From assembly GCF_011405515.1 (NCBI RefSeq), contig NZ_AP022671.1, forward strand, positions 4,393,501 through 4,457,500: 64,000 nucleotides of DNA, written 5' to 3'. Shown here in pieces: positions 1 through 64,000 of this stretch. Position 1 is the first letter of the stretch; every line of letters begins with the position of its first letter. This DNA is from Nitrospira sp. KM1 (lineage in GTDB: Bacteria > Nitrospirota > Nitrospiria > Nitrospirales > Nitrospiraceae). The notes beneath the pieces were generated by a model, which was given only the letters and a program-made list of their open reading frames with translations, did not search any database and had not been told where the DNA came from. Both the position numbers and the translations under genes were made by a program.

Positions 1-1421
1 GCAGCAGCATCAGCGTCGGTACCAGCAGTCTTCCCGCGAACTTTGCCGGCGGGACGGGCATCGTCAATATCTCCAATGGTGGCACCATCAATGGGACGGT
101 CTTTATCGGACAAGCCTTCAATACCACGGGATATCTCAACATCACCACCGGGGGACGCCTAACGCGTGGCGGGAGTCTGGGTGATCTGTTGAATTCCAAC
201 GGCATCGTGACCGTCGATGGAGTGGGCTCGCAGTGGGCGTCCACAAGTGGCAGTATCACTGTTGCCCAAAGAGGAAACGGCCTCTTGAAAATCCTTAATG
301 GCGCGACGGTCTCTAGTTCGGGCGCGGGCGTCGGCCGGTACACGACTGGCACAGGCCGCGTCATTCTGGATGGGCCGGGCTCGTCGTGGACCATGGGCAT
401 CGGCGGCTTGCAGGTGGGCACCGGAATGGCCGGCGGTCCAGGCCCCGGAGGGGTGGGGCTGGTGACGGTCACAAATGGCGCAACCATGACGAATCAGGGC
501 GAGGCGATTTTGGGGTACACCCTCCCCGCGACCGGCACGGTGATGGTCAACGGCACCGGCTCGACATTTACCAGTGCGTTCGACCTCTACATTGGTCGGG
601 ATGGGGCCGGTCGCGTCAGCATCACTGATGGTGCGAAGTTCCAGGGCGGGCCGGTCAACATCAATAGCCAATCTCTTCTGACGGTGGATGTCGGGACGGG
701 CAGTTCCGTCGTCAGCACCGCTCCCTTCGTGCTGCCACAGCTCAATAATAACGGGACGATCCGCACGGTCGCGAAGGCGACGGCAGCTAACGGGACCTAC
801 ACGCCGATTGTCACCTCCGGTGCCTGGGACGGCACTGGAAAAGTGCAGGCAGTCGGTGGCGTGTGGAACAATGCAACCCATACCATGACCGTTTCCACTG
901 CCGCGACCGGACAAGCCGGCATCGCCACGACGATTGACCGCTCGGTGACACAGCGCATTCTCATCACCGATGGCGCCACCGGCAAGCAAGTCGGCGCGAG
1001 CTTTCAAGCGGCGATTGCCCCGGCGAATCTCAGCTTGACGGCCTCGCTGATGAACAATGGGCAGTTGAGTCTGCTGCAGGGATTACTCGATCCTGGTAAA
1101 GCCATCTTAAGCGGATGGGATTTTTCAGCGACCGGCTACACGGCAGGAGATCCGGTCTATCTCTCGCTCCAGATCGGTGCGGACCAGAAGTTCTATGACC
1201 TCGATGTGTGGCACTACGATGGGACGAGTTGGGCGAAATATCTCAACACCGATCTGGCTTATGACAACACCTTCGCGAGCTTCGTCGCGACCGGCTTTAG
1301 CGGGTACGCGATCAGCGGTCTTGCCCCGGTGCCCGTGCCGGCAGCCATGTGGCTGTTCGGCAGCGGCATGGTGACTGTCATCGGATTGGCTCGACGGAGA
1401 ATGTCGTTCGCAAAGGCATGA
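1..1421 (+). CDS. Secreted repeat protein with VPLPA-CTERM tail (5' end outside window)
   Basis: The reading frame is open from base 3 with no stop, so the gene starts before the window and the TTG at 189 is not its start. The visible part holds repeats of the kind GxVxVxGxGSxW (about bases 201-236, 354-390 and 534-570), each followed by a stretch like xLxIxNGAxV. That pattern is the T5SS/PEP-CTERM-associated repeat known from autotransporter passengers and sorting-tail proteins, and predicts a beta-helix. A more ordinary beta domain follows. The C-terminus has PVPVPAAMWLFGSG, a hydrophobic stretch and ARRR, which is the VPLPA-CTERM signal read by exosortase D. It is expected to be exported by Sec, cleaved at the tail and placed at the cell surface. 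The sorting tail is certain by eye; the binding target is unknown. Confidence 0.85.
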   Translation, partial: SSISVGTSSLPANFAGGTGIVNISNGGTINGTVFIGQAFNTTGYLNITTGGRLTRGGSLGDLLNSNGIVTVDGVGSQWASTSGSITVAQRGNGLLKILNGATVSSSGAGVGRYTTGTGRVILDGPGSSWTMGIGGLQVGTGMAGGPGPGGVGLVTVTNGATMTNQGEAILGYTLPATGTVMVNGTGSTFTSAFDLYIGRDGAGRVSITDGAKFQGGPVNINSQSLLTVDVGTGSSVVSTAPFVLPQLNNNGTIRTVAKATAANGTYTPIVTSGAWDGTGKVQAVGGVWNNATHTMTVSTAATGQAGIATTIDRSVTQRILITDGATGKQVGASFQAAIAPANLSLTASLMNNGQLSLLQGLLDPGKAILSGWDFSATGYTAGDPVYLSLQIGADQKFYDLDVWHYDGTSWAKYLNTDLAYDNTFASFVATGFSGYAISGLAPVPVPAAMWLFGSGMVTVIGLARRRMSFAKA

Positions 1422-1496
1422 CGAGGATAGGTAGCATTTCATTGATCAGAGTATACGAAGTATAGGCAATCTGTGTTCGACAGAAAGAGGTTTGGT

Positions 1497-2381
1497 ATGT
1501 CGCTCAAACATGTCTGGCTTGTTCTCGTGGGTGTGTTGGCCACCATTCCAGTTACCGATGTGAAGTCCGTCCTGGCAGCAACCATGTACGCCGTCACCGA
1601 CGGCTGTGGACGGAACGCATGCGTCCCTGCAGCCAACGGTGTCGGCCGGCTCTTGGCCATCGACACGGTCACAGGAGTCCAAACGGTCATCAGTAACGAC
1701 CTTGGGACCGGCCCCTTGCAATCTTTGGCTGCCATGCCGTCCGGGCTCATGTATTCCGTCTCGCTCACGGGCCTGCTGATTGCGATCGATCCATTCACCG
1801 GCACCGCCACGAATACGGGGACCCGCCTTATCACGCCGGCGCCCCTCTATGCCCTGGCCGCGAATGCCAATGGGGAGTTGTATGGATTGGCCGGAGATGG
1901 ACTGGCGGGGACGCCTCAGCTCTACAAGATCAATCCCGCCACCGGGGCGACCTTAATCGGCGATTTGGGAGCCGGTAGGGGCGGCGCGGCTATGGATTTT
2001 TCACCTGACGGCACGTTGTATGTGGCGAGCGGCAATCGACTGGTGACCGTCAATACGGCAACCGGAGCAGCCAGTGCGCCCATCGGCCCGTTTCCCGATT
2101 GCTGCGGGCCCTATAGCAGCATTGCATTTGATTCGACCGGAACCCTCTGGGCCTCCTGGGAAAACGATGGCCGTGTCACAGACGTCGCGCCGCCGTATCC
2201 CGCTAGCGGCCGGTTATTTACGCTGAATGCGTCCACGAGCGCACAGACGTTGATGTTCGATAGCGGGTTGAACCCCACCATCACCGGCATCGAATTCCTT
2301 GCGCCCGTTCCCATTCCCGCGGCGGTCTGGTTATTCGGGAGCGGCCTCGCAGCGATAGCTGGTTTCGCGAGGCGAACTTGA
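1497..2381 (+). CDS. Beta-propeller-like secreted protein with VPLPA-CTERM tail
   Basis: The ATG at 1497 is preceded by AGAAAGAGG at a good distance, which is better than the in-frame GTG at 1473. The protein (294 aa) starts with a signal peptide (MSLKHVWLVLVGVLAT, about residues 1-28). The body has several repeats in the style of SMP-30/DUF4394 or NHL propellers: 'LxSLAAMPSGLMYSV', 'LYALAANANGELYGL', 'AMDFSPDGTLYVA' and 'SIAFDSTGTLWAS', each pairing a Gly-Thr-Leu-Tyr/Trp strand with a following 'TVNTATGA'-like strand. The end is GIEFLAPVPIPAAVWLFGSG plus hydrophobic segment and ARRT, the exosortase D sorting signal. It is a paralogue of the gene at 3449-4339 and of the decayed copy at 4445-4634. 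Ligand unknown. Confidence 0.9.
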   Translation: MSLKHVWLVLVGVLATIPVTDVKSVLAATMYAVTDGCGRNACVPAANGVGRLLAIDTVTGVQTVISNDLGTGPLQSLAAMPSGLMYSVSLTGLLIAIDPFTGTATNTGTRLITPAPLYALAANANGELYGLAGDGLAGTPQLYKINPATGATLIGDLGAGRGGAAMDFSPDGTLYVASGNRLVTVNTATGAASAPIGPFPDCCGPYSSIAFDSTGTLWASWENDGRVTDVAPPYPASGRLFTLNASTSAQTLMFDSGLNPTITGIEFLAPVPIPAAVWLFGSGLAAIAGFARRT

Positions 2382-2443
2382 CCACCGGAGTTTTCACATC
2401 TATCTCGCCCGCTCCGCTTGCTTTCGGTGTGCGTGGCATAGCA

Positions 2444-2554
2444 TATCCCGCGCCCGTGCCGGTCCCGGCCGCTATCAGGCTCTTCGCCGGCGGTTTGGCC
2501 GTGATCGCGGGACAAGCGCGACGAAGATTCCTGACAGTGAATGACCGGCCATGA
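2444..2554 (+). pseudogene. Decayed VPLPA-CTERM tail, remnant 1
   Basis: In one frame these bases read YPAPVPVPAAIRLFAGG, then LAVIAGQARRR and a stop at 2552. This is the sorting tail with damaged positions: W to R and FGSG to FAGG. The frame is open back to 2378, overlapping the stop of the preceding gene, but the 20 or so residues before the tail resemble no secreted domain and have no signal peptide. It reads as the 3' stub of a lost gene and not as a functional protein. Confidence 0.65.
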
Positions 2555-2617
2555 CTGTGTGCCGTGGTAAGGAGTCGGCAATTTTGCAAATGACCCGCGT
2601 CAACTTGGAGAGTAGTC

Positions 2618-2848
2618 ATGGCACAAGCGGCCACCCAGAGCACCGCTAAATTGATAGCTGTTTTTGTTGAAGCCCATTCGACCTTGGAAGCGTATTTAGG
2701 ACAAGGCGCCGTACGTGAATCTGAGCTACGGTCTCTCGCCCTCACCATCTCGGCTCTTCAAGTCTTTCTTGCGAAATGGAACCGGATTCGAGCCGGTGGA
2801 ACCATGATAGATACAGCTGTTAGTTTCTTGCTCAAGTCCTTGCAGTAG
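2618..2848 (+). CDS. Small hypothetical protein
   Basis: A 76-residue open frame starting with ATG and preceded by TTGGAGAG at 2606-2613. The protein is mostly predicted helix (for example SELRSLALTISALQVFLAKW) with no signal peptide, no Cys and no recognisable domain. It sits alone between decayed sorting-tail fragments. I do not recognise it. Existence is supported only by the ribosome site and the soluble amphipathic character. Confidence 0.45.
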   Translation: MAQAATQSTAKLIAVFVEAHSTLEAYLGQGAVRESELRSLALTISALQVFLAKWNRIRAGGTMIDTAVSFLLKSLQ

Positions 2849-3314
2849 AGTGAATCCTTAAAGAGAGAATCGATCAGAACTGTTCGTCACCACTCAATGT
2901 AAATTATTCGTCAAGGCGCCGCAGATCGCTTGACGAAATAGCCGCTATTCTTTACAAGGGTCGTAAAACTGCAAACATTGTTCTCCGCACGTAGGGCGTG
3001 TGGTGTCGATGGGGCGATCGACACTGCAGGGCGAGTCCGACGTTGAAGGAAAACCGTCGGTGTTCCGTATGCGAATCACGCGTGCGGTGCCGCTGGTGTT
3101 GGTCTGGTGCGCAGGCACCGGATGATTTTATCAAGGACTCGGACATGCCGCCCAATCCTCGGACCGCCGCTCCGCCTTCAGAACCAAATTCTCTCCAGAA
3201 TAATTGTGCGTTAAGACCGTTTCCTTCCGGCATGCCACACGAACGGGCTTACCCGGTGACATACGACCGACTGTCTGTGCGTCTTCCCTTCTTTCTCACA
3301 TGTAGGAGACTCCA
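2849..3314 (+). other. Intergenic stretch without a supported gene
   Basis: No convincing gene. It contains the direct repeat at 2899-2914 and a short signal-peptide-like reading (MRITRAVPLVLVWCAG from 3069) that stops at once, which may be the 5' scrap of another lost secreted gene. TAGGAGA at 3302-3308 is a ribosome site serving the broken gene at 3315. Confidence 0.5.
2899..2914 (+). promoter_or_regulatory. 11-bp-period direct repeat (GTAAA-N6-GTCAA)
   Basis: GTAAA at 2899-2903 and GTCAA at 2910-2914 are spaced exactly 11 bp. It is one member of a family of like sites in this window and is the weakest of the unmutated-spacing group in its first half. A candidate response-regulator site for the following secreted genes. 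Confidence 0.4.
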
Positions 3315-3397
3315 ATGAGACATGGTCTGCGGAGCGTTGCCTCTTCGGGAGCGGTCTGGCGGCGATGGTCGGGTTTGCGCGCGGGAGAGCCGCATAG
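3315..3397 (+). pseudogene. Gene collapsed to start codon plus VPLPA-CTERM tail, remnant 2
   Basis: A ribosome site (TAGGAGA, 3302-3308) and ATG (3315) are followed within about 20 bases by the end of a sorting tail in another frame: CLFGSGLAAMVGFARGRAA and stop at 3395. The flanking bases still resemble the codons for PAAVW. The simplest reading is an internal deletion that removed nearly the whole body of a secreted protein and joined its 5' end out of frame to its 3' end. Confidence 0.65.
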
Positions 3398-3448
3398 GTC
3401 CAGAGGGAATCAGCCTTTGAGACGCCAATTTTACGAAGGAGACTGTAC

Positions 3449-4339
3449 ATGAGGAGAGCAGGGTTTGCAGCTGTTCTGATGAGTGTATCGTTGGTTGGTT
3501 CGTTGGTCGCCGTAACTCCGGCAGCGGCCGACATGATCGGCCTCCAATTCTTCAAGGACAATTTCCAGATCAACTCGATCAACACGACGACCGGAGCCCA
3601 GACGGCGATCGGCAGTACGGGGATTGACAGGTTGAATTCACTCGCCGCGACGCCATCCGGAGAACTGTATTCCGTTGGAGGCCCAAACATATCCGATCAA
3701 AGCCATCTGGTCAGGATTGATCCGCTGACCGGAGCGGGAACGGACCTGGGCGCGATCACCTATGACATTGCTCCGCCGACAGTCGGTGGTGTGTCAGTCG
3801 GGGTAACGGGATTGGCCGCTGATGCATCCGGGAACTTGATTGCCACCATCTTCAGCTCACAATCTCTCTATAGCATCAACCCCACCACCCTCCAGGCAAC
3901 TCAACTGACTGCCTCTAATGGCGTCTCAACCAACATCGTGGGACTCGATTTTTCGCCGACCGGAGTCTTGTATGGAACGACACTCGTCAGTCGAGGGTTG
4001 GTCACGATCGACCCCACCACCTGGCAAGCCACACGCGTTAGCCCCGCATCATCCGCTTTCCCAAATATTCAAAGCATCGCCTTTAGCCCCGACGGGACGC
4101 TGTGGGGGATCGGCGATTCCATGGGCGACATCAGTGGGTCTGGTCGAATCTACACGATCGATCCGATAACAGGCATTGCAACACTTAAGTTCGGTTTGGG
4201 GCTGAGCAACGATTTCCGCGGCATCGAATTTCTCGCGCCTGTTCCGATTCCCCCTGCTGTGTGGTTGTTTGGAAGCGGTCTGGCGGCAGTAGTGGGCTGT
4301 GCCCGTCGTAAGATGGCCGATGACGCATCCATTATATAG
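3449..4339 (+). CDS. Beta-propeller-like secreted protein with VPLPA-CTERM tail
   Basis: The ATG follows AAGGAG (3436-3441) at good spacing. The 296-aa product has a signal peptide ending near AAA at residues 25-27. Repeated strands such as LNSLAATPSGELYSV, VGLDFSPTGVLYGT and SIAFSPDGTLWGI alternate with INTTTGA, INPTTLQ and IDPTTWQ, which fits a six-bladed-type propeller of the DUF4394/SMP-30 style. The end is GIEFLAPVPIPPAVWLFGSG, hydrophobic segment and ARRK. It is a clear paralogue of 1497-2381, sharing the GIEFLAPVPIP junction. It is predicted to be exported, processed by exosortase D and surface attached. Function of the propeller is not inferable. Confidence 0.9.
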   Translation: MRRAGFAAVLMSVSLVGSLVAVTPAAADMIGLQFFKDNFQINSINTTTGAQTAIGSTGIDRLNSLAATPSGELYSVGGPNISDQSHLVRIDPLTGAGTDLGAITYDIAPPTVGGVSVGVTGLAADASGNLIATIFSSQSLYSINPTTLQATQLTASNGVSTNIVGLDFSPTGVLYGTTLVSRGLVTIDPTTWQATRVSPASSAFPNIQSIAFSPDGTLWGIGDSMGDISGSGRIYTIDPITGIATLKFGLGLSNDFRGIEFLAPVPIPPAVWLFGSGLAAVVGCARRKMADDASII

Positions 4340-4444
4340 GGCACTTTCAATCGGATCGACAATCGGCAACAAAAATACTGAGGCAATCGTTCATTTACAA
4401 GTACTTAGGGGGATTGGAGTGAATTTTTCAGGAAAATTCATTTC

Positions 4445-4634
4445 GACAATACCACCACAGGAGCGGAGACCTCTACCGGCTCTATGGATTTAACCATTCA
4501 GCTCCTTGGCGGCATCGGCTACGGATCCCAATTTAGGTGGCATTGAATTTGTCGCGGCCGTTCCTGTGCCGGCCGCGGTATGGCTCTTCGGCAGCGGATT
4601 GGCCGCCATCGTCGGCTTGGCGCGGCGGAAGGGC
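4445..4634 (+). pseudogene. Decayed propeller/VPLPA-CTERM gene, remnant 3
   Basis: From 4445 one frame reads DNTTTGAETSTGSMDL, matching the INTTTGAQTAIGS strand of the gene just upstream. After a frame change, from about 4518, it reads DPNLGGIEFVAAVPVPAAVW, then LFGSGLAAIVGLARRK. The middle of the protein is missing and the frames differ, so this is a deleted and frameshifted third copy of the propeller family. The tail itself is perfectly preserved, so the loss is recent or the tail was refreshed by recombination. Confidence 0.7.
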
Positions 4635-4714
4635 ATCTTAGCGCAGGTGGTATGTAGTCAGGTCTTTTTTACAACCTGTGACTTGGGACTTGTCGTTCCA
4701 AGAAAGGAGTGCCA

Positions 4715-5572
4715 ATGCGAAAGGGCGTGCTTATATTATCCGCTGTGATGTGCGGTGTGATCATCCAACCCGGAGTGAGCCTGGCGGAGTCGGTATTCAC
4801 CGTCAGCACGGCGACGAAGGATGCATTCCTAGCCAACGGTTCATTGTTCAATGCGGGACCTCCGCCGACTGGTAATCCCGTCTGCAGTACGAATTGCGCA
4901 AATCTGAACTTCGGCGGAGCAGGCACGCTGGCGATTGCGCCGGCGTCTTCTGACAAAGGACAGTTCGACAGTGTCGTGCAATGGGATACTGCCGGCGCCG
5001 TGACGCAATTCAATACCGCATTCGGTGCCGGCAATTGGCAGATCACCAATGTGTCGCTGAACCTGGCGAGCAACTTTGGTGATCAGGGGGAGCAGCCGAA
5101 TAACGGCATCTTCAATACCATCAACAACGGCCAATTCAACGTCCAGTGGATCTCGAACGACACCTGGATAGAAGGTACTGGGAGCGGCATGGGGACCAAT
5201 CCTGGAAGTCCGCCGAGTGTTACCTTCGGGAACAAGGCCACCACGTTGTTGACCGGCACGTCCGCGAATCTCGGCACCTTCGCGTACGCACCGCCTGGAG
5301 ACGGTGTGTATCGCTCCTATAGTTTGTCGCTTGATCCCAACTTGTTGAGCGACATTACCGGTGGCAACCTGGCTTCGCTGTTCTTCACTGCAGCGGATGA
5401 TCAGGTCGGCTATCTCTTCAATTCAAAGACATTTGCGGGCAATAGTCCGCAGTTCATCATCACGGCCGATGTGACGCCGGTTCCGGTTCCTGCAGCTGTA
5501 TGGCTGTTCGGGAGCGGACTTGCGGCGATGGTGGGGTTTGCAAGGAGAAATGTGAATCGCATGGCCGCGTAG
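4715..5572 (+). CDS. Secreted protein with VPLPA-CTERM tail
   Basis: ATG at 4715 is chosen over the GTG at 4709 because AGAAAGGAG (4701-4709) sits just ahead of it. The 285-aa product has a signal peptide (MRKGVLILSAVMCGVII, cleavage near SLAES). The body is Asn/Gly-rich and beta-like, with two Cys close together (CSTNC) and the phrase WISNDTWIEGTGSG, which resembles the DNRLRE/CBM96-type beta-sandwich where such a Trp-Gly-Gly strand is typical. The end is VTPVPVPAAVWLFGSG, hydrophobic stretch, ARRN. Neighbours are other sorting-tail genes. Assigned as an exosortase D substrate; domain identity is tentative. Confidence 0.85.
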   Translation: MRKGVLILSAVMCGVIIQPGVSLAESVFTVSTATKDAFLANGSLFNAGPPPTGNPVCSTNCANLNFGGAGTLAIAPASSDKGQFDSVVQWDTAGAVTQFNTAFGAGNWQITNVSLNLASNFGDQGEQPNNGIFNTINNGQFNVQWISNDTWIEGTGSGMGTNPGSPPSVTFGNKATTLLTGTSANLGTFAYAPPGDGVYRSYSLSLDPNLLSDITGGNLASLFFTAADDQVGYLFNSKTFAGNSPQFIITADVTPVPVPAAVWLFGSGLAAMVGFARRNVNRMAA

Positions 5573-5578
5573 GAGAGC

Positions 5579-5608
5579 GGGGGCGGTCGCCGGCAGGCGG
5601 CCGTCCCC
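5579..5608 (+). terminator. Strong hairpin after secreted-protein gene
   Basis: A 13-pair stem (two G-U wobbles) with a GGCA loop, beginning seven bases after the stop codon. No T tract follows, so it may stabilise the 3' end instead of terminating. Confidence 0.45.
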
Positions 5609-5685
5609 ATCCGTACCAATGGCCGCATGAATAGGTTCCCTAGCACGAGCATCTCACATCAACGAAATCAAGTGGGTCATCGATC

Positions 5686-7077
5686 ATGATGTCACTCGGG
5701 CGACCTTCCAAACTCGTACTCGTAGTTGGCCTCACGATGGCCGTCGGTCTCCCATTGTTGGAGGCTAGCTCTCAGATAGCACCGCCCTTTAAAGCTCAGG
5801 ACCCTGGTCCGCGGCAGACTCCAAGCAAGAGTGGAACCTCTTTCAAAGATCTGACGCCTACTCAACATCAGCTGTTTATCGACGGCCATCACGTGTTCAA
5901 CGAGGCGGCTTCTGTCCGGGGGACTCTGCCCGCTACGCGTCCAGGACTGGGGCCGCGGTTCAACCTTGACAGCTGTGGCGGATGCCATACCCATCCGCAT
6001 CTGGGTGGCACCAGTCCAAAGCTCAATCCCCAAGTGGAGCTGGCCACGAGAGAAGGTGCCGCCAATGAGATCCCGTCATTCATCACGGCGGACGGACCGG
6101 TCCGCGAGGTACGCTTTAAATTCAAACAAGACGGCTCGCGGGATGACGGGGTTCAAGCGCTCTTTACAATCAGCGGCCGCTCCGACGCGCCGGGCTGTTT
6201 CCTGCAGCAGCCGAATTTCAAGCGAGCGGCGGCATTGAATAATCTGAGCTTCCGCATTCCGACTCCCATGTTCGGCGCGGGACTGATCGAAGCAATCGAT
6301 GACGACACGATTCTCGCCAACATTCATGCCGACGGCGCAAAGAAGTTCTCGTCGGGCATTCGCGGTCGTGCCAACGGGGCCGGCCGTCCGAACATCGACG
6401 AGAACGATCGTACGATCTCGCGGTTCGGGTGGAAGGCGCAAATCAAATCCTTGGAGCTCTTCGTCGCACAGGCCTTTAACGTCGAACAGGGAATTACCAA
6501 CGACCTGTATCCTCAAGAGATCGAAGAATCGGCATCCTGCCGTTTCAACATGACGCCGGAAAGCACAATGCACCTCGATGCGGTGGTTCCTTTCGATGTG
6601 CTCAGCGATGTGGTGAAGGCGACACGGTTCGTCCAGTTCCTCGCGCCGCCAGAGCCATTACCGGACAACGAATCGATCATCAGGGGAAGGACGCTGTTCG
6701 GAGAGGTCGGTTGTGCGCTCTGCCACACGCCGATGCTGCGGACCGGCAACGCAACGCATGCTTTTTTGCGCGACCAGGAGGTCAAACTCTACTCCGATCT
6801 GGTGCTCCACAATATGGGCCCCGGCTTGGCCGACGACATCAACCAGGGGAGGGCGCAGGGCGATGAATTCCGCACCGCACCGCTGTGGGGACTGAGCGAT
6901 CGGTTTTTCCTCCTGCACGACGGACGAACGAAGGATTTGCTCGAAGCGATCAAGGCCCATGCGAGTCGTGGAGATTGGCGCTATCCCCCCTCTGAAGCCA
7001 ATGATGTCATTGTACGATTCGACCGGTTAACGGAAATCGACAAGCAGCATGTCTTGAACTTCCTCCGCGGGTTGTAG
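5686..7077 (+). CDS. Di-haem oxidoreductase-like cytochrome c (DUF1111/DHOR type)
   Basis: A 463-aa product with an N-terminal signal sequence and two c-type haem sites: CGGCH near residue 100 and CALCH near residue 345. The layout fits the di-haem oxidoredictase family (PF06537, formerly DUF1111), which is related to di-haem peroxidases such as MauG: long N-terminal domain carrying haem 1, then FGEVGCALCHTPML and a C-terminal segment ending LLHDGRTKDLLEAIKAH, with a conserved DGRA/T-type turn. It should act in the periplasm. The natural substrate of most members is unknown. It lies alone between sorting-tail genes, without an obvious redox partner. The start is the first of two adjacent ATGs; the ribosome site is weak. 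Confidence 0.85.
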   Translation: MMSLGRPSKLVLVVGLTMAVGLPLLEASSQIAPPFKAQDPGPRQTPSKSGTSFKDLTPTQHQLFIDGHHVFNEAASVRGTLPATRPGLGPRFNLDSCGGCHTHPHLGGTSPKLNPQVELATREGAANEIPSFITADGPVREVRFKFKQDGSRDDGVQALFTISGRSDAPGCFLQQPNFKRAAALNNLSFRIPTPMFGAGLIEAIDDDTILANIHADGAKKFSSGIRGRANGAGRPNIDENDRTISRFGWKAQIKSLELFVAQAFNVEQGITNDLYPQEIEESASCRFNMTPESTMHLDAVVPFDVLSDVVKATRFVQFLAPPEPLPDNESIIRGRTLFGEVGCALCHTPMLRTGNATHAFLRDQEVKLYSDLVLHNMGPGLADDINQGRAQGDEFRTAPLWGLSDRFFLLHDGRTKDLLEAIKAHASRGDWRYPPSEANDVIVRFDRLTEIDKQHVLNFLRGL

Positions 7078-7490
7078 AATCGTTCGGCCGGCTTTCGTTC
7101 TCTTACCTGGAGCTCTGTGCCGTTTGCGAAATGGTGTGAATGGCTCAGTGCGGCACCCTCTCCACGCTATCGGGGGACTCTTCTCGGATCTGACCGATGT
7201 TTTCCGAGCGTGGGCTCCCCCAGGGTATATTCCGTTTGTCATAAATACATGACACGTGCAGTGGACGACGACTGCAGACGGCTCTTCCGTTAATTCTTTG
7301 TCAAACGTGAGATGTCCTGCTTGACCAGCCAACGGACATTCCCATAGGGTCAGGCCATCGCTCTTGAAGGATCATGATTGATTCATCCGATGGTTGACCG
7401 TGTGGGGGCGACACAGGGGTTGCCGGCGGCGTTCTCTTGGTGTGACTTGCGCGGTCGTGTAGAGGGGGCAAGTAATTAGGAGGAGGTGCG
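7078..7490 (+). other. Intergenic stretch upstream of paired sorting-tail genes
   Basis: No gene is supported. It carries the direct repeat at 7289-7304, a TAGGGT element at 7345-7350 and the ribosome site GGAGGAGG just before 7491. Confidence 0.5.
7289..7304 (+). promoter_or_regulatory. 11-bp-period direct repeat (GTTAA-N6-GTCAA)
   Basis: GTTAA at 7289-7293 and GTCAA at 7300-7304. A good match to the family, about 190 bp ahead of the 7491/8369 gene pair, with TAGGGT 56 bp downstream of the first half-site. Confidence 0.5.
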
Positions 7491-8372
7491 ATGCAATCAT
7501 CGATTCATACGAAGATCGGCGGGTTGCCTGTGCTTCTGCTCTCGGTGATGGTTGCTGCCGGGCTCAGCCCAACAACCGCGTCAGCTGTTACGGTGACGCT
7601 CGGGGCAGGGAAAGCATCAACGATTTTTGAAAATCAGCCTGACAACAGCATCGGACGAGGGCCGGGCGTTTTTGCCGGAGGCGACAGCAACGGCTCGCCC
7701 CGGCGCGGACTCATTGATTTCAATGTCGCCGCCAATATTCCCGTGGGGGCGATAATTACGAGCGCTCAACTCAGTTTATATTTGGGGGCCGTGGGTGTGT
7801 CGGACACCGGAACTCCCGATTCCGTCTCGAGAATGGTGGAACTGCACCGGCTCGTCGGTGACTGGGCTCACGGACCGACAGGATTGGGAGTGGTCTCCAT
7901 TGATGGAACCGATCAGGGATATCCTGCCGTCCCTCCCAGCCCTACCTGGAATGAACGGCGGTATCAGCAGAATCAGCCCTGGTCGACACCAGGAGGAGAC
8001 TTCAAGCCGGCGGCGAGTGCGACGACGCTCGTGGGGCAGCAACTCAACACCGCATACACCTGGTTATCGACACCGGATTTGGTGGCGGATGTGCAATTCA
8101 TGCTTGATCAACCGTCGTTGGGTTTTGGTTGGATGATTGTGAATCCGGATGAACGGGTCTCAGGATCGTACCGTGCGTTTTACACCAAGGATTGGACCGA
8201 TCCGCTCATGAGGCCTCAATTGCTCCTCACGTACGAACTGGCGCCTGTTCCCGTGCCGGCTGCCGTGTGGTTGTTCGGCAGCGGCCTTCTCGCCGTTGCT
8301 GGGATCTTCCGCCGCTCGTCTTCGCGGCATGACGCGAGTTCGACATTGTCCGCACGGGAGGTCGACCGATGA
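7491..8372 (+). CDS. DNRLRE-like secreted protein with VPLPA-CTERM tail
   Basis: ATG follows TAGGAGGAGG. The 293-aa product has a signal peptide to about residue 32. The body fits the DNRLRE/CBM96 beta-sandwich seen in many surface proteins: ATIF-type first strand, RRGLIDFNVAANIPVGAIIT, ARLSLY-like 'AQLSLYLG', VELHRLVGDW, a central PTWNERRYQ and a final MRPQLLLTYE. Such modules usually serve carbohydrate or cell-surface binding. The C-terminus is APVPVPAAVWLFGSG, hydrophobic segment, FRRSS. It overlaps the next gene by four bases (ATGA), so the two paralogues are translationally coupled. Confidence 0.9.
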   Translation: MQSSIHTKIGGLPVLLLSVMVAAGLSPTTASAVTVTLGAGKASTIFENQPDNSIGRGPGVFAGGDSNGSPRRGLIDFNVAANIPVGAIITSAQLSLYLGAVGVSDTGTPDSVSRMVELHRLVGDWAHGPTGLGVVSIDGTDQGYPAVPPSPTWNERRYQQNQPWSTPGGDFKPAASATTLVGQQLNTAYTWLSTPDLVADVQFMLDQPSLGFGWMIVNPDERVSGSYRAFYTKDWTDPLMRPQLLLTYELAPVPVPAAVWLFGSGLLAVAGIFRRSSSRHDASSTLSAREVDR

Positions 8373-9235
8373 CACGATCAACGACAATTTCTTGCGTGGC
8401 ATGTGTTCTTGTCATGGTGACGGTGCCGACAGTGGCGCGGGCGGAGTCCATTACGCTGACGCCATTCAAAGATGCCACGATTTTCGGTGAGAGTATCAAT
8501 CAGGGTGTCCCCAATACGGATGGTCAGGATCTGTTCAACCGGAGCAATGGCGCCGGACCCGGAATTTTTTCTGGGGGCAATGGCGCATTGGCCGCCCATC
8601 GGGCGCTGATTGAATTTGATGTGGCCGGTCAGATCCCGCAGGGGGCCCTCATCACCGGTGTGGCCTTGACGATGCATATCGGTATCGTGGCCGGTTCGGG
8701 CGGCGCCCCCGGTCTTGGGGACCAAACGTCACGGATTATGGACCTGCACCGGCTTACCGCCGATTGGGGAGAAGGTATTACGGGAGCAACGAGTACCACG
8801 GTTGGAGGAACCGGGCAGGGATTCCCCGCGAATCCCGGAGATGCCACCTGGAATGCGAGCCACTTTGGAAGCACTTTGTGGAATACTCCCGGGGGCGATT
8901 TTGACAGCACCGTGAGCGGGTCGTTGGCTGTCGGAAGCGTGTTCTTTTCTCCTCAGACATGGCAGTCGACGCCCGGGATGGTAACCGACGTGCAGAACTG
9001 GCTCAATGACCCGTCAAGCAACTTCGGCTGGATTCTCATCAACCATGATGAAAAAGCCCGACAGACGCACCGGGCATTTTACTCGAAAGAATGGACAGAC
9101 CCCGCCATGCGCCCGCAACTGCTCGTGACCTATGAATTGGCGCCGGTTCCTGTTCCGGCAGTCCTCTGGCTGTTTGGAAGCGGCCTCGTCGGTGTGATCG
9201 GGTATGCAACGCGCAATGGAATACGCCTTGCGTAA
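8369..9235 (+). CDS. DNRLRE-like secreted protein with VPLPA-CTERM tail, paralogue
   Basis: A 288-aa product with signal peptide and the same strand order as its upstream neighbour: KDATIFGE, RALIEFDVAGQIPQGALIT, VALTMHIG, MDLHRLTADWGEG, ATWNASHFG, WTDPAMRPQLLVTYELAPV. The tail is PVPVPAVLWLFGSG, hydrophobic segment, ATRN, slightly weaker than usual because the basic cluster is thin. The ATG lies in the TGA of the preceding gene. Tandem duplication of a whole substrate gene is the simplest origin. The two may be co-displayed. Confidence 0.9.
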   Translation: MTRSTTISCVACVLVMVTVPTVARAESITLTPFKDATIFGESINQGVPNTDGQDLFNRSNGAGPGIFSGGNGALAAHRALIEFDVAGQIPQGALITGVALTMHIGIVAGSGGAPGLGDQTSRIMDLHRLTADWGEGITGATSTTVGGTGQGFPANPGDATWNASHFGSTLWNTPGGDFDSTVSGSLAVGSVFFSPQTWQSTPGMVTDVQNWLNDPSSNFGWILINHDEKARQTHRAFYSKEWTDPAMRPQLLVTYELAPVPVPAVLWLFGSGLVGVIGYATRNGIRLA

Positions 9236-9298
9236 CGTGGTGCGGAACCCTTCTTCATCAGCCTGATCAGGTGAATCATCCGAAAGGATTGATGTTTC

Positions 9299-10084
9299 AT
9301 GGATGGATCGATGGCAGGAGGAGTCGCCTTTGCGCTTTCGCACGCGACCCTCGAAGGCAAAATTACGATCGCGGTGCTGCTGGTGTTTTCACTGGCCAGT
9401 TGGTCGGTGATCGTCAGCAAATTGCTGCAGTTGGCCAAAGCGAGGCGCCGAAATCGAACGTTTCTCGACGCCTATTCGAAAACCAGAGGTCCGTTGGTCG
9501 TGTTCAGCAAGGGACCGATTACCAAGCTGCAGGGCTCGCCCATGTACGAACTTTATTACGGAGGTTGCGAGGAACTGACTGTCCAGCAGGAGAAATACAA
9601 GGACAAACGCATACCGCGTCACGGGATCAATGCCGTGCGGATTGCTCTGGAACGGGTGCTGGGCGAATGTGTGGTCAGTCTGGAATCGGGCATGATCGTT
9701 CTCGCGACGGCGATCAGCGGCGGGCCGTTTGTCGGTCTCCTGGGCACGGTATGGGGCGTCATGGATACGTTTTCGGGCATCGGGCGCGCACATCAGGCGA
9801 GCTTGACGACGATGGCGCCCGGCGTCGCGTCGGCATTGATTGCCACGGTGGCCGGTCTGATGGTCGCCATCCCGTCGCTGTTTTTCTACAACTATCTCGT
9901 GACCAAGATCAAAACACTGGTCATGGAATTGGAAAATTTCGGGGCGCATCTGGAGAGTGTCTTCACGGCGGAATTCCAGATTGAACGAAACGGAAAAGAC
10001 GAACCCGACGATGACATCGAAGGTTTCGGAGGGCCCGGACGAGACGGAGAAGATCTCACGATGGACACGGCTTCAACCCATTGA
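9299..10084 (+). CDS. exbB: MotA/TolQ/ExbB proton channel family protein
   Basis: A 261-aa inner-membrane protein. There is an N-terminal membrane segment (ITIAVLLVFSLASWSVIVSK, about residues 22-41), a cytoplasmic loop, and two further segments near residues 128-150 and 168-195 with the family signature GPFVGLLGTVWGVMDTF and VAPGVASALIATVAGLMVAI-like text. It forms the proton channel that, with ExbD, energises TonB. AAAGGA at 9282-9287 precedes the start. It opens a four-gene operon with exbD, tonB and a gspC-like gene. TolQ is an alternative name; the TonB partner favours ExbB. Confidence 0.88.
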   Translation: MDGSMAGGVAFALSHATLEGKITIAVLLVFSLASWSVIVSKLLQLAKARRRNRTFLDAYSKTRGPLVVFSKGPITKLQGSPMYELYYGGCEELTVQQEKYKDKRIPRHGINAVRIALERVLGECVVSLESGMIVLATAISGGPFVGLLGTVWGVMDTFSGIGRAHQASLTTMAPGVASALIATVAGLMVAIPSLFFYNYLVTKIKTLVMELENFGAHLESVFTAEFQIERNGKDEPDDDIEGFGGPGRDGEDLTMDTASTH

Positions 10085-10102
10085 GAATAGTGACGATCAG
10101 CG

Positions 10103-10522
10103 ATGCGACGAATGATGCGAGGCGGGCACGGTGCAGTGGCGGACATCAACATTACGCCGCTGCTCGACCTTGCCTGGGTGCTGCTCATCATTTTTATCAT
10201 CACGACGACCGCCATGGTACAAGGGATCGAATTGAACTTGCCCGAATCGACACCGCACGAAACGGAGATGGAGACGACGACCAAGACGATCTCCGTAAAA
10301 AAGAGCGGGGACGTGTTCATGGACGAAGAGCCGGTCCAGGTGTCGGAACTCGAAGGGATTCTCAAAGGACTCAAGCAAGCCTCGGGAGGGAAACTCCCGG
10401 TTGTCCTGCGAGGAGATGCGGGGGTCGAGTACCGATATGTGGTCGCGGTCCTGGACGTGTTGCAGCGCATTCCCATCGAAGATCTGGCGATCGCCACCAA
10501 GCCGATGGATGAGGGGCACTGA
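10103..10522 (+). CDS. exbD: ExbD/TolR family protein
   Basis: 139 aa. The N-terminus has the family pattern ADINITPLLDLAWVLLIIF: the Asp in this single membrane segment (LLDLAW) is the proton-relay residue. The periplasmic part (TISVKKSGDVFMDEEPVQ and VVLRGDAGVEYRYVVAVLD) has the usual ExbD/TolR fold. Pairs with the ExbB-like protein 18 bp upstream. Confidence 0.9.
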   Translation: MRRMMRGGHGAVADINITPLLDLAWVLLIIFIITTTAMVQGIELNLPESTPHETEMETTTKTISVKKSGDVFMDEEPVQVSELEGILKGLKQASGGKLPVVLRGDAGVEYRYVVAVLDVLQRIPIEDLAIATKPMDEGH

Positions 10523-10582
10523 TGCGTAGCCGCCCGGTTGACAGTATTACGGCGAAGCAGTTTGGTATAGTTTGCGTCAACG

Positions 10583-11248
10583 ATGCCAGGTTATCGGGGA
10601 TATCACGCCAAGAAGAAAGGGTGGAATCGATCCACAACCATCGTGGTCGTGGCGGTACACCTTCTTGCGTTGTACGGTCTGTACCAACTCAGCCGGACCA
10701 ACTTCCTGCAGGATCTCATCAAGGTGACGAAACTCACCACGATGCCGGAACCGCCAAAGCCGCCGGAGCCTCCGCCGTCCGAGCCGGCGCCGGAGCCGGA
10801 GGCATTGCCCGAGCCGACCCCTCCGGAGCCCCTGCCACCCACAGTGAAGGAACTGCCGCCGGAGCCGGTCGAATCTGCGCCTGCCGAGGAACCATCCCAG
10901 GCGCCGGACTCGGAAGGAGAGGGCCGGGAAGCTCCGGCAACGGACCATGCTCCGTTTGCGATCGGCAAAGGCGGGAGCGTGTTTTCCGGTTACGAGGGAA
11001 TCCTCACCGCGGCCATCCAGGCCGCGTATCAACAACCACCCGATCTGCCGGACAATGTCGATTATGCGGTGATGTGCCAATTGGTGTTGGACGAAGACGG
11101 CTACGTCCTGAGTTATCAACTGCTGAACTCGTCCGGGCATCCGGTATTCGACCGATCAGCGCAGTTGGCGCTCTCGAAACTCCGGCAAGTGCGTCCACCA
11201 CCTCCGGGAATGTCCCGCACGATCGTGGTCAAATTTTTCCCTCCTTGA
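10583..11248 (+). CDS. tonB: TonB family energy transducer
   Basis: 221 aa. One membrane anchor (STTIVVVAVHLLALYGLYQL, residues 17-36), a long Pro/Glu-rich spacer (about 55-115, PEPPKPPEPPPSEPAPEPE and more) that can span the periplasm, and a C-terminal TonB/TolA-like domain (about 130-221) with VDYAVMCQLVLDEDGYVLSY and ALSKLRQVRPPPPGM. It would transmit proton-motive force to an outer-membrane partner; no TonB-dependent receptor is in the window. It is 60 bp after exbD and 25 bp before the GspC-like gene. Confidence 0.87.
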   Translation: MPGYRGYHAKKKGWNRSTTIVVVAVHLLALYGLYQLSRTNFLQDLIKVTKLTTMPEPPKPPEPPPSEPAPEPEALPEPTPPEPLPPTVKELPPEPVESAPAEEPSQAPDSEGEGREAPATDHAPFAIGKGGSVFSGYEGILTAAIQAAYQQPPDLPDNVDYAVMCQLVLDEDGYVLSYQLLNSSGHPVFDRSAQLALSKLRQVRPPPPGMSRTIVVKFFPP

Positions 11249-11273
11249 ACAACGCGAAGGCGAGGCGGTCACG

Positions 11274-12224
11274 ATGCTGGGTGTGAGTCCGAACATGTGG
11301 CGGCGATCGGTGATATCGGGTCAGAACAGACGGCGCGCGCTGCTGGCAGTATTTGTCGTCTGCGGCACATTTCTCATCGCACACGTCATCAACGGAGTCG
11401 TGGGCGACACACTCATGGCGTCGGTCAATAATATGACCGCGGACCCCTATGTGGCGGGCATCCAGCTCGACCGTCGGACCCAGCAGGCTGTGGCGCAAGA
11501 ACGCGTGCAGGTCATCTTATCGAGCGGATTGTTTCCGCTGCCGACGCCTGAGCAGATTGCCGCCGCCCGAGGAGGAATTCCTGCCACGGCGCCGGTGACG
11601 CCGATGAATGTTGCGACGAAGATCAGCCTGCTTGGGATCGTCGGAGGCACCGGAGAAGACGCCCGCGCCGTTCTCGAACAGATCGGCAACAAACAGCAGG
11701 GGTTATATCGTCTCACCGATCATGTCCCGGATATTGGTCAGCTCGCTGCCATCGAAAAGGACCGTGTCTTGTTTCGAGCGGGAGAGCAGCAGGAATGGTT
11801 GGACCTCGCCATCATTCAGCAACGGGGACTTGTCGGTTCGCCTCTGCAACCGCTTTTGACATCTGTGGACGGGGCCCCCGCACGCACCAAAAACAAGCAT
11901 GCAACTCGCCGGACTATCTCGCGCAGCCAATTGATCGAAGTCACCGGAGATCCTCAGGCGTACCTGATGGAGGCCAGATTCCAGCCTCATTTTGCGTCTG
12001 GGAAGTTGGACGGATTTCAGGTTGACGGAATTAGACAGGTCGGTCTATTGGACCAGGCTGGATTGCAGAATCAGGACGTATTGGCTGCCGTTAATAACGT
12101 CGAAATTCGTGATCCGGGGAAGTTGTGGGAAATTTTCAAGCAGCTGCAGCATGAGCGGACGGTTCGGCTTCATGTCGTCCGTCACAATCAACCCCTGACG
12201 TTAATGGTAGACATCAGGGGCTGA
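11274..12224 (+). CDS. gspC: GspC-like type II secretion protein with PDZ domain
   Basis: 316 aa. A single membrane anchor near residues 21-42, then a region matching the homology region of GspC (ISLLGIVGGTGEDARAVLEQ, LYRLTDHVPDIGQLAAIEKD, RVLFRAGEQQEWLDL, about 115-180) and a C-terminal PDZ domain (about 230-312: GIRQVGLLDQAGLQNQDVL, AAVNNVEIRDPGKL). GspC links the inner-membrane platform to the GspD secretin. No other gsp gene follows: two terminators close the operon. Its place behind exbB-exbD-tonB is unusual. Either the rest of a type II system is elsewhere, or this is a dedicated TonB-linked adaptor. Confidence 0.82.
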   Translation: MLGVSPNMWRRSVISGQNRRRALLAVFVVCGTFLIAHVINGVVGDTLMASVNNMTADPYVAGIQLDRRTQQAVAQERVQVILSSGLFPLPTPEQIAAARGGIPATAPVTPMNVATKISLLGIVGGTGEDARAVLEQIGNKQQGLYRLTDHVPDIGQLAAIEKDRVLFRAGEQQEWLDLAIIQQRGLVGSPLQPLLTSVDGAPARTKNKHATRRTISRSQLIEVTGDPQAYLMEARFQPHFASGKLDGFQVDGIRQVGLLDQAGLQNQDVLAAVNNVEIRDPGKLWEIFKQLQHERTVRLHVVRHNQPLTLMVDIRG

Positions 12225-12233
12225 TCGTACAAC

Positions 12234-12280
12234 AAAAGGCTTTGAGGTTGGCACGCCCACCGTCTCAAAGCCTTTTTCTT
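12234..12280 (+). terminator. Rho-independent terminator of exbB-exbD-tonB-gspC operon
   Basis: Perfect 13-bp stem: AAAAGGCTTTGAG (12234-12246) pairs with CTCAAAGCCTTTT (12264-12276), and the T tract continues to 12280. It begins nine bases after the gspC stop. Confidence 0.9.
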
Positions 12281-12312
12281 CAGGAGTGATACGCGTCGCT
12301 CCATGAAGGGGG

Positions 12313-12350
12313 AGAGAGCTGTCGATATGCGTCGGCAGCTCTCTTTTGTT
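12313..12350 (+). terminator. Second rho-independent terminator
   Basis: Stem AGAGAGCTG (12313-12321) with CAGCTCTCT (12336-12344), then TTTGTT. Back-to-back with the stronger terminator 33 bp upstream, giving tight insulation of the operon. Confidence 0.75.
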
Positions 12351-12369
12351 TGGGGAGCATACTCGCTAT

Positions 12370-12385
12370 GTTAATTATTCGTCAA
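12370..12385 (+). promoter_or_regulatory. 11-bp-period direct repeat (GTTAA-N6-GTCAA)
   Basis: GTTAA at 12370-12374 and GTCAA at 12381-12385. It lies after the terminators and 150 bp ahead of the secreted-protein start at 12536, so it is intergenic if that start is right. Confidence 0.5.
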
Positions 12386-12535
12386 GATATGCAACGGTCG
12401 GCGGCACTGCGCATTCCTGGCGACTGCGCCACGACCTTTGAGTGGCGTGACCGATGTGAAACCAGTAAACTATTGATACATGGCGTCTCAGTCGAGAAAC
12501 GGCGTGACGCGACCGCTCGATCCGCTGGAGCCACA

Positions 12536-13144
12536 ATGACCATTCTTCTCACGGTGCTCATCCTCGGTGCAGCTCTCGTATTCCCACATTCGATCCGAGC
12601 CGATGAGACATCATCTTCCCAGTCCCACGGAAAGCATGCACAACAAGATCGTTCGCCGAGCGAGGAGCGATGCGGAACGGTTCGGGCCCCTTCAACAACT
12701 GTCGAAGGCGTTCAGGTGGAAACGTCGGACATGAACTTGTTCGAACAGTTCTTCGAGTCGATCTTGCAGGCGAAAACGGTTTTGAAGAAAGATCATCCGC
12801 AGAAGGACATTCTGCGCGGATACTGTTTCCGTGAGTTCCTGATCGTGATCCGCCAGGATCTCCAGCATCCGCATGCTGCAGGATGGGTACAGATTAACTT
12901 TGCGGAACAGGATGCGGCCCGTGTTCAGCAGGAACTCCAGCGTGCGCTTGAACAATCTCCGGTTTTCAAGCTCGAAGAAGCTGAGCGGAATAAGATCGTC
13001 CGATTCAAATTGAAGCCGGATGTGAAACGGGGAAACCGAAAGGCCATCCGCTTGGAAGTATTTGGGCCAGAGGGGTTTATGGTTGGATTTAATCAGTACC
13101 AGGAAGCCGGTGACAGGACCCCAGAATCTCCCGCCTCGCGCTAA
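12536..13144 (+). CDS. Secreted hypothetical protein
   Basis: The frame is open from 12350, but the ATG at 12536 opens a good signal peptide (MTILLTVLILGAALVFPHSI, cleavage near RADE), with TGGAG ahead of it, so it is preferred. The mature part (about 175 aa) has a low-complexity Ser/Gln/His stretch, then a globular domain with LFEQFFESILQAKTVLKKD and EVFGPEGFMVGFNQYQ. No family is recognised. It sits alone between a terminated operon and the sorting-tail gene at 13469. Confidence 0.65.
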   Translation: MTILLTVLILGAALVFPHSIRADETSSSQSHGKHAQQDRSPSEERCGTVRAPSTTVEGVQVETSDMNLFEQFFESILQAKTVLKKDHPQKDILRGYCFREFLIVIRQDLQHPHAAGWVQINFAEQDAARVQQELQRALEQSPVFKLEEAERNKIVRFKLKPDVKRGNRKAIRLEVFGPEGFMVGFNQYQEAGDRTPESPASR

Positions 13145-13468
13145 TCACAATCCGAAAACCCATTCCAGTCTACCGGACACACTCCACTGTACTTGTCATC
13201 TTGTCTCTGCAAGGCGTCCGAAGCGCACCAATGTGTTAACTCTTGCTCAAGAGTCGCACCGGTTCATTGACACGGGTCATTCGCGCCCATATGGTCTGAG
13301 CGCGAGGATTGAAGCGAAAAATACTCTTGCGAGTGCGTTTCAATCGGATGACTCTTCGGCGGTGGTCCGGCGAAGGTCACATACCTGATGGGTTGTCGTG
13401 GGGCTGTGGGGCGACAGCTCTCCGCGAGCCAGCGGTGGTGTTCACACTGTTGCTGAAGGAGGGGGTTT
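13145..13468 (+). other. Intergenic stretch upstream of a sorting-tail gene
   Basis: No gene seen. It contains GTTAA-N6-CTCAA at 13235-13250 (11-bp spacing) and the ribosome site AAGGAGG at 13455-13461. Confidence 0.5.
13235..13250 (+). promoter_or_regulatory. 11-bp-period direct repeat (GTTAA-N6-CTCAA)
   Basis: Second half differs by one base from the usual GTCAA. The site lies 219 bp ahead of the 13469 start codon. Confidence 0.4.
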
Positions 13469-14635
13469 ATGTTGTCTCGTACCTGGTTCGGTTCCACGTC
13501 CGTCCGCTCCGCTCTTGCGGGGCTTGCCTGCACGGCCCTGCTCGGCGGTGTGGCGCATGCCTTGCCGGTTACCGACTCGTTCTTCCTGAACGGGCTCGTG
13601 CAGAACAGCGGCAGCACTGTCAATCTGGCCGATTTACAGAGCTTCACGCCTGTGACTCAAACCGTCACCTATCAGGCCGGCTCATCAACGGTAAATCAGG
13701 ATTTCACAGGGGCGCTCCTTTACAGCTTCCTGAACGATCCCAACAGCTCCAATCCTAACGGCGGTGGAGGGCTCCTTCCGTTGACGCCGCCGCCGGGGAC
13801 GCCGATGCAGCAACAGCAAAACCGCATGTATGTCGTGACGACAGGGAGCGATGGGTATCGAGCGGTCACATCCATTGGAGAAATTCGCCCGACTTTCGGC
13901 AATACCCCATCCTTGATCGCGTACCAGCAGGCGAATCCTCCAGGTTCCACGCCGACCGGTCTGGGGAATGACGGATTTGCCCGGACGACGGCGCCGCTCG
14001 ATATCCGTGGCGGCCGCTATGTGTCGAACATCTTCAGAATGGACGTGTTCGATTCGCTTTCACAGTCTCAAATCAATGCGATTCCTGGTGGTGGTCTCTC
14101 ACAGAGCTTCGCCTTGGCGGGTCAAATCGTGAACCCTCGCTCGTTCAATCTTGCCGATTTACAAGCCCTGCCGCAGACCACGATCACGACCAACGGTGGC
14201 AGAACATTTACAGGGGTATCACTCTGGAGCCTCTTGACCGGCGCAGCAGCCGGAGGCGGCATCATTACCGACCCGAACGTGAAGAACGACATTCTGGGGA
14301 AGTTCATAGTCGCGACCGGCAGCGACGGATTCAAGCAGATCTATTCGCTTGGTGAATTGGACCCAAGTTTCGGCGCCAAGAGCATTCTTGTCGCCCTCAG
14401 CGAGACCACTGGCGGCGGTAGTGGTTTGGGAACCGCCGGTTTTGCTCGGATGGTCGTCCCGACAGATGGTGCAGCGGGCCGGTGGGTGTCCAATCTCATC
14501 GGTCTGGAAGTTCTCGATGCGCCGCTGACGCCGGTTCCCGTCCCCGCAGCGGCGATTCTGTTCGCTTCGGGACTTGGCGGGCTGGCGCTCCGGCGATTCC
14601 GCCGGCACGGATCACGCTCTATCGTGAATTGTTAG
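13469..14635 (+). CDS. Tandem oxidoreductase-like domain protein with VPLPA-CTERM-type tail
   Basis: 388 aa with a signal peptide ending near AHA (residue 30). Two repeats follow: about 45-195 (VNLADLQSFTP, FTGALLYSFLND, YVVTTGSDGYRAVTSIGEI, RYVSNIFRMDV) and about 210-350 (FNLADLQALPQ, FTGVSLWSLLTG, FIVATGSDGFKQIYSLGEL, RWVSNLIGLEV). The pattern (Leu-Asp-Leu start, FxGvxLwxLL, then GxDGyxxxxxLxEl) matches the sulfite-oxidase-type molybdopterin-binding fold, but the Cys that ligates molybdenum is absent: the mature domains have no Cys. It therefore probably uses the fold for binding, not catalysis. The tail is TPVPVPAAAILFASG with RRFRR. Good ribosome site ahead of the ATG. Confidence 0.8.
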   Translation: MLSRTWFGSTSVRSALAGLACTALLGGVAHALPVTDSFFLNGLVQNSGSTVNLADLQSFTPVTQTVTYQAGSSTVNQDFTGALLYSFLNDPNSSNPNGGGGLLPLTPPPGTPMQQQQNRMYVVTTGSDGYRAVTSIGEIRPTFGNTPSLIAYQQANPPGSTPTGLGNDGFARTTAPLDIRGGRYVSNIFRMDVFDSLSQSQINAIPGGGLSQSFALAGQIVNPRSFNLADLQALPQTTITTNGGRTFTGVSLWSLLTGAAAGGGIITDPNVKNDILGKFIVATGSDGFKQIYSLGELDPSFGAKSILVALSETTGGGSGLGTAGFARMVVPTDGAAGRWVSNLIGLEVLDAPLTPVPVPAAAILFASGLGGLALRRFRRHGSRSIVNC

Positions 14636-14650
14636 ATCTATTCGGCCGCG

Positions 14651-14675
14651 GGCGCCGTTCGAGCCGAACGGCGCC
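14651..14675 (+). repeat. Perfect inverted repeat, possible transcript end
   Basis: GGCGCCGTTCG (14651-14661) and CGAACGGCGCC (14665-14675) form an 11-bp stem with an AGC loop, 16 bases after the stop codon. No T tract follows, so terminator function is likely but not shown. Confidence 0.55.
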
Positions 14676-14743
14676 TCGGCGATCCGGGTCGTCCCCGACA
14701 AAAACCTTCTTACTCCACTGCATTGAGTTGCATTGAGGGATCC

Positions 14744-16246
14744 ATGACGCGCATTACGCGGACGCTGACGGCTTTCGTGTATACACTCTCGGTATCATCG
14801 CTGGCTCATGCCGGTTATCTCACCGACGTCGGCTACGATGCTCTCCTTGCTGAATTCGGGACTTCCACGCCGACCGGAGCCGGCGTGCCGGTGACCCAGG
14901 TGGAGGCGCCAAATAACGATGTGAGTGGCGGCGCTCCGCCCGTGTTTATGCCGGACCCCTCGAACAGTGATTTCGCAGGAAAGGTGATTACGAGTCCGAA
15001 CGGGAATCTGTCCGGGGCGTATTCATCCCACGCGACGTCCGTCGGCCAAATCTTTTATGGAAACACAGGTTCCATGGCTTCGGGGATCAGCCAGATCACC
15101 AGTTACGAAGCCCAAGCCTGGATCAACACATTGGCTGCATCGGGTGGCGCCGCAACGACGGCTTCAAGCCGCATTGCCAATCATAGTCGGGTCGGTGGTG
15201 GTGGAGACGCCCAGACGGATGGATCCATTCTTCGTTTCGTGGACCGCCAGGTCGCCTTGAAGCAATATGTCCAAGTCGTGGCGTCGACCAGCAGTACGAC
15301 CGCATCTCCGCTGCTAAGCGACTCATATAACTCGATCGTAGTGGGGCGGACAGATGGGGTCAATCATATCGGAACAGACGCGGTCGACAGTGTGTATGTC
15401 GCGGGGAGAACTGCGCCCTCCATCGTCGCTCCCTTTGAGACTCCCAGTGCCGCCACTCCGGTTGTCGCTTCTGCTGCCGCCCTATTGATACAGACCGGCC
15501 ATAATGCTGGTTCTGCGCTGTCAGACGGCTCGACGACTATATCGGGAGTCGGTACCGTGTACGATGCGGAACGAGCCGCGACGGTGAAAGCTGTTCTGAT
15601 GGCGGGAGCGGATCGTCAGACCGCTAATACGAGCACGGCCGCCAACATCACCGACTACCGCAGCGCGGGACATCAGACGACCAATGGGTTGGACGACCGC
15701 TACGGCGCGGGCCAAGTCAATATCTACAACAGTTACCGCATTCTGACCGGCGGTGAACAAAAGAGTTTTCAGCATGGAGGGCATGACATTACGACCGCGG
15801 GATTCGATTATGCCTCTCTCGGAGGTCTCAGCGGCACACCGTGGACCGCGTCGTATTTTTTCAATGGAACACCCGGCACGTCGTTGTATGCCTCGCTCGT
15901 CTGGAATCTGACCGTCTCCGATAACAGCCTATTGGCGACACACCTCTACAACCTCGATCTGTCATTATTTGATGCGACGACGAATTCCTTGCTGGCGTCG
16001 TCATCGAGCCTGTTGGACAACACCGAAAATATCTATTTTAAGCTTCTGCTTGGTACACGATATGAATTACGAGTGACAACCAGCGAGGCCGTCAACTTTC
16101 TCTCGGATTATGCGCTGGCCTGGAGAATCGATTCCGATCTTGCCGCCGTTCCCATCCCACCATCCGCATGGTTGTTCGTCTCGGCATTGATGTGCCTCTT
16201 CGTTCACCGAGCCGTCACGTCGAGCTGCCGCCGGTACGTCCCGTAG
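14744..16246 (+). CDS. Degenerate subtilase-like secreted protein with VPLPA-like tail
   Basis: ATG at 14744 follows GAGGGATCC; the upstream in-frame start at 14723 is less likely. 500 aa with a signal peptide (MTRITRTLTAFVYTL, cleavage near AHA). Subtilase-type landmarks are seen: VTQVEAPNNDV where the catalytic Asp segment should be (Glu instead of Asp), YSSHATSVGQIFYG for the His segment, and ETPSAATPVVASAAALLIQ for the GTSxAxP Ser segment (Ser kept, Gly-Thr changed to Glu-Thr-Pro). A beta-rich C-terminal domain follows. The tail VPIPPSAWLF has lost FGSG, and its basic cluster is SSCRR, so recognition by the exosortase is doubtful. It may be inactive or altered in mechanism. Confidence 0.75.
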   Translation: MTRITRTLTAFVYTLSVSSLAHAGYLTDVGYDALLAEFGTSTPTGAGVPVTQVEAPNNDVSGGAPPVFMPDPSNSDFAGKVITSPNGNLSGAYSSHATSVGQIFYGNTGSMASGISQITSYEAQAWINTLAASGGAATTASSRIANHSRVGGGGDAQTDGSILRFVDRQVALKQYVQVVASTSSTTASPLLSDSYNSIVVGRTDGVNHIGTDAVDSVYVAGRTAPSIVAPFETPSAATPVVASAAALLIQTGHNAGSALSDGSTTISGVGTVYDAERAATVKAVLMAGADRQTANTSTAANITDYRSAGHQTTNGLDDRYGAGQVNIYNSYRILTGGEQKSFQHGGHDITTAGFDYASLGGLSGTPWTASYFFNGTPGTSLYASLVWNLTVSDNSLLATHLYNLDLSLFDATTNSLLASSSSLLDNTENIYFKLLLGTRYELRVTTSEAVNFLSDYALAWRIDSDLAAVPIPPSAWLFVSALMCLFVHRAVTSSCRRYVP

Positions 16247-16342
16247 CCGATGCGGCGATGCCCATGAGCAGATTCGTTTGAATAGATTCGTTGGAATTTA
16301 CGGCTGGACAGAGGATGGAATGATTCACTACACTGGATGCAT

Positions 16343-16379
16343 ACATTTCGTAAAGTATAGTGTACTGCACCTAGTGCAG
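16343..16379 (+). promoter_or_regulatory. Candidate molybdate-regulon operator upstream of modA
   Basis: ACATTTCGTAAAGTATAG (16343-16360) matches ACATTTTGTAAAGTATAC at 27174-27191 in 16 of 18 positions. It is followed by a perfect small inverted repeat CTGCAC-CTA-GTGCAG (16365-16379). It lies about 80-110 bp ahead of modA and could be the binding site of a ModE-like regulator. Confidence 0.5.
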
Positions 16380-16455
16380 GTGTTGTTCTTCGGCTTGTTT
16401 CTTTTGTGACACCCCGATTTGGAAACGCCTTCCCTGCTAGCATCTGGAGGAATTC

Positions 16456-17217
16456 ATGAGGAAACATCTTTTAATTGTCTGCCTGAGTGCCGTGGTCACC
16501 GTATTCCTCGCCGCTCACGGAGCTTCCGCCGGCCAGGTGCAGGTGGCGGTCGCAGCCAATTTCGTGCCGGCGTTTAAGGACATCGCGGCGGAGTTTGAAA
16601 AAGCGTCCGGTCATTCGGTCCAGACCACTTCTGGATCGAGTGGAAAGTTTTATGCTCAGATCAAGAACGGCGCGCCGTTTGAAGTATTCTTTTCTGCCGA
16701 TGATGAGCGGCCGAAGCTGCTCGAAGACGAAGGACTTGGCGTGAAGGGGACACGTTTCACCTATGCGATCGGGCGATTGGTCCTCTGGAGTCAAGACGCC
16801 TCGCTCGTGACCGGAGAAGAGACATTGAAGGCCGGAAAATTCAAACACTTGGCGATCGCCAATCCCAAGACCGCTCCCTATGGCACCGCTGCGATGCAAG
16901 CGCTTACAAAGTTGGGGCTGTGGGATGGACTTCAATCCAAACTTGTCATGGGTGAAAACCTTGGACAGACGAGCGGATTTCTCGAGTCCGGCAATGCCGA
17001 ACTCGGCTTCCTCGCGCTCTCGCAAGTGATGGACGATAAGCTCAAGGGAAAGGGAAGCCGGTGGGATGTCCCCGCACACCTTCACGAACCCATTAAGCAG
17101 GATGCCGTTCTATTGACGACCGGTGAGAAGAATCCGGCTGCAAAAGCGCTGTTGGAGTTCATCCAAAATGAAAAGGGCCGGGCCATTATCGAGCGGTTTG
17201 GGTATGCACTGAAGTAG
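16456..17217 (+). CDS. modA: Molybdate ABC transporter substrate-binding protein
   Basis: 253 aa with a signal peptide (cleavage near ASAGQ, residue 26). It shows the ModA pattern: VQVAVAANFVPAFKDIAAEF, SGSSGKFYAQIKNGAPFEVF (the Ser/Ser oxyanion contacts) and FFSADDERPKLLEDEGL; later HLAIANPKTAPYGTAAMQAL and NLGQTSGFLESGNAELGFL. It binds molybdate or tungstate in the periplasm and hands it to ModB. TGGAGGAATTC precedes the ATG. First gene of modABC. Confidence 0.95.
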   Translation: MRKHLLIVCLSAVVTVFLAAHGASAGQVQVAVAANFVPAFKDIAAEFEKASGHSVQTTSGSSGKFYAQIKNGAPFEVFFSADDERPKLLEDEGLGVKGTRFTYAIGRLVLWSQDASLVTGEETLKAGKFKHLAIANPKTAPYGTAAMQALTKLGLWDGLQSKLVMGENLGQTSGFLESGNAELGFLALSQVMDDKLKGKGSRWDVPAHLHEPIKQDAVLLTTGEKNPAAKALLEFIQNEKGRAIIERFGYALK

Positions 17218-17234
17218 CAACGAAAATTGAACTG

Positions 17235-17903
17235 ATGCTCAACGATCTCGACCTCAGTGCGCTTTGGGTGACGTTACGCCTTGCAGGCATGACGGTTCTC
17301 GTCCTGCTGATCGTGGGCACCCCTATCGCCTGGTGGTTGGCGCACACGCGATCGCGGTGGCGCACGGTCGTCGAAGCCGTCGTCGCGCTCCCGATCGTGT
17401 TGCCGCCGACTGTGCTGGGATTTTATATCCTCGTGGCACTTGGACCCTATGGGCCGATCGGACGGTTGACCGGAGTGACATTCGCATTCACGTTTTGGGG
17501 ATTGGTCGTCGCCTCCGCATTCTACTCGATGCCGTTTGTCGTTCAACCGCTTCACGCGGCCTTCGAAGCAATCGGGAGGGCTCCGTTGGAGGCAGCATGG
17601 TCGTTGCGTGCTTCTCCGTTCGACGCATTTGTCACCGTCGCGTCTCCGATGGCACTTCGGGGATATATATCCGGGATCGTCTTGGGATTTGCACACACCA
17701 TGGGGGAATTCGGAGTCGTGCTCATGGTCGGCGGATCCATTCCCGGGAAAACACGGGTCCTGTCCACGACAGTCTTCGATCATGTTGAGGTCATGGAATA
17801 TCAACAGGCCCACGTGCTGTCCGCAGCTATGCTGATCTTCTCGTTTCTCGTCCTGTTAGGTGTCTATATCGTGAACAGAAAATTTCCCATTCATGTGTCA
17901 TGA
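17235..17903 (+). CDS. modB: Molybdate ABC transporter permease
   Basis: 222 aa with five or so membrane segments and the permease coupling motif EAAWSLRASPFDAFVTV (the EAA loop that touches ModC), plus LGFAHTMGEFGVVLMVGG typical of ModB. It starts 17 bp after modA and overlaps modC by four bases. Confidence 0.95.
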   Translation: MLNDLDLSALWVTLRLAGMTVLVLLIVGTPIAWWLAHTRSRWRTVVEAVVALPIVLPPTVLGFYILVALGPYGPIGRLTGVTFAFTFWGLVVASAFYSMPFVVQPLHAAFEAIGRAPLEAAWSLRASPFDAFVTVASPMALRGYISGIVLGFAHTMGEFGVVLMVGGSIPGKTRVLSTTVFDHVEVMEYQQAHVLSAAMLIFSFLVLLGVYIVNRKFPIHVS

Positions 17904-18991
17904 ACCGCTTGACCGCGCGGTTTGACCTATCCTATCCGGCTTTTCAGCTGCATGCTCAAGTGGACGTGCCGGCGGTCGGCGTATTGGCACTGTTTGGTCC
18001 CTCGGGATCCGGCAAGACCACGCTCGTACGCTGTCTCGCTGGGTTGGAGCGGGCGCCGAACGGATTCATGAAGCTTGGCGATGATGTCTGGCAGGATGAG
18101 TCACGTTGCCTCTATAGACCTCTGCATCAGCGCCGGATTGGTTACGTGTTTCAAGATGCACGATTGTTCCCTCACCTGAGCGTCCGAGGCAACCTCGCAT
18201 ATGGCATGAAGAGAACTCCTTCTCAAGAGCGCAAAGTCTCTTGGGAACAAGTGATCGATATCTTGGGGATCGAGTATCTGTTGGAGCGGCGTCCACATAA
18301 ACTGTCCGGGGGTGAACAACAGCGGATTGCGATCGGGCGGGCATTGCTCACCAGCCCTCGATTGCTCTTGCTGGACGAACCGCTGTCGTCTTTGGATGCA
18401 GAACGAAAACGAGAAGTCCTGCCGTTCATTCAGCGGCTCTACAAGGAGCTGAAGATTCCCATCATCTATGTCAGCCATTCGATCAATGAAATCCTGCAAC
18501 TGGCACAACAGGTCGCGCTTCTTCAAAATGGATCAATTGCAGCGATCGGTCCGATCAACGAGGTATTTTCTCGGCTCGATCTGCATGAGAGTATAGAGCG
18601 AAGGCACATTGGCGCGGTCATCGATGTTGAAGTGGCTGAACATGAACCGTCATTCGGGCTCACGCGCGTCGCCTTCAAGCACCACTCGCTCTATATTCCT
18701 CTTCAAACACGAGGAACCGGAGACCCATTGCGCATCCACATCCTTTCAAGCGACGTGACCCTCGTCCGCTGCATGGCGTCGCTTGCGACGAGCGCCCTCA
18801 ATATGTTGGATGCGGTGGTCGTGGAGACGAAAGAAGCGGATCAGACGACGGTCGATGTGCTCCTTGACGTCGGGTGCCCTTTGGTGGCCACAGTCACAAA
18901 GAAATCACTCCTCAATCTTGACATACAGCCGGGACAACGTCTCTGCGCGCATATCAAATCGGTCGCTCTTATCGAGGACCTGACAGATTGA
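17900..18991 (+). CDS. modC: Molybdate ABC transporter ATP-binding protein
   Basis: 363 aa. Walker A GPSGSGKTT (33-41), signature LSGGEQQR (about 135-142), Walker B LLLLDEP (about 155-161) and the His switch VSHS (about 191-194). The C-terminal part (about 290-360) is a TOBE/Mop-like molybdate-sensing domain (LDAVVVETKEADQTTVDVLL ... LCAHIKSVALI), which allows inhibition of transport by bound molybdate. The start overlaps the modB stop, so translation is coupled. Confidence 0.95.
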   Translation: MNRLTARFDLSYPAFQLHAQVDVPAVGVLALFGPSGSGKTTLVRCLAGLERAPNGFMKLGDDVWQDESRCLYRPLHQRRIGYVFQDARLFPHLSVRGNLAYGMKRTPSQERKVSWEQVIDILGIEYLLERRPHKLSGGEQQRIAIGRALLTSPRLLLLDEPLSSLDAERKREVLPFIQRLYKELKIPIIYVSHSINEILQLAQQVALLQNGSIAAIGPINEVFSRLDLHESIERRHIGAVIDVEVAEHEPSFGLTRVAFKHHSLYIPLQTRGTGDPLRIHILSSDVTLVRCMASLATSALNMLDAVVVETKEADQTTVDVLLDVGCPLVATVTKKSLLNLDIQPGQRLCAHIKSVALIEDLTD

Positions 18992-19059
18992 TGCAGCCAA
19001 GCCGGCTTGATGGATCTCATGTGCCAAAAGGCAGTGTCGAGCCTATTGCCATTGTATAG

Positions 19060-19087
19060 TTGACAGATATGTGAACAATTATTTAGT
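19060..19087 (+). promoter_or_regulatory. Possible promoter of HTH-Mop gene
   Basis: TTGACA (19060-19065) with TTTAGT (19082-19087) after a 16-bp spacer, 43 bp ahead of the start codon. The -35 is perfect, the -10 weak. The preceding GTATAG recalls the half-site of the mod operators. Confidence 0.35.
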
Positions 19088-19129
19088 GTCCGCCGTACCA
19101 GACGTCAGCTACTGACGCTTTGCCCCGCT

Positions 19130-19528
19130 ATGCCAAAAGCTTACAAGCGCCACACGGATGTCCTGACGGCCAAAGAGGCAGCCAAATACGTTCGCCTCAC
19201 CCTCGCCACGTTTTACCGGTATATTTGGGAAGGGAAGATCGAAGCGCCGAAAATCGGCGGGCGGTATAGGTTCAAGAAAGCTCTCCTGGACCGATGGCTT
19301 GGGAAAAAGAGATCCGGCACGGAAGACATGAGCGGGAGGAACAAGCTGGTGGGGAAGATTACGGGTATCAAACGGGATACCATTATGGCTCAAGTCGATT
19401 TAGACATCGGGTCCCATAAGATCACAGCCGTCATCACGCGCGATGCACTCGATGAACTTGGCCTTGGCATCGGGGATACTGCGATGGCGCTCGTGAAGGC
19501 CACGGAGGTCATGGTCGTCAAGGATTAG
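19130..19528 (+). CDS. Helix-turn-helix protein with C-terminal Mop/TOBE domain
   Basis: 132 aa. The N-terminal part (about 8-60: LTAKEAAKYVRLTLATFYRY, IWEGKIEAPKIGGRYRFKKA) is a MerR/excisionase-type DNA-binding domain (HTH_17). The C-terminal part (about 68-132: GRNKLVGKITGIKRDTIMAQ, TRDALDELGLGIGDTAMALV, KATEVMVV) is a molbindin domain that binds molybdate. The fusion suggests a small molybdate-responsive regulator, analogous to ModE but with an excisionase-type head. It lies 138 bp after modC with its own likely promoter. Confidence 0.88.
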   Translation: MPKAYKRHTDVLTAKEAAKYVRLTLATFYRYIWEGKIEAPKIGGRYRFKKALLDRWLGKKRSGTEDMSGRNKLVGKITGIKRDTIMAQVDLDIGSHKITAVITRDALDELGLGIGDTAMALVKATEVMVVKD

Positions 19529-19905
19529 CAGGGAAATGCTCAGTATCCCTACTATTAATTGTTTGTTAAAGATTCGCCCTAACGCTTGACCCATTACATC
19601 GATTGGCGTACAACGTGATCATCACTGGCCTTGCCATGATGGCCCGACGGCTGGGAGCACGTGAAATGCCTATGCCAGATCAAAAGCATCATCGATACAC
19701 GGCCAGCCCCTCACAGTCTGATCCTCCTGCTCGCTATTCTTCACTCATCTGAATCGCATTCTCTCTTCGCGCCGCAGTCTGGTTCCGTACCGCGTCAAAG
19801 AACATCCGGTACATTTGAAAGAGGCGTGAGGAGAACGCTTGTCAGGTCGTTGCCCTGCGTCAAACGGCGCGGCAACTCCGATGGCAGTAAGTGAAGGAGC
19901 AGCGT
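19529..19905 (+). other. Intergenic stretch
   Basis: No gene is supported. It holds the direct repeat at 19554-19569 and, at its end, GAAGGAG serving the ATG at 19906. The short frame at 19661-19894 has no ribosome site or domain. Confidence 0.5.
19554..19569 (+). promoter_or_regulatory. 11-bp-period direct repeat (ATTAA-N6-GTTAA)
   Basis: ATTAA at 19554-19558 and GTTAA at 19565-19569, placed between the HTH-Mop gene and the hypothetical gene at 19906. Confidence 0.45.
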
Positions 19906-20367
19906 ATGGGACTTTTGGCGCAGATGTCAGTTTCCTGGAAATCCTCCAGGCTCCATAGGCTTGAGAAAACTATTGCCCCTCCGCATCAACGGGTCTCACT
20001 GATCGTGGCAGAACTTATGTGTGTGTTGGAGCAGGGAGGGTTGACTGAAAAGGACCGTGCATTTGAAGAGTTTGTGGACTTGTGCGAATCGGACGAAGGC
20101 ATACGACGGATCATGGAGGCCGAACGGTTGACTCGTCGTGATCTCAAAGGCATCGTCGTCTGTTTGATGGCGCGCGGGCTCGGGGAATGGATCAAGGGGC
20201 ACTACGTCGCATTGTCTACTATTGCCTATGCCGAACCGCTTCAATATTTTCTTCGCGCTGAACGGCGCGGAGTTCATCCACAGCGTGTATTGCGGAATCT
20301 CCTCGACTATTGGGAAGGGAGAATTTCCCCTCAAGAGTTACTCGGGCACCTGCCGGCGGATATCTGA
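19906..20367 (+). CDS. Hypothetical cytoplasmic protein
   Basis: ATG at 19906 is preferred to the GTG at 19891, because GAAGGAG lies between them. 153 aa, no signal peptide or membrane segment, mostly helical: MCVLEQGGLTEKDRAFEEFV, RRDLKGIVVCLMARGLGEWI, ending with an acidic RVLRNLLDYWEGRISPQELL. I do not recognise a family. It is followed by the orphan response-regulator gene 264 bp on. Confidence 0.6.
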   Translation: MGLLAQMSVSWKSSRLHRLEKTIAPPHQRVSLIVAELMCVLEQGGLTEKDRAFEEFVDLCESDEGIRRIMEAERLTRRDLKGIVVCLMARGLGEWIKGHYVALSTIAYAEPLQYFLRAERRGVHPQRVLRNLLDYWEGRISPQELLGHLPADI

Positions 20368-20521
20368 TCTTCGGGGTGTTCTGCAGCCCAACCGACAGGG
20401 CGCCAACCCCCATATCGATGAATTTTGATAATCGGCGTCACCGTTGTCGTGCGCGCTCCGATCATAGCCTGCCTCAACAAACGCTCCTGCTGTCCGCTCT
20501 TTGGCAAAACACTTAGCTGAA

Positions 20522-20537
20522 TTTAACGAAGTGTTAA
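20522..20537 (+). promoter_or_regulatory. 11-bp-period direct repeat upstream of the PhoB-type regulator (TTTAA-N6-GTTAA)
   Basis: TTTAA at 20522-20526 and GTTAA at 20533-20537. The 17-base string TTTAACGAAGTGTTAAC closely matches TTTGACGAAGAATTAAC at 25228-25244. It lies 95-110 bp ahead of the regulator start, so autoregulation is plausible. Confidence 0.55.
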
Positions 20538-20631
20538 CGGTTGGAAGGGAATTCCATATTGAACAGGGAAGTCATTAAGGAGACAGTAGGAAACAACAAT
20601 CAGAGGTCGCCGAGGGTCTCAATCAAGAAAG

Positions 20632-21378
20632 ATGATTTCCTACAGAACAACCGTGCTGCTCGGTCAAGGAGACCAGGGCATTCTTCGTCAGCTGAGTTCC
20701 TGTCTTGATCGTGAGGGCTTTAGAATTCTGACGGCCGGGAACGGGCATGACGCGCTCCACACCGCGTTGGCAAGACATCCGGACTTGATTATTCTCGATG
20801 TCCTGCTCTCGAAGTTTGACGGCCTGGATGTATGCCGGCAACTCCGCTCGTCCAATCACATGCGCACCGTTCCCATTATCATGCTGACGACACCGGCGCG
20901 CGAATGGGAAGTCGTCAAGGCGCTGGAAATTGGGGCGGACGATTATGTGCGAAAGCCGGTTAACGCGAAAATCCTCATGGCGCGAATCAACTCGCTGTTC
21001 GGGCGCATCGGCCGTACCGGCACGCGGGGAGGGGAGAGCCGCTACAATTACGGCTCGATCAGCGTCAATCTTTTGCGGCACGAAGTGATGATGGATGGCC
21101 GGGAAGTCGTGTTGACCGCGAAGGAATTCGGTTTGTTGGAACATTTAATCCGAAATCCGGGAAAGGTCCTCACGAGAGATTTCTTGCTGAACGCGATTTG
21201 GGGATACAATTACTACGGCACGACGAGGACGGTCGATGTACACATCCGGCGAATCAAACAGAAGCTCCCCTGTTTGAGCACGGCCATCCGGTCGATCAAA
21301 TGCTTCGGATATGAATTGAGAGCTCAGTTCGAAGTCGATGGGACGACTTTGCCGGTGCCGGATGGTCCGACGCGATGA
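20632..21378 (+). CDS. OmpR/PhoB-type response regulator, orphan
   Basis: 248 aa. The receiver domain (about 5-120) has the phospho-acceptor Asp in IILDVLL (residue 56), the Thr of MLTTP (about 86) and Lys of VRKP (108). The usual acidic pair after beta-strand 1 is missing: the text is VLLGQGDQG where VxVVDDDx is expected. The C-terminal winged helix (about 138-235) has GREVVLTAKEFGLLEHLIRN, LLNAIWGYNYYGTTRTVDVH and SIKCFGYEL, which fits the PhoB/OmpR DNA-binding fold that recognises direct repeats with 11-bp period. No histidine kinase is adjacent. Phosphorylation may be weak or unnecessary. Confidence 0.9.
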   Translation: MISYRTTVLLGQGDQGILRQLSSCLDREGFRILTAGNGHDALHTALARHPDLIILDVLLSKFDGLDVCRQLRSSNHMRTVPIIMLTTPAREWEVVKALEIGADDYVRKPVNAKILMARINSLFGRIGRTGTRGGESRYNYGSISVNLLRHEVMMDGREVVLTAKEFGLLEHLIRNPGKVLTRDFLLNAIWGYNYYGTTRTVDVHIRRIKQKLPCLSTAIRSIKCFGYELRAQFEVDGTTLPVPDGPTR

Positions 21379-21488
21379 GACGGCTGGGATCGACACGTCA
21401 TCGGGGTCTCGCCTGCTGAACAGACGCGATTGTCCGTATGAACTCGATCGACATGGTGAGGACCGTTTGGTCTCGGGCATTCGGCCCA

Positions 21489-21860
21489 TCAGGACCGTTT
21501 CGCCGTCGATTCGAAGGCAGGCACTGAAATGACTGCTACATCTTCCTCTTGAGCCTCACGAAGAACCTCGACGACCTTGCTCAGCCGCATCTTCATGCTT
21601 TCCGCCAGCAGGGGAAAACTGACTCCGAAGTATTCTCCTCCTGTCCATCGTACATTGGCTTGCTCGACATCGATGGGATCGATTGCATCAGGAAGCCAAA
21701 GCTTGAGCCTGATGCGCATGCCCGGAACAAAGTGAATCGGCCCCTTGATCCTGCAACCCGACAACGACAGATCCGTCAATACACCTTTTCCTTCTCCTCT
21801 GGCATATCGATATTCGACTTGCCGATGCACAAATACTCTGGGACGAATCCGCTTGGCCAT
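21489..21860 (-). CDS. PilZ domain protein
   Basis: The frame extends to 21905, but the ATG at 21860 follows a GGGGGG ribosome site and opens MAKRIRPRVFVHRQVEYRYA. 123 aa. It has the c-di-GMP motif: RVFVHR for the RxxxR box and DLSLSGCRI for D/NxSxxG, then a beta-barrel stretch VRWTGGEYFGVSFPL. It should bind c-di-GMP in the cytoplasm. Its helical C-terminus (MKMRLSKVVEVLREAQEED) may pass the signal on. Stands alone, opposite to its neighbours. Confidence 0.85.
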   Translation of the reverse strand: MAKRIRPRVFVHRQVEYRYARGEGKGVLTDLSLSGCRIKGPIHFVPGMRIRLKLWLPDAIDPIDVEQANVRWTGGEYFGVSFPLLAESMKMRLSKVVEVLREAQEEDVAVISVPAFESTAKRS

Positions 21861-22143
21861 TGTACCCCCCGTTGACTCGCTCACTGTCCTACAGAAATAT
21901 AGCATCTAAATTGAACGGAAGACCCTCAGTTCTTCTCTAATGTGGGACAAAATGCTCCTTTTATGCTTTGGGTGGCCTTCTCCCTGACTTTTGGCGTCCC
22001 AATGGCGATCAGCTCAAGCGTTCAAACCAGGCCGCTCGTATCTGATGCAAAGGCCGGTTCTCAGCAAAGAATGTACAATTCTTCGGATGCATGAGACATA
22101 TAGGGGGTCTGGTGTGAGACCTTCCGCCGACGGAGAATCCAGA

Positions 22144-22491
22144 ATGCAAAACATGACGCGACAGCTTGTCAACGTGTTTTTTGCAGGATGGGTCATGTGG
22201 GTCGAGAGCGGATCGTTTCTTGACTTCCGAGACAAGCAAACGCGGTGGTCGATCTACGACGCGTATGAAGGCCGCGATGAATGCCGTGCCGAAATGCGTG
22301 AACTTATCGATTCAATTAAGGAGGCAGCCATCAAACGCGGAGAAAAAGTCTCCAATTCCGAACGGTATGCTTTGGTTTTCGAGAAGACGGGAGGAAGCCA
22401 GACTGCCCGCTATTACTGCTTGCCGTCGGACACGGATCCGCGTATCCAAACTCCTGCCATGCAAGACAATCCCCGTAGCGCTTCCAGATAG
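22144..22491 (+). CDS. Small hypothetical protein, possibly secreted
   Basis: The open frame begins at 21991, but ATG at 22144 is preceded by CGGAGAA and opens MQNMTRQLVNVFFAGWVMWV, a weak signal- or anchor-like stretch. 115 aa. The core (FLDFRDKQTRWSIYDAYEGR, DECRAEMRELIDSIKEAAIK, ARYYCLPSDTDPR) has two Cys and no known domain. Lone gene. Confidence 0.55.
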   Translation: MQNMTRQLVNVFFAGWVMWVESGSFLDFRDKQTRWSIYDAYEGRDECRAEMRELIDSIKEAAIKRGEKVSNSERYALVFEKTGGSQTARYYCLPSDTDPRIQTPAMQDNPRSASR

Positions 22492-22578
22492 TCAGTAACT
22501 ACCGAAATCACCTAAGTATTTCGTGTCGCATCATCAGAAATGCAGTGCGAGTCCGCCTACTGGATGATGCGCGTTGGC

Positions 22579-22917
22579 TCAAGACTTTGAAGGTGCCCAG
22601 AATACTGTCAGGGGCAACAGCAGCGCTTCCATCACTGCGTAGCTTGTACCACAGACCACCATGACCACAGTGAAGAGGCGGTCATACCCATTGGAGGTCG
22701 TCGTAAAGGTCGCGCACGCAAGATAAATGGCATATCCCAAAAGAAAGACGTTCACGAAGACCAGCGTCAAACCGAATACCACCACAAGCTGGCTAAACCC
22801 GTCCACAGAGGCCAGGCGTCGCTGGAAGTGTCCCGTGGCTATTTGATAGAGGCGGTAGGGAATGCCAATTACCGCAATCGGCACAAGAAACACGAAGAAT
22901 ACGGACAGGGCAAGCAT
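22579..22917 (-). CDS. Small multi-pass membrane protein
   Basis: 112 aa with three hydrophobic segments: LSVFFVFLVPIAVIGIPYRL, LVVVFGLTLVFVNVFLLGYA and LFTVVMVVCGTSYAVMEALL. No family recognised. No strong ribosome site is visible, but the segment pattern is not what an antisense shadow usually gives. Function unknown. Confidence 0.5.
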   Translation of the reverse strand: MLALSVFFVFLVPIAVIGIPYRLYQIATGHFQRRLASVDGFSQLVVVFGLTLVFVNVFLLGYAIYLACATFTTTSNGYDRLFTVVMVVCGTSYAVMEALLLPLTVFWAPSKS

Positions 22918-23076
22918 GATCGCGAGACTATCGCGGCTTCGTGCCGCTGCCTATTCCGCGTTTGCATGGTTTGGACGGGGCGCATATAACACCTTAGAGA
23001 GAGAGGATAGGACGGTTAGAGTCTGTTCGTGAAGTGATCGCCCGGAAGGATTGAGAAGGTTCTAATGGATGGAACG

Positions 23077-23577
23077 TCAGTCTACCCAACCATCAAGCTC
23101 CTTAGCCCGCTCGGGGGCCTGTTTTTGCAGATCGGCCTCCTTGGTCGGTGGACCTTGCAGCGCATGACGCAATGTATCTTTCAGTTCTTGCTGCTCGAAT
23201 GGTTTCGGCACAAATGGCACGGTCCCCCGGCGAATGCCGTACCCTGCCAGGTCCTTGTCGATATTTCCCGACATCAGCACAATACGAAGCGTCTCACGTA
23301 TCTGGAGCGCACGTGATGCCAATTCGTGCCCGTGCACATGCGGGAATTCGTTATTGCCGGATGAGATCGAGAAGGTTGGCGCCGGGAGGATCAGATCCGT
23401 GAGCAAAATATCGATCGGAGACGGATGTGTCTTGCAAATCTTCAAGGCTTCGGCGCTTCCGGTGGCGGTCAACACCTGAAAGCCGGCAGGTTCCAACATG
23501 GCCTGGATCAACCGCACGATCGTACTCTCGTCATCGACGACCAGAATCGTGGGGTGTGGGGAAGTTGTCGCTGTCAT
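23077..23577 (-). CDS. Single-domain CheY-like response regulator
   Basis: The frame runs on to 24069, but GGAGGATAC followed by ATG at 23577 fixes the start. 166 aa, one receiver domain: DD pair (residues 15-16, ILVVDDE), phospho-acceptor Asp 61 (LLTDLIL), Ser in LMSGN, Lys 125 in FVPKPFE. After the phosphorylation loop there is an insertion of about 20 residues (APTFSISSGNNEFPHVHGHE), typical of the single-domain receivers that sit on hybrid kinases. No output domain. Cognate kinase not present. Confidence 0.85.
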   Translation of the reverse strand: MTATTSPHPTILVVDDESTIVRLIQAMLEPAGFQVLTATGSAEALKICKTHPSPIDILLTDLILPAPTFSISSGNNEFPHVHGHELASRALQIRETLRIVLMSGNIDKDLAGYGIRRGTVPFVPKPFEQQELKDTLRHALQGPPTKEADLQKQAPERAKELDGWVD

Positions 23578-24067
23578 GTATCCTCCATGCATCGGGCTCG
23601 AGAGACTGGGCCATCCGTGGTCAGAGCGTTCTCTTGAAAAGATCGTTGGAAAAGTGCACGACATCTCTGCGTGCAAAGAGTCTCTCAAGAAAGTCTCATG
23701 GCGGCTCCGTTCGTACAAACAATATTCGAAATGTTGCGCCGCCTTCCGCGCCGCGGATTTGACATGGACGTGCCCCTCATGACGATGTAGCCTGAGCCCA
23801 CGAAGACATCTGTGAGATATATTATGAGAAGGGCCAACTGGCTTCCTCATGAAGCCCCCGTTCATGAGGAATGGTGAGCAACTGCAAGCCTGAGATCTCG
23901 GCGGCTGGCGCCCGTTGGCCCGTAAAAACGTGCGGACCATTGGGAACGATCTCCGGGATAACTTGCAGGCAATATCTGCCGTGCGGCATGAAAATAGTTT
24001 TACGACCAGACCGAAGCGATTCCATTGTAAGATACCGCCGGATGATTCCGGTGCAGGAGGAGCAAGC
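23578..24067 (+). other. Intergenic stretch between divergent genes
   Basis: No gene is supported on either strand. It contains the perfect inverted repeat 23843-23871. The apparent upstream extensions of both flanking frames lack coding character. Confidence 0.5.
23843..23871. repeat. Perfect 11-bp inverted repeat
   Basis: TTCCTCATGAA (23843-23853) and TTCATGAGGAA (23861-23871) with loop GCCCCCG. There is no T tract. It could be an operator or an RNA hairpin in the divergent region. Confidence 0.6.
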
Positions 24068-24523
24068 ATGCGCGGAAAAGGGGCGAGGGCTGTTGTCAGG
24101 AAGGGGGGGCGGCTGGTCGTGATCGGTTTCCTGACTCTACAGATAGCGATGCCGGCTCATGCAGCCGGTTCTAAACAAGGGAAACCACACATCACCGCCG
24201 ATGGGACCAAGTTCGAGCGAGGAGTTCATGCGCTCGATGGAATGGACTGTCGGGACTGTGTGTTCCATGACGTGACGCTAACCTATTCGGGTGGGGTGGT
24301 GCATCTCGTGAATCCCCGGTTCGAAGGAAATGTATCGGTGGAGTTCAAAGGACCGGCCCAAAATACTCGTGACCTGTTGCAGTTCATCGAGGCCATGGCC
24401 ACTACCATGCCTCCTCGCAGTCAGTTTGAATCGAAAATGACCTCGAAGGTGGTGATCGGCAAGAACAAACGCAGTGGAAATCTGATCCTCAACGCCTCGC
24501 CAAAAGGCAAGAGCGTCCAATAG
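24068..24523 (+). CDS. Secreted hypothetical protein
   Basis: ATG at 24068 follows AGGAGGAGCAAGC. 151 aa with a signal peptide (cleavage near AHAAG, residue 33). The mature part has LDGMDCRDCVFHDVTLTYSG, a two-Cys motif, and beta strands (VHLVNPRFEGNVSVEFKG). No family recognised. Its 3' end converges on the minus-strand gene with five bases between the stops. Confidence 0.65.
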   Translation: MRGKGARAVVRKGGRLVVIGFLTLQIAMPAHAAGSKQGKPHITADGTKFERGVHALDGMDCRDCVFHDVTLTYSGGVVHLVNPRFEGNVSVEFKGPAQNTRDLLQFIEAMATTMPPRSQFESKMTSKVVIGKNKRSGNLILNASPKGKSVQ

Positions 24524-24528
24524 CCGGG

Positions 24529-25026
24529 TTATGACTCCTCGCGCATGATTGTGCAACCGCCTGGGTCGGGCGGTTGAACCACCAGTTGTGCGACCGTGAC
24601 CAGTCGTTGCATTTCCGGCCAGTCGTCACAGAGAACGGCTTCGTCAAAACTCTCCAAAATAATAGATCGAACTGTCTTGTCTACATTCGGCTGAAGCTCG
24701 GCAATGATATCCATGGCCTCGCGCATGTTGCGCAATTGATCTTCGAGAAACGAAGCAGGCGGTTTCGTGCAGGCAAAACAGCGAAGGGTGAAATGTTCTT
24801 CCCACCACCATTGGGAGCTTCCGCACAGCGAACAGAGAGCCGGACATTGAAGGATTGCAGATGTGTGGACAATACGATTGCGGCGGTTTGCCCGGACGAT
24901 ATAGGAGGGGCTGGAATCGTTCGACTGATCTTTGACGACCGATCCCAAGATGATGCCGATCGCCGAACATCCGACCGTCCAGATTAAGACGACGCGCCCG
25001 CTTTCAATATGCGGGAAATCGTGCAT
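24529..25026 (-). CDS. Membrane protein with a Cys4-type zinc-ribbon-like stretch
   Basis: ATG at 25026 follows CGGAGATGGCCT. 165 aa. A membrane segment (VVLIWTVGCSAIGIILGSVV, about 11-31) precedes CPALCSLCGSSQWWW ... LRCFACTK, which has spaced Cys pairs as in a zinc ribbon. The C-terminal half is helical and acidic. Function unknown. Antisense to nothing coding. Confidence 0.6.
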   Translation of the reverse strand: MHDFPHIESGRVVLIWTVGCSAIGIILGSVVKDQSNDSSPSYIVRANRRNRIVHTSAILQCPALCSLCGSSQWWWEEHFTLRCFACTKPPASFLEDQLRNMREAMDIIAELQPNVDKTVRSIILESFDEAVLCDDWPEMQRLVTVAQLVVQPPDPGGCTIMREES

Positions 25027-25392
25027 AGGCCATCTCCGGATTGTCTGACTCAACCGTTCCCGGCTACTCCGCCGCGTGTGGTCGCTACCATGGTGCGGCC
25101 GTACATTCCGAGCAGCTCCCACATGCGTGTCCGCTCAAAGCTTCTCGTGGTCGCCGGGCATACAGAACATACGCTGCTCATGTGTATAGAGGATGCGGAG
25201 GCTATGGAGTCAAGGGTTTTGGAGTTCTTTGACGAAGAATTAACCTGCCGGAGTATCTCGTGGAGATCTGAATCACACTAGTGGAAAATTCTCACACAAC
25301 TGGCATCCTATTCTTGCGCGATACTGCTACCTTCACATCATACGGGATTTGGCACATCGCCATCCGGTCAACCATTCAAAGAGGAGGACATC
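25027..25392 (+). other. Intergenic stretch
   Basis: No gene supported. It contains the direct repeat at 25228-25243 and the ribosome site AGAGGAGG before 25393. The short frame at 25009-25281 lacks a ribosome site and overlaps the start of the minus-strand gene. Confidence 0.45.
25228..25243 (+). promoter_or_regulatory. 11-bp-period direct repeat (TTTGA-N6-ATTAA)
   Basis: TTTGA at 25228-25232 and ATTAA at 25239-25243, 14 of 17 bases identical to the site ahead of the response regulator at 20522. It lies 150 bp ahead of the Mop gene. Confidence 0.4.
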
Positions 25393-25596
25393 ATGAAACT
25401 CAGCGCACGCAACCAGTATCAGGGCAATGTCACGCATATCAAGGAAGGTGCGGCTATGGCGGAGGTGACCGTCAAAGTCGGCAACTTGGAGTTTGTGGCG
25501 GCCATCACGGAAGGCTCCGTCAAGAGCATGGGTTTGAAGACCGGCGATTCAGTGACCGTCGCTGTCAAAGCGACCGAGGTGATGGTCGGTAAGTAA
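25393..25596 (+). CDS. mop: Molbindin (Mop) protein
   Basis: 67 aa, one Mop/TOBE domain: LSARNQYQGNVTHIKEGAAM, AITEGSVKSMGLKTGDSVTV, AVKATEVMVGK. Free molbindins form hexamers that store molybdate or tungstate in the cytoplasm. Strong ribosome site. The C-terminal half closely resembles the Mop part of the HTH-Mop protein at 19130. Confidence 0.93.
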   Translation: MKLSARNQYQGNVTHIKEGAAMAEVTVKVGNLEFVAAITEGSVKSMGLKTGDSVTVAVKATEVMVGK

Positions 25597-25834
25597 TAGG
25601 GATTTGGTTCGACGTCCCGGCGGCGAACGACGCGTCCTCATACGTTTGCCGCCGATCGTTTTATCTCTCCAAGTCTTCTTGCGAAGGTGGCGTGTCCATC
25701 GTCCTCTCATTCGGCGCCATTCCTCGGGCGCATCTGCATAAGGTGTGTGAAATCGTCAACAAATCTCTGCGCTCACGAAACGTGTCCGGTATATTTGACA
25801 TTACACGTCGATCTCTGTTACCCACTCGCAATCC

Positions 25835-27028
25835 ATGAGTGAAAATAATAAAGCCGAACCGGCCAGCAACGTCGAAAATCGGTTGAAAAATCTCCGAACG
25901 GCCAAAAATCTGTCCCAAGGTGATTTGGCACGAATGGCAAGGCTCACGCGGCAGGCCGTCTATGCGATCGAAACTGGCCGTTACCTTCCCACGACCGCCG
26001 TCGCACTCAGGTTGGCCAAATCTCTCCAATGCAGGGTCGAAGATATATTCTCTCTCATTTCGGATGGAGAGGTCATCGAAGGAGAGTTAGTGGGATCGCC
26101 AGTGACGGATGTGCGAGCTCGTGTGAAGGTAGCGAAGATTGGTTCACGGATCGTCGTACGGCCTTTGTCCGAATTGGGCGATGTGTTGAGCTTAACGGTC
26201 CCTGCTGACGGGTTGTTGCTCGGTTCCGTTCCAGGATCTCGGTCCGGAGTCCGTCGGACGAAGAATCAAGTTCAAGTCGAGTTGTTACGGGATCATCGGT
26301 TCATCGAAGACGAGATCATCGTCGCCGGTTGCGATCCAGCCATCTTTCTCGTCGGAGAATATGTGCGAAGACGTCACGACCGGTCATCGGTCGTGGGATG
26401 GACGATGGGGAGCATGGCCGCCCTTGATGCAGTCAAGCGCAGGGAAGTTCATGTGGCCGGCCTTCACGTTCAGGACGCCCGTTCCGGAGAATGGAACTTA
26501 CCCTATCTGAGAAAGCATTTGGCCACGGGTGAATTCACGATCGTTACGTTTGCTCGGTGGGAAGCCGGCTTAATGGTTCGCAAATCCAACCCAAAACGAA
26601 TCCGTGACATCGCCGATTTGGTTCGCAAAGACGTCACCGTCGTGAATCGAGAATCCGGCTCCGGTGCCCGTGAGCTTCTCGACCGCCGCTTGCGAGGCGT
26701 TGACATCAGGCCTCAACAGGTTCGAGGCTATGAACATGTCGTCACGTCCCATATGGAGGTTGCCCGGCGTATCGTAGAAGGGGTGGCCGATGCAGGGATC
26801 GGGCTACGATCTCTGTCTCGACTGTATGGGCTCGATTTTATTCCGCTTCAAGATGAACGATATGATCTTGTGATTCCAACAAGGCTGCTCGCGGAACACT
26901 CGGGGCTAACGGCCTTTTTCGACACCATTGTCAGCCGTGTGTTTCGGTCAGAGATTGAGTCGCTCGGCGGTTACGACACGCGAGAGACCGGGACGATACG
27001 CGAGCTTCGCACTCATTCCCGAACATAG
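25835..27028 (+). CDS. XRE-family regulator with periplasmic-binding-like molybdate sensor domain
   Basis: 397 aa. The N-terminal Xre helix-turn-helix (about 12-70) reads LRTAKNLSQGDLARMARLTR, AVYAIETGRYLPTTAVALRL. The rest (about 120-370) matches the PBP-superfamily domain found in LysR-unrelated molybdate regulators (PF12727 style), with GWTMGSMAALDAVKRREVHV, ESGSGARELLDRRLRG and VADAGIGLRSLSRLYG. The fusion fits a transcriptional regulator that responds to molybdate or a molybdopterin precursor. It sits between the mop gene and the Zn-ribbon/TOBE operon. Ribosome site weak. Confidence 0.88.
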   Translation: MSENNKAEPASNVENRLKNLRTAKNLSQGDLARMARLTRQAVYAIETGRYLPTTAVALRLAKSLQCRVEDIFSLISDGEVIEGELVGSPVTDVRARVKVAKIGSRIVVRPLSELGDVLSLTVPADGLLLGSVPGSRSGVRRTKNQVQVELLRDHRFIEDEIIVAGCDPAIFLVGEYVRRRHDRSSVVGWTMGSMAALDAVKRREVHVAGLHVQDARSGEWNLPYLRKHLATGEFTIVTFARWEAGLMVRKSNPKRIRDIADLVRKDVTVVNRESGSGARELLDRRLRGVDIRPQQVRGYEHVVTSHMEVARRIVEGVADAGIGLRSLSRLYGLDFIPLQDERYDLVIPTRLLAEHSGLTAFFDTIVSRVFRSEIESLGGYDTRETGTIRELRTHSRT

Positions 27029-27164
27029 TCCGCCCGCATAGTCTTCTCCTTACGCTGAACGTCACCCGCCTGTCGAATCGTATTTTCCAAACGCGCCTTG
27101 TCCTCTCATGTTCGGTGCCATCTCTCTGCTCAGATGGCCTATGATTGTGTGCTAGATGAAATAT

Positions 27165-27191
27165 GTATACTTGACATTTTGTAAAGTATAC
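27165..27191 (+). promoter_or_regulatory. Palindromic operator GTATACTT-N11-AAGTATAC
   Basis: Perfect 8-bp arms at 27165-27172 and 27184-27191. Its right half and spacer (ACATTTTGTAAAGTATAC) match the modA upstream site in 16 of 18 positions. TTGACA (27171-27176) overlaps the left arm, so binding could block a promoter. Lies 58 bp ahead of the Zn-ribbon gene. Confidence 0.55.
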
Positions 27192-27249
27192 AGTAAATCA
27201 CTATGCATGACTTTGTCCGGAACGCGATCAACCTTAGCTACGGTGAACC

Positions 27250-27594
27250 ATGGAAGAAATCACGCAGACCAGACCGCGTGTTAGTCGATTGGCGATACGG
27301 GCCTGTCCTTCTTGTCAGCACGAGACGCTCGTTTCGAATGGCGCTTTTTGGAAGTGTGAAGTATGCGAGTACGCCGTGGCCTCCCTGGCGCTGACGAAGG
27401 ATCTACAATTGTCGGGCGACCTTCCCTCGGTTGCACGCCACGCCACGCCGTATCGTCCAGCCCCGCGAATGGCGGTCTCCGCGCGTTCACGAAGTTTCCG
27501 AGAACACCTCCTGGGACTGTTGCGGAGCATGTTCAAACCGGAGACGTCCACGGACTATGAAATGGCTCGAGGAGGCTCATTATGGTCACGATGA
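27250..27594 (+). CDS. Small zinc-ribbon protein
   Basis: 114 aa. The N-terminal CPSCQHETLVSNGAFWKCEVC is a Cys2-Cys2 zinc ribbon (about residues 19-39). The rest is basic and low in structure. Its 3' end overlaps the following double-TOBE gene by 13 bp, so the pair forms an operon behind the operator at 27165. Role unknown; a regulatory or sequestering partner is possible. The alternative frame at 27203 is rejected. Confidence 0.65.
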   Translation: MEEITQTRPRVSRLAIRACPSCQHETLVSNGAFWKCEVCEYAVASLALTKDLQLSGDLPSVARHATPYRPAPRMAVSARSRSFREHLLGLLRSMFKPETSTDYEMARGGSLWSR

Positions 27595-28121
27595 TCAAGG
27601 TCGAGAAGCCGCCTGCGACACTACCGCTGACAACCAGTGTCGGACCAAAGACGGTAAACCGCATCGCTGGAACCATACTCGCGACGGGGACTCCTCCCCA
27701 CGAGGTGCTTCACGTAAGAACGGATGAGGGAGCGTCATTGGACTTACGTATCGACCGAGGAACCAGTGCACCTGCACTTCGTCGTTTTTTTGCAGTGGGA
27801 CAACGGGTCATGGTCGCCGTGGACGCCGCTGAAGTGAAACTGCACGTTCCATATCCCCAGACTGAGAATCGATGCAATGAATGGTCCGCGAGAGTTGTTT
27901 TGGTAGAGCGGGAACGTTCATCGGTGACAGTCAAGATTCTTGGTCAACAGGTTACCCTAAAGAGCACGAGTATCGATCCCTCGGCCATCCGTCCGTTGCG
28001 AGTGTGGGATTCGACGAAGATCAGCATTGCCCCGGAAGCCGTACACGTGACGCCGTTAGGGACGTGTTCGCGACTGCGTAGACGGTTATTAACCGAGCAA
28101 ACAACGGAACGCACGCGCTAA
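27582..28121 (+). CDS. Protein with two divergent TOBE/Mop-like domains
   Basis: 179 aa, strong ribosome site (CGAGGAGG). Domain 1 about 25-92 (NRIAGTILATGTPPHEVLHV ... VGQRVMVAVDAAEVKL) and domain 2 about 102-160 (NEWSARVVLVERERSSVTVK ... VWDSTKISIAPEAVHV). Both keep the beta-rich pattern of molbindin domains (start I/V-xG/A-x-V, end V-x-V-xA-x-x-V) but differ from the classic sequence. Paired Mop domains store or sense oxyanions in ModE and ModC. The gene is coupled to the zinc-ribbon gene. Confidence 0.7.
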   Translation: MVTMIKVEKPPATLPLTTSVGPKTVNRIAGTILATGTPPHEVLHVRTDEGASLDLRIDRGTSAPALRRFFAVGQRVMVAVDAAEVKLHVPYPQTENRCNEWSARVVLVERERSSVTVKILGQQVTLKSTSIDPSAIRPLRVWDSTKISIAPEAVHVTPLGTCSRLRRRLLTEQTTERTR

Positions 28122-28149
28122 ACACGCCTGCTTGTCATGAGAGGGCCTC

Positions 28150-28680
28150 ATGGTAGCGAGATTTTCATATCTCATCGCGATGGCGGTTGGTACGGCTTGT
28201 TCGGGCTGTGTATCGACCGGTGATCTCATGTCTGTGCGTCAAGATGTGCAAAAAGAGATGCAGGAGATGCGGTCCAAGTATGATCGATCACTATCGGATA
28301 ACGAGGCCAAACGGAAAACAATGGAAGAACTTCAGTTGCGTCTTTCAAAAGATATAGACGCGCAGGGAAAAACGCTGGCGTCGCTGGCCACGACGACCCG
28401 CGATCTGCAATCAAGACATGAGATGTTGCTAAAAGAACGCGCTTCAGGTCAGAACAGCCATGCATTGGTACGTGACGCGATGTTGCGGGCCTTGAAAACA
28501 GAGCAAACCGACTTGGAGCAGCGTCTGAAAAAGACAGCCGAATATATCAGGGAGTTGGAGCAAACCGACGCAAGTGGTCAGCCTGGCAAGACTATTTCGA
28601 ATACTTCTCTCGCACCTGAGCGATCGGATCACACCTCTGGAGAAGAGAAGCCTGCAACAGATTCAAAACCTGCAAAATAG
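28150..28680 (+). CDS. Putative lipoprotein with coiled coil
   Basis: 176 aa. The N-terminal signal ends in a Cys-rich lipobox-like text (TACSGC), so it may be lipidated and placed at the outer membrane. The middle (about 30-140) is Lys/Glu/Gln-rich and reads as a long coiled coil (QDVQKEMQEMRSKYDRSLSD). The C-terminus is flexible. No enzymatic domain. It sits 28 bp behind the double-TOBE gene and may share its transcript. Confidence 0.6.
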   Translation: MVARFSYLIAMAVGTACSGCVSTGDLMSVRQDVQKEMQEMRSKYDRSLSDNEAKRKTMEELQLRLSKDIDAQGKTLASLATTTRDLQSRHEMLLKERASGQNSHALVRDAMLRALKTEQTDLEQRLKKTAEYIRELEQTDASGQPGKTISNTSLAPERSDHTSGEEKPATDSKPAK

Positions 28681-28775
28681 GTCGACCTCACGAGCGCTAT
28701 GGCGGAGTGCCCACCACCGTAGCAGCTCGTGCCTCCAGCGGGGATGCTGCCGACCGACCCGTCTCCGCTAGTCTG

Positions 28776-28804
28776 AACAGGGAGCACGACCCGTGCTCCC
28801 TGTT
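28776..28804. terminator. Strong hairpin, likely terminator
   Basis: AACAGGGAGCACG (28776-28788) pairs with CGTGCTCCCTGTT (28792-28804), 13 bp, followed by TCTTC on the plus strand. Confidence 0.7.
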
Positions 28805-28933
28805 TCTTCAGAGTCAGTCCTGCCATCTGCATCATCCCTCAAAGAGTGAATAACAGATATGATCTCGTCGTTTGCCGATTTGAATAAGTCGGCGCAAAGC
28901 GAAAATATCTGCTGTCTTGACGTCCGGGAACAG

Positions 28934-28958
28934 GGGGAGAGGAGTCATGCCTCTCCCC
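28934..28958. repeat. Hairpin
   Basis: GGGGAGAGG (28934-28942) and CCTCTCCCC (28950-28958), loop AGTCATG. Confidence 0.45.
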
Positions 28959-28991
28959 GAGACCGTTTCATCATGATGGTTTCATCAACCG

Positions 28992-29022
28992 AATGAGCGT
29001 TTCAGATGTCTGAACGCTCATT
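28992..29022. repeat. Inverted repeat overlapping a gene end
   Basis: AATGAGCGTT (28992-29001) and AACGCTCATT (29013-29022); the loop includes the stop codon of the minus-strand gene. Confidence 0.45.
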
Positions 29023-29820
29023 ATTGGATCTCCTCTCCATCATTTGCATGGACGCGGGTTGGTTAGCGCCGCGGTGGCGTTGGGCGATCCCGGCCAAGCC
29101 GATCAAGCCGGTGCCGAAGAGAATGAGGGCGGCGGGGGCGGGCACGGGCTGCAATTCGCAGCCGGGGGTGCCGCAAATGCTGAGCAAGCCGTTGGAGGCC
29201 AAGAGAGCCCGGCCGACGTCGCTGAGCACGTTGAAGTCAGTGCCGACGCGGGCCTGGCCCTTGATCATGGTGAGGACCTGATCGAAGAGGCCCTGTTGTT
29301 GGGCGCTGGTGAAGGTGCCGCTGAGCGTGCCGCCGACGCCGAAACTGCTGGTGTAGGAGGCCGGATCGGTGGCGGGGAGCACGGCTTCGGTGCCGGGCCC
29401 CGTGGCCAAGCCCAGGGCATTGCGCCAGCCCGACATGCCGGAGTTCACGGCGACGACGCCGGTATTGTATTGGCCGGCGGCGATCTCGGCCGAGGTGAAC
29501 GCCGAAGCCGTATTGATGAAGGTGTTGAGCTGGGTGGTGCCTTGTCCGCTGAGCAGCGACCAGCGCGCGGGCTCGGAGCCGGCCGTCACGGTCAGGGGAT
29601 TGAGCGGACTGCCGCTGAGATCGATATCGACGCGGGGGCCGGCCAGCACGGTCGAAGCCGGGCCGAGGTTGCGGTAGTACTCCTGGGAATTGGCGTAGAT
29701 CGCCAGGACCAGATCACCGGAGTTAAATTCGAGGGCCGCGGCCTCCACGGCGCTGAGAGCGGCGAGACCGGTGACGAAGGCGGAGAGGGTTTTCAAGCTG
29801 TGTGTCCAGGTGCGTGTCAT
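29002..29820 (-). CDS. Secreted protein with PEP-CTERM-type tail (VPAPAALILFGTG)
   Basis: The ATG at 29820 (MTRTWTHSLKTLSAF) is chosen over the distant 29895; GGAAT lies upstream. 272 aa, signal peptide to about residue 30. The mature protein is Ala/Gly/Ser-rich beta with LEFNSGDLVLAIYANSQEYY near the start. The tail is PVPAPAALILFGTG, then LIGLAGIAQRHRG, so it differs from the VPLPA/VWLFGSG class of the left end and resembles generic PEP-CTERM. Codon use is markedly GC-rich compared with flanking genes. The neighbour at 29897 is similar in composition. Confidence 0.8.
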   Translation of the reverse strand: MTRTWTHSLKTLSAFVTGLAALSAVEAAALEFNSGDLVLAIYANSQEYYRNLGPASTVLAGPRVDIDLSGSPLNPLTVTAGSEPARWSLLSGQGTTQLNTFINTASAFTSAEIAAGQYNTGVVAVNSGMSGWRNALGLATGPGTEAVLPATDPASYTSSFGVGGTLSGTFTSAQQQGLFDQVLTMIKGQARVGTDFNVLSDVGRALLASNGLLSICGTPGCELQPVPAPAALILFGTGLIGLAGIAQRHRGANQPASMQMMERRSNNERSDI

Positions 29821-29896
29821 AGTCGGAGATTCCTTTCTCTGGGTGGAGAGTTCTGAGCAGATAAATGTGTGTGTCATCGTTGATATCCGGCTCACG

Positions 29897-30661
29897 TTAG
29901 GCGGCCGAGTTCACGGCCGTCGGCCGGCCGGTGGCCGTGGAGTTGGCGCGGCGTTTTTTCATCCAGGCGTAGCCGACGCCGAGGAGGCCGGTGCTGTAGA
30001 GGTACACCGCAGCCGGAAGGGCGACAGGAGCCGGGCCGGCATCGACGACTTTGCCCTGCAGGAAGAACGTGCTGGGATCGCCACCGCCGTGGCTGCCGCT
30101 GGACGAGGAGTTCCAATCCCGGCGCTGATTGTCGTAGCCGCCCTTCTCTTGCCAGGAGCTGTGGTGGGACTGCTCATGGCGCCAGTGGCGGGATTTGCCG
30201 GAGCGGGGCGACTCCATCGCGGAGTCTTTCAAGAGGTTCTTCCAGGAGATGGAGAACTCCGTGGTCTCGGGATTGTAGAGGCCGGTGGCCTGCCCGCCGA
30301 TATTCCACAGGCGCAGTTCGCCGCCGTGCTTCTGTGCCAGGAACAGCGAGGATAAGTCGACGGAGATGGAGGAGCCGTGAATGGTGGCGGATGGAGCGGC
30401 GGCCCCCAGCACGTTGCTGGTGAGCAGACTGTACTGGCCGTGCTTGCTATCGCCGATCTCGCCCCACGACTGATACTGGCCCAGGGTGAGCGAGCCCTCC
30501 TGATTGAACGCGCGCTCGATGGCGCGTTCCTGTTTGAAATTCCCGTTGACGGCGCCGCCGGTGAAATCCAGTTGGGTCACGAGTGCGGCGTGGGCAAAGT
30601 CAAGCCCTCCGCCCAGGACACCTGCCAGTACACCGGACAGCACCAATACTCCCTTACGCAT
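29897..30661 (-). CDS. Secreted protein with VPLPA-type tail and Ser/His/Trp-rich linker
   Basis: 254 aa. Signal peptide MRKGVLVLSGVLAGVLGGGL, cleavage near AHA. The middle (about 60-140) has beta strands (SISVDLSSLFLAQKHGGELR, EFSISWKNLLKDS), then a stretch of about 45 residues rich in Ser, His, Trp, Arg and Gln (RHWRHEQSHHSSWQEKGG). The tail is APVALPAAVYLYSTG, LLGVGYAWMKKRR: the basic cluster and transmembrane stretch are kept although FGSG is YSTG. GC-rich codon use. It is upstream in the same direction as 29002-29820. Confidence 0.78.
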   Translation of the reverse strand: MRKGVLVLSGVLAGVLGGGLDFAHAALVTQLDFTGGAVNGNFKQERAIERAFNQEGSLTLGQYQSWGEIGDSKHGQYSLLTSNVLGAAAPSATIHGSSISVDLSSLFLAQKHGGELRLWNIGGQATGLYNPETTEFSISWKNLLKDSAMESPRSGKSRHWRHEQSHHSSWQEKGGYDNQRRDWNSSSSGSHGGGDPSTFFLQGKVVDAGPAPVALPAAVYLYSTGLLGVGYAWMKKRRANSTATGRPTAVNSAA

Positions 30662-31048
30662 AGGTCACATCCTTTCCATCGGCCACCACGCATCTGCAGA
30701 GGCCGACTGCTGATTGTTAGTGAGATGAACAATCCTACGCTTTCTGCCTTTCGCTGCGTGTTACCACAACTTCAAATGAGGTCGTCGAGACCGCTGAATG
30801 CAGGGAAATTAGTGCATTTCGAGGGGGAAAACGGCAAAGCTGACGAAGGACAAACGAGCGGGGTCAATCAGCCGTCGCAGAGTTCACATGAAATTCACCA
30901 AGAGATATGTGAATGACTGCACGGGCAATCAGGAAAAATCCGTGAACGCTTTCCAAGGCGGCGTGGACGATTGGTGTCAAACGTGTCCGGCCATGATCGG
31001 CCGTAAAGGGAAGATGCTATCCGAATTGCTGAAGGAGAGGCGTGCAGG
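30662..31048. other. Intergenic stretch
   Basis: No gene is supported. The short plus-strand frame at 30888-31247 lies antisense to the small membrane protein and has no ribosome site. Confidence 0.45.
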
Positions 31049-31216
31049 TTATTCCAATTCCTCCTGTTCCGTCAGTGCGGCAATCACGCTCAAAAGAGGA
31101 ATGACCAAAAGAAAAAGCACGAGCAGGATTGCTGTCGTGAATATTTCCCATATCCGTTTGATGATCGTGCCCTCTGGATTACGTGAGGCCGGGTCGATAA
31201 CAGAACTGTTGATCAT
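31049..31216 (-). CDS. Small single-pass membrane protein
   Basis: 55 aa, ATG at 31216 behind the strong ribosome site AGGAGGAGGA. It has one central membrane segment (IFTTAILLVLFLLVIPLLSV) and an acidic tail. The start and ribosome site lie inside the 3' end of the fibronectin-like gene, overlapping it by 38 bp in another frame. Function unknown. Confidence 0.7.
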   Translation of the reverse strand: MINSSVIDPASRNPEGTIIKRIWEIFTTAILLVLFLLVIPLLSVIAALTEQEELE

Positions 31217-32534
31217 GGGGTCCTCCTCCTGCCAAGGCCCATCGTGAGGTAGTCTGTTCGGATTCCGCGCGTAAGCGGATGCAGATCCAATCTGCATATG
31301 ACGAATTCATGTAGGTGAAGCTCGAGACGCCGGGTGGTGTCACGCTCACTGTCGTCCACGACGGCTGCAAAGACGAAGAAACGTCGATGCGATGCGAAAA
31401 GGTGCCGGTGAGTTGGTCGATCCATCGAAGTTCGAATCCGTAGGGAGCCAATGAAAAGTGTGCAGTTGGACCAACAGGAGCAGGGTCGGTCTGGACAGCC
31501 GTCGTGCCGCCGTTTTGTGCCGGTGCCGTCGTTGCGGTGATCTCGACGGGGTCGAAACAGAACTGCCGGTCCATTGGACTGGAAGCGATTGCCCAGAGCG
31601 AGACGGCCGGGCCGGCCTCTTCTCTGATACGCAAGCAGACCCAGGTGGCATCGATCGCCAGCGGGTAGTCAAATGTCGTGTCTGTAGGAGGCAATACGGC
31701 CAACACCGTCCATCCCGCCGAGGTGGAACTGCTGATCTCTATGCGGTGAACAATGGAAGAGGAAGAAACCGCGGGAGCCCAGCTCAATCGGAAGCCGGGG
31801 GGAATCAGCGTCAACTTCACGGCTTGAGGTTCAGACATGACCGTGGACGCCACAATGGCCTGATCATTGACCGGTACGCGAACCGGCGCATAACAGAATT
31901 GTCTGTCACTGGGACCGCTGTCTTGTGCCCAATCGGACACGATAGCGCCGACCTCACCGCGGATTCGATAACAGACCCACTCCGCTTGGGCGAGCTGATA
32001 TGAAGAAAATCTTGTGGCGCTGGATGGGAATATTCCAACAAGGGACCAGGAAGGCTGGAGAGAGTTTGAAATCTCGATGCGATGCGGAACCGCAGGGGTA
32101 TTAGGATCGATCCAGGTCAGTTGAAAGCCCAAGGTATTTATTGTCAACCGGACAGAGGTCGGATCAGACAGACGGACAGGCGGTGGAAGGTCGGTCAGTC
32201 CCGAGAGTTCGAAGGAAATGACGGGAGACAGGCTGCTTTCATTGTTGCTCGTGTCGTAGGCAGTGACCGCGCTGAACCAATTGCCGTTGGTTGCAATCTG
32301 GGCGTCGGAGCACTTGATGCTGGTGCGGTTGCCGAGATCTTTGACTTGATTTAATTGACTGGCCAAACGGCCCGAGTACAAACGGTATCCCGCAAGGTCG
32401 GGTTCGGTATTCGCATTCCAGGATATCTGACAATCCTGGTAAAGAGGGGAGGCGACAGCCACAGTTATGGTCCCCAATCCCTGTAAGGAGAGGACGATCG
32501 TATAAGCGATGATTCGACGTAATGCAGCAACCAT
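31179..32534 (-). CDS. Secreted protein with repeated fibronectin-like domains
   Basis: The frame extends to a TTG at 32567; the ATG at 32534 opens a signal peptide (MVAALRRIIAYTIVLSLQGL, cleavage near VASP). 451 aa. After a fibronectin-type-like start (ISWNANTEPDLAGYRLYSGR) there are three repeats of about 105 aa, each with xHRIEIS(N/S)SLQPSWxxV, then WVCYRIR or WVCLRIR and DRQFCYxPV. The repeats share Cys pairs. No sorting tail. Function unknown; likely a surface or binding protein. Confidence 0.75.
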   Translation of the reverse strand: MVAALRRIIAYTIVLSLQGLGTITVAVASPLYQDCQISWNANTEPDLAGYRLYSGRLASQLNQVKDLGNRTSIKCSDAQIATNGNWFSAVTAYDTSNNESSLSPVISFELSGLTDLPPPVRLSDPTSVRLTINTLGFQLTWIDPNTPAVPHRIEISNSLQPSWSLVGIFPSSATRFSSYQLAQAEWVCYRIRGEVGAIVSDWAQDSGPSDRQFCYAPVRVPVNDQAIVASTVMSEPQAVKLTLIPPGFRLSWAPAVSSSSIVHRIEISSSTSAGWTVLAVLPPTDTTFDYPLAIDATWVCLRIREEAGPAVSLWAIASSPMDRQFCFDPVEITATTAPAQNGGTTAVQTDPAPVGPTAHFSLAPYGFELRWIDQLTGTFSHRIDVSSSLQPSWTTVSVTPPGVSSFTYMNSSYADWICIRLRAESEQTTSRWALAGGGPHDQQFCYRPGLT

Positions 32535-32923
32535 CAAAGCATCGCTTTTCGAACCATGGGAAATCAATACCCGCGCTGTTAATTGCGGGCAACACCATAG
32601 CGCAACCCCTTTGGTTACTGGTTACGTCTGTCCCTAGATCGTGTTAACAAATCGTCAAATAATATGAAGACGTCAGGTTTTGCTTAAGGAGAGACTGTGG
32701 CACAGGGGCCCATCTGCCTCCCGCCTCCTTTTTTGCAATTCCGTAACACAAACTTGTAGGTCATGGACCTGCTTCTCGACGTGAGGTCGAGGTATATTGT
32801 TTTTTTAATCGAAACCCCAGATTGGGTCAGGCAGTATGTCCTTCACCCAGCGCAACGCAAGATGCATGGGACGTGATGCCATCGGTAGGAGCAGCCCACA
32901 GTCGAAATGAGGCAGGAAACGCT
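32535..32923. other. Divergent intergenic region
   Basis: No gene seen. It contains the direct repeat at 32643-32658 and the weaker pair at 32742-32757. Confidence 0.45.
32643..32658. promoter_or_regulatory. 11-bp-period direct repeat (GTTAA-N6-GTCAA)
   Basis: GTTAA at 32643-32647 and GTCAA at 32654-32658 in the divergent region between 32534 and the exopolysaccharide cluster. GAGACTGTGG follows 48 bp after the first half, close to TAGACTGTGG at 48603. A weaker like pair, CGTAA-N6-CTTGT, is at 32742-32757. Confidence 0.5.
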
Positions 32924-33775
32924 GTGAAACTACGACGGAGACTCGTGCGAAGTCTTTTAGCGAGAACCTATGCACTCCGTTTGAGAGCATCTCTTCTCCG
33001 TTGCCATAAAAACAAACCTACGGTCATTCATTCAAGAATTAACGGACATGCTCTGTTGGTGCTCGCAAACGAAGATGTCGGTCGCGCAATACATTTTGGC
33101 GGTTCTTACGAGACGAATGAAACTGAATATCTTCGCAAGATGATACGTTCTGATGCCGTATGCGTTGACGTTGGAGCCAACGTTGGATACTACACCATGC
33201 TCATGGCACAGACAGCTAGTGGGGGGAGTGTTCATGCCTTTGAACCTATCGCCCTTAATGCTGCGTTATTGCGCGCCACTATTGAACTAAATGGCATGAG
33301 CAATGTTCGTATTAACCAATGTGCCTTGGGAAATTCTATCGGGGTTGTCTCATTCTCACAATCTTCCGATAGTGCATACTCGTCAATTCATGATACTCAA
33401 CGTAAGCCGCTCGAGCGTACTCTGACGGTTCCAGTCACGACATTAGACAGTTATCTTGAACGTGAAGGCGTAAAGCGAGTGGATATTTTAAAAGCTGACG
33501 TTGAGGGTGCAGAAGGTTTAGTCGTGGCAGGAGCGTCCAGGTTGCTGAGTGATGAAACAAGAAGGCCGCACATAGTTTTACTGGAGTTGTTTGATCAGAA
33601 TCTCCAAGCGTTTGGCAGTTCTGTCAAGACGGTTATAGAGGACATGCAGCGCTTCGCGTATCGACCGTTTGTCATAACCGACAAAGCAAGATTGGTTCAG
33701 TACAGTGATGAGTCGAAGGCACATTATTACAATGTCTTGTTTCTTCCAACCACGATGAAGACGCTCACTAATTAA
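32924..33775 (+). CDS. FkbM family methyltransferase
   Basis: The open frame starts at a TTG at 32822. The GTG at 32924 has AGGAAA at a good distance and is preferred; ATG at 32876 is an alternative. 283 aa from the chosen start. The SAM-binding motif is AVCVDVGANVGYYTMLMAQ, followed by HAFEPIALNAALL and later VDILKADVEGAEGLVV, all typical of FkbM. It probably O-methylates a sugar of the polymer. First gene of the exopolysaccharide cluster. Confidence 0.85.
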   Translation: MKLRRRLVRSLLARTYALRLRASLLRCHKNKPTVIHSRINGHALLVLANEDVGRAIHFGGSYETNETEYLRKMIRSDAVCVDVGANVGYYTMLMAQTASGGSVHAFEPIALNAALLRATIELNGMSNVRINQCALGNSIGVVSFSQSSDSAYSSIHDTQRKPLERTLTVPVTTLDSYLEREGVKRVDILKADVEGAEGLVVAGASRLLSDETRRPHIVLLELFDQNLQAFGSSVKTVIEDMQRFAYRPFVITDKARLVQYSDESKAHYYNVLFLPTTMKTLTN

Positions 33776-33777
33776 TT

Positions 33778-35463
33778 ATGGAGTCGAACCTCTCCTCTTC
33801 TTTCTTTTTCCTTCGCGTGGCCACGCTGAGTCTTGCCATCACGGTCCTCTTCATGCCGAAGATAGGAACGGCAGCCACTGTTTATATCAACCCTACATGC
33901 AGCAACAACGGCGATGGAACAATGAAGGATCCCTGTGCCGGGTCACGCGGCGCGCCAGGGCCTCGTAACACCTGGACGGGATTAACTTGGATCCCCGGGA
34001 ATACCTATGCGGGACAAGGTGGAACGATTTCCAATCTCACGGATTTTATCGTCGAAGCCAGCGGGACGTCAGGGAACCCGATCACCATCACAAGCTATGG
34101 AAGGGGGCGACATGTCTTGAATGGAAATGATTCTTATGCCATCGCGTTCATCAACCGGTCATATGTCATCTTTGATAATGTTGAAGTTCGGAGCAACACT
34201 CAGCACGGTATCTATTTTGCGAATACTGCCTCATCCAGCAACCTCGTCATTCAAAATTGTCACTTCACTGACATTGTAGGTAACGCCATCCAATTCGGGG
34301 AAAGTGGCCGCAACACAGATTTCGATAACGTCACGATCGTCAACAACAAGTTCGACAGTATCGGCGGGGGAGGAATTGTCAACGCTCCGATTGATGTCGG
34401 CTCAGCGCAAAACTGGAACAACCTCACCATCGCCAACAACACCTTCACCAACATGGGAACATCATCGGCCAACAGCGCCATTGATTTTTTGATGTCCGCA
34501 GGAACGTCCGCCACAATGACGAATCTGACCATTACCGGAAATGTCATCAGCCAAACGAATGTAGGGGAAACTACAACCGCAGTTCCATCCATCCGTCTGG
34601 TGAGAAGCCCCATGGGATCAGCAGCCGAAAATCGATTTTCCAATGTCGATATCAGCGACAACACGATTACGACGACCGATATGGGAATGATTTTCCTTGC
34701 CCATGCAATGTCGCCCGCCCGCATTGCGAATAACGCGATTTATAACCTCGCCTCGAATGCGGCGGTTGCGGTGTTTTACAGCGATGGTGTTGAGGTGTCA
34801 GGAAATACAATTCGCAACATCGCGCCTCTCGCCGTGTCGAAGTACATCGACGGCGCGGGACTGGATTTGGAAGTGAACAGCAATTTATCGGTGCATGGCA
34901 ATACGATCACGGGGAATCTCGGTCATGCCAGTCAGGTCAATTCAGGGCAAGGCATCTATATCTATAATGACAAAGGCTCGCTGGTGTTCAGCAACCTTCT
35001 GGTGGGGAACAAGCTCGGCATCATGTCGGATGCAGGCGTCAGTATGACGACGTTCGCCAACAACACCATCGTCAATTCCAGTAAATACGGAATCTGGGCG
35101 TCGCCCTTTGCAAACTATGGGCATTGGTTCGTCAATAACATCATCACGGGTTCAGGCGAGTATGGCATCCTCACCGCGGGTGTGACAGACCAGAAGTTGA
35201 CCACCAATCTGTTTTTTGGGAATAGGTCCGGGAACTATGGAAAGCAGATCGGCGGCGTGTCCGATTTGACAGTTGACCCGCTTTACATAGGCCCTGGAAA
35301 CTTTGAACTCCAGGCAGCTTCTCCTGCCATTCGTGCTGGAACGTGGTGGGGACCTCCCTGTGTTGACCTACGGGGACGCTCATGTTTCCAGGGACGAATG
35401 GCTCTCGGCGTCTACCAACCGTCTCAGTACCTGACTAACCCAAGTGGTCTGACAGTTCGTTAA
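33778..35463 (+). CDS. Right-handed beta-helix repeat protein, secreted
   Basis: 561 aa. N-terminal signal (FFFLRVATLSLAITVLFMPK, cleavage near GTAA). It then has many Asn-ladder repeats (NLTIANNTF, NLTITGNVI, NVDISDNTI), the mark of the pectate-lyase/C5-epimerase fold. It starts YINPTCSNNGDGT and ends LRGRSCFQGRMALGVYQ, like its paralogue at 41553. Location in the cluster suggests a lyase or epimerase acting on the polymer in the periplasm or outside. Two bases separate it from the methyltransferase, so it is co-transcribed. Confidence 0.85.
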   Translation: MESNLSSSFFFLRVATLSLAITVLFMPKIGTAATVYINPTCSNNGDGTMKDPCAGSRGAPGPRNTWTGLTWIPGNTYAGQGGTISNLTDFIVEASGTSGNPITITSYGRGRHVLNGNDSYAIAFINRSYVIFDNVEVRSNTQHGIYFANTASSSNLVIQNCHFTDIVGNAIQFGESGRNTDFDNVTIVNNKFDSIGGGGIVNAPIDVGSAQNWNNLTIANNTFTNMGTSSANSAIDFLMSAGTSATMTNLTITGNVISQTNVGETTTAVPSIRLVRSPMGSAAENRFSNVDISDNTITTTDMGMIFLAHAMSPARIANNAIYNLASNAAVAVFYSDGVEVSGNTIRNIAPLAVSKYIDGAGLDLEVNSNLSVHGNTITGNLGHASQVNSGQGIYIYNDKGSLVFSNLLVGNKLGIMSDAGVSMTTFANNTIVNSSKYGIWASPFANYGHWFVNNIITGSGEYGILTAGVTDQKLTTNLFFGNRSGNYGKQIGGVSDLTVDPLYIGPGNFELQAASPAIRAGTWWGPPCVDLRGRSCFQGRMALGVYQPSQYLTNPSGLTVR

Positions 35464-35840
35464 GGGCTGGGCGAATGTCACTCTTAACAATTAGTTAACA
35501 CAAACTTGACGAAACGATTTGCACGGAACGACCGGGAGCCGGTAGGGTATGGTCCATCGGATGGACAGTGGGCATTCCGTGCGCTCGGTCTAGGATGTAG
35601 GGGAGCCCTTTTACTAAGGGCGAGGTAAGCAAGGTCCGGTGTCAGATACTGCGAATCAATGAAGCTTCTCCAAGCCGTCCCACACGATTTGCTCGAAGCA
35701 GTTTCACATCGTGTGAGTGACGCAATATCAATAAAATCCCATCCATAGCATGACAAAGTCGTTGCGGATTGCGCTGCGGCAATGTGGAAGTGTCATCCGG
35801 GTTAGTCCAGCATTGATAGCGGCGTATTAAATGCCCAGTT
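35464..35840 (+). other. Intergenic stretch with a three-unit direct repeat
   Basis: No gene seen. Carries the repeat at 35483-35509 and the element TAGGGTATGG at 35543. Confidence 0.45.
35483..35509 (+). promoter_or_regulatory. Triple 11-bp-period direct repeat
   Basis: CTTAA (35483-35487), GTTAA (35494-35498) and CTTGA (35505-35509), each 11 bp apart. TAGGGTATGG begins 49 bp after the GTTAA. Placed 330 bp ahead of wzx. Confidence 0.6.
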
Positions 35841-37385
35841 ATGATTCTGAAACGTCATATCTTCACGAGCGCCACTTCCTCAGTGGCTCAGGTCGTCATA
35901 AGCGGCATCTCGCTCCTTCTGCTGTACAGGTTCCTTCTCGAAACGATTGGCATCGCGCAGTTGGGGATCTGGTCGTTGGTGCTGGCGATTAGTTCAACCG
36001 TGCAGGCCGCGAATTTCGGCTTGACGGGAACCATCGTGAAGACCATCGCAGATTATGATGCACGCCAGGACCGCCGTTCAATGGCGGGTGCGGTGCAGAC
36101 GGCCTCCATTTCCGTGGCAGTCTTGAGCCTCATGGTTCTCGGCTGCGCATACGGGGGCGCCAAATATTACTTTGCTTTCGCCATGGATCCGCCGGCCTAT
36201 CAACAAGCCCTCGATCTGCTGCCGTTCGCGTTACTGGCGTTCTGGATCTCAATGGTGACAGGCATCTACCAATCCGGCCTGTATGGATGCCAACTCATTG
36301 CGCAAAGCAATATCATCCTAATCCTCGATTCCATTGGCTATCTTTGCCTCTGTCTCTACCTTGCACCCCGGTACGGTCTTGCCGGGATCGCCTACGGGCG
36401 CGTTATTCAGAACGTTGCTACCCTTCTGATTTCCGTTGCAGTCCTGAAGCGGCATCTTCCGCACCTGCCGTTGCTGCCGCGCCGCTGGGATAAGAACCTC
36501 TTCAAAGAAATGTTGGGGTATGCGACGGCATTTCAGTTTATTTCATTGATGACGATGTTGGCCGATCCCGTGACCAAAGCATTTCTTGGAAGATTCGGGA
36601 CAATGTCCACGGTGGGTTATTTTGAGATGGCGAGCAGGCTCGTTCAGCAATGTCGCGCGCTGATGGTGGGAGCAAATCAAGTTCTCGTTCCGACATTCGC
36701 TCATATCAAGCAACTTGAGCCGCACAGAATTGCCTCTCTGTATCTCAATTCCTACCATGTCACGTTCTATCTTTCCCTCACGGGTTTTGGTCTGCTTGCG
36801 ATCTGCGCTCCCCTCATCTCGGATGTATGGATCGGGAAGTACGAGCCATTTTTTGTTTGGTCGGTCATCGTGCTGTGTGTGGGATGGTTCGCGAACACGC
36901 TTTCCCTCCCAGCCTGTTACGCGTGCATAGGAACCGGCATGATACGCTTCAATGTCGTTTCGCACCTGGTCATGACCCTGATGAACCTCCTTTTGTCCGT
37001 TGCGCTGGGCTGGTGGTTGGGCGGATTGGGAGTTGTCCTCTCGTGGGGGTGCGCCCTCGTCGTTGGAAGCGCCTGCCTACTCCTTCTCTTCGCCAGAGCA
37101 AAGCGGATTCCCGCTACCAGTTTGCTTCCTCATTCCCACAAAGTCCTGGTTTGCTATTGCCTCGCGGGGGTCATGTTTACCTATGCGATTTGGGCCGGTC
37201 TTCAAGGGGGAACAGCATCATCCCCGTTCCTGAGAAATATTTCACCGGTTGGACATTCGTTAGTCCTGGACGGGGCGATGATTCTCGTCTACGCCGCTTT
37301 CATGATCATCCCCGTGTGGAGCCATCCGGTACGAAAAGACCTTCAACGGTGGGTTCAGGAAGCATTCATGGCCGTGAAGTCCTAG
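35841..37385 (+). CDS. wzx: Oligosaccharide flippase family protein (Wzx-like)
   Basis: 514 aa with about 12-14 membrane segments, an MATE/MVF-type polysaccharide transporter pattern (SVAQVVISGISLLLLYRFLL, IGIAQLGIWSLVLAISST, later TVGYFEMASRLVQQCRALMV). It should flip the lipid-linked repeat unit across the inner membrane. First of a run of closely spaced polymer genes. No strong ribosome site ahead of the ATG. Confidence 0.85.
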   Translation: MILKRHIFTSATSSVAQVVISGISLLLLYRFLLETIGIAQLGIWSLVLAISSTVQAANFGLTGTIVKTIADYDARQDRRSMAGAVQTASISVAVLSLMVLGCAYGGAKYYFAFAMDPPAYQQALDLLPFALLAFWISMVTGIYQSGLYGCQLIAQSNIILILDSIGYLCLCLYLAPRYGLAGIAYGRVIQNVATLLISVAVLKRHLPHLPLLPRRWDKNLFKEMLGYATAFQFISLMTMLADPVTKAFLGRFGTMSTVGYFEMASRLVQQCRALMVGANQVLVPTFAHIKQLEPHRIASLYLNSYHVTFYLSLTGFGLLAICAPLISDVWIGKYEPFFVWSVIVLCVGWFANTLSLPACYACIGTGMIRFNVVSHLVMTLMNLLLSVALGWWLGGLGVVLSWGCALVVGSACLLLLFARAKRIPATSLLPHSHKVLVCYCLAGVMFTYAIWAGLQGGTASSPFLRNISPVGHSLVLDGAMILVYAAFMIIPVWSHPVRKDLQRWVQEAFMAVKS

Positions 37386-37425
37386 AAGCAGATCCGTGAT
37401 GCGACGGGAGTATAAGGCACGATAG

Positions 37426-38145
37426 ATGTTGCGCTCATCGGTCAAAGCGTGCTTGCGCAAATGGGGATACGTTGTATCGCGCTACGATTTTCGATTGGAT
37501 CCGCTCGCGGTGCGGGAACGGCTGTTCGAGACCCGGGGCATCGATCTTGTCTATGACATCGGAGCGAATGTGGGGCAATTCGCCCTGGAACTACGACGGT
37601 CTGGCTATCGGGGAAGGATTATTTCGTTTGAACCTCTCGAGTCCGCTTTTCATACGCTTTCGGAAACTGCCGAGAGCGACCCGCGTTGGGAAGCCTGCAA
37701 TTATGCCTTAGGAGATCAGGACAGCACTGCGGAAATCAATGTCGCTCGGAACTCGTGGAGCAGCTCGCTCCTCAGCATCCTTCCAATTCATGTGAGCGCC
37801 GCCCCTCACTCGGCCTATGTCGGCACGCAGACGGTCAGGGTCAGAACGCTCGATTCCGTATTTTGGACGTATTGCAAACCAGAGGATCGTGTATTCATCA
37901 AAATCGATACACAAGGATTTGCCAAGAACGTATTGGTAGGAAGCGAGCATACCCTTGAAAGGGTCGATGGCTTACAGATTGAGATGTCCCTAGTTCCACT
38001 CTATGAAGGCGAGCCGCTAATCGATGAACTGATCTCGTTCCTTCGTGGCAAAGGATTCACATTGGCGTATGTGTCTCCAGAATTTTTTGACGAACGTACG
38101 GGTCAGCAGTTGCAGGTTAATGGCTTGTTCCTTCGTCTCGGATGA
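37426..38145 (+). CDS. FkbM family methyltransferase
   Basis: 239 aa. LVYDIGANVGQFALELRRSG is the SAM-binding motif, then ISFEPLESAFHTL, and VFIKIDTQGFAKNVLVGSEH in the place of the DVEGAE block. Typical of FkbM sugar O-methyltransferases. It overlaps the polymerase gene by four bases. Confidence 0.87.
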   Translation: MLRSSVKACLRKWGYVVSRYDFRLDPLAVRERLFETRGIDLVYDIGANVGQFALELRRSGYRGRIISFEPLESAFHTLSETAESDPRWEACNYALGDQDSTAEINVARNSWSSSLLSILPIHVSAAPHSAYVGTQTVRVRTLDSVFWTYCKPEDRVFIKIDTQGFAKNVLVGSEHTLERVDGLQIEMSLVPLYEGEPLIDELISFLRGKGFTLAYVSPEFFDERTGQQLQVNGLFLRLG

Positions 38146-39632
38146 ATAAGACCATGCCGTACTTGCCTTATATTGGAGCCATCGTCGGGTTGATGGCGTT
38201 CTTGTTTTTGTCGCCCCGAATCAAGGTATTCATCGCATTTTTTGTGATGACCTCGTGCTTCGATTTGGTCCCAAGCCTTGTGTTCAACAAAAACGTCTGG
38301 GATTTCGGCGCGGTTCTTCTCGCGATCGCTTGGGTTCAACTATTGTTATCCAAGCCGAAGATTTCACCCCGGACAACGAGCTATGTCGCCCTCATCCAAG
38401 TCTTCATAGGATGGATGGTGGTCTGCGTGCTCTGGTCGCTCTTGTTCTATAACTACCCTCTGCTGAATACGCTCAAAGCTTGCCGCCAAATGATCATTGG
38501 ATTCCTGTCTTTTTTCGTGTTCCAACGACTGTTTCGAAACGACCCGGATTCGTTCGATTTTTTCATGAAGGCTCTCTATTGGACGACTTACGCTCTTTTG
38601 CCCGTGAGCCTGCTGGGATACCTCGTGAACAAGCCGCTGCTCTTCGGATTGCAAACCGAATATGGCGGGGTTATTCGGTCGCTGCCAGTTTTTCTTCCAA
38701 TTGGACTCATGCATTTTTGGATCATCACATCAAGATTGCTGTCCGCCGAGAAGGTGAGAGCACATGAGTTGCTGTATGTAGGGATGGTGATCGGCGTCAC
38801 CGCCCTGACATTCACTCGTGGAATCTATTTAACGGTAATGTTTGTCTTTTGCGTGATGCTCGTCACATTGACGTCCAGGAAAAAATTGAATTTTGCCGCG
38901 GCCACCTCGTTCATGACCATCGGCGTCGTTTTAGCAGTTGTTCTCGTGTTGGGGGGATATGCCAATCGGGTTGTGGAACGTTTCAATAGCGCAGTGGACC
39001 TTGTTTCAGGAGGAAAGCGCGCTGTAAGCGAACGCAATGACGATACTTATACGGGCCGAATAGCCTTAGCCAAAGAGAGAGTGGCTCTGGTCGCTCAACA
39101 CAATCCCTTCGTCGGATATGGATTTATTCATGAGGACGATGTGCCGGACGCGTTGAGATCCAAATTGAAGTACGGCTCAGTGGTTTACACGCCTGAATAT
39201 GTGGATTTGTACCGTATGGGATATCCCTACATGCTCGCCCTGCATAGTGCAGACATCGGTTGGGCCGACATCGTTATCGATACGGGGATTTTTGGACTCA
39301 TCCTATGGATACTGTTTTTTGCGTTCTTCGTCAGAGAATACTACTACACAGCCCGGCGTACGCAGAAACTACTGTACTATGCCCAACTCGGGTTGTTCCT
39401 TCAAACGCTCGTCGGTGCCCTGTTGATGTTCGAAAGCAATACCTTCGTCAGTCTTGTCCAAATTGCTTCCTTTATGCTGGCTGGATGTTGGTATTGCTCT
39501 CAGGGACGAGTTTGGAACGATGTAAAGAATTCTCAGTCCGATGGCAGACCAATGCCAGGCAGATCATTCGGCAGGGTCATTTCTATTCCGCAACGCGCCG
39601 GGACTTCGGGAAGAATACAGCCTGCAGTATAG
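38142..39632 (+). CDS. wzy: O-antigen ligase/polymerase-like membrane protein (Wzy-like)
   Basis: 496 aa, about 10-12 membrane segments with a large periplasmic loop near residues 280-350 (SERNDDTYTGRIALAKERVA, NPFVGYGFIHEDD), a pattern shared by Wzy polymerases and WaaL ligases. In a cluster with flippase, it is likely the polymerase that joins repeat units in the periplasm. Overlaps the preceding gene (ATGA). Confidence 0.75.
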   Translation: MNKTMPYLPYIGAIVGLMAFLFLSPRIKVFIAFFVMTSCFDLVPSLVFNKNVWDFGAVLLAIAWVQLLLSKPKISPRTTSYVALIQVFIGWMVVCVLWSLLFYNYPLLNTLKACRQMIIGFLSFFVFQRLFRNDPDSFDFFMKALYWTTYALLPVSLLGYLVNKPLLFGLQTEYGGVIRSLPVFLPIGLMHFWIITSRLLSAEKVRAHELLYVGMVIGVTALTFTRGIYLTVMFVFCVMLVTLTSRKKLNFAAATSFMTIGVVLAVVLVLGGYANRVVERFNSAVDLVSGGKRAVSERNDDTYTGRIALAKERVALVAQHNPFVGYGFIHEDDVPDALRSKLKYGSVVYTPEYVDLYRMGYPYMLALHSADIGWADIVIDTGIFGLILWILFFAFFVREYYYTARRTQKLLYYAQLGLFLQTLVGALLMFESNTFVSLVQIASFMLAGCWYCSQGRVWNDVKNSQSDGRPMPGRSFGRVISIPQRAGTSGRIQPAV

Positions 39633-39641
39633 TAACCAACC

Positions 39642-40457
39642 ATGCCGTCCACTACTTCCAAGCCAAAGTTGACGATTCTCACTCCGTCCTTCAATCAAGG
39701 CCGATATATCGAGCAAACCATTGATTCTGTGCGGGTACAAGATTATGGGCCCGTCGAACACATTGTGATCGATGGAGGCTCGACGGATGGCACGGTCGAT
39801 CTCCTGCGGCGCTATCCGCACGTGAATTGGATTTCAGAAGCGGATCGAGGGCAGGCTGATGCGCTGAACAAGGGTCTCGCACGGGCGACAGGTGACATCA
39901 TTGGGTGGATCAATTCCGACGACTACTACGAGCCGAACATCTTTACCTCGGTGATGCAGTGTTTCGAGGACCCCGTCGTGATGTGGGTAGTGGGGAATCT
40001 CACGTATGTGCGGGAAGGAGCCGGAGAGATGACACCCGATAAAAGCCCGCCGGTCAGCTTCAACCTGCTCATGCACAATCCCGATATTGTCCGTCAGGCA
40101 CCTGTCTTTTATCGAAAGTCTTTTGTTGAACAAGCCGGAGGATGGAATTGCGATTATTTCATGGCAATGGATTTTGACCTGTGGACCCGGCTGGCCAAAC
40201 TATCACCCCCACGAATGGTCGACAGGAACTGGGCCTATTTTCGAATTCACCCTAACCAAAAGACTTCTCATGCCAATGTCATCCGCCAGAAAAAAGAAAT
40301 CGTGACAATTCTGAGACGCGAACGAGCGCACTGGAGCTTAATTGCCTCGCTTTTCCTGCGCAAGCGATGGTATTGGGCGAAGGGACTTGTCAAAGAGTAC
40401 CTCATAGCTGCCGGTCTCCACGGCAAGGTTTCCCCAACGAAGACCAATACGACATAA
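39642..40457 (+). CDS. Family 2 glycosyltransferase
   Basis: 271 aa. GT-A features: LTILTPSFNQGRYIEQTIDS, HIVIDGGSTDGTVDLL and WINSDDYYEPNIF (the metal-binding SDD in place of DxD). It adds one sugar to the lipid-linked unit on the cytoplasmic side. Nine bases after wzy. Confidence 0.92.
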   Translation: MPSTTSKPKLTILTPSFNQGRYIEQTIDSVRVQDYGPVEHIVIDGGSTDGTVDLLRRYPHVNWISEADRGQADALNKGLARATGDIIGWINSDDYYEPNIFTSVMQCFEDPVVMWVVGNLTYVREGAGEMTPDKSPPVSFNLLMHNPDIVRQAPVFYRKSFVEQAGGWNCDYFMAMDFDLWTRLAKLSPPRMVDRNWAYFRIHPNQKTSHANVIRQKKEIVTILRRERAHWSLIASLFLRKRWYWAKGLVKEYLIAAGLHGKVSPTKTNTT

Positions 40458-40468
40458 GCTGAACACGT

Positions 40469-41548
40469 ATGAGAATCGTTCATCTAATTTGGGGACTGAA
40501 CGTCGGCGGGTCCGAGACGCTGCTGGTCGATATCGCGAATGAGCAGAGTTCATACGCCGAGGTCTTTGTTGTAATCGGCAATGACACTGTGGATCAGGTG
40601 GTGACGGATTTATTCAGTCGTCGGGTGACAACGCGATTCCTCCGAAGACCTCCGGGAAGTTGGAACCCGTGGCATCTCGTAAACCTCGTTCATACTCTAA
40701 GAGGCATCGGACCCGATATCATTCACGTCCACCAGAATAGCTTTGCGGCAGTAGCTCATTTTCTCTCCGCGCCGATGGCACTCACGGTACACGGAATGAA
40801 TGATGATTTCCAACATCTGGAAAAGTTTGCCGCGGTGTTCGCAGTATCAGAGGCGGTGAGGCAGGACATCGTCACAAAGCATCCGCGAGCAACTCCGATC
40901 GTGATTCATAACGGCATTAATTTTGCCAAGGTCACTCGGAAAATACACTACGGTCGCGAGCCGTTCCGGATCGTTCAAGTCGGGCGGCTCTATCACGAAA
41001 CAAAAGGTCAGCATATCCTCCTTAAAGCCCTGCATCGTCTGAAACGCGAGCTGCCGGACAAACATGTGGAAGTGGATTTTGTCGGTGAAGGAACCTCTCA
41101 TGAGTATCTCTGCGACCTGGCCAAGGAACTCGGCATAACGGAATCGTGCAGGTTTCTGGGGCAGCAGCCCCGGAGTCGCATTTATGAGTACTTGCACACC
41201 TATGATCTTTTGGTGCAGCCCTCTCGGTCGGAAGGATTCGGCCTTGCCGTCGTTGAAGCTATGGGGGCCGGTGTGCCGGTTCTCGTCTCCGACATTGAAG
41301 GTCCGATGGAGCTTATCGATTATGGAAACAACGGGTATTACTTTCGAACAGAAGATCACCTGGACTGTGCCGAGAAGATTGCGAGAATCGTAATGGAATC
41401 TCACGACAAAAAATCTTGCGAGCAACACCGGAGAACCGCGGAATATGCAAGAGAACGATTCGATATCTCAGCCACAGCAAGGCGATACTTCGAGGAATAC
41501 CAAAAACTTAATATCGAAGTTACCCCGGCTCGAATGCGGCACGGTTAA
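40469..41548 (+). CDS. Family 4 glycosyltransferase
   Basis: 359 aa, GT-B fold. The start MRIVHLIWGLNVGGSETLLV is the acceptor-side Gly motif. The donor side has VQVGRLYHETKGQHILLKAL and PSRSEGFGLAVVEAMGAGVP (EX7E). Retaining GT4. Partly overlaps nothing; the next gene begins four bases after its stop. Confidence 0.92.
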   Translation: MRIVHLIWGLNVGGSETLLVDIANEQSSYAEVFVVIGNDTVDQVVTDLFSRRVTTRFLRRPPGSWNPWHLVNLVHTLRGIGPDIIHVHQNSFAAVAHFLSAPMALTVHGMNDDFQHLEKFAAVFAVSEAVRQDIVTKHPRATPIVIHNGINFAKVTRKIHYGREPFRIVQVGRLYHETKGQHILLKALHRLKRELPDKHVEVDFVGEGTSHEYLCDLAKELGITESCRFLGQQPRSRIYEYLHTYDLLVQPSRSEGFGLAVVEAMGAGVPVLVSDIEGPMELIDYGNNGYYFRTEDHLDCAEKIARIVMESHDKKSCEQHRRTAEYARERFDISATARRYFEEYQKLNIEVTPARMRHG

Positions 41549-41552
41549 TGGA

Positions 41553-43343
41553 ATGAGCGGCACGGCAATTGATCTAGTGGCCATATCCCTCGTTGTGTGC
41601 TTGCTCCTGGCTGCGGGATGCGGTGGCAGCGACGGAACCAACGGAGGAGGAACAAGCGGGAGCGACGGGCCTCAGGCAGCGGATCGTCCTACGTACTATA
41701 TCGATCCGACCTGTGCCGTAAATGGTAACGGCACCACGACTACGTGCGGTGTCAATGGACCATTCAATAGCTGGAAGAGTGTCGCGCCGTGGGCCGCCGG
41801 CAATGTTTACGCCGGGAAGGGCGGGGCATCCGAAGTCACGAACCTGGGAATACCGGTCAGCGGGTCTCCGGGCGCGCCGATTACGATCACCTCTTATGGG
41901 GCCGGACAATTTACTTTCGTCTCGACAGGAGCCATACCGTTGTATGCGCATGGGAGGGATCACCTCGTCTTCGACAACATCGCCGTTCGTTCGAGCGCGA
42001 CCCATTGTCTCTACTTCGGAGGAGTCGGCTCTGACATTCTCGTGCAAAACAGCACGTTTCTTTCGTGCGGTGCAGATGGAGTCGGGACGGCGGGCGTGAC
42101 GGTTGACGCGGAAAACGCGACGGCCCTGTATACCCACTTCGTGGTGCACAACAATAATTTCACGGACATTGTGGGACCCGCGTTCGCCATACACATTTCC
42201 AGTGCCAACCAGGGGGCCTGGGAAGATCTGGCGATTACGAACAATAACATGACCAACGTGGACAACGGGGCAAGCTCCTCGGGAGCGATCATCATCATCA
42301 TCGAAACCGGAGCGACTGCGACCTATTCGAACATCACGATCACCCACAATGACTTGACGCGGGTCAATGATGAACTGGACCCGGCGGTGTCGTCGGTCTT
42401 TCCACCCGCATCGATCAAAGTCTCGCAAAGCGTCATCGATCATCCCATTGCAACGGCCAGACGATTCTTCGGGGTCAATATCTCGAACAACACCATCACA
42501 GACGGCGCGGGGGGAATATACGGTTCCTACTGGGGAAGTGCGCCCACGGCTCCCAGGAATACCATCAGCCACAATACCGTCTCGAACGTGTATACCGCCG
42601 CGGCGATCGGCTTCAATGCCATGACGGACGTACTCGTCTCTTCCAACGATATCAGCTCGATTTCTACGGGGAAGGGGCTGGGGTATTGGGACGGCATGGG
42701 TCTCGACATCGATTACGGCAGCTCGCAGATCGAAGCGGCGCACAACCTTATCCGTGATTGTTTGGGGCAAGTTTCCAACCTCACCGAGGACCACAACACA
42801 CCGGGTGAACTTAGCGGGCAGGGGATTATCACCTTTTCTACCAACAGCTCAATCATCCATGGCAATCTGTTGGTCAGAAACCGCCACGGTCTTGTGGTCG
42901 GGGATGAGACGAACTTGGATCTCCCGGGTTTTTCGCCGGGACCAAATGTGTGGGCCAATAATACGGTCGTCGGTTCCACCTTTTCCGGTATTGGTCTCGT
43001 CCGTGACGCCGCACTTCCCCAAATCCACACGTTCGTCAACAATATCGTGGTAGGCAGCGGAGCGGCCGGCCATGGAGGCTATGGATTCCGCAATGGTACC
43101 CCCAACCCGCAAATCATGACGACCAATCTGTTTTTCAACAACGCTTCGGGAGATTACTTGAGTCAACCTCTTCATCCGACGGATATCACGGGAAAGGACC
43201 CGTTGTTTCTAGGATCGGCCGATTACCGGCTGCAGCCGGCTTCTCCTGCTCGCGCCGTAGGGACATATTGGGGACCTCAGTGCAGCGACATACGAGGAAC
43301 TCCCTGCGTAGCAGGACAGGTCTCTCTAGGAGCGTATCAGTAG
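41553..43343 (+). CDS. Beta-helix lipoprotein, paralogue
   Basis: The frame is open from 41445, inside the preceding gene. The ATG at 41553 gives a lipoprotein signal, AISLVVCLLLAAGCGGSDG (lipobox LAAGC). 596 aa. It has Asn-ladder repeats (NNNFTDIVGPAFAI, ITNNNMTNVDNG, ISNNTITDGAGG) and the same ends as 33778 (YYIDPTCAVNGNG; WGPQCSDIRG ... VSLGAYQ). It is probably anchored at the outer membrane and acts on, or binds, the polymer. Confidence 0.83.
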   Translation: MSGTAIDLVAISLVVCLLLAAGCGGSDGTNGGGTSGSDGPQAADRPTYYIDPTCAVNGNGTTTTCGVNGPFNSWKSVAPWAAGNVYAGKGGASEVTNLGIPVSGSPGAPITITSYGAGQFTFVSTGAIPLYAHGRDHLVFDNIAVRSSATHCLYFGGVGSDILVQNSTFLSCGADGVGTAGVTVDAENATALYTHFVVHNNNFTDIVGPAFAIHISSANQGAWEDLAITNNNMTNVDNGASSSGAIIIIIETGATATYSNITITHNDLTRVNDELDPAVSSVFPPASIKVSQSVIDHPIATARRFFGVNISNNTITDGAGGIYGSYWGSAPTAPRNTISHNTVSNVYTAAAIGFNAMTDVLVSSNDISSISTGKGLGYWDGMGLDIDYGSSQIEAAHNLIRDCLGQVSNLTEDHNTPGELSGQGIITFSTNSSIIHGNLLVRNRHGLVVGDETNLDLPGFSPGPNVWANNTVVGSTFSGIGLVRDAALPQIHTFVNNIVVGSGAAGHGGYGFRNGTPNPQIMTTNLFFNNASGDYLSQPLHPTDITGKDPLFLGSADYRLQPASPARAVGTYWGPQCSDIRGTPCVAGQVSLGAYQ

Positions 43344-43360
43344 GGCGGCGCCGTTCACTT

Positions 43361-43951
43361 ATGGATATCCTCGCAGTGTTCTATAACAGACTCTTGTATC
43401 GGCCGTACGTCCGCTCCCGGCTGAAACACGCAGGATCCGACTTCCGGCTGGGCTACTCATCTGAGTTTCTTCGGCCGGAACTGTTCCATGTCGGCAATAA
43501 TTTCTTCACCGGCCCTCACTGCTACTTCGATACGAATCAGTTCAGTCCCGTACGGATCGGCGACGATGTCATGTTCGGACCGTATTGCAAACTCATAGGA
43601 GGCAATCATGACTACAGCTATACCAAGGGGCCTCTTGCCGACAATCGATATCCCCGACCTCATCAGCAGGAAATCATCATCGAGAATGGAGTATGGATCG
43701 GGGCAAACGCCGTGATCTTAACGGGTGCTCGAGTCGGCGAGGGTTCGGTCATCGGGGCCATGGGATTGGTCAACCATTGTATTCCGCCGTACACCGTCGC
43801 AGTGGGAGTGCCGGCCAAACGTTTGTTCGCACGCTTCCGTGAAGACAAAGACTTGGCGGACATTCTGCGGAATGTCGGAAGTCGTTACACGGTCGAGATG
43901 GTGCGGGCCCTGCAGAAGCAGCATGGAGTAGAGGTACAACGCACTCGATGA
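43361..43951 (+). CDS. Left-handed beta-helix acyltransferase
   Basis: ATG at 43361 (MDILAVFYNRLLYRPY) is preferred over the earlier start. 196 aa, with hexapeptide text: IGDDVMFGPYCKLIGGNHDY, IENGVWIGANAVILTGARVG, VIGAMGLVNHCIPPYTVAVG, and His in NHDY as the catalytic base. It should O-acetylate the polymer. Overlaps the next gene by four bases. Confidence 0.88.
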   Translation: MDILAVFYNRLLYRPYVRSRLKHAGSDFRLGYSSEFLRPELFHVGNNFFTGPHCYFDTNQFSPVRIGDDVMFGPYCKLIGGNHDYSYTKGPLADNRYPRPHQQEIIIENGVWIGANAVILTGARVGEGSVIGAMGLVNHCIPPYTVAVGVPAKRLFARFREDKDLADILRNVGSRYTVEMVRALQKQHGVEVQRTR

Positions 43952-45117
43952 GCTCTATGAACGGGACCAAGAGAGAAGTCCCTCCCGTCGGAGTGATGGT
44001 GGTCGGACCGGACGCCCGCTCCCAGGGGGGCATCGCGGCGGTCATCGCGAATTACCGGCGCACCAGTTTTTGGAGAGAGTGCAACTGTGAGCATTTCTCG
44101 ACGTGCGCAGATTGGGCCTGGAAATGGGCCAGAATGCTGTATTCGGCCTGGAGAGGATGCGTCTTTGTCCCGACGGTTGTGTTCAAGAGGCCGGCTGTCG
44201 TCAGCATCCACACCGCCGACCGGAGCAGCTTTTATAGAAAGTTATTTTACATCGTCGTCGTACGGCTCTTCTCTATCCCAGTGGTGGTGCACGTGCACCC
44301 GGCATCATTCGTCGAATTTTTCGTCAAGGGGAATCGCTTGACGCGATTTGCAATCACAACGGTCGCCGACATCAGCAACCGCATCGTGTTTCTGTCAGAC
44401 ATTGCAGCAAGCCAGTTTCGCGAACTCTTCCCGCACACGCGCATGGCCGTGATTCCCAATCCCGTCGATGTAGACCGCTATGGCGTTGAGCCACGCGCAC
44501 CCATGAAAGACCATTACCGTATTCTGTTCATGGGGTGGATCGTCAGAGAAAAAGGCGTATACGACATCGTGGATGCGATGCCGGATGTGCTTGCGCGATT
44601 TCCCCAAGCGGAATTTCTGTTCGCAGGAAACAAGGAGACGGAGCAACTCAAGAATATGATCGACGAACGCCAATTATCCCGCCATGCGAAAGTATTGGGC
44701 TGGGTGGAAGGCCGGGAGAAGTATGAACTCTTGATGTCCAGCCGTTTATTATTGCTCCCCAGTTATTCAGAAGGAATTCCCAATGTTATTCTGGAGGCCA
44801 TGGCGAGCGGTCTTCCGGTGGTCACCACTCCCGTCGGCGGCATTCCGAGCGTCTTTGTCGAAGGCGAGACGGGCTACTTCGTGTCTCCAGGCAATCCACG
44901 AGAATTGAGCGCCCGGATCGTTCAAATGTTGAGCGATGACGAGGACTGCGAAAAGATTTCACGTTCGAGCCGTCAGAGGGTCAAAGCACTGTACGACCTC
45001 GAGGTCATTGGCCGTCAACTGGAGCACCTGTACCGCGAGTTTCAGCCGCAGCCATCCCAGATGGCATATGCGCGACCCAACGGAGATCAACATGTGCGGC
45101 ATCGTCGGCCTTTTTGA
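43948..45117 (+). CDS. Family 4 glycosyltransferase
   Basis: 389 aa, GT-B. GVMVVGPDARSQGGIAAVIA at the N-terminus, LFMGWIVREKGVYDIVDAMP and LPSYSEGIPNVILEAMASGL (EX7E) at the C-terminus. The 3' end overlaps the asnB start by 26 bp in another frame. Confidence 0.92.
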   Translation: MSSMNGTKREVPPVGVMVVGPDARSQGGIAAVIANYRRTSFWRECNCEHFSTCADWAWKWARMLYSAWRGCVFVPTVVFKRPAVVSIHTADRSSFYRKLFYIVVVRLFSIPVVVHVHPASFVEFFVKGNRLTRFAITTVADISNRIVFLSDIAASQFRELFPHTRMAVIPNPVDVDRYGVEPRAPMKDHYRILFMGWIVREKGVYDIVDAMPDVLARFPQAEFLFAGNKETEQLKNMIDERQLSRHAKVLGWVEGREKYELLMSSRLLLLPSYSEGIPNVILEAMASGLPVVTTPVGGIPSVFVEGETGYFVSPGNPRELSARIVQMLSDDEDCEKISRSSRQRVKALYDLEVIGRQLEHLYREFQPQPSQMAYARPNGDQHVRHRRPF

Positions 45118-46978
45118 CCCGGGGGGCCGGGGTATCACGGAAGAACAGTTGGCGCATATGCGCGATCAGATGGTCCACCGTGGCCCGAATGATGCCGGGT
45201 TCTTTGTTCACCGTGATCAGGATCTGTTTGTCGGTCTGGCTCACCGGCGCCTCTCGATCATCGATCTGTCGGAACTCGGCCGACAGCCAATGTCGACTTC
45301 CGATGCCCGGCTCTGGATCGTCTTCAATGGAGAGATCTTCAATTACGCCGAACTCCGCCGACTGCTCATGCAAACCGGACGGTACGCATTTCGCTCGCGC
45401 ACCGATACGGAGGTCATTCTCTATGGCGTACGTGAATGGGGGCTGGACGGCTGTTTGAAGCGGCTACGGGGAATGTATGCGTTCGCCCTTTTCGATGTCA
45501 CCGCACAGACTCTGACGATTGTCAGGGATCCGCTCGGCATCAAACCGCTCTATTACTCACGACAGACGGCCGGATTTGTTTTTGCGTCTGAGGTCAAAGC
45601 GATTCTTGCCGCGCCGGACGTGAAAGCCTCGCTCAACAGCGAGGCGTTATACCATTACCTTACCTTTGCCAGTGCTCCGGCGCCTTTGACGTTCTTCGAA
45701 GGCGTACAGAAACTGGAGGCTGGAACGTATCTGACTCTCGACAGGCGAGGCCGTGCGAATCACGTTCGATTTTGGGATCCGTTACATATTACGCCGGAAG
45801 TCTCGATGACCGAAGACGAGGCCGTGTCCGAGTTGCGACGCCTGTTGAGGCAGTCCGTGGCGAGGCGGATGGTGTCCGATGTCCCGTTCGGTGCGTTTCT
45901 CAGCGGCGGCGTGGATTCCTCGTTGAACGTGGCCTTGATGGCTGAGCTGCTTGACAAGCCGGTTGAAACGTTCTCGATCGGCATCAAGGACGATTCCTCG
46001 AACGAATTCGAATACGCGCGACAAATTGCGGGACGATTCAGAACCAATCATCACGAGTTAGTCATCGACGACGATGATTTCATCGATTTCCTCCCACGCA
46101 TGCCCTATTTCCAAGATGAACCGCTCGCCGATCCGGTCTGTGTGCCGATCTACTATTTGTCCAAGCTTGCACACGAGTCCGGCACTCCGGTGATTCAAGT
46201 CGGAGAGGGCAGCGACGAGCTCTTCGCCGGATATCGGATGTACCACTCGTTTGTGAAATGGGAACGCAGGCTGTTTCACCCGTACAGCAAATTGCCATCG
46301 GGGCTCAAGCAGTTAGTCCACCGGGTCGCGGCCCATCATGTCAGACCGGAAATGGCCGATGCGTTCAGACGTGCGATTGACGAGGAGCCCTTGTTTCTGG
46401 GAAATGCCATCGCATTTTGGGACAACGAGAAAAGACGCTTGCTGAATCATGAGGGGGGAAGCGTTTTGACCTCCGGCGCGTTGATTGCGGATATCGTGCG
46501 CCGACTGCCAGCGAGTGATTCTCTGGCACGCATCACCGGCATCGAGCTCAAAAACCGCTTGCCGGAACTCTTGCTCATGCGCGTCGACAAAATGAGCATG
46601 GCCCATTCGATCGAAACCCGCGTGCCGTTTCTCGACGAAGATGTGGTCGAGTTTGCGCTGACGATTCCGTCCCGCGTGAAGTGTCGGAACGGTGTGTACA
46701 AATACGTCTTGAAGCAAGCCGCCCGTGGCATCATTCCTGATGAAATCATCGACCGTAAGAAATGGGGGTTCTGTGGGTCGACGACCAACATGCTGACCCC
46801 ACGATTGGTCGGGTTTGCTCGTCAGCGCGTGTTAACAAGTTCTTTCATCCGTGAGCGCTTCCGGGTTGAGGAAATCAACGGGCTTTTCGAGTGTCACGGT
46901 CGCACGCCTCGATTCAACAGTTTTAAGATCTGGAACCTCCTTAATCTGGCCCTATGGCATGAATGCTGGTTCGAGTAG
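45092..46978 (+). CDS. asnB: AsnB-type glutamine amidotransferase
   Basis: The frame is open from 44936; the true start is the ATG at 45092, since MCGIVGLFDPGG puts the nucleophile Cys at position 2. 628 aa. N-terminal Ntn glutaminase (FNGEIFNYAELR, RTDTEVILYG), then the ATP-pyrophosphatase domain with SGGVDSS (271-277) and later EGSDELFAGYRMY. It resembles the amidotransferases of exosortase-associated exopolysaccharide clusters, where the acceptor is probably a sugar carboxylate or another cluster product instead of aspartate. Confidence 0.9.
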   Translation: MCGIVGLFDPGGRGITEEQLAHMRDQMVHRGPNDAGFFVHRDQDLFVGLAHRRLSIIDLSELGRQPMSTSDARLWIVFNGEIFNYAELRRLLMQTGRYAFRSRTDTEVILYGVREWGLDGCLKRLRGMYAFALFDVTAQTLTIVRDPLGIKPLYYSRQTAGFVFASEVKAILAAPDVKASLNSEALYHYLTFASAPAPLTFFEGVQKLEAGTYLTLDRRGRANHVRFWDPLHITPEVSMTEDEAVSELRRLLRQSVARRMVSDVPFGAFLSGGVDSSLNVALMAELLDKPVETFSIGIKDDSSNEFEYARQIAGRFRTNHHELVIDDDDFIDFLPRMPYFQDEPLADPVCVPIYYLSKLAHESGTPVIQVGEGSDELFAGYRMYHSFVKWERRLFHPYSKLPSGLKQLVHRVAAHHVRPEMADAFRRAIDEEPLFLGNAIAFWDNEKRRLLNHEGGSVLTSGALIADIVRRLPASDSLARITGIELKNRLPELLLMRVDKMSMAHSIETRVPFLDEDVVEFALTIPSRVKCRNGVYKYVLKQAARGIIPDEIIDRKKWGFCGSTTNMLTPRLVGFARQRVLTSSFIRERFRVEEINGLFECHGRTPRFNSFKIWNLLNLALWHECWFE

Positions 46979-47002
46979 CTGCAGGCACAACGGGACTTTT
47001 AG

Positions 47003-48124
47003 TTAGAGGCGGGATTGCAGAGACGGCGTATCCCTTACGAAAGCAGCCAGCCAATCCGCAATGAGTGCATGAGCAAACGGTTTCGGGTGGCCATCCTTCT
47101 TGTACTGGATTTCTTCGACTGAATGACCTTCATAAATGTTCTCGGCGACATCGACGTTGTCGATCAGTGACGAATCGGGAAGTGCCCCAGGCGGCATGTT
47201 TTGCGTCAACTCTGTTTTTCCATACAGCGGAATATTCAGGACAATGAGGGGAATCTCTCTCCTGGTCGTCTCGTCGGACACCGCTCGGAGGAGGCGTGAT
47301 GTCAGTTCTGTCTGCTCGCGGGTGAGCGTGGTGGACGATTCTGATTGTATGTCTTGCTGCTCCCCCAGCCGACGCGTGAAATACATAGAAAGTCGATCCC
47401 GAATGAAGTTGACGACGTGGGAATGCTGGCACAGAAATGAGTACCCGGGCAGCTGATAGAGCCGGTCACGCACATAAATTGCCGGGACAAACGCATGTTC
47501 AGTTCGTACGAGACGGCCATCTGTGACGCGAAACAGTTGGGATACGGCATTGTTGTAAGGATCGTTCGGGAAATAGGCCAGAATGACCAGGTCAGGATCA
47601 TACTGTAGACCAACCTGTTGCAGTTGAATCAATTCTTCCGCTGTTCCGAATCCCGACACAGCCATGTTGATGACTTCGGCCGGTCTTTGCCTCGACAGTC
47701 GGGCTTCAAGTACGGACGAGAACGTCTCATCGTCGCCGACCCCGTGCCCAAGAGCTACGGAATCTCCGAGCACGATGATTCTGAATACATGGGCCGGTTT
47801 CTTGATGCTATATTCCCTTGTTCCACGGAACCCCTGGGAATTCGTACTAAACTGATGCCGGTATTCTGGGACGATCATCTCGCCACGAACATTGCCGATA
47901 TTCTTCCTGATTCCATAGGGACTCGTTTCAACGTAACGTGGAACAATTGGTTGGGGATCGAAGAGCCGGAAATACACCTCGGCTGCGCCAAGAGCCAGCA
48001 TGATCGACAGGATCGCTAATCCAATATTGAACAGGACCTCTTTGAGGGAAATGGTCGCCCGGCCGGGCGTGATCCTGGCTGCGTGGGGCTTGGTATGATC
48101 GACTTGGGTGAGTTCCTCGTTCAT
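47003..48124 (-). CDS. SGNH/GDSL-type hydrolase-like membrane protein
   Basis: 373 aa. An N-terminal membrane segment (LFNIGLAILSIMLALGAAEV, about 31-50) is followed by the SGNH blocks: GDSVALGHG (120-128), Gly in VSGFGTAEEL, Asn in YFPNDPYNN, and DGHP near residues 344-347. It may deacetylate the polymer or transfer acyl groups. It is the only minus-strand gene in the cluster. It has no partner overlap and so may be controlled separately. Confidence 0.82.
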   Translation of the reverse strand: MNEELTQVDHTKPHAARITPGRATISLKEVLFNIGLAILSIMLALGAAEVYFRLFDPQPIVPRYVETSPYGIRKNIGNVRGEMIVPEYRHQFSTNSQGFRGTREYSIKKPAHVFRIIVLGDSVALGHGVGDDETFSSVLEARLSRQRPAEVINMAVSGFGTAEELIQLQQVGLQYDPDLVILAYFPNDPYNNAVSQLFRVTDGRLVRTEHAFVPAIYVRDRLYQLPGYSFLCQHSHVVNFIRDRLSMYFTRRLGEQQDIQSESSTTLTREQTELTSRLLRAVSDETTRREIPLIVLNIPLYGKTELTQNMPPGALPDSSLIDNVDVAENIYEGHSVEEIQYKKDGHPKPFAHALIADWLAAFVRDTPSLQSRL

Positions 48125-48636
48125 TACAGCGTCTCGACGATCCTTCGAACGATTTTCCTACCCGCTTGTCCATCTCACGAGAGAGGTCTTCTCAGACGTG
48201 CAGGCTTGCAAGCTTCTGTGCTGCCAGGATGATTTCAGCGGTCGACATGCTTGCCAGAACGTTCGTTCTCGCTCACACCTTCGCCGTGCGTTCCGTACTG
48301 TTTCGTAACTCACACACGGAACCCCGAGAACTATAGCATGGCGTTTCAGCAGGTTTGTTACATCTCCTTGAAGTTTAGAAGACACGGGCTCTTCTCGTTT
48401 AGCCAGAGGTCCCCGTCATGGAATGGACGTGACAATCCGGCACCAATCCTGGTTTCCCTCCAAGTACGCCGATTTCATCACATCGGCCTGTCTTTTCATG
48501 AGGATGCGAGGCGGCTCCTCTCATAGCCGCTGCCCATCATTCTTGACATTCTGTTAACACAATCTTGACACGTCTGGCGCGCGGGCACTTCCTGTGAATC
48601 GATAGACTGTGGCCAAGATTCTCCAGGAATGTCTTG
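48125..48636. other. Divergent intergenic region with three-unit repeat
   Basis: No gene seen. Carries the direct repeats at 48543-48569 and the TAGACT element at 48603. Confidence 0.45.
48543..48569 (+). promoter_or_regulatory. Triple 11-bp-period direct repeat
   Basis: CTTGA (48543-48547), GTTAA (48554-48558) and CTTGA (48565-48569), 11 bp apart. TAGACTGTGG begins 49 bp after the GTTAA, the same distance as at 35543. It precedes the 48637-53501 genes. Confidence 0.65.
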
Positions 48637-50784
48637 ATGAAGCAGGTCATACAACATTTCAGGACAGGTGTACTCAGTGTCGAATCCGTCCCGGCGCCTA
48701 CTATTTCTGACGGCGAAATCCTGGTCGCCAATCGGGTCTCGCTGATTAGTCCGGGAACGGAGAGAGCCACCGTCCAAGTCGCCAAAAAATCACTGATTGG
48801 CAAGGCTCTGGACCGTCCGCAGGAAGTACGCAAAGTCGTTGCGGCTCTCCAGAAGGACGGCCTGCTTGCCACGTTCCACCGGGTCCTCGATCGTCTCGAT
48901 ACTCCCGGCGCCCTCGGTTACAGCTCGGCCGGTGTGGTGCTGGCTGTCGGCAAACATGTCCAGGGTCTCTCTGTCGGAGACCGGGTGGCCTGTGCCGGAC
49001 AGAATTACGCGTCGCACGCTGAGATCATATCTGTTCCGACGCACCTGTGCGTGAAGCTCCCTGATGGCATCGCATTTGAGGACGCCGCGTTTGTCACGCT
49101 TGGTGCGATTGCGCTTCAGGGAGTTCGACAGGCCAAGCCGAGTCTAGGCGAGCGGATCGCCGTGATAGGGCTTGGTCTTCTCGGTCAACTGACTGTGCAA
49201 CTCCTGAAAGCTTGCGGCTGCGTCGTTCTGGCTTCCGACCCTGACGTGTCGAGACGTAATCTGGCCCATGAATTGGGTGCCGATGTCATCCCATCGCCGC
49301 AGGATTTGATCGAGGCCTCGCGTGCGTTCAGCCGAGGGGTCGGCATGGATGCCGTCATTATCACCGCAAGCACAGCTTCCAATGAGCCGGTGGAAACCGC
49401 CGGTGAAATTTCACGCCAGAAAGGCCGGGTCATCGTTGTTGGAGCCGTCGGAATGACGCTCCCGCGCGAGCCCTACTACAAGAAGGAACTGGACTTTCGG
49501 CTTTCGATGTCCTACGGCCCGGGCCGCTATGACAAGCAGTACGAGGAGAGGGGACACGACTATCCGATCGGGTACGTACGTTGGACTGAACAGCGCAACA
49601 TGGAGGCGGTTCTCGATCTATTAGGGCAGGGCAAGGTCAATACATCGAAGCTCGTGACGGACCGTTATCCGATTGAACGTGCAGAGGAAGCCTATGATCG
49701 TCTGAAAGCCGGTGCGGCATCGCCGATGGCCGTGCTCCTCTTCTATGCCGGAGAAACCGCAGATGGCTCGTCTCGAATGGTCTGCCGGGCCATCAGGAAG
49801 GCTGGAGCGGTTAGTCTCGGGATCATCGGAGCTGGACAGCATGTACGAGACATGTTGCTCCCACAGTTGACTGCCATCCGCAACGTGTCGATCGCAGCGA
49901 TCTGCACCGGGTCCGGTATTACGGCCAAGTTGATTGCTGAAAAGTACGAGGCAGGCTATTGCACGACCGATTTCCGCGCCATCCTCGGTGATGAGACGGT
50001 CAATTCCGTTCTGATCGGCACAAGGCATGATTCCCATGCCGACATCACGCTGGAAGCGCTTCATGCCGGCAAGCATGTGTTTGTCGAGAAACCTCTTTGC
50101 ATCACCGAGTCGGAGCTGGAGCGCATCGCGGAGCATTGGGAGCGCGCGGCTGCCGAGGGATTGCAGCTGTGGGTGGGATTCAATCGGAGATTTTCTTCCC
50201 ATGCGACCAAGATCATCGAGTTCTTCAACGGCCGGCGCAATCCCTTGGTCATGATCTACCGTGTCAACGCCGGAACGATTGCTCCGACGCACTGGATCCA
50301 GGATCCGTCGATCGGCGGAGGGCGAATCATCGGCGAGGCCTGCCATTTCATCGATTTCATGCAGGCCGTCTGCGGGGCTCGGCCGATCTCGATTCATGCG
50401 GTCCGCATAGCCAGTCATACCTCGGGCATCTCGGAAGATCAGACGATTCTCTCGATGACATTCAAGGACGGTTCCATCGGCACGCTCGTCTACACGGCCG
50501 GGGGCGATGCGGCTATTCCGAAAGAGCGCTTTGAAGCGTTCGGAGACGGCAAAGCCGTGATTTTGGACGATTTCACGACGACTGAATTCTGGGAAGGTGG
50601 AACCAAGAAACGCCACAAGACGGCGGTACGCGATAAAGGGTTTCAGGAAGAGATGCGGCAATTTACTGAAGCGGTCGTCGGGGCCGGCCGCAGCGGACCT
50701 ACATTCGAGGAGATCTACGCAGTGACGAGGACCTGTCTCTTGGCCCTGTCAGCTCAGAAAACCGGAGCGGTATACGACGTCTGA
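48637..50784 (+). CDS. Bi-domain oxidoreductase (MDR plus Gfo/Idh/MocA)
   Basis: ATG at 48637 follows AGGAAT; 715 aa. The first half is a zinc-alcohol-dehydrogenase-like reductase with Rossmann glycines in IAVIGLGLLGQLTVQLLKAC. The second half (from about 385) is a Gfo/Idh/MocA domain: SLGIIGAGQHVRDMLLPQL, then HAGKHVFVEKPLC with the conserved EKP Lys. The known family sits next to heparinase-like genes in exopolysaccharide clusters and is presumed to oxidise or rearrange a sugar. Paired with the heparinase gene, five bases downstream. Confidence 0.85.
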   Translation: MKQVIQHFRTGVLSVESVPAPTISDGEILVANRVSLISPGTERATVQVAKKSLIGKALDRPQEVRKVVAALQKDGLLATFHRVLDRLDTPGALGYSSAGVVLAVGKHVQGLSVGDRVACAGQNYASHAEIISVPTHLCVKLPDGIAFEDAAFVTLGAIALQGVRQAKPSLGERIAVIGLGLLGQLTVQLLKACGCVVLASDPDVSRRNLAHELGADVIPSPQDLIEASRAFSRGVGMDAVIITASTASNEPVETAGEISRQKGRVIVVGAVGMTLPREPYYKKELDFRLSMSYGPGRYDKQYEERGHDYPIGYVRWTEQRNMEAVLDLLGQGKVNTSKLVTDRYPIERAEEAYDRLKAGAASPMAVLLFYAGETADGSSRMVCRAIRKAGAVSLGIIGAGQHVRDMLLPQLTAIRNVSIAAICTGSGITAKLIAEKYEAGYCTTDFRAILGDETVNSVLIGTRHDSHADITLEALHAGKHVFVEKPLCITESELERIAEHWERAAAEGLQLWVGFNRRFSSHATKIIEFFNGRRNPLVMIYRVNAGTIAPTHWIQDPSIGGGRIIGEACHFIDFMQAVCGARPISIHAVRIASHTSGISEDQTILSMTFKDGSIGTLVYTAGGDAAIPKERFEAFGDGKAVILDDFTTTEFWEGGTKKRHKTAVRDKGFQEEMRQFTEAVVGAGRSGPTFEEIYAVTRTCLLALSAQKTGAVYDV

Positions 50785-50788
50785 TTGT

Positions 50789-52723
50789 ATGCACGCGATG
50801 TCAATGTATTCACTGACAGCGTCGGGGCGGACGTTTGGTTGGTATGCCAGGCGGCTGAGCGTGATGAGGCCTCAGGAACTGTGGGCTCGAATAGGCTCAC
50901 AGTGCGGCATAGCCGTGCTGTCACTCCGACATCGCCTTGGCCTGACGCCGGCCGTGTCGGAGCAATCGGATTTTCGACGCTATCGCTTCTGCACGGCGCA
51001 AACATCCGTTCTTCCCGCAAGACCATCGGAAGCACTCGATGAGCACATGGTCGAACGGGTCCTTGCCGGGGGATTGCCGCAGATAGGCTGGAACTGGACA
51101 TGGCGCGACGAAAGCGATACATGGCACCGAGATCGGCAGACCGGAATCCTGTGGCCGAGACGCTTCTTCAATTCGATTTCCTATCGTGAAGGAAATCCCT
51201 ACGGCGACGTCCGCTGTCTGTGGGAGCCCTCCCGTCTGCAGCAGTTGGTGATTCTGGGCATGATTGCCGCCTGCGAGGGAAATCCGTCGCGAGACCGCGC
51301 CCTCAAGATGCTCGAGGCCCAGTTCCTCTCCTGGGTTGACGCCAATCCGCTCTATACAGGCCCCCATTATATTTCGGCTATGGAATGCGCTCTCCGTCTC
51401 ATAGCTGTCTGCCACACGTTCGATCAGGTGCGCATGCAGATCACCGATCCCGAGCGCATCTGGATCTCACTGGTACAACTCGTCGAAGGGCACGCGGCGT
51501 TGATCCGGCAGAGGATGTCTCTGCACTCTTCTCTGGGGAACCATACGATTGCGGAGGCAGCGGCTCTCGTCTACGCAGGAGTGCTCTTTCCAGAAATGCC
51601 GCAGGCGGCGGAATGGGAATCGATCGGTCTTTGGGTCCTGGAATCCGAGGCCGGTCATCAAATTCTTGCCGATGGCGGTGGAATCGAACAGGGGTTCTGG
51701 TACCTGAAGTTTATATCCGATTTGTACGGACTGACCGCGGATCTGCTCGCGCACCATGGGCGTAGTGTACCCGCAAAGATCTTACAGGCCATCAGGCGGA
51801 GCCGGTCATTTCTTTCCGCTATGGCGGACTCCGATGGCCGTTTGCCCTCCATCGGCGACAGTGACGATGGGTATGCGCTGACTCCCTTGTTGGGCATCCG
51901 GCACGACGTCCAAGAGGGGAAGGCGCTGAGCACCTTCGCTTCGTCGGGCTATTCGATCATTCACGGTAAGGGCCGGGTGAAGACCACGTTGATGTTCGAT
52001 CACGGTTCTTTGGGCATGGCGCCGTGCTTTGCCCACGGGCATGCAGACGCCTTATCGGTCGCTCTGCGCGAGGATCGTGAAGACATTCTCGTCGATCCGG
52101 GAACGTTCGTGTACTCGGGAAAGCCCGAGTGGCGAGCCTATTTCAGGGGAACGCGAGCACACAATACGGTCGCGGTCGACAGCCTGGACCAAGCGGTTCA
52201 GGAAACACCCTTCCAGTGGTCTTCCTCATTCAGCGCGCGGTTGGTCTCACGCAGAGAAGCGAAGGACGGGCAAATTACGTTGATCGCGATGCACGATGGG
52301 TATGTGAGGAGATGCGGCGTCCACCACTGGCGTGGGGTGCTGTCCAATGGTGATGGATTGTGGGTCATCGTCGATATGCTGACCGGGCAAGGAGCGCACG
52401 CGCTTGAACTCAACTGGCACCTGGGCCGAAGGCCGGTCGTGCAAGGCACCGAATATGTGCTTCCCGGACTTGAATCGAAATTCTGTTTATCTGCCACCGG
52501 CGGGACTCATGAACTTATTCGGGCGGGTGACAATGCGTCCGGTGGGTGGCGTTCCTCCTTCTATGGGGTCCGTGAACCGCTGGATACGTTACGTGTCCGC
52601 TATCACGGAACCTTGCCCCATCATTTCGTGACGTGCATAACGGAGCGCCCGATTGACGAAAATGTTCGCCTATCGGCTATGTCGCTCCTGAAAGGCCTGA
52701 TCGATGAAGCCCGAACGCATTGA
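50789..52723 (+). CDS. Heparinase II/III-like (alginate lyase family) protein
   Basis: 644 aa, alpha/alpha toroid N-terminal half (GLPQIGWNWTWRDESDTWHR, SLHSSLGNHTIAEAAALVYA) and a C-terminal beta domain with GHADALSVALRE (catalytic-type His) and RAHNTVAVDSLDQAVQE. This is the heparinase II/III pattern. It may cleave the uronic-acid-rich polymer or edit it. The 3' end overlaps the WecG-type gene by 20 bp. The exact start among three close ATGs is uncertain. Confidence 0.85.
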   Translation: MHAMSMYSLTASGRTFGWYARRLSVMRPQELWARIGSQCGIAVLSLRHRLGLTPAVSEQSDFRRYRFCTAQTSVLPARPSEALDEHMVERVLAGGLPQIGWNWTWRDESDTWHRDRQTGILWPRRFFNSISYREGNPYGDVRCLWEPSRLQQLVILGMIAACEGNPSRDRALKMLEAQFLSWVDANPLYTGPHYISAMECALRLIAVCHTFDQVRMQITDPERIWISLVQLVEGHAALIRQRMSLHSSLGNHTIAEAAALVYAGVLFPEMPQAAEWESIGLWVLESEAGHQILADGGGIEQGFWYLKFISDLYGLTADLLAHHGRSVPAKILQAIRRSRSFLSAMADSDGRLPSIGDSDDGYALTPLLGIRHDVQEGKALSTFASSGYSIIHGKGRVKTTLMFDHGSLGMAPCFAHGHADALSVALREDREDILVDPGTFVYSGKPEWRAYFRGTRAHNTVAVDSLDQAVQETPFQWSSSFSARLVSRREAKDGQITLIAMHDGYVRRCGVHHWRGVLSNGDGLWVIVDMLTGQGAHALELNWHLGRRPVVQGTEYVLPGLESKFCLSATGGTHELIRAGDNASGGWRSSFYGVREPLDTLRVRYHGTLPHHFVTCITERPIDENVRLSAMSLLKGLIDEARTH

Positions 52724-53501
52724 GATTCTCGGCGTTCCGGTCGACTGCCTCACGATGAACCAGGCGCTGGAACATGTCGACTCCGTCTTGATGAGCGGCA
52801 CGGCCCACAGCGTGGTCGCGGTCAATCCGGAGAAGGTCATGAAGGCGCTCGACGACAAGAGGCTACTCGAACGGCTCGGTCGCGCCAGCGTGCTGATCCC
52901 GGACGGAATCGGGGTGGTCTTTGCCGCGCGCATATTAGGCTTAGGCCGGTTCGAGCGTGTCCCGGGCTCTGAACTCATGCCCAAGCTCTGCGAGTTAGCC
53001 GCGCGAAAGGGTTATCGCACATTTCTGTTCGGGGCCGCTGTCGATGTTCTCGCCAGTGCGGTCGAGACACTACGCCAGCGATATCCCGGCATCATCATTG
53101 CCGGGTCGCAGCATGGGTTTGTAGCGGATGAAGACATGCCGGGGTTGATCGAGCGGATCAATTCACTGGAGGTCGATATCTTATTCGTGGCATTGGGCAG
53201 CCCCAAACAAGAGGATTGGATCGACCGCTATCTGCCTTTATTAAGAGTCCGGCTGTGTCAGGGTGTCGGAGGAACGTTCGACGTCATTGCCGGCCGGGTC
53301 AAGCGCGCCCCCGCTGCCTTCCGCGCAGCGCATCTGGAATGGTTTTACCGCCTGGCGACCAATCCGCAACGGATACGCCGGCAAACCGCGCTGCCAAAGT
53401 TTGTGTTCGAAGTATTGAAACAGCGAGCCAAGCATAACTTCATCTTGTTCGGACATCGTACGACCCCAAAATCGCAGCCGACCCAGCGCCCCCATTCGTA
53501 A
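52704..53501 (+). CDS. WecG/TagA/CpsF family glycosyltransferase
   Basis: 265 aa. The start RIEILGVPVDCLTMNQALEH, then VVAVNPEKVMKALDDKRL, the core LIPDGIGVVFAARILGLG and VDILFVALGSPKQEDWIDRY and GVGGTFDVIAGRVKRAP are all typical of the family (GT26). It transfers a sugar, often ManNAc-type, to a lipid-linked GlcNAc. This fits the WecA-type transferase at 55169. Confidence 0.92.
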   Translation: MKPERIEILGVPVDCLTMNQALEHVDSVLMSGTAHSVVAVNPEKVMKALDDKRLLERLGRASVLIPDGIGVVFAARILGLGRFERVPGSELMPKLCELAARKGYRTFLFGAAVDVLASAVETLRQRYPGIIIAGSQHGFVADEDMPGLIERINSLEVDILFVALGSPKQEDWIDRYLPLLRVRLCQGVGGTFDVIAGRVKRAPAAFRAAHLEWFYRLATNPQRIRRQTALPKFVFEVLKQRAKHNFILFGHRTTPKSQPTQRPHS

Positions 53502-53523
53502 TGGATGTGAGTCTGGACAGCAC

Positions 53524-55158
53524 ATGGAGACCGTGCATATGCAGGACATGAACGTTGCCGAACACTCGATCCTCGCGGAAGGGAAACCATCCCGCTATTC
53601 GGAGAACGACAATCAACGGCGTTACTCGGCACCTGTGATGTGGGCGGTCGCCGGGCTATTCGCTGTGCTGCTCATCGGTGCGGCCTATGCCGACACGCTG
53701 GCGTACGTCATCCAACAGTGGATGGAAGACGACAATTATAGCCACGGATTCTTCATCCCGGTGATCGTTGCCGTGTTGATTTGGCGGAAGCGCGATTTCA
53801 TGCTCGCCGCCGGTATCCGGCCTTCGTGGTGGGGCGTGCTGGTGCTAGCGGTCGGCGGTCTGCTTCTCATCGTGGGGCAACTTGCAACCTTGAATGTCAT
53901 CGAGAACGCATCGTTATGGCTGGTCATTGTCGGTCTCTTCCTCGCGGTGACCGGACCTCGTGCGACATGGGAAGTAGCCTTCCCTCTCGGCTATCTGCTG
54001 ACGATGTTTCCGCTTCCTCAGATGATTCAGCAGAACCTGTCATCCTCGCTACAACTTCTGTCTTCGAAGTTTGGGGTCGGCTGTCTCCAGTTGATCGGCG
54101 TGACGGCCTTCCGAGAAGGAAACGTGATCGACCTTGGTCCGATTCAGCTGCAGGTGGTGGAGGCCTGCAGCGGGCTGCGGTATTTGTTCCCGCTCGTGTC
54201 ACTGGCCCTCTTGTGCGGGTACTTGTTCCAGGACCGCTTGTGGAAACGGGTCCTGTTGGTCGGATCCGCCATTCCCTTGGCGATTTTCCTCAACGGAATT
54301 CGTATTGGAGTGATCGGTGTGTTGGTGGAATGGTACGGGCAGGGTGCGGCGGAAGGGTTCATGCACTTTTTTGAGGGATGGGTGGTGTTCGTCGTGAGCT
54401 TTGTCATTCTACTGGCCGAAATGCAGTTGCTCAGTCGCATCGGGCAATCTGCTCCTCAGCCATCTCCGTCACCCGCTCACGGGTCCGTCGCAAAACCATT
54501 CTCTGCCGTTCCGGTTTGGTCTTCTTCGATGACAGTCTGTCTGCTCCTCCTGCTGGGTATTGCCGCCGCATCGGTTCCGCTTCGCGGCCGCGAGGACATT
54601 ACGCCGTCACGGCAACTGTTTCTTGATTTTCCCATGGACTTGTCGGGATGGCATGGCAGCCCGTTGACGATGGAAAAGGTCTATGTCGATGCATTGCGGT
54701 TCGACGACTATCTGCTGGCCAATTATCAGACTTCGGCGAATGGTCCGATCAATCTGTACGTGGCATATTACGGGTCGCAGAAAACCGGCCAGTCTGCGCA
54801 TTCCCCGAAAACCTGCCTGCCGGGGGGAGGTTGGGAGGTGACGTCATTGGATCAGATCACCGTCGGAAATGGTCTCTCGAACCGGATCTTCTTTGCGAAC
54901 CGAGCCGTGATACAAAAAGGAGATGCTCGGCAAATCGTCCTCTACTGGTTCAAGCAGCGTGAACGCATCGTGACGAACGAGTACCTCGTCAAGGCATGGC
55001 TGTTTTGGGATGCACTGACAAAGCAGCGAACTGACGGAGCGCTGATTCGATTGGTTGCCCCGGTGTTGCCGGGTGAAGACGATGCGGCGACGGATCAGCG
55101 GTTGCAGCAATTTGCCGCATTGGTACAACCGACCCTGTCCGCCTACGTCCCGGATTAA
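53524..55158 (+). CDS. xrtD: Exosortase XrtD-like, fused to EpsI domain
   Basis: 544 aa. The membrane part (about 40-320, eight or so segments) has the transpeptidase-like triad: Cys 215 in VEACSGLRYLFP, Arg 260 in FLNGIRIGVIG and His 281 in GFMHFFEGW. From about residue 345 a periplasmic EpsI-type (DUF3485) domain follows, with YVAYYGSQKTGQSAHSPKTC and PGGGW. Exosortase-EpsI fusions are known for the D subfamily, which pairs with VPLPA-CTERM tails. It cleaves the tails of exported proteins and probably attaches them to the surface polymer. At least nine candidate substrates are in this window. Confidence 0.92.
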   Translation: METVHMQDMNVAEHSILAEGKPSRYSENDNQRRYSAPVMWAVAGLFAVLLIGAAYADTLAYVIQQWMEDDNYSHGFFIPVIVAVLIWRKRDFMLAAGIRPSWWGVLVLAVGGLLLIVGQLATLNVIENASLWLVIVGLFLAVTGPRATWEVAFPLGYLLTMFPLPQMIQQNLSSSLQLLSSKFGVGCLQLIGVTAFREGNVIDLGPIQLQVVEACSGLRYLFPLVSLALLCGYLFQDRLWKRVLLVGSAIPLAIFLNGIRIGVIGVLVEWYGQGAAEGFMHFFEGWVVFVVSFVILLAEMQLLSRIGQSAPQPSPSPAHGSVAKPFSAVPVWSSSMTVCLLLLLGIAAASVPLRGREDITPSRQLFLDFPMDLSGWHGSPLTMEKVYVDALRFDDYLLANYQTSANGPINLYVAYYGSQKTGQSAHSPKTCLPGGGWEVTSLDQITVGNGLSNRIFFANRAVIQKGDARQIVLYWFKQRERIVTNEYLVKAWLFWDALTKQRTDGALIRLVAPVLPGEDDAATDQRLQQFAALVQPTLSAYVPD

Positions 55159-55168
55159 ATCGAAGGAT

Positions 55169-56803
55169 ATGGCCACCGCATTCTTTTTCAGCTTTTTGGG
55201 GTCTCTGATCATCTGCATGGCGCTCATTCCGCCGTTGATGGCATCGGCCGGGCGCCTCCAGGTGCTCGATGTTCCCGGCGGCCGGAAGGCACACTCGGGC
55301 TCTGTGGCCAAGGTCGGCGGTATTGCTTTGGCCACGGGCACCTTCATTGGTGTGCTGATGTGGGCGCCGAAGGACGATGTGATCCTGGCCAGTCTCCTGG
55401 GCGGATTGATCATTCTGCTGTTCGGCATCTGGGATGATCGGGTCGGGTTGACCTACTCGGTCAAATTTGCAGGACAGGCGTTGGCGGCATTCATCGTCTT
55501 GGCGGTAGGCGGAGTACACGTGAGCAGTCTTCCAATGATTCCAGATTCCTGGATGACTCCGTGGGTCAGTCTCCCGTTTACGTTTCTGACCTTGATCGCC
55601 GTGACCAACGCCGTCAATTTAGCCGATGGGTTGGACGGGCTGGCCGGCGGATTATCACTCATCAGCTTTGCCGCGACCGCCATTCTGGCGTTCCAAATGG
55701 AAGACTCCCTGCTGATGCTGATGGTGGTATCCGTGCTCGGCGGGCTGCTCGGGTTCCTCCGATTCAATACCTATCCGGCACGCGTATTCATGGGCGATGC
55801 AGGAAGCCAATTCCTCGGTTTCTATCTCGGCGTGACGGCGCTCGTTCTCACTGATCCATCACATGGTCCGTATAGTCCGATGACGGCACTGTTCATTTGG
55901 GGATTACCGGTCCTCGACATGTTCGGAGTGATGATCCAACGCTGGCATGAAGGCCGTTCACCGTTCATCGGAGACCGGAATCACTTGCATCATCGTCTGC
56001 TGAGCATGGGATGGTCGCATCGCGAGGCCGTGATGCTCATTTATGCCGTTCAAACCGGATTGGTGACATTGGCATATACCACACGTTGGCAGCCTGACTG
56101 GGTGTTGATGCTGATCTATCTGGTCGTTGCGGCGTGCGTCTTGATCATTTATATACGGCCGGTTGATCGGCTGATGTTGCATGCGCGATCTGCCGACACT
56201 ATGCGCGAGGATGGCAGAGCCGTCGCCTGGCGTTCAAATTATCCCGGGCTTGCGCAATTGCCCATCCGTCTGCTGGCGGTTGTCGTGCCGGGATTTCTTA
56301 TTGTGAGCGTAGGCCTGCCGCAACACATTCCCTTTGATGCCGGCCTCGTGGCCGCCGGCCTTCTCGCCGCGCTCGTGTGCGGCATGCGGCTGTGGCCCCG
56401 TTCGGCGCCATTTCTGGTGCGCGCGGGCCTTTACGTCGGCAGTACCTTTGTTTTGTATTTCAGTGAACTCAGCGCCCCTGCTATGGCGTCTCCGTGGCTT
56501 CAGCCGGTCAACCTGTTGCTCATCGGGGTGGCGCTGCTCGTCATCACGGTCATGAAGGTGACGGCGGCAGACAAATTTGAAATGACGCCGCTTGATTCCT
56601 TAATGGTGCTGTTGGCAACGCTATTGCCGTTTCTGCCGGACATGGAGGTCGGCGAGATTAATCTGAGTCTGTTGACGGCAAAACTGATCGTGCTCTTCTT
56701 CTCATTCGAACTTCTTCTTCACGGCTATAGCCGACGGATTACGGAAGCCGGATTCCTGGCCATGTGGCTCTTGAGCGGCCTGGTGATCCGCGCGTGGGTG
56801 TAA
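55169..56803 (+). CDS. wecA: Undecaprenyl-phosphate sugar-1-phosphate transferase (WecA/MraY-like)
   Basis: ATG at 55169, directly after GAAGGAT, gives MATAFFFSFLGSLIICMAL; the frame open from 55055 overlaps the exosortase gene. 544 aa. WecA/MraY motifs: GGRKAHSGSVAKVGGIALA, FGIWDDRVGLTYSVKF, AVNLADGLDGLAGG, RVFMGDAGSQFLGFYLG and DRNHLHHRLLSMG. It starts repeat-unit assembly on undecaprenyl phosphate. A C-terminal extension of about 200 aa with six more membrane segments is unusual in the family and may be a fused partner. Confidence 0.9.
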   Translation: MATAFFFSFLGSLIICMALIPPLMASAGRLQVLDVPGGRKAHSGSVAKVGGIALATGTFIGVLMWAPKDDVILASLLGGLIILLFGIWDDRVGLTYSVKFAGQALAAFIVLAVGGVHVSSLPMIPDSWMTPWVSLPFTFLTLIAVTNAVNLADGLDGLAGGLSLISFAATAILAFQMEDSLLMLMVVSVLGGLLGFLRFNTYPARVFMGDAGSQFLGFYLGVTALVLTDPSHGPYSPMTALFIWGLPVLDMFGVMIQRWHEGRSPFIGDRNHLHHRLLSMGWSHREAVMLIYAVQTGLVTLAYTTRWQPDWVLMLIYLVVAACVLIIYIRPVDRLMLHARSADTMREDGRAVAWRSNYPGLAQLPIRLLAVVVPGFLIVSVGLPQHIPFDAGLVAAGLLAALVCGMRLWPRSAPFLVRAGLYVGSTFVLYFSELSAPAMASPWLQPVNLLLIGVALLVITVMKVTAADKFEMTPLDSLMVLLATLLPFLPDMEVGEINLSLLTAKLIVLFFSFELLLHGYSRRITEAGFLAMWLLSGLVIRAWV

Positions 56804-56826
56804 CGATGCATCGAAAGGACGACCAT

Positions 56827-59211
56827 ATGTGGTTCCGCGGCCAAGCAGTGGTGTTCATCGTGTGTTTCATCGCGATCACGGCATGCGGAGGGCCGGAAGA
56901 GCGCAAAGCGCAACATCGGTTGCGGGCACAAGAGTACATGCAAGAGGGGAATTTCCCCAAAGCTCGAGTGGCCCTCCGCAACGTGCTGAAAATCGACCCG
57001 AAGGACGCCGAAGCGTACCTGCTGGCCGCTCAGGTGGAAGAAAAAGAACGTAACTGGCGGAATGCCTTTGCGAACTACCAGCGTGTGGTGGAGCTGGTTC
57101 CTGATCACGAACGGGCCCAAGTTCGTCTGGCAAAGTTCTACCTCGAAGCCCGCATGATCGACAAGGTCTCCGAGATCGTGGACAAGGTCCTTGCCCAACA
57201 TCCAGACAACGTGCAAGCTGCGAGTTTGCGGATCGCCGTTGAGGCCGTCACCGGGCAACTTTCTGAGGCGACGGTCAAAGGTGAGAAATTGGTCGCGGCT
57301 CATCCGACCGATCCGGACGCCACGTTGCTGCTCGCCACTCTCTATGTGGCCCAAGGCAGAGGAACCGATGCGGAGGCCATTCTCCAGCGTGCGGTTGATG
57401 CCAACCCAAAAAATCTCGAACTGCTCGACGGATACGCGAGTGTCTTGAGCAAGATCGGTGAACCGCAGCGAGCAGAGAGTCTGTATCAACGCATCGTCGC
57501 GACCGAGCCGAAAGTCATGGAGCACCGGACCAGACTCGTGCAGTTCTACGACCAGCAGAAGCAGTACGACAAAGCGCAAGGAGTCCTGCGCCAGGCTGCA
57601 CAGGACCAGCCCGACAGTGAAATGTGGCAGCTCCGGCTGGCTGAGTATTTGATGCTGCGAGGCACGCCGGCTCAGGTCGAGGCCGCCCTTCAGGATGCAG
57701 AGCGCAGGTTGCCCTATGCGACGAAACCGCCGTTGTTGTTGGCGAAGTGGTATGAGACGCGGGGAGAGATTCCGAAGGCCCGGGCCATCTACGTGCGGTT
57801 GCGCGACGACAACAAAAAGGAACCGATCGGCCTTGAGGCCAAGATCAAACTGGCAACACTCGATTGGACCGAGGGCAAGGAGGCCGATGCCGAGCGGCAA
57901 ATGCAGGAGGTTTTGAAAGAGAATCCGCGGTCGTCGGAAGCGTTGATGCTCCAGGGAAAGATTGCACTGAAGCGCAACAACGGGAAGGAAGCCGTTACTG
58001 CCTTCCGTTCCGTCCTGAAGGATCAGCCGGAGTTGGTGGAGGGACACGTGCTGCTCGGCCGGGCTCATCTGGCCATCGGAGAAACCACGCTGGCGAAGGA
58101 CAGCTTCGAACGGGCCGCGGCGCTGAGTCCTGGCGTCTCGGATATTCAGGTCATGCTGGCCGGAATCGACGTGATGACTGGAAAAACCGCGGAAGCCAAG
58201 CAACGGCTCGAAGCCGTGCTGGCGAGAGAACCTCAGAACCTTCCCGCTCTGGACGCAATGTTCCGCATTCAGGCTGCATCACAGGAATGGGATAAGAGCG
58301 AGCAGACACTCTCTAAGTTGCGGACCGCCGGAGCCGGGAAGGCCTGGGCGGATATGACCGAGGGCAACGTCCATCTGGCGAAGAAAGAATGGGATCTGGC
58401 CACGGCATCGTATGAACGAGCGCTCAATGCGGCTCCCAACGCTCCGGAGCCCCTCCTGGCGCTGCTTCAACTCGACCAGGCCTTGAACCAACGCGAGAGA
58501 TCACGGGCAAGACTTGAACGATTGCTGCAGAATCCCAATCATCCGTATGCCCACGGCTTTCTTGGTGAGTTGCTGTTGCAGCAGGGTGATCGGGCTGCGG
58601 CCGATGAACATTTCCAAGCCGCTACCAAAGCGAATCCGAAGTGGACGATTCCCTGGATTCATCTTGCCACGTTGCGCTTTACCGACAAGCGTCATCAAGA
58701 CGCGCAGACCGTCATCAGAAGCGGATTAAAGGAAAATCCGAACAGCCAGGAGCTGCACATGTTGCTGGCTACGACATTGACGGAGGTGGGCGAAGTGGAC
58801 GAGGCGATGAAGGAGTATGAGATCATTCTCAAGGCAAGCCCCGGCGCAGCGCTCGCGGCGAACAATCTCGCGACGCTCCTCGTCGACCGCAAAGGGGATA
58901 CGAAGAGTCTTGAACGGGCGCTTGCCTTGAGCCGGGACTTTGAACGGCAGGCCCCCAATGCCTTCTTCCTCGATACGTTGGGATGGGTGCATCATAAGCT
59001 CGGACACAAGGAAGAGGCCATTCGCGTCATGCAGCTCGCGGTGGGTAAGGCGCCCGAGCATCCGGTCCTGAACTATCATCTCGGCGTCGCCTATGCGCAA
59101 AGCGGAAAGGCAAAGGAGGCAAAGGACTATCTGCAAAAGGCGCTGGACACGGGGAAGGCCTTCACTGGTATCGATGATGCCCGATCGCTCTTGAGTTCAC
59201 TCAATGGATAA
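56827..59211 (+). CDS. prsT: TPR-repeat lipoprotein, PrsT-like
   Basis: ATG at 56827 is preferred to 56806 because AAAGGA lies just ahead. 794 aa, signal peptide with lipobox (FIAITAC), then more than 15 tetratricopeptide repeats to the end (QAYMQEGNFPKAR-like units; AEAYLLAAQVEEKERNWRNA, LKIDPKDAEAYL). This fits the PEP-CTERM/exosortase system TPR lipoprotein PrsT. It would sit in the periplasm or outer membrane and scaffold export. Overlaps the next gene by eight bases. Confidence 0.88.
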   Translation: MWFRGQAVVFIVCFIAITACGGPEERKAQHRLRAQEYMQEGNFPKARVALRNVLKIDPKDAEAYLLAAQVEEKERNWRNAFANYQRVVELVPDHERAQVRLAKFYLEARMIDKVSEIVDKVLAQHPDNVQAASLRIAVEAVTGQLSEATVKGEKLVAAHPTDPDATLLLATLYVAQGRGTDAEAILQRAVDANPKNLELLDGYASVLSKIGEPQRAESLYQRIVATEPKVMEHRTRLVQFYDQQKQYDKAQGVLRQAAQDQPDSEMWQLRLAEYLMLRGTPAQVEAALQDAERRLPYATKPPLLLAKWYETRGEIPKARAIYVRLRDDNKKEPIGLEAKIKLATLDWTEGKEADAERQMQEVLKENPRSSEALMLQGKIALKRNNGKEAVTAFRSVLKDQPELVEGHVLLGRAHLAIGETTLAKDSFERAAALSPGVSDIQVMLAGIDVMTGKTAEAKQRLEAVLAREPQNLPALDAMFRIQAASQEWDKSEQTLSKLRTAGAGKAWADMTEGNVHLAKKEWDLATASYERALNAAPNAPEPLLALLQLDQALNQRERSRARLERLLQNPNHPYAHGFLGELLLQQGDRAAADEHFQAATKANPKWTIPWIHLATLRFTDKRHQDAQTVIRSGLKENPNSQELHMLLATTLTEVGEVDEAMKEYEIILKASPGAALAANNLATLLVDRKGDTKSLERALALSRDFERQAPNAFFLDTLGWVHHKLGHKEEAIRVMQLAVGKAPEHPVLNYHLGVAYAQSGKAKEAKDYLQKALDTGKAFTGIDDARSLLSSLNG

Positions 59212-59824
59212 CAGGATTGATCTGGTGACGTCGATCCATAGCACGTTCGTAGTCCTGAGCCTCATGCTCGTTCTGGGAGTCGCCGGGTGCGCCGGTACGG
59301 CGAATCAGATGAGCACGCCGGCGGCGACTGATGCCCCGGACGCCGGGTATCTGCTGGGACCGGAAGATGTGCTGACCGTGACTGTATGGCGGGACGAACA
59401 TCTGACGAAAGAAACGGTCGTGCGCCCGGACGGCATGATCTCCTTTCCACTGATCGAGGACGTCCCGGCGGCCGGCCGTACGGTGGCAGACGTTCGAGCA
59501 GACATTACAAAGCGTCTGACTCGGTATATGCCCACGCCGAATGTTTCGGTTGCAGTCACGAAGCTGCTCAGTTACCGAATATATGTGCTGGGCCGAGTCA
59601 ACAAACCTGGTGAGTTTATGGTCGGTCACACGACCGACATTCTTCAGGCCCTGAGTCTCGCCGGAGGTCTGACGCCCTATGCATCGGAAAACGACATCAA
59701 GATCATACGCCGGGTTGGCGGAGAACAGCAGACGTTCGAGTTTCGGTATGCGGAAGTCAGAAAAGGAAAGGATCTGAATCAGAACATCATATTGCAACGC
59801 GGCGACGTGGTCATGGTGCCTTGA
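59204..59824 (+). CDS. wza: Polysaccharide export protein (Wza/EpsA-like)
   Basis: 206 aa lipoprotein (lipobox VAGC). It has the PES domain GYLLGPEDVLTVTVWRDEHL ... VVRPDGMISFPLIEDVPAAG and a SLBB-like repeat RIYVLGRVNKPGEFMVGHTT. It forms the outer-membrane exit channel. Lies just after the TPR gene. Confidence 0.92.
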   Translation: MDNRIDLVTSIHSTFVVLSLMLVLGVAGCAGTANQMSTPAATDAPDAGYLLGPEDVLTVTVWRDEHLTKETVVRPDGMISFPLIEDVPAAGRTVADVRADITKRLTRYMPTPNVSVAVTKLLSYRIYVLGRVNKPGEFMVGHTTDILQALSLAGGLTPYASENDIKIIRRVGGEQQTFEFRYAEVRKGKDLNQNIILQRGDVVMVP

Positions 59825-59859
59825 CGGCCACCCGGACGTTTCAAGGAATATGAAGGCCC

Positions 59860-61056
59860 ATGATGCGTGCATCGCGATGGTGGCTGCAAGGAATTGGCGT
59901 AATGATGGTGTTGTCTGCGACATTCATGAGGAGCGAAGCGGCCGAATGGTCCGCTCAGCCTTCCTTGAGTGTTCGGGGACAGTACAATAGCAATCTTCTC
60001 TTGACGTCTTCTCCTCATGAGGGCGTGTGGGGCGTATGGGCCAGTCCCGGGATGAAATTTGCCGGATCAACGGAAAATTTTGAAATGAGCGGTAGAACCG
60101 CAGCCGATTTTGTCAACTACTATGGAGGAGAAAATCGATCGCTCACGAATCTGTATTTTCCAATATCGGCCAAATATACCACTCAGCGGGAAACGTTTGG
60201 ATTCGACGGCGGATTCATACGAGACAACACCTTGATGGGAGAACTGCGTCAAACGGGCGTGGCGATAAATTTTACTCAACGAAACATGTGGAATCTTTCG
60301 CCATCATGGACCCACGCTCTCACCGAGCAAGTCTCGCTTCAAGCCGGCTTTCAATATGTGAACACGACCTATGAAAATGGTCTGCAACTGGGGCTAGTGG
60401 ATTACGATCTGCAAGGGGGGTCAGGAGCAGTGATTTATAGTCCGGGAGAAAGAGACGAATTCAAGCTTTCCTTCTCATACACGGATTTTCATGCTCCTCA
60501 GGCGAACAGCTTGCGGTCTGAGATCTATAACGTACAACCGTCCTGGACTCACGGGTTCAGTGAATCGATAAGCGCCACGATCGCTGGCGGGCCCAGTCTC
60601 GTACACTCTGCCGTTGGTGCCGAACCGTTTCGACAAAGTGACCGTCAGACTGTGTGGGTGGGGTCCGCCAATCTCAAAAAGCAATGGGAAGATGCCTCCG
60701 CACAGGTCGAGATCGGGCGAGACATAAACCCGAGCGGCTTTGGTCTGCTACTAAAGACCGACAGATTGACGATGACTCTTTCAAAAAATGTGAATGAGCG
60801 ATGGACCGCTTCGCTCTCCGGGGCGTATGTGATGTCCTCAGGGCTCAGTACCCAAACCTTTCGGGGCAGTTTCCCGGACAATCAATATATAACCGTTTCT
60901 CCTGCAGTGAACTGGAAGATTGGTGAGTGGTGGGCGGTGGACTTCACGTACACCTATTCAGATCGACAGGTCAAGACGTTCAATGATCATGCCACTGCAA
61001 ATATTGGCAGCATCATGTTGACCTATTTCCCTCCAAAACTCAGGATGGGCCGGTAG
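59860..61056 (+). CDS. Outer-membrane beta-barrel protein
   Basis: 398 aa with a signal peptide ending near AEA. Alternating aromatic/polar strands (QPSLSVRGQYNSNLLLTSSP, FAGSTENFEMSGRTAADFVN, TVSPAVNWKIGEWWAVDFTY) indicate a barrel. It resembles the outer-membrane protein that sits next to the export genes of exosortase clusters. Second of two adjacent ATGs is possible as start. Confidence 0.8.
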   Translation: MMRASRWWLQGIGVMMVLSATFMRSEAAEWSAQPSLSVRGQYNSNLLLTSSPHEGVWGVWASPGMKFAGSTENFEMSGRTAADFVNYYGGENRSLTNLYFPISAKYTTQRETFGFDGGFIRDNTLMGELRQTGVAINFTQRNMWNLSPSWTHALTEQVSLQAGFQYVNTTYENGLQLGLVDYDLQGGSGAVIYSPGERDEFKLSFSYTDFHAPQANSLRSEIYNVQPSWTHGFSESISATIAGGPSLVHSAVGAEPFRQSDRQTVWVGSANLKKQWEDASAQVEIGRDINPSGFGLLLKTDRLTMTLSKNVNERWTASLSGAYVMSSGLSTQTFRGSFPDNQYITVSPAVNWKIGEWWAVDFTYTYSDRQVKTFNDHATANIGSIMLTYFPPKLRMGR

Positions 61057-61072
61057 GTGAAGGAGTAGATGT

Positions 61073-62851
61073 ATGGTATCTGTAGAATCTATTTCCTCGG
61101 TTCCAGTATCTCAAGAAACACAAAGTGTACGTGACCTTTGGCAGATGTTTCGCCGCCGTCGATGGGCGGTCGGCATCATAGGGGTCACGATCTTCGCTCT
61201 CGGTGTGGCTATCGCGTTACTGTGGCCTCCCGTCTATCGGTCGAAGGCCACCATTCTAATCGAGGAGCAGGAAATTCCTCCAGACCTCGTCCGATCAGCA
61301 ATCAGCAGTTATGCGGACCAGCGAATCGAGACGATCAAACAGCAGGTGATGAGCCGCGCGACGCTCTGGAAGATTATCGAACAATACAACCTCTATGAAG
61401 CCTTGCGCCGCAGGAGCGCAACCGAAGAGGTATTGGAACAATTCACCAAGGACATTCGTCTCGAGGTGATCAATGTCAAGGTCGTTGACCGCAGGTCTCA
61501 GCAACCGACTCAGGCAACGATTGCCTTCACGCTGGCCTATGACGGAGAGTCTCCGGAAGTCGCGCAGAAAGTTGCGAACGAAGTGACGAGCCTGTTTCTC
61601 CAAGAGAATCTCAAGACACGTGAGCGGCATGCACAGGAGACGACCGCGTTTCTGAAACAGGAAGCAGAACATCTGAGCAAGCACATCGACGAACTGGAGA
61701 TGAAGACTGCGGCGCTGAAGCAGAGAGCGGACGGCGCACTTCCAGAACTCACCCAACTCAACATGCAGCTCATGAGCCAGACGGAGCGTGAACTGCTCGA
61801 AGTCGATCGGGACATCAGAAGCACTGAAGAACGGAAGCGTTTTCTGGAAGGCGAACTGGCCACTTTGAAGCCGAACACGCCGATCATTGCAGCATCGGGG
61901 GAAAGGCTTCTCGATGCGGGAGAACGACTGAAGACCTTGCGGGCCCAGTATGCCAGCGCCAATGGATATTTGTTTCCCGAGCATCCGGATATCATCAAGA
62001 TGCAACAGGAAATGGAAGCCCTTGAACGTGAGGTCGGCGCCAAAGCTCCTGGTGAGGAAGTCGGAAAGCGTCTGGACGGTCAACGGGCCTATCTTGCGTC
62101 ATTGATCAACAAATATGGGGAAGACCATCCGGATGTCATTCGGGGACGAAGGGTCATAACCGGTCTGGAAGAAGAACTCGGGCGCATTGCGGCTCAACCG
62201 CGCGAGGCATATCCATTGAAACCGGAAAATCCGGCGTACATCAATATTCAGTCCCAGCTGTCATCGACGGCCGCATCCCTGGAATCACTGAAGAACCATA
62301 GGACCGCCTTGAAGAAACGTGCTGAAGATTATGCCAAGCGCGTCGAACGCTTGCCGCAGTTCGAGCCGGAGTATCAAGCGTTGCAGCATGACCGCGAAAG
62401 TTCGCTCCGGAAGTATCATGAAATTCGGTCACGTCTCATGGAGGCGCAGGTTTCAGAAGGACTGGAGATTCAACGAAAAGGTGAGCGGTTTTCGTTGATC
62501 GATCCCCCGGATCTGCCGGGTCGTCCGGATCGGCCGAACCGGCCGCTCATCCTCATACTAGCAGCGGTACTGGCTTCGATCGGAGGGTTGGGGGCGGGTG
62601 TGGCGATGGAACAGGTGGACGAGACGATCCGCAATCCAGCGCAAATATGCCTTGCGGCGGGAGTGCCTCCGCTGGCGCTGATTCCCTATGTTCCCGATGC
62701 AAAAGAAATTCAAGTACACAGAAGCCGGCGATGGAAGATGCGATGGGTAGGCGTGGGTGCTGCAGTGGTGCTGCTCGTCCTGGGACATCTGTTCTGGTAT
62801 CCACTGGACGTCGTCTGGTATGCAGCGTTACGGAAGCTGGGGCTGACCTAA
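61073..62851 (+). CDS. Wzz/GumC-like chain-length regulator
   Basis: 592 aa. ATG follows GAAGGAG. N-terminal membrane segment (about 31-51, after RRRRWAVGIIG), a long coiled coil (about 190-240 and 380-430, for example EAEHLSKHIDELEMKTAALK), a PEHPDIIKMQQEMEALEREV stretch, and a C-terminal double membrane segment (LILILAAVLASIGGLGAGVA; VGAAVVLLVLGHLFWYPLDV). It controls chain length and works with the CpsD-like kinase. Confidence 0.9.
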   Translation: MVSVESISSVPVSQETQSVRDLWQMFRRRRWAVGIIGVTIFALGVAIALLWPPVYRSKATILIEEQEIPPDLVRSAISSYADQRIETIKQQVMSRATLWKIIEQYNLYEALRRRSATEEVLEQFTKDIRLEVINVKVVDRRSQQPTQATIAFTLAYDGESPEVAQKVANEVTSLFLQENLKTRERHAQETTAFLKQEAEHLSKHIDELEMKTAALKQRADGALPELTQLNMQLMSQTERELLEVDRDIRSTEERKRFLEGELATLKPNTPIIAASGERLLDAGERLKTLRAQYASANGYLFPEHPDIIKMQQEMEALEREVGAKAPGEEVGKRLDGQRAYLASLINKYGEDHPDVIRGRRVITGLEEELGRIAAQPREAYPLKPENPAYINIQSQLSSTAASLESLKNHRTALKKRAEDYAKRVERLPQFEPEYQALQHDRESSLRKYHEIRSRLMEAQVSEGLEIQRKGERFSLIDPPDLPGRPDRPNRPLILILAAVLASIGGLGAGVAMEQVDETIRNPAQICLAAGVPPLALIPYVPDAKEIQVHRSRRWKMRWVGVGAAVVLLVLGHLFWYPLDVVWYAALRKLGLT

Positions 62852-62888
62852 ATCAAAGGATGTGCGAAAGCGTGTGAAGGAGCATGTA

Positions 62889-63719
62889 ATGGAAGATCTA
62901 CAACATGCCATGGAACGATATCGCGAGCAGGGCGGCGGTTCGCCCAGCAGAGGGCCCGGAGGTACCAGATTAAAAGAGGTTCCTCCTCCCATCATCTATA
63001 GCCGGACGAAGGTGATTGATTGTCCGGAGCATGTTCTGCGGCGTAAGCGCATCGTGGCAGGATTTGATCGCGGGCCGTTCGTCGAGGGTTACAATCTGCT
63101 TCGCACACAGGTGTTACATCGCTTACGGGAGAACAATTGGAATGTGCTTGGGATCACGAGTCCGAGGCAGTCGGAAGGAAAGACGCTCACGGCGGTGAAT
63201 CTCGCGGTGACCCTTGCGATGGAGGTCACGCAAACCGTGTTGCTGGTCGATGCAGATCTGCGCAAGCCCGGAGTGGACGAGTTGTTTGGCCTGACAGACC
63301 TTCCCGGGCTTGCCGATGTGCTGCTGGACGAGAAACCGGTCGACGAGGCGCTCGTGCATCCTGGAATCGGCCGGTTTGTCATCCTTCCGGCCGGCCGGTC
63401 AATTCCTCGGTCCGCTGAAACGCTGACCACTCCACGCATGAGTGCGCTGGTCAGCGATCTCAAGCATCGATATGAGTCCCGCATTCTGATTTTCGATCTT
63501 CCGCCGGTTCTCACCAGCGCCGACGTGCTGGCGTTTGGGCCCTCGCTCGACGCGGTCCTGATCGTGGCAAGCGAAGGCATCACGCGGCGGGCCGACTTGG
63601 AAGAAGCGATTCACCGGCTGAAGGGGGCTGTGCCGATTCTCGGCACGGTCCTCAATCAGGTCGGCCGCGGAGATCCTCGTTCGGTCAAGGCCCATGCGAA
63701 GAAACCAATTACGTTCTGA
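62889..63719 (+). CDS. CpsD/CapB-like tyrosine kinase (BY-kinase)
   Basis: ATG at 62889 after AAGGAGCATGTA. 276 aa. Walker A ITSPRQSEGKTLTAVNLAVT (altered: SPRQSEGKT), Walker A-prime LLVDADLRKPGVDELFG and Walker B ILIFDLPP. It should phosphorylate tyrosines and control polymer export with the preceding Wzz-like protein. The C-terminal tyrosine cluster typical of BY-kinases is absent: it ends KAHAKKPITF. Confidence 0.88.
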   Translation: MEDLQHAMERYREQGGGSPSRGPGGTRLKEVPPPIIYSRTKVIDCPEHVLRRKRIVAGFDRGPFVEGYNLLRTQVLHRLRENNWNVLGITSPRQSEGKTLTAVNLAVTLAMEVTQTVLLVDADLRKPGVDELFGLTDLPGLADVLLDEKPVDEALVHPGIGRFVILPAGRSIPRSAETLTTPRMSALVSDLKHRYESRILIFDLPPVLTSADVLAFGPSLDAVLIVASEGITRRADLEEAIHRLKGAVPILGTVLNQVGRGDPRSVKAHAKKPITF

Positions 63720-63739
63720 CGATGGAGGCATGATCAATC

Positions 63740-64000
63740 GTGTATGAATCGTACTATGGCCTTCGCGGTAATCCATTTTCGCTGATCCCGGATCCCGCGT
63801 ATCTCTATCAAGGACGCAAGCACAAGTTGGCCTTGAATCTGCTGGAATACGGAATGCTCAATCGAAGTGCGTTCACGGTCATCACCGGCGAGCCGGGAAC
63901 AGGGAAAACCACGTTGCTCAATACAATTCTGGAGCGGTCCGAACGAGCGGTGACGCTTGGCGTGCTGTCCCACACGCACGTGGGGCTCGGCAGTCTGCTT
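63740..64000 (+). CDS. ExeA-like AAA ATPase (3' end outside window)
   Basis: GTG at 63740, with GGAGG at 63724-63728. The first 87 residues run off the end of the window: YESYYGLRGNPFSLIPDPAY, then the Walker A TGEPGTGKTTLLN. This is the N-terminus of the ATPase found next to exosortase polymer genes and related to ExeA/GspA. It may supply energy for export. Confidence 0.88.
   Translation, partial: MYESYYGLRGNPFSLIPDPAYLYQGRKHKLALNLLEYGMLNRSAFTVITGEPGTGKTTLLNTILERSERAVTLGVLSHTHVGLGSLL

Follow-up and report, generated by a model that had tools for sequence, protein, structure and literature searches.

Why should the genes of a Ton energy-transducing motor be followed by a gene of the type II secretion system (T2SS), and which secretion machine might such a motor serve? 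The question is raised by four co-directional genes of Nitrospira sp. KM1, a member of the Nitrospiraceae with a 4.5 Mb genome in a single contig (C1), that lie in the 64,000-nucleotide stretch analysed here (C1:4393501-4457500; hereafter the window, in which positions are numbered from 1).

The four-gene block and its motor

The order ExbB, ExbD, TonB and a GspC-like gene, closed by two hairpins, had been predicted from the DNA letters, and all four reading frames are in place, each with a match above a curated family cut-off. The first (9299..10084, + strand) encodes an ExbB-like proton channel of 261 aa (PF01618, MotA_ExbB, 104 bits against a cut-off of 22.9), the second (10103..10522, +) an ExbD of 139 aa (PF02472, 94 bits against 25.4), the third (10583..11248, +) a TonB of 221 aa (PF13103, TonB_2, 40.5 bits against 22, with TIGR01352 also over its cut-off at 36.7 bits), and the fourth (11274..12224, +) the GspC-like protein of 316 aa (PF11356, T2SSC, 33.9 bits against 27); the gaps between them are 18, 60 and 25 bases. 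A likely terminator, a hairpin followed by a T-run, lies at 12234..12276 (+; fold -20.3 kcal/mol, z -2.95), and a second strong hairpin with a short T-run at 12310..12347 (+; -33.1 kcal/mol, z -6.2). A scan with simple promoter and terminator consensus patterns returned sites at chance level only and missed both hairpins; the first has a long loop and the second a short T-run. The conserved neighbour at 12350..13144 (+), which we call postC, matches no Pfam or NCBIfam family and has homologues after gspC genes of the window's type in three other loci (L029, L114 and L122). Neither another gsp gene nor a Ton-dependent receptor was seen among the window's reading frames, as had also been noted.

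The three motor families stand in the right order and carry the expected residues. Both threonine sites of the ExbB motor are present (GLLGTVWG and ALIATVAG), the threonine being conserved in 41 of 42 homologues at TM2 and in 34 of 42 at TM3 (the remaining eight were unmatched by the pattern), and the membrane aspartate of ExbD lies in PLLDLAW and is kept in 29 of 30 homologues; these transmembrane threonines and the ExbD aspartate have an established role in motor function. TonB has an N-terminal transmembrane segment, a proline-rich linker and a TonB C-terminal domain. The curated equivalog cut-offs are missed (TolQ 155 of 221, ExbB 114 of 206, TolR 83 of 127), and the window ExbB and ExbD, judged by sequence, appear to be divergent members of the motor family.

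Two-partner secretion genes at the locus and in relatives

In two relatives, ACE_NIT13 (L022) and G064 (L122), a contiguous operon encodes TpsA, a PEP-CTERM protein, a PBP-like protein, TpsB, ExbB, ExbD, TonB and GspC, and a third genome, G015, has both operon halves on two contigs (L113 and L114). Since the same genes are contiguous in ACE_NIT13 and G064, the window block is most probably the distal half of a two-partner secretion (TPS) operon. The ExbB-ExbD-TonB-GspC order is found in four other genomes (L022, L029, G064/L122 and G015/L114). In the relatives synteny continues to postC and to modABC (named from translations of the reading frames rather than by HMM), both of which are also in the window. 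The arrangement, rightly singled out as non-standard in the original prediction, is thus a conserved one and more than a product of chance.

The partners of the block in KM1 lie 20–30 kb upstream of it, outside the window: a TpsB at C1:4380537-4382414 (PF08479, POTRA_2, 60.5 bits; PF03865, ShlB, 51.2 bits) and a TpsA of 1430 aa at C1:4373341-4377633 (PF05860, the TPS domain, 80.9 bits), which together have the domains of a two-partner (type Vb) secretion pair. While tpsB and exbB are directly adjacent in L022 and L122, they are separated in KM1 by 20.4 kb of PEP-CTERM genes. This stretch of about 20 kb (C1:4382414-4402799, which takes in window positions 1-9298) holds genes for PEP-CTERM and DNRLRE surface proteins, is missing from L022 and L122, and has the look of an operon split by local expansion or by insertion. 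At this distance from TpsA and TpsB, co-transcription of tpsB with exbB-gspC is now unlikely in KM1.

A second copy in the same genome (L004, C1:2171000-2183000) has TpsB-TpsA-ExbB-ExbD-TonB on one strand, with GspC and an outer-membrane-protein gene divergent from TpsB. The window ExbB shares 70% identity with the ExbB encoded after TpsA at that locus (C1:2173665) and appears by sequence to belong to a Ton-linked TPS clade; the window TonB is 55% identical to the TPS-linked TonB there. Two further KM1 TpsB genes (L144 and L145), like other TpsB genes of the same genomes, are flanked by neither Ton nor GspC genes.

A search for ExbB across GTDB genomes yielded 26 Nitrospira loci, 23 of them with enough flank, and a GspC-like gene is present in all 23. 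Two of these (L022 and L029) have the window's gene order; nearly all are of a second type (T-type), in which GspC is divergent from TpsB-TpsA-ExbB-ExbD-TonB. Among 68 genomes of the family, this TpsB clade occurs in 12, each with a linked GspC, and the ExbB clade accompanies it in 11 of the 12; in the twelfth, G015, contig ends interrupt the locus and part of exbD remains. Only one of the 56 genomes without the TpsB clade (G040) has a second GspC, and the association of two or more GspC genes with TPS across the 68 genomes gives a Fisher p of 2e-9, uncorrected for kinship. The association of TPS, Ton and GspC genes in Nitrospira is firm, and we are very confident that the window block belongs to a Ton-linked TPS locus.

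Several other features of these loci were seen. In G040 a TPS-type gspC is paired with an outer-membrane-protein gene (L118, G040:C22), with no TpsB of this clade and no ExbB found in that genome; it is possible that the pair is a relic, or a sign of GspC working without TPS. In a draft genome (L108, G002:C68) the genes for TpsB and for the TPS-linked GspC both fall into two frames, through either sequencing error or decay, and in G112 and G159 the TpsB is accompanied by neither Ton nor GspC genes. A protein of about 505–515 aa regularly follows the GspC and outer-membrane-protein pair in divergent-type loci (L115:2075-3589(-), L116:17153-18700, L117:15561-17108 and L121:15802-17349), and by eye it looks CYTH-like (EREIKL...). 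Phosphate-type genes recur, with a Porin_O_P gene beside TpsA and PBP_like_2 proteins encoded within the TPS operon or behind it (L092:9917-11779(-), L092:18141-19676 and L115:15523-16809). ExbB matches of 45% identity in Verrucomicrobia were set aside; the loci inspected (L038-L040) contain ExbB-ExbD-TonB only, with no TpsB or GspC.

The GspC-like protein and the type II secretion genes

The GspC-like protein resembles the T2SS proteins GspC, PulC and EpsC in its architecture, with an HR (T2SSC) domain over its family cut-off behind an N-terminal transmembrane segment and a PDZ domain at the C-terminus. An AlphaFold model has an N-terminal helix (residues 11-53) followed by an HR-like beta part and a PDZ domain, both of them confident; Pfam matches to the C-terminal PDZ region are weak and below cut-offs, and its best match among solved structures is the EpsC PDZ domain (2i4s, E 8e-6), with PulC (5hj1) also matched. 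Unlike these proteins, it is encoded outside any gsp operon, away from gspD-M, and it falls below the GspC equivalog cut-offs (NF041515, 118.8 of 150; TIGR01713, 57.6 of 101.6). It is also separate in the GspC tree, where the main-locus proteins form one clade (99/99) and the window protein belongs to another of five proteins (100/100); the divergent-type copies are long-branched and do not form one clade. In the window-type GspC of Nitrospira ACE_NIT13 and ACE_NIT12 (L022:12002-13171 and L029:2219-3397) the HR domain is duplicated, as two tandem LLGVV...LYR.G...RVL.RNGTQEEWL units.

The host genome contains three GspC-like genes, two of them TPS-linked and the third heading the main gsp locus (C1:42-54 kb), which reads C-E-F-G-H-J-N?-L-M-K and has its own complete gspC and no gspD. 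The window gene is thus not the T2SS gspC of this genome. A complete gspC at the main locus is one of two findings that the original prediction had set against itself; the other, a lack of conservation of the gene order in relatives, fails. A reading of the block as T2SS only was rejected, because a separate gspC is present at the main gsp locus and because it is TpsB that accompanies the block. The proposed coupling of a Ton motor to a secretion complex stands insofar as the block is linked to a secretion machine, although this machine is TpsB/TpsA (type Vb) and not mainly the T2SS. We note that the only good GspD-type secretin with a strong N0 domain stands alone at C1:2347140-2348780, far from the main gsp locus, and that a PBP_like_2 gene follows gspK at that locus (L005:659-1750(-)).

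The T2SS side is more extensive elsewhere. In G005 (L111) the gspC neighbouring TpsB opens an operon, gspC-D-OMP-E-F-G, which is oriented head to head with the TPS-Ton genes; on a Cupriavidus plasmid (L160) gspF-E-D is head to head with PPIase-TpsB-ExbB-ExbD-TonB-porin; and in C. basilensis (L185) gspE-M occurs with a PBP gene and TpsA. TPS and Ton genes are thus linked to T2SS genes in all three, while in the KM1 genome the T2SS side consists of GspC only. The Nitrospira GspC genes, and those of the outer-membrane proteins, probably descend from such a neighbouring gsp operon; whether the T2SS link is ancestral or secondary, most loci retain only GspC.

The strongest competitor to a role of GspC in the TPS-Ton system is that it is an alternative T2SS C subunit, which would plug the single GspD secretin into a second set of clients and be co-regulated with the TPS and Ton genes while mechanistically separate from them. 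The well conserved HR region, the one solitary secretin and the gspC-headed operon of G005 are all in keeping with this, as are the presence of the T2SS gspG in all 12 TPS-bearing genomes (p 0.03, likewise uncorrected for kinship) and the co-regulation of the Pseudomonas aeruginosa hxc T2SS with pdtAB-exbB2D2-tonB4 (PMC2729926). However, the TPS-linked GspC proteins evolve faster and lie scattered beyond the compact main-locus clade, and the window-lineage gene is co-directional with tonB and not with any gsp gene. As a full account of the locus we consider this unlikely, if worth serious attention; on the narrower matter of whether GspC acts here as an adaptor or as an alternative T2SS subunit, the balance is roughly even. 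The evidence that points to a role for GspC in the TPS-Ton system is its linkage, and a search of the open-access literature turned up no paper that connects GspC with TPS or Ton genes, only unrelated ones.

The C-terminal strand of TpsA and a proposed mechanism

The TpsA proteins of these loci have a variable, low-complexity linker followed by a conserved C-terminal strand. Among 33 Nitrospira TpsA, 32 conform to V-x-I-x-V-[DE]-[VT]-K, with the V, I, V and K invariant, and the tail of the 33rd is IIQVEAKP; KM1 has IRVETKP and most relatives IQVDVKP. The more general form is IxV[DE]V (ITVEV in Proteobacteria), a pattern that was generalised after some Proteobacterial tails had been seen. Corresponding tails, all within the last 64 residues, occur in Klebsiella (ISVEI), Methylosinus (ITVEV), Aquabacterium (LTVEL), Variovorax (FTVRV) and Methylomagnum (IMVDV), the last with no Ton genes in the stretch read; in C. 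campinensis the recorded TpsA is divided among frames, and only pieces of it were read. The strand is absent from the three non-Ton TpsA of KM1, and only one of ten control TpsA has a motif match, 88 residues from its end. A prediction written before five new records were read was matched strictly in two (VTVEV and FTVRV); in the remaining three the equivalent position holds V[ST]VQV or I[ST]VQV, with Q for D/E/R, so that the element is present and the pattern was too narrow.

What might bind this strand? The TonB box of TonB-dependent transporters and colicins has the consensus [DE]-T-hydrophobic-x-V-x-[AG]. The TpsA strand is likewise a short beta-strand with a hydrophobic-x-V core in a disordered segment, and the core is present in the Ton-linked TpsA read; it differs in being the C-terminus of an exported protein and in having no leading [DE]-T, and is a putative TonB-binding element. 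In G176, a member of another family, the tail is GVTIEVDV and Ton genes are present, with no GspC found within the 20 kb read; because the strand is kept where no GspC is found nearby, TonB (or TpsB) seems a likelier ligand than GspC. Equally, the tail might add as a strand to a POTRA, PDZ or HR domain. Two other candidates were rejected: a TonB box in TpsB, as the N-terminal linkers before POTRA1 are not conserved, and a canonical PDZ ligand at the TpsA C-terminus, as the last 3–6 residues vary. We found no paper in the open-access literature that names a tail on Ton-linked TpsA.

The tail also bears on the possibility that the Ton genes energise uptake by a TonB-dependent receptor whose own gene lies elsewhere, with TPS, GspC and Ton genes brought together by one signal such as phosphate limitation. 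The recurrence of phosphate-type genes nearby (Porin_O_P and PBP_like_2), the PhoB/VreI control of the P. aeruginosa pdtA/pdtB locus (PMC4971064) and the putative porin genes after tonB in Proteobacterial loci would fit, but TpsB/TpsA is constant at the locus and no receptor gene is, and the Ton-linked TpsA share a tail missing from non-Ton TpsA; we regard this explanation as improbable. It is most improbable that TonB energy drives a T2SS-like complex exporting PEP-CTERM proteins or polymer, the cargo originally suggested: GspC does end the Ton operon and PEP-CTERM genes do surround the block, but what stays with the block is TpsB/TpsA, a separate gspC is present at the main gsp locus, and the PEP-CTERM genes are neighbours; those that interrupt the locus in KM1, between tpsB and exbB, are missing from L022 and L122.

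We therefore return to a Ton-linked TPS locus. The gene content, its co-conservation, the clades, the conserved tail and the intact motor residues are observed; in the following model all contacts between the proteins, and the direction in which they act, are inferred from these. The exbB-exbD-tonB-gspC genes would form the inner-membrane half of the locus, with TpsB as outer-membrane exporter and TpsA as the one giant surface protein exported. TpsA would pass through TpsB with its N-terminus leading, while its disordered end and the conserved strand at its C-terminus stay in the periplasm, where TonB, powered by ExbB and ExbD, might bind the strand in TonB-box fashion and pull, and so finish export, open the TpsB pore, or hold or release the exoprotein. 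The GspC-like protein, presumably a descendant of T2SS GspC, would be an HR-PDZ inner-membrane adaptor, on which the exoprotein or else a partner in the outer membrane docks beside the motor. For this model as a whole we see the chances as evenly poised; that TonB acts on the TpsA tail in particular is a tentative proposal, and more doubtful still is its extension to a class of energised TPS systems, in which a dedicated ExbB-ExbD-TonB pulls a TonB-box-like TpsA strand and a GspC paralogue serves as docking adaptor in Nitrospira. Counting against it is the textbook view, also that of PMC9355242, that TPS transport runs without external energy. Yet TPS loci of both Nitrospirota and Proteobacteria include a Ton motor; the model could explain why some two-partner secretion systems have a motor of their own, and the TpsA strand provides a concrete candidate for its handle.

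We know of no Ton operon with exoproteins of the HMW1A or HxuA type. These are comparable in that their C-terminal end is thought to stay periplasmic, holding the exoprotein at its TpsB (PMC5422565); they use a disulphide knot, whereas in the Ton-linked TpsA a disordered linker leads to a short conserved strand. The closest parallel is the PUMA3 regulon of P. aeruginosa, with TpsA (pdtA, PA0690), TpsB (pdtB, PA0692), ExbB, ExbD and TonB (exbB2/exbD2/tonB4, PA0693-0695) in one locus adjoining T2SS genes (PMC2729926, PMC7035377); in 2020 its Ton genes were described as a "still uncharacterized putative TonB system" (PMC7035377). Related loci occur in Cupriavidus, Klebsiella, Methylosinus and an Aquabacterium plasmid, and STN/sigma/FecR genes (VreA/I/R-type signalling) precede TpsA in the Methylosinus, Variovorax and Cupriavidus records. 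The TPS-Ton-T2SS neighbourhood is therefore already known in outline from P. aeruginosa, where hxc lies beside the pdt and Ton genes, and its relatives (PMC2729926). The Ton operons of the PUMA3-type loci have no GspC-like gene and contain putative porin, YbjN and PPIase genes instead, while in Nitrospira the ExbB is short, missing a long N-terminal part, and GspC is duplicated and dedicated. That this neighbourhood recurs, and that Nitrospira has either retained or recruited a copy of GspC, suggests a functional tie between the two secretion routes and the motor.
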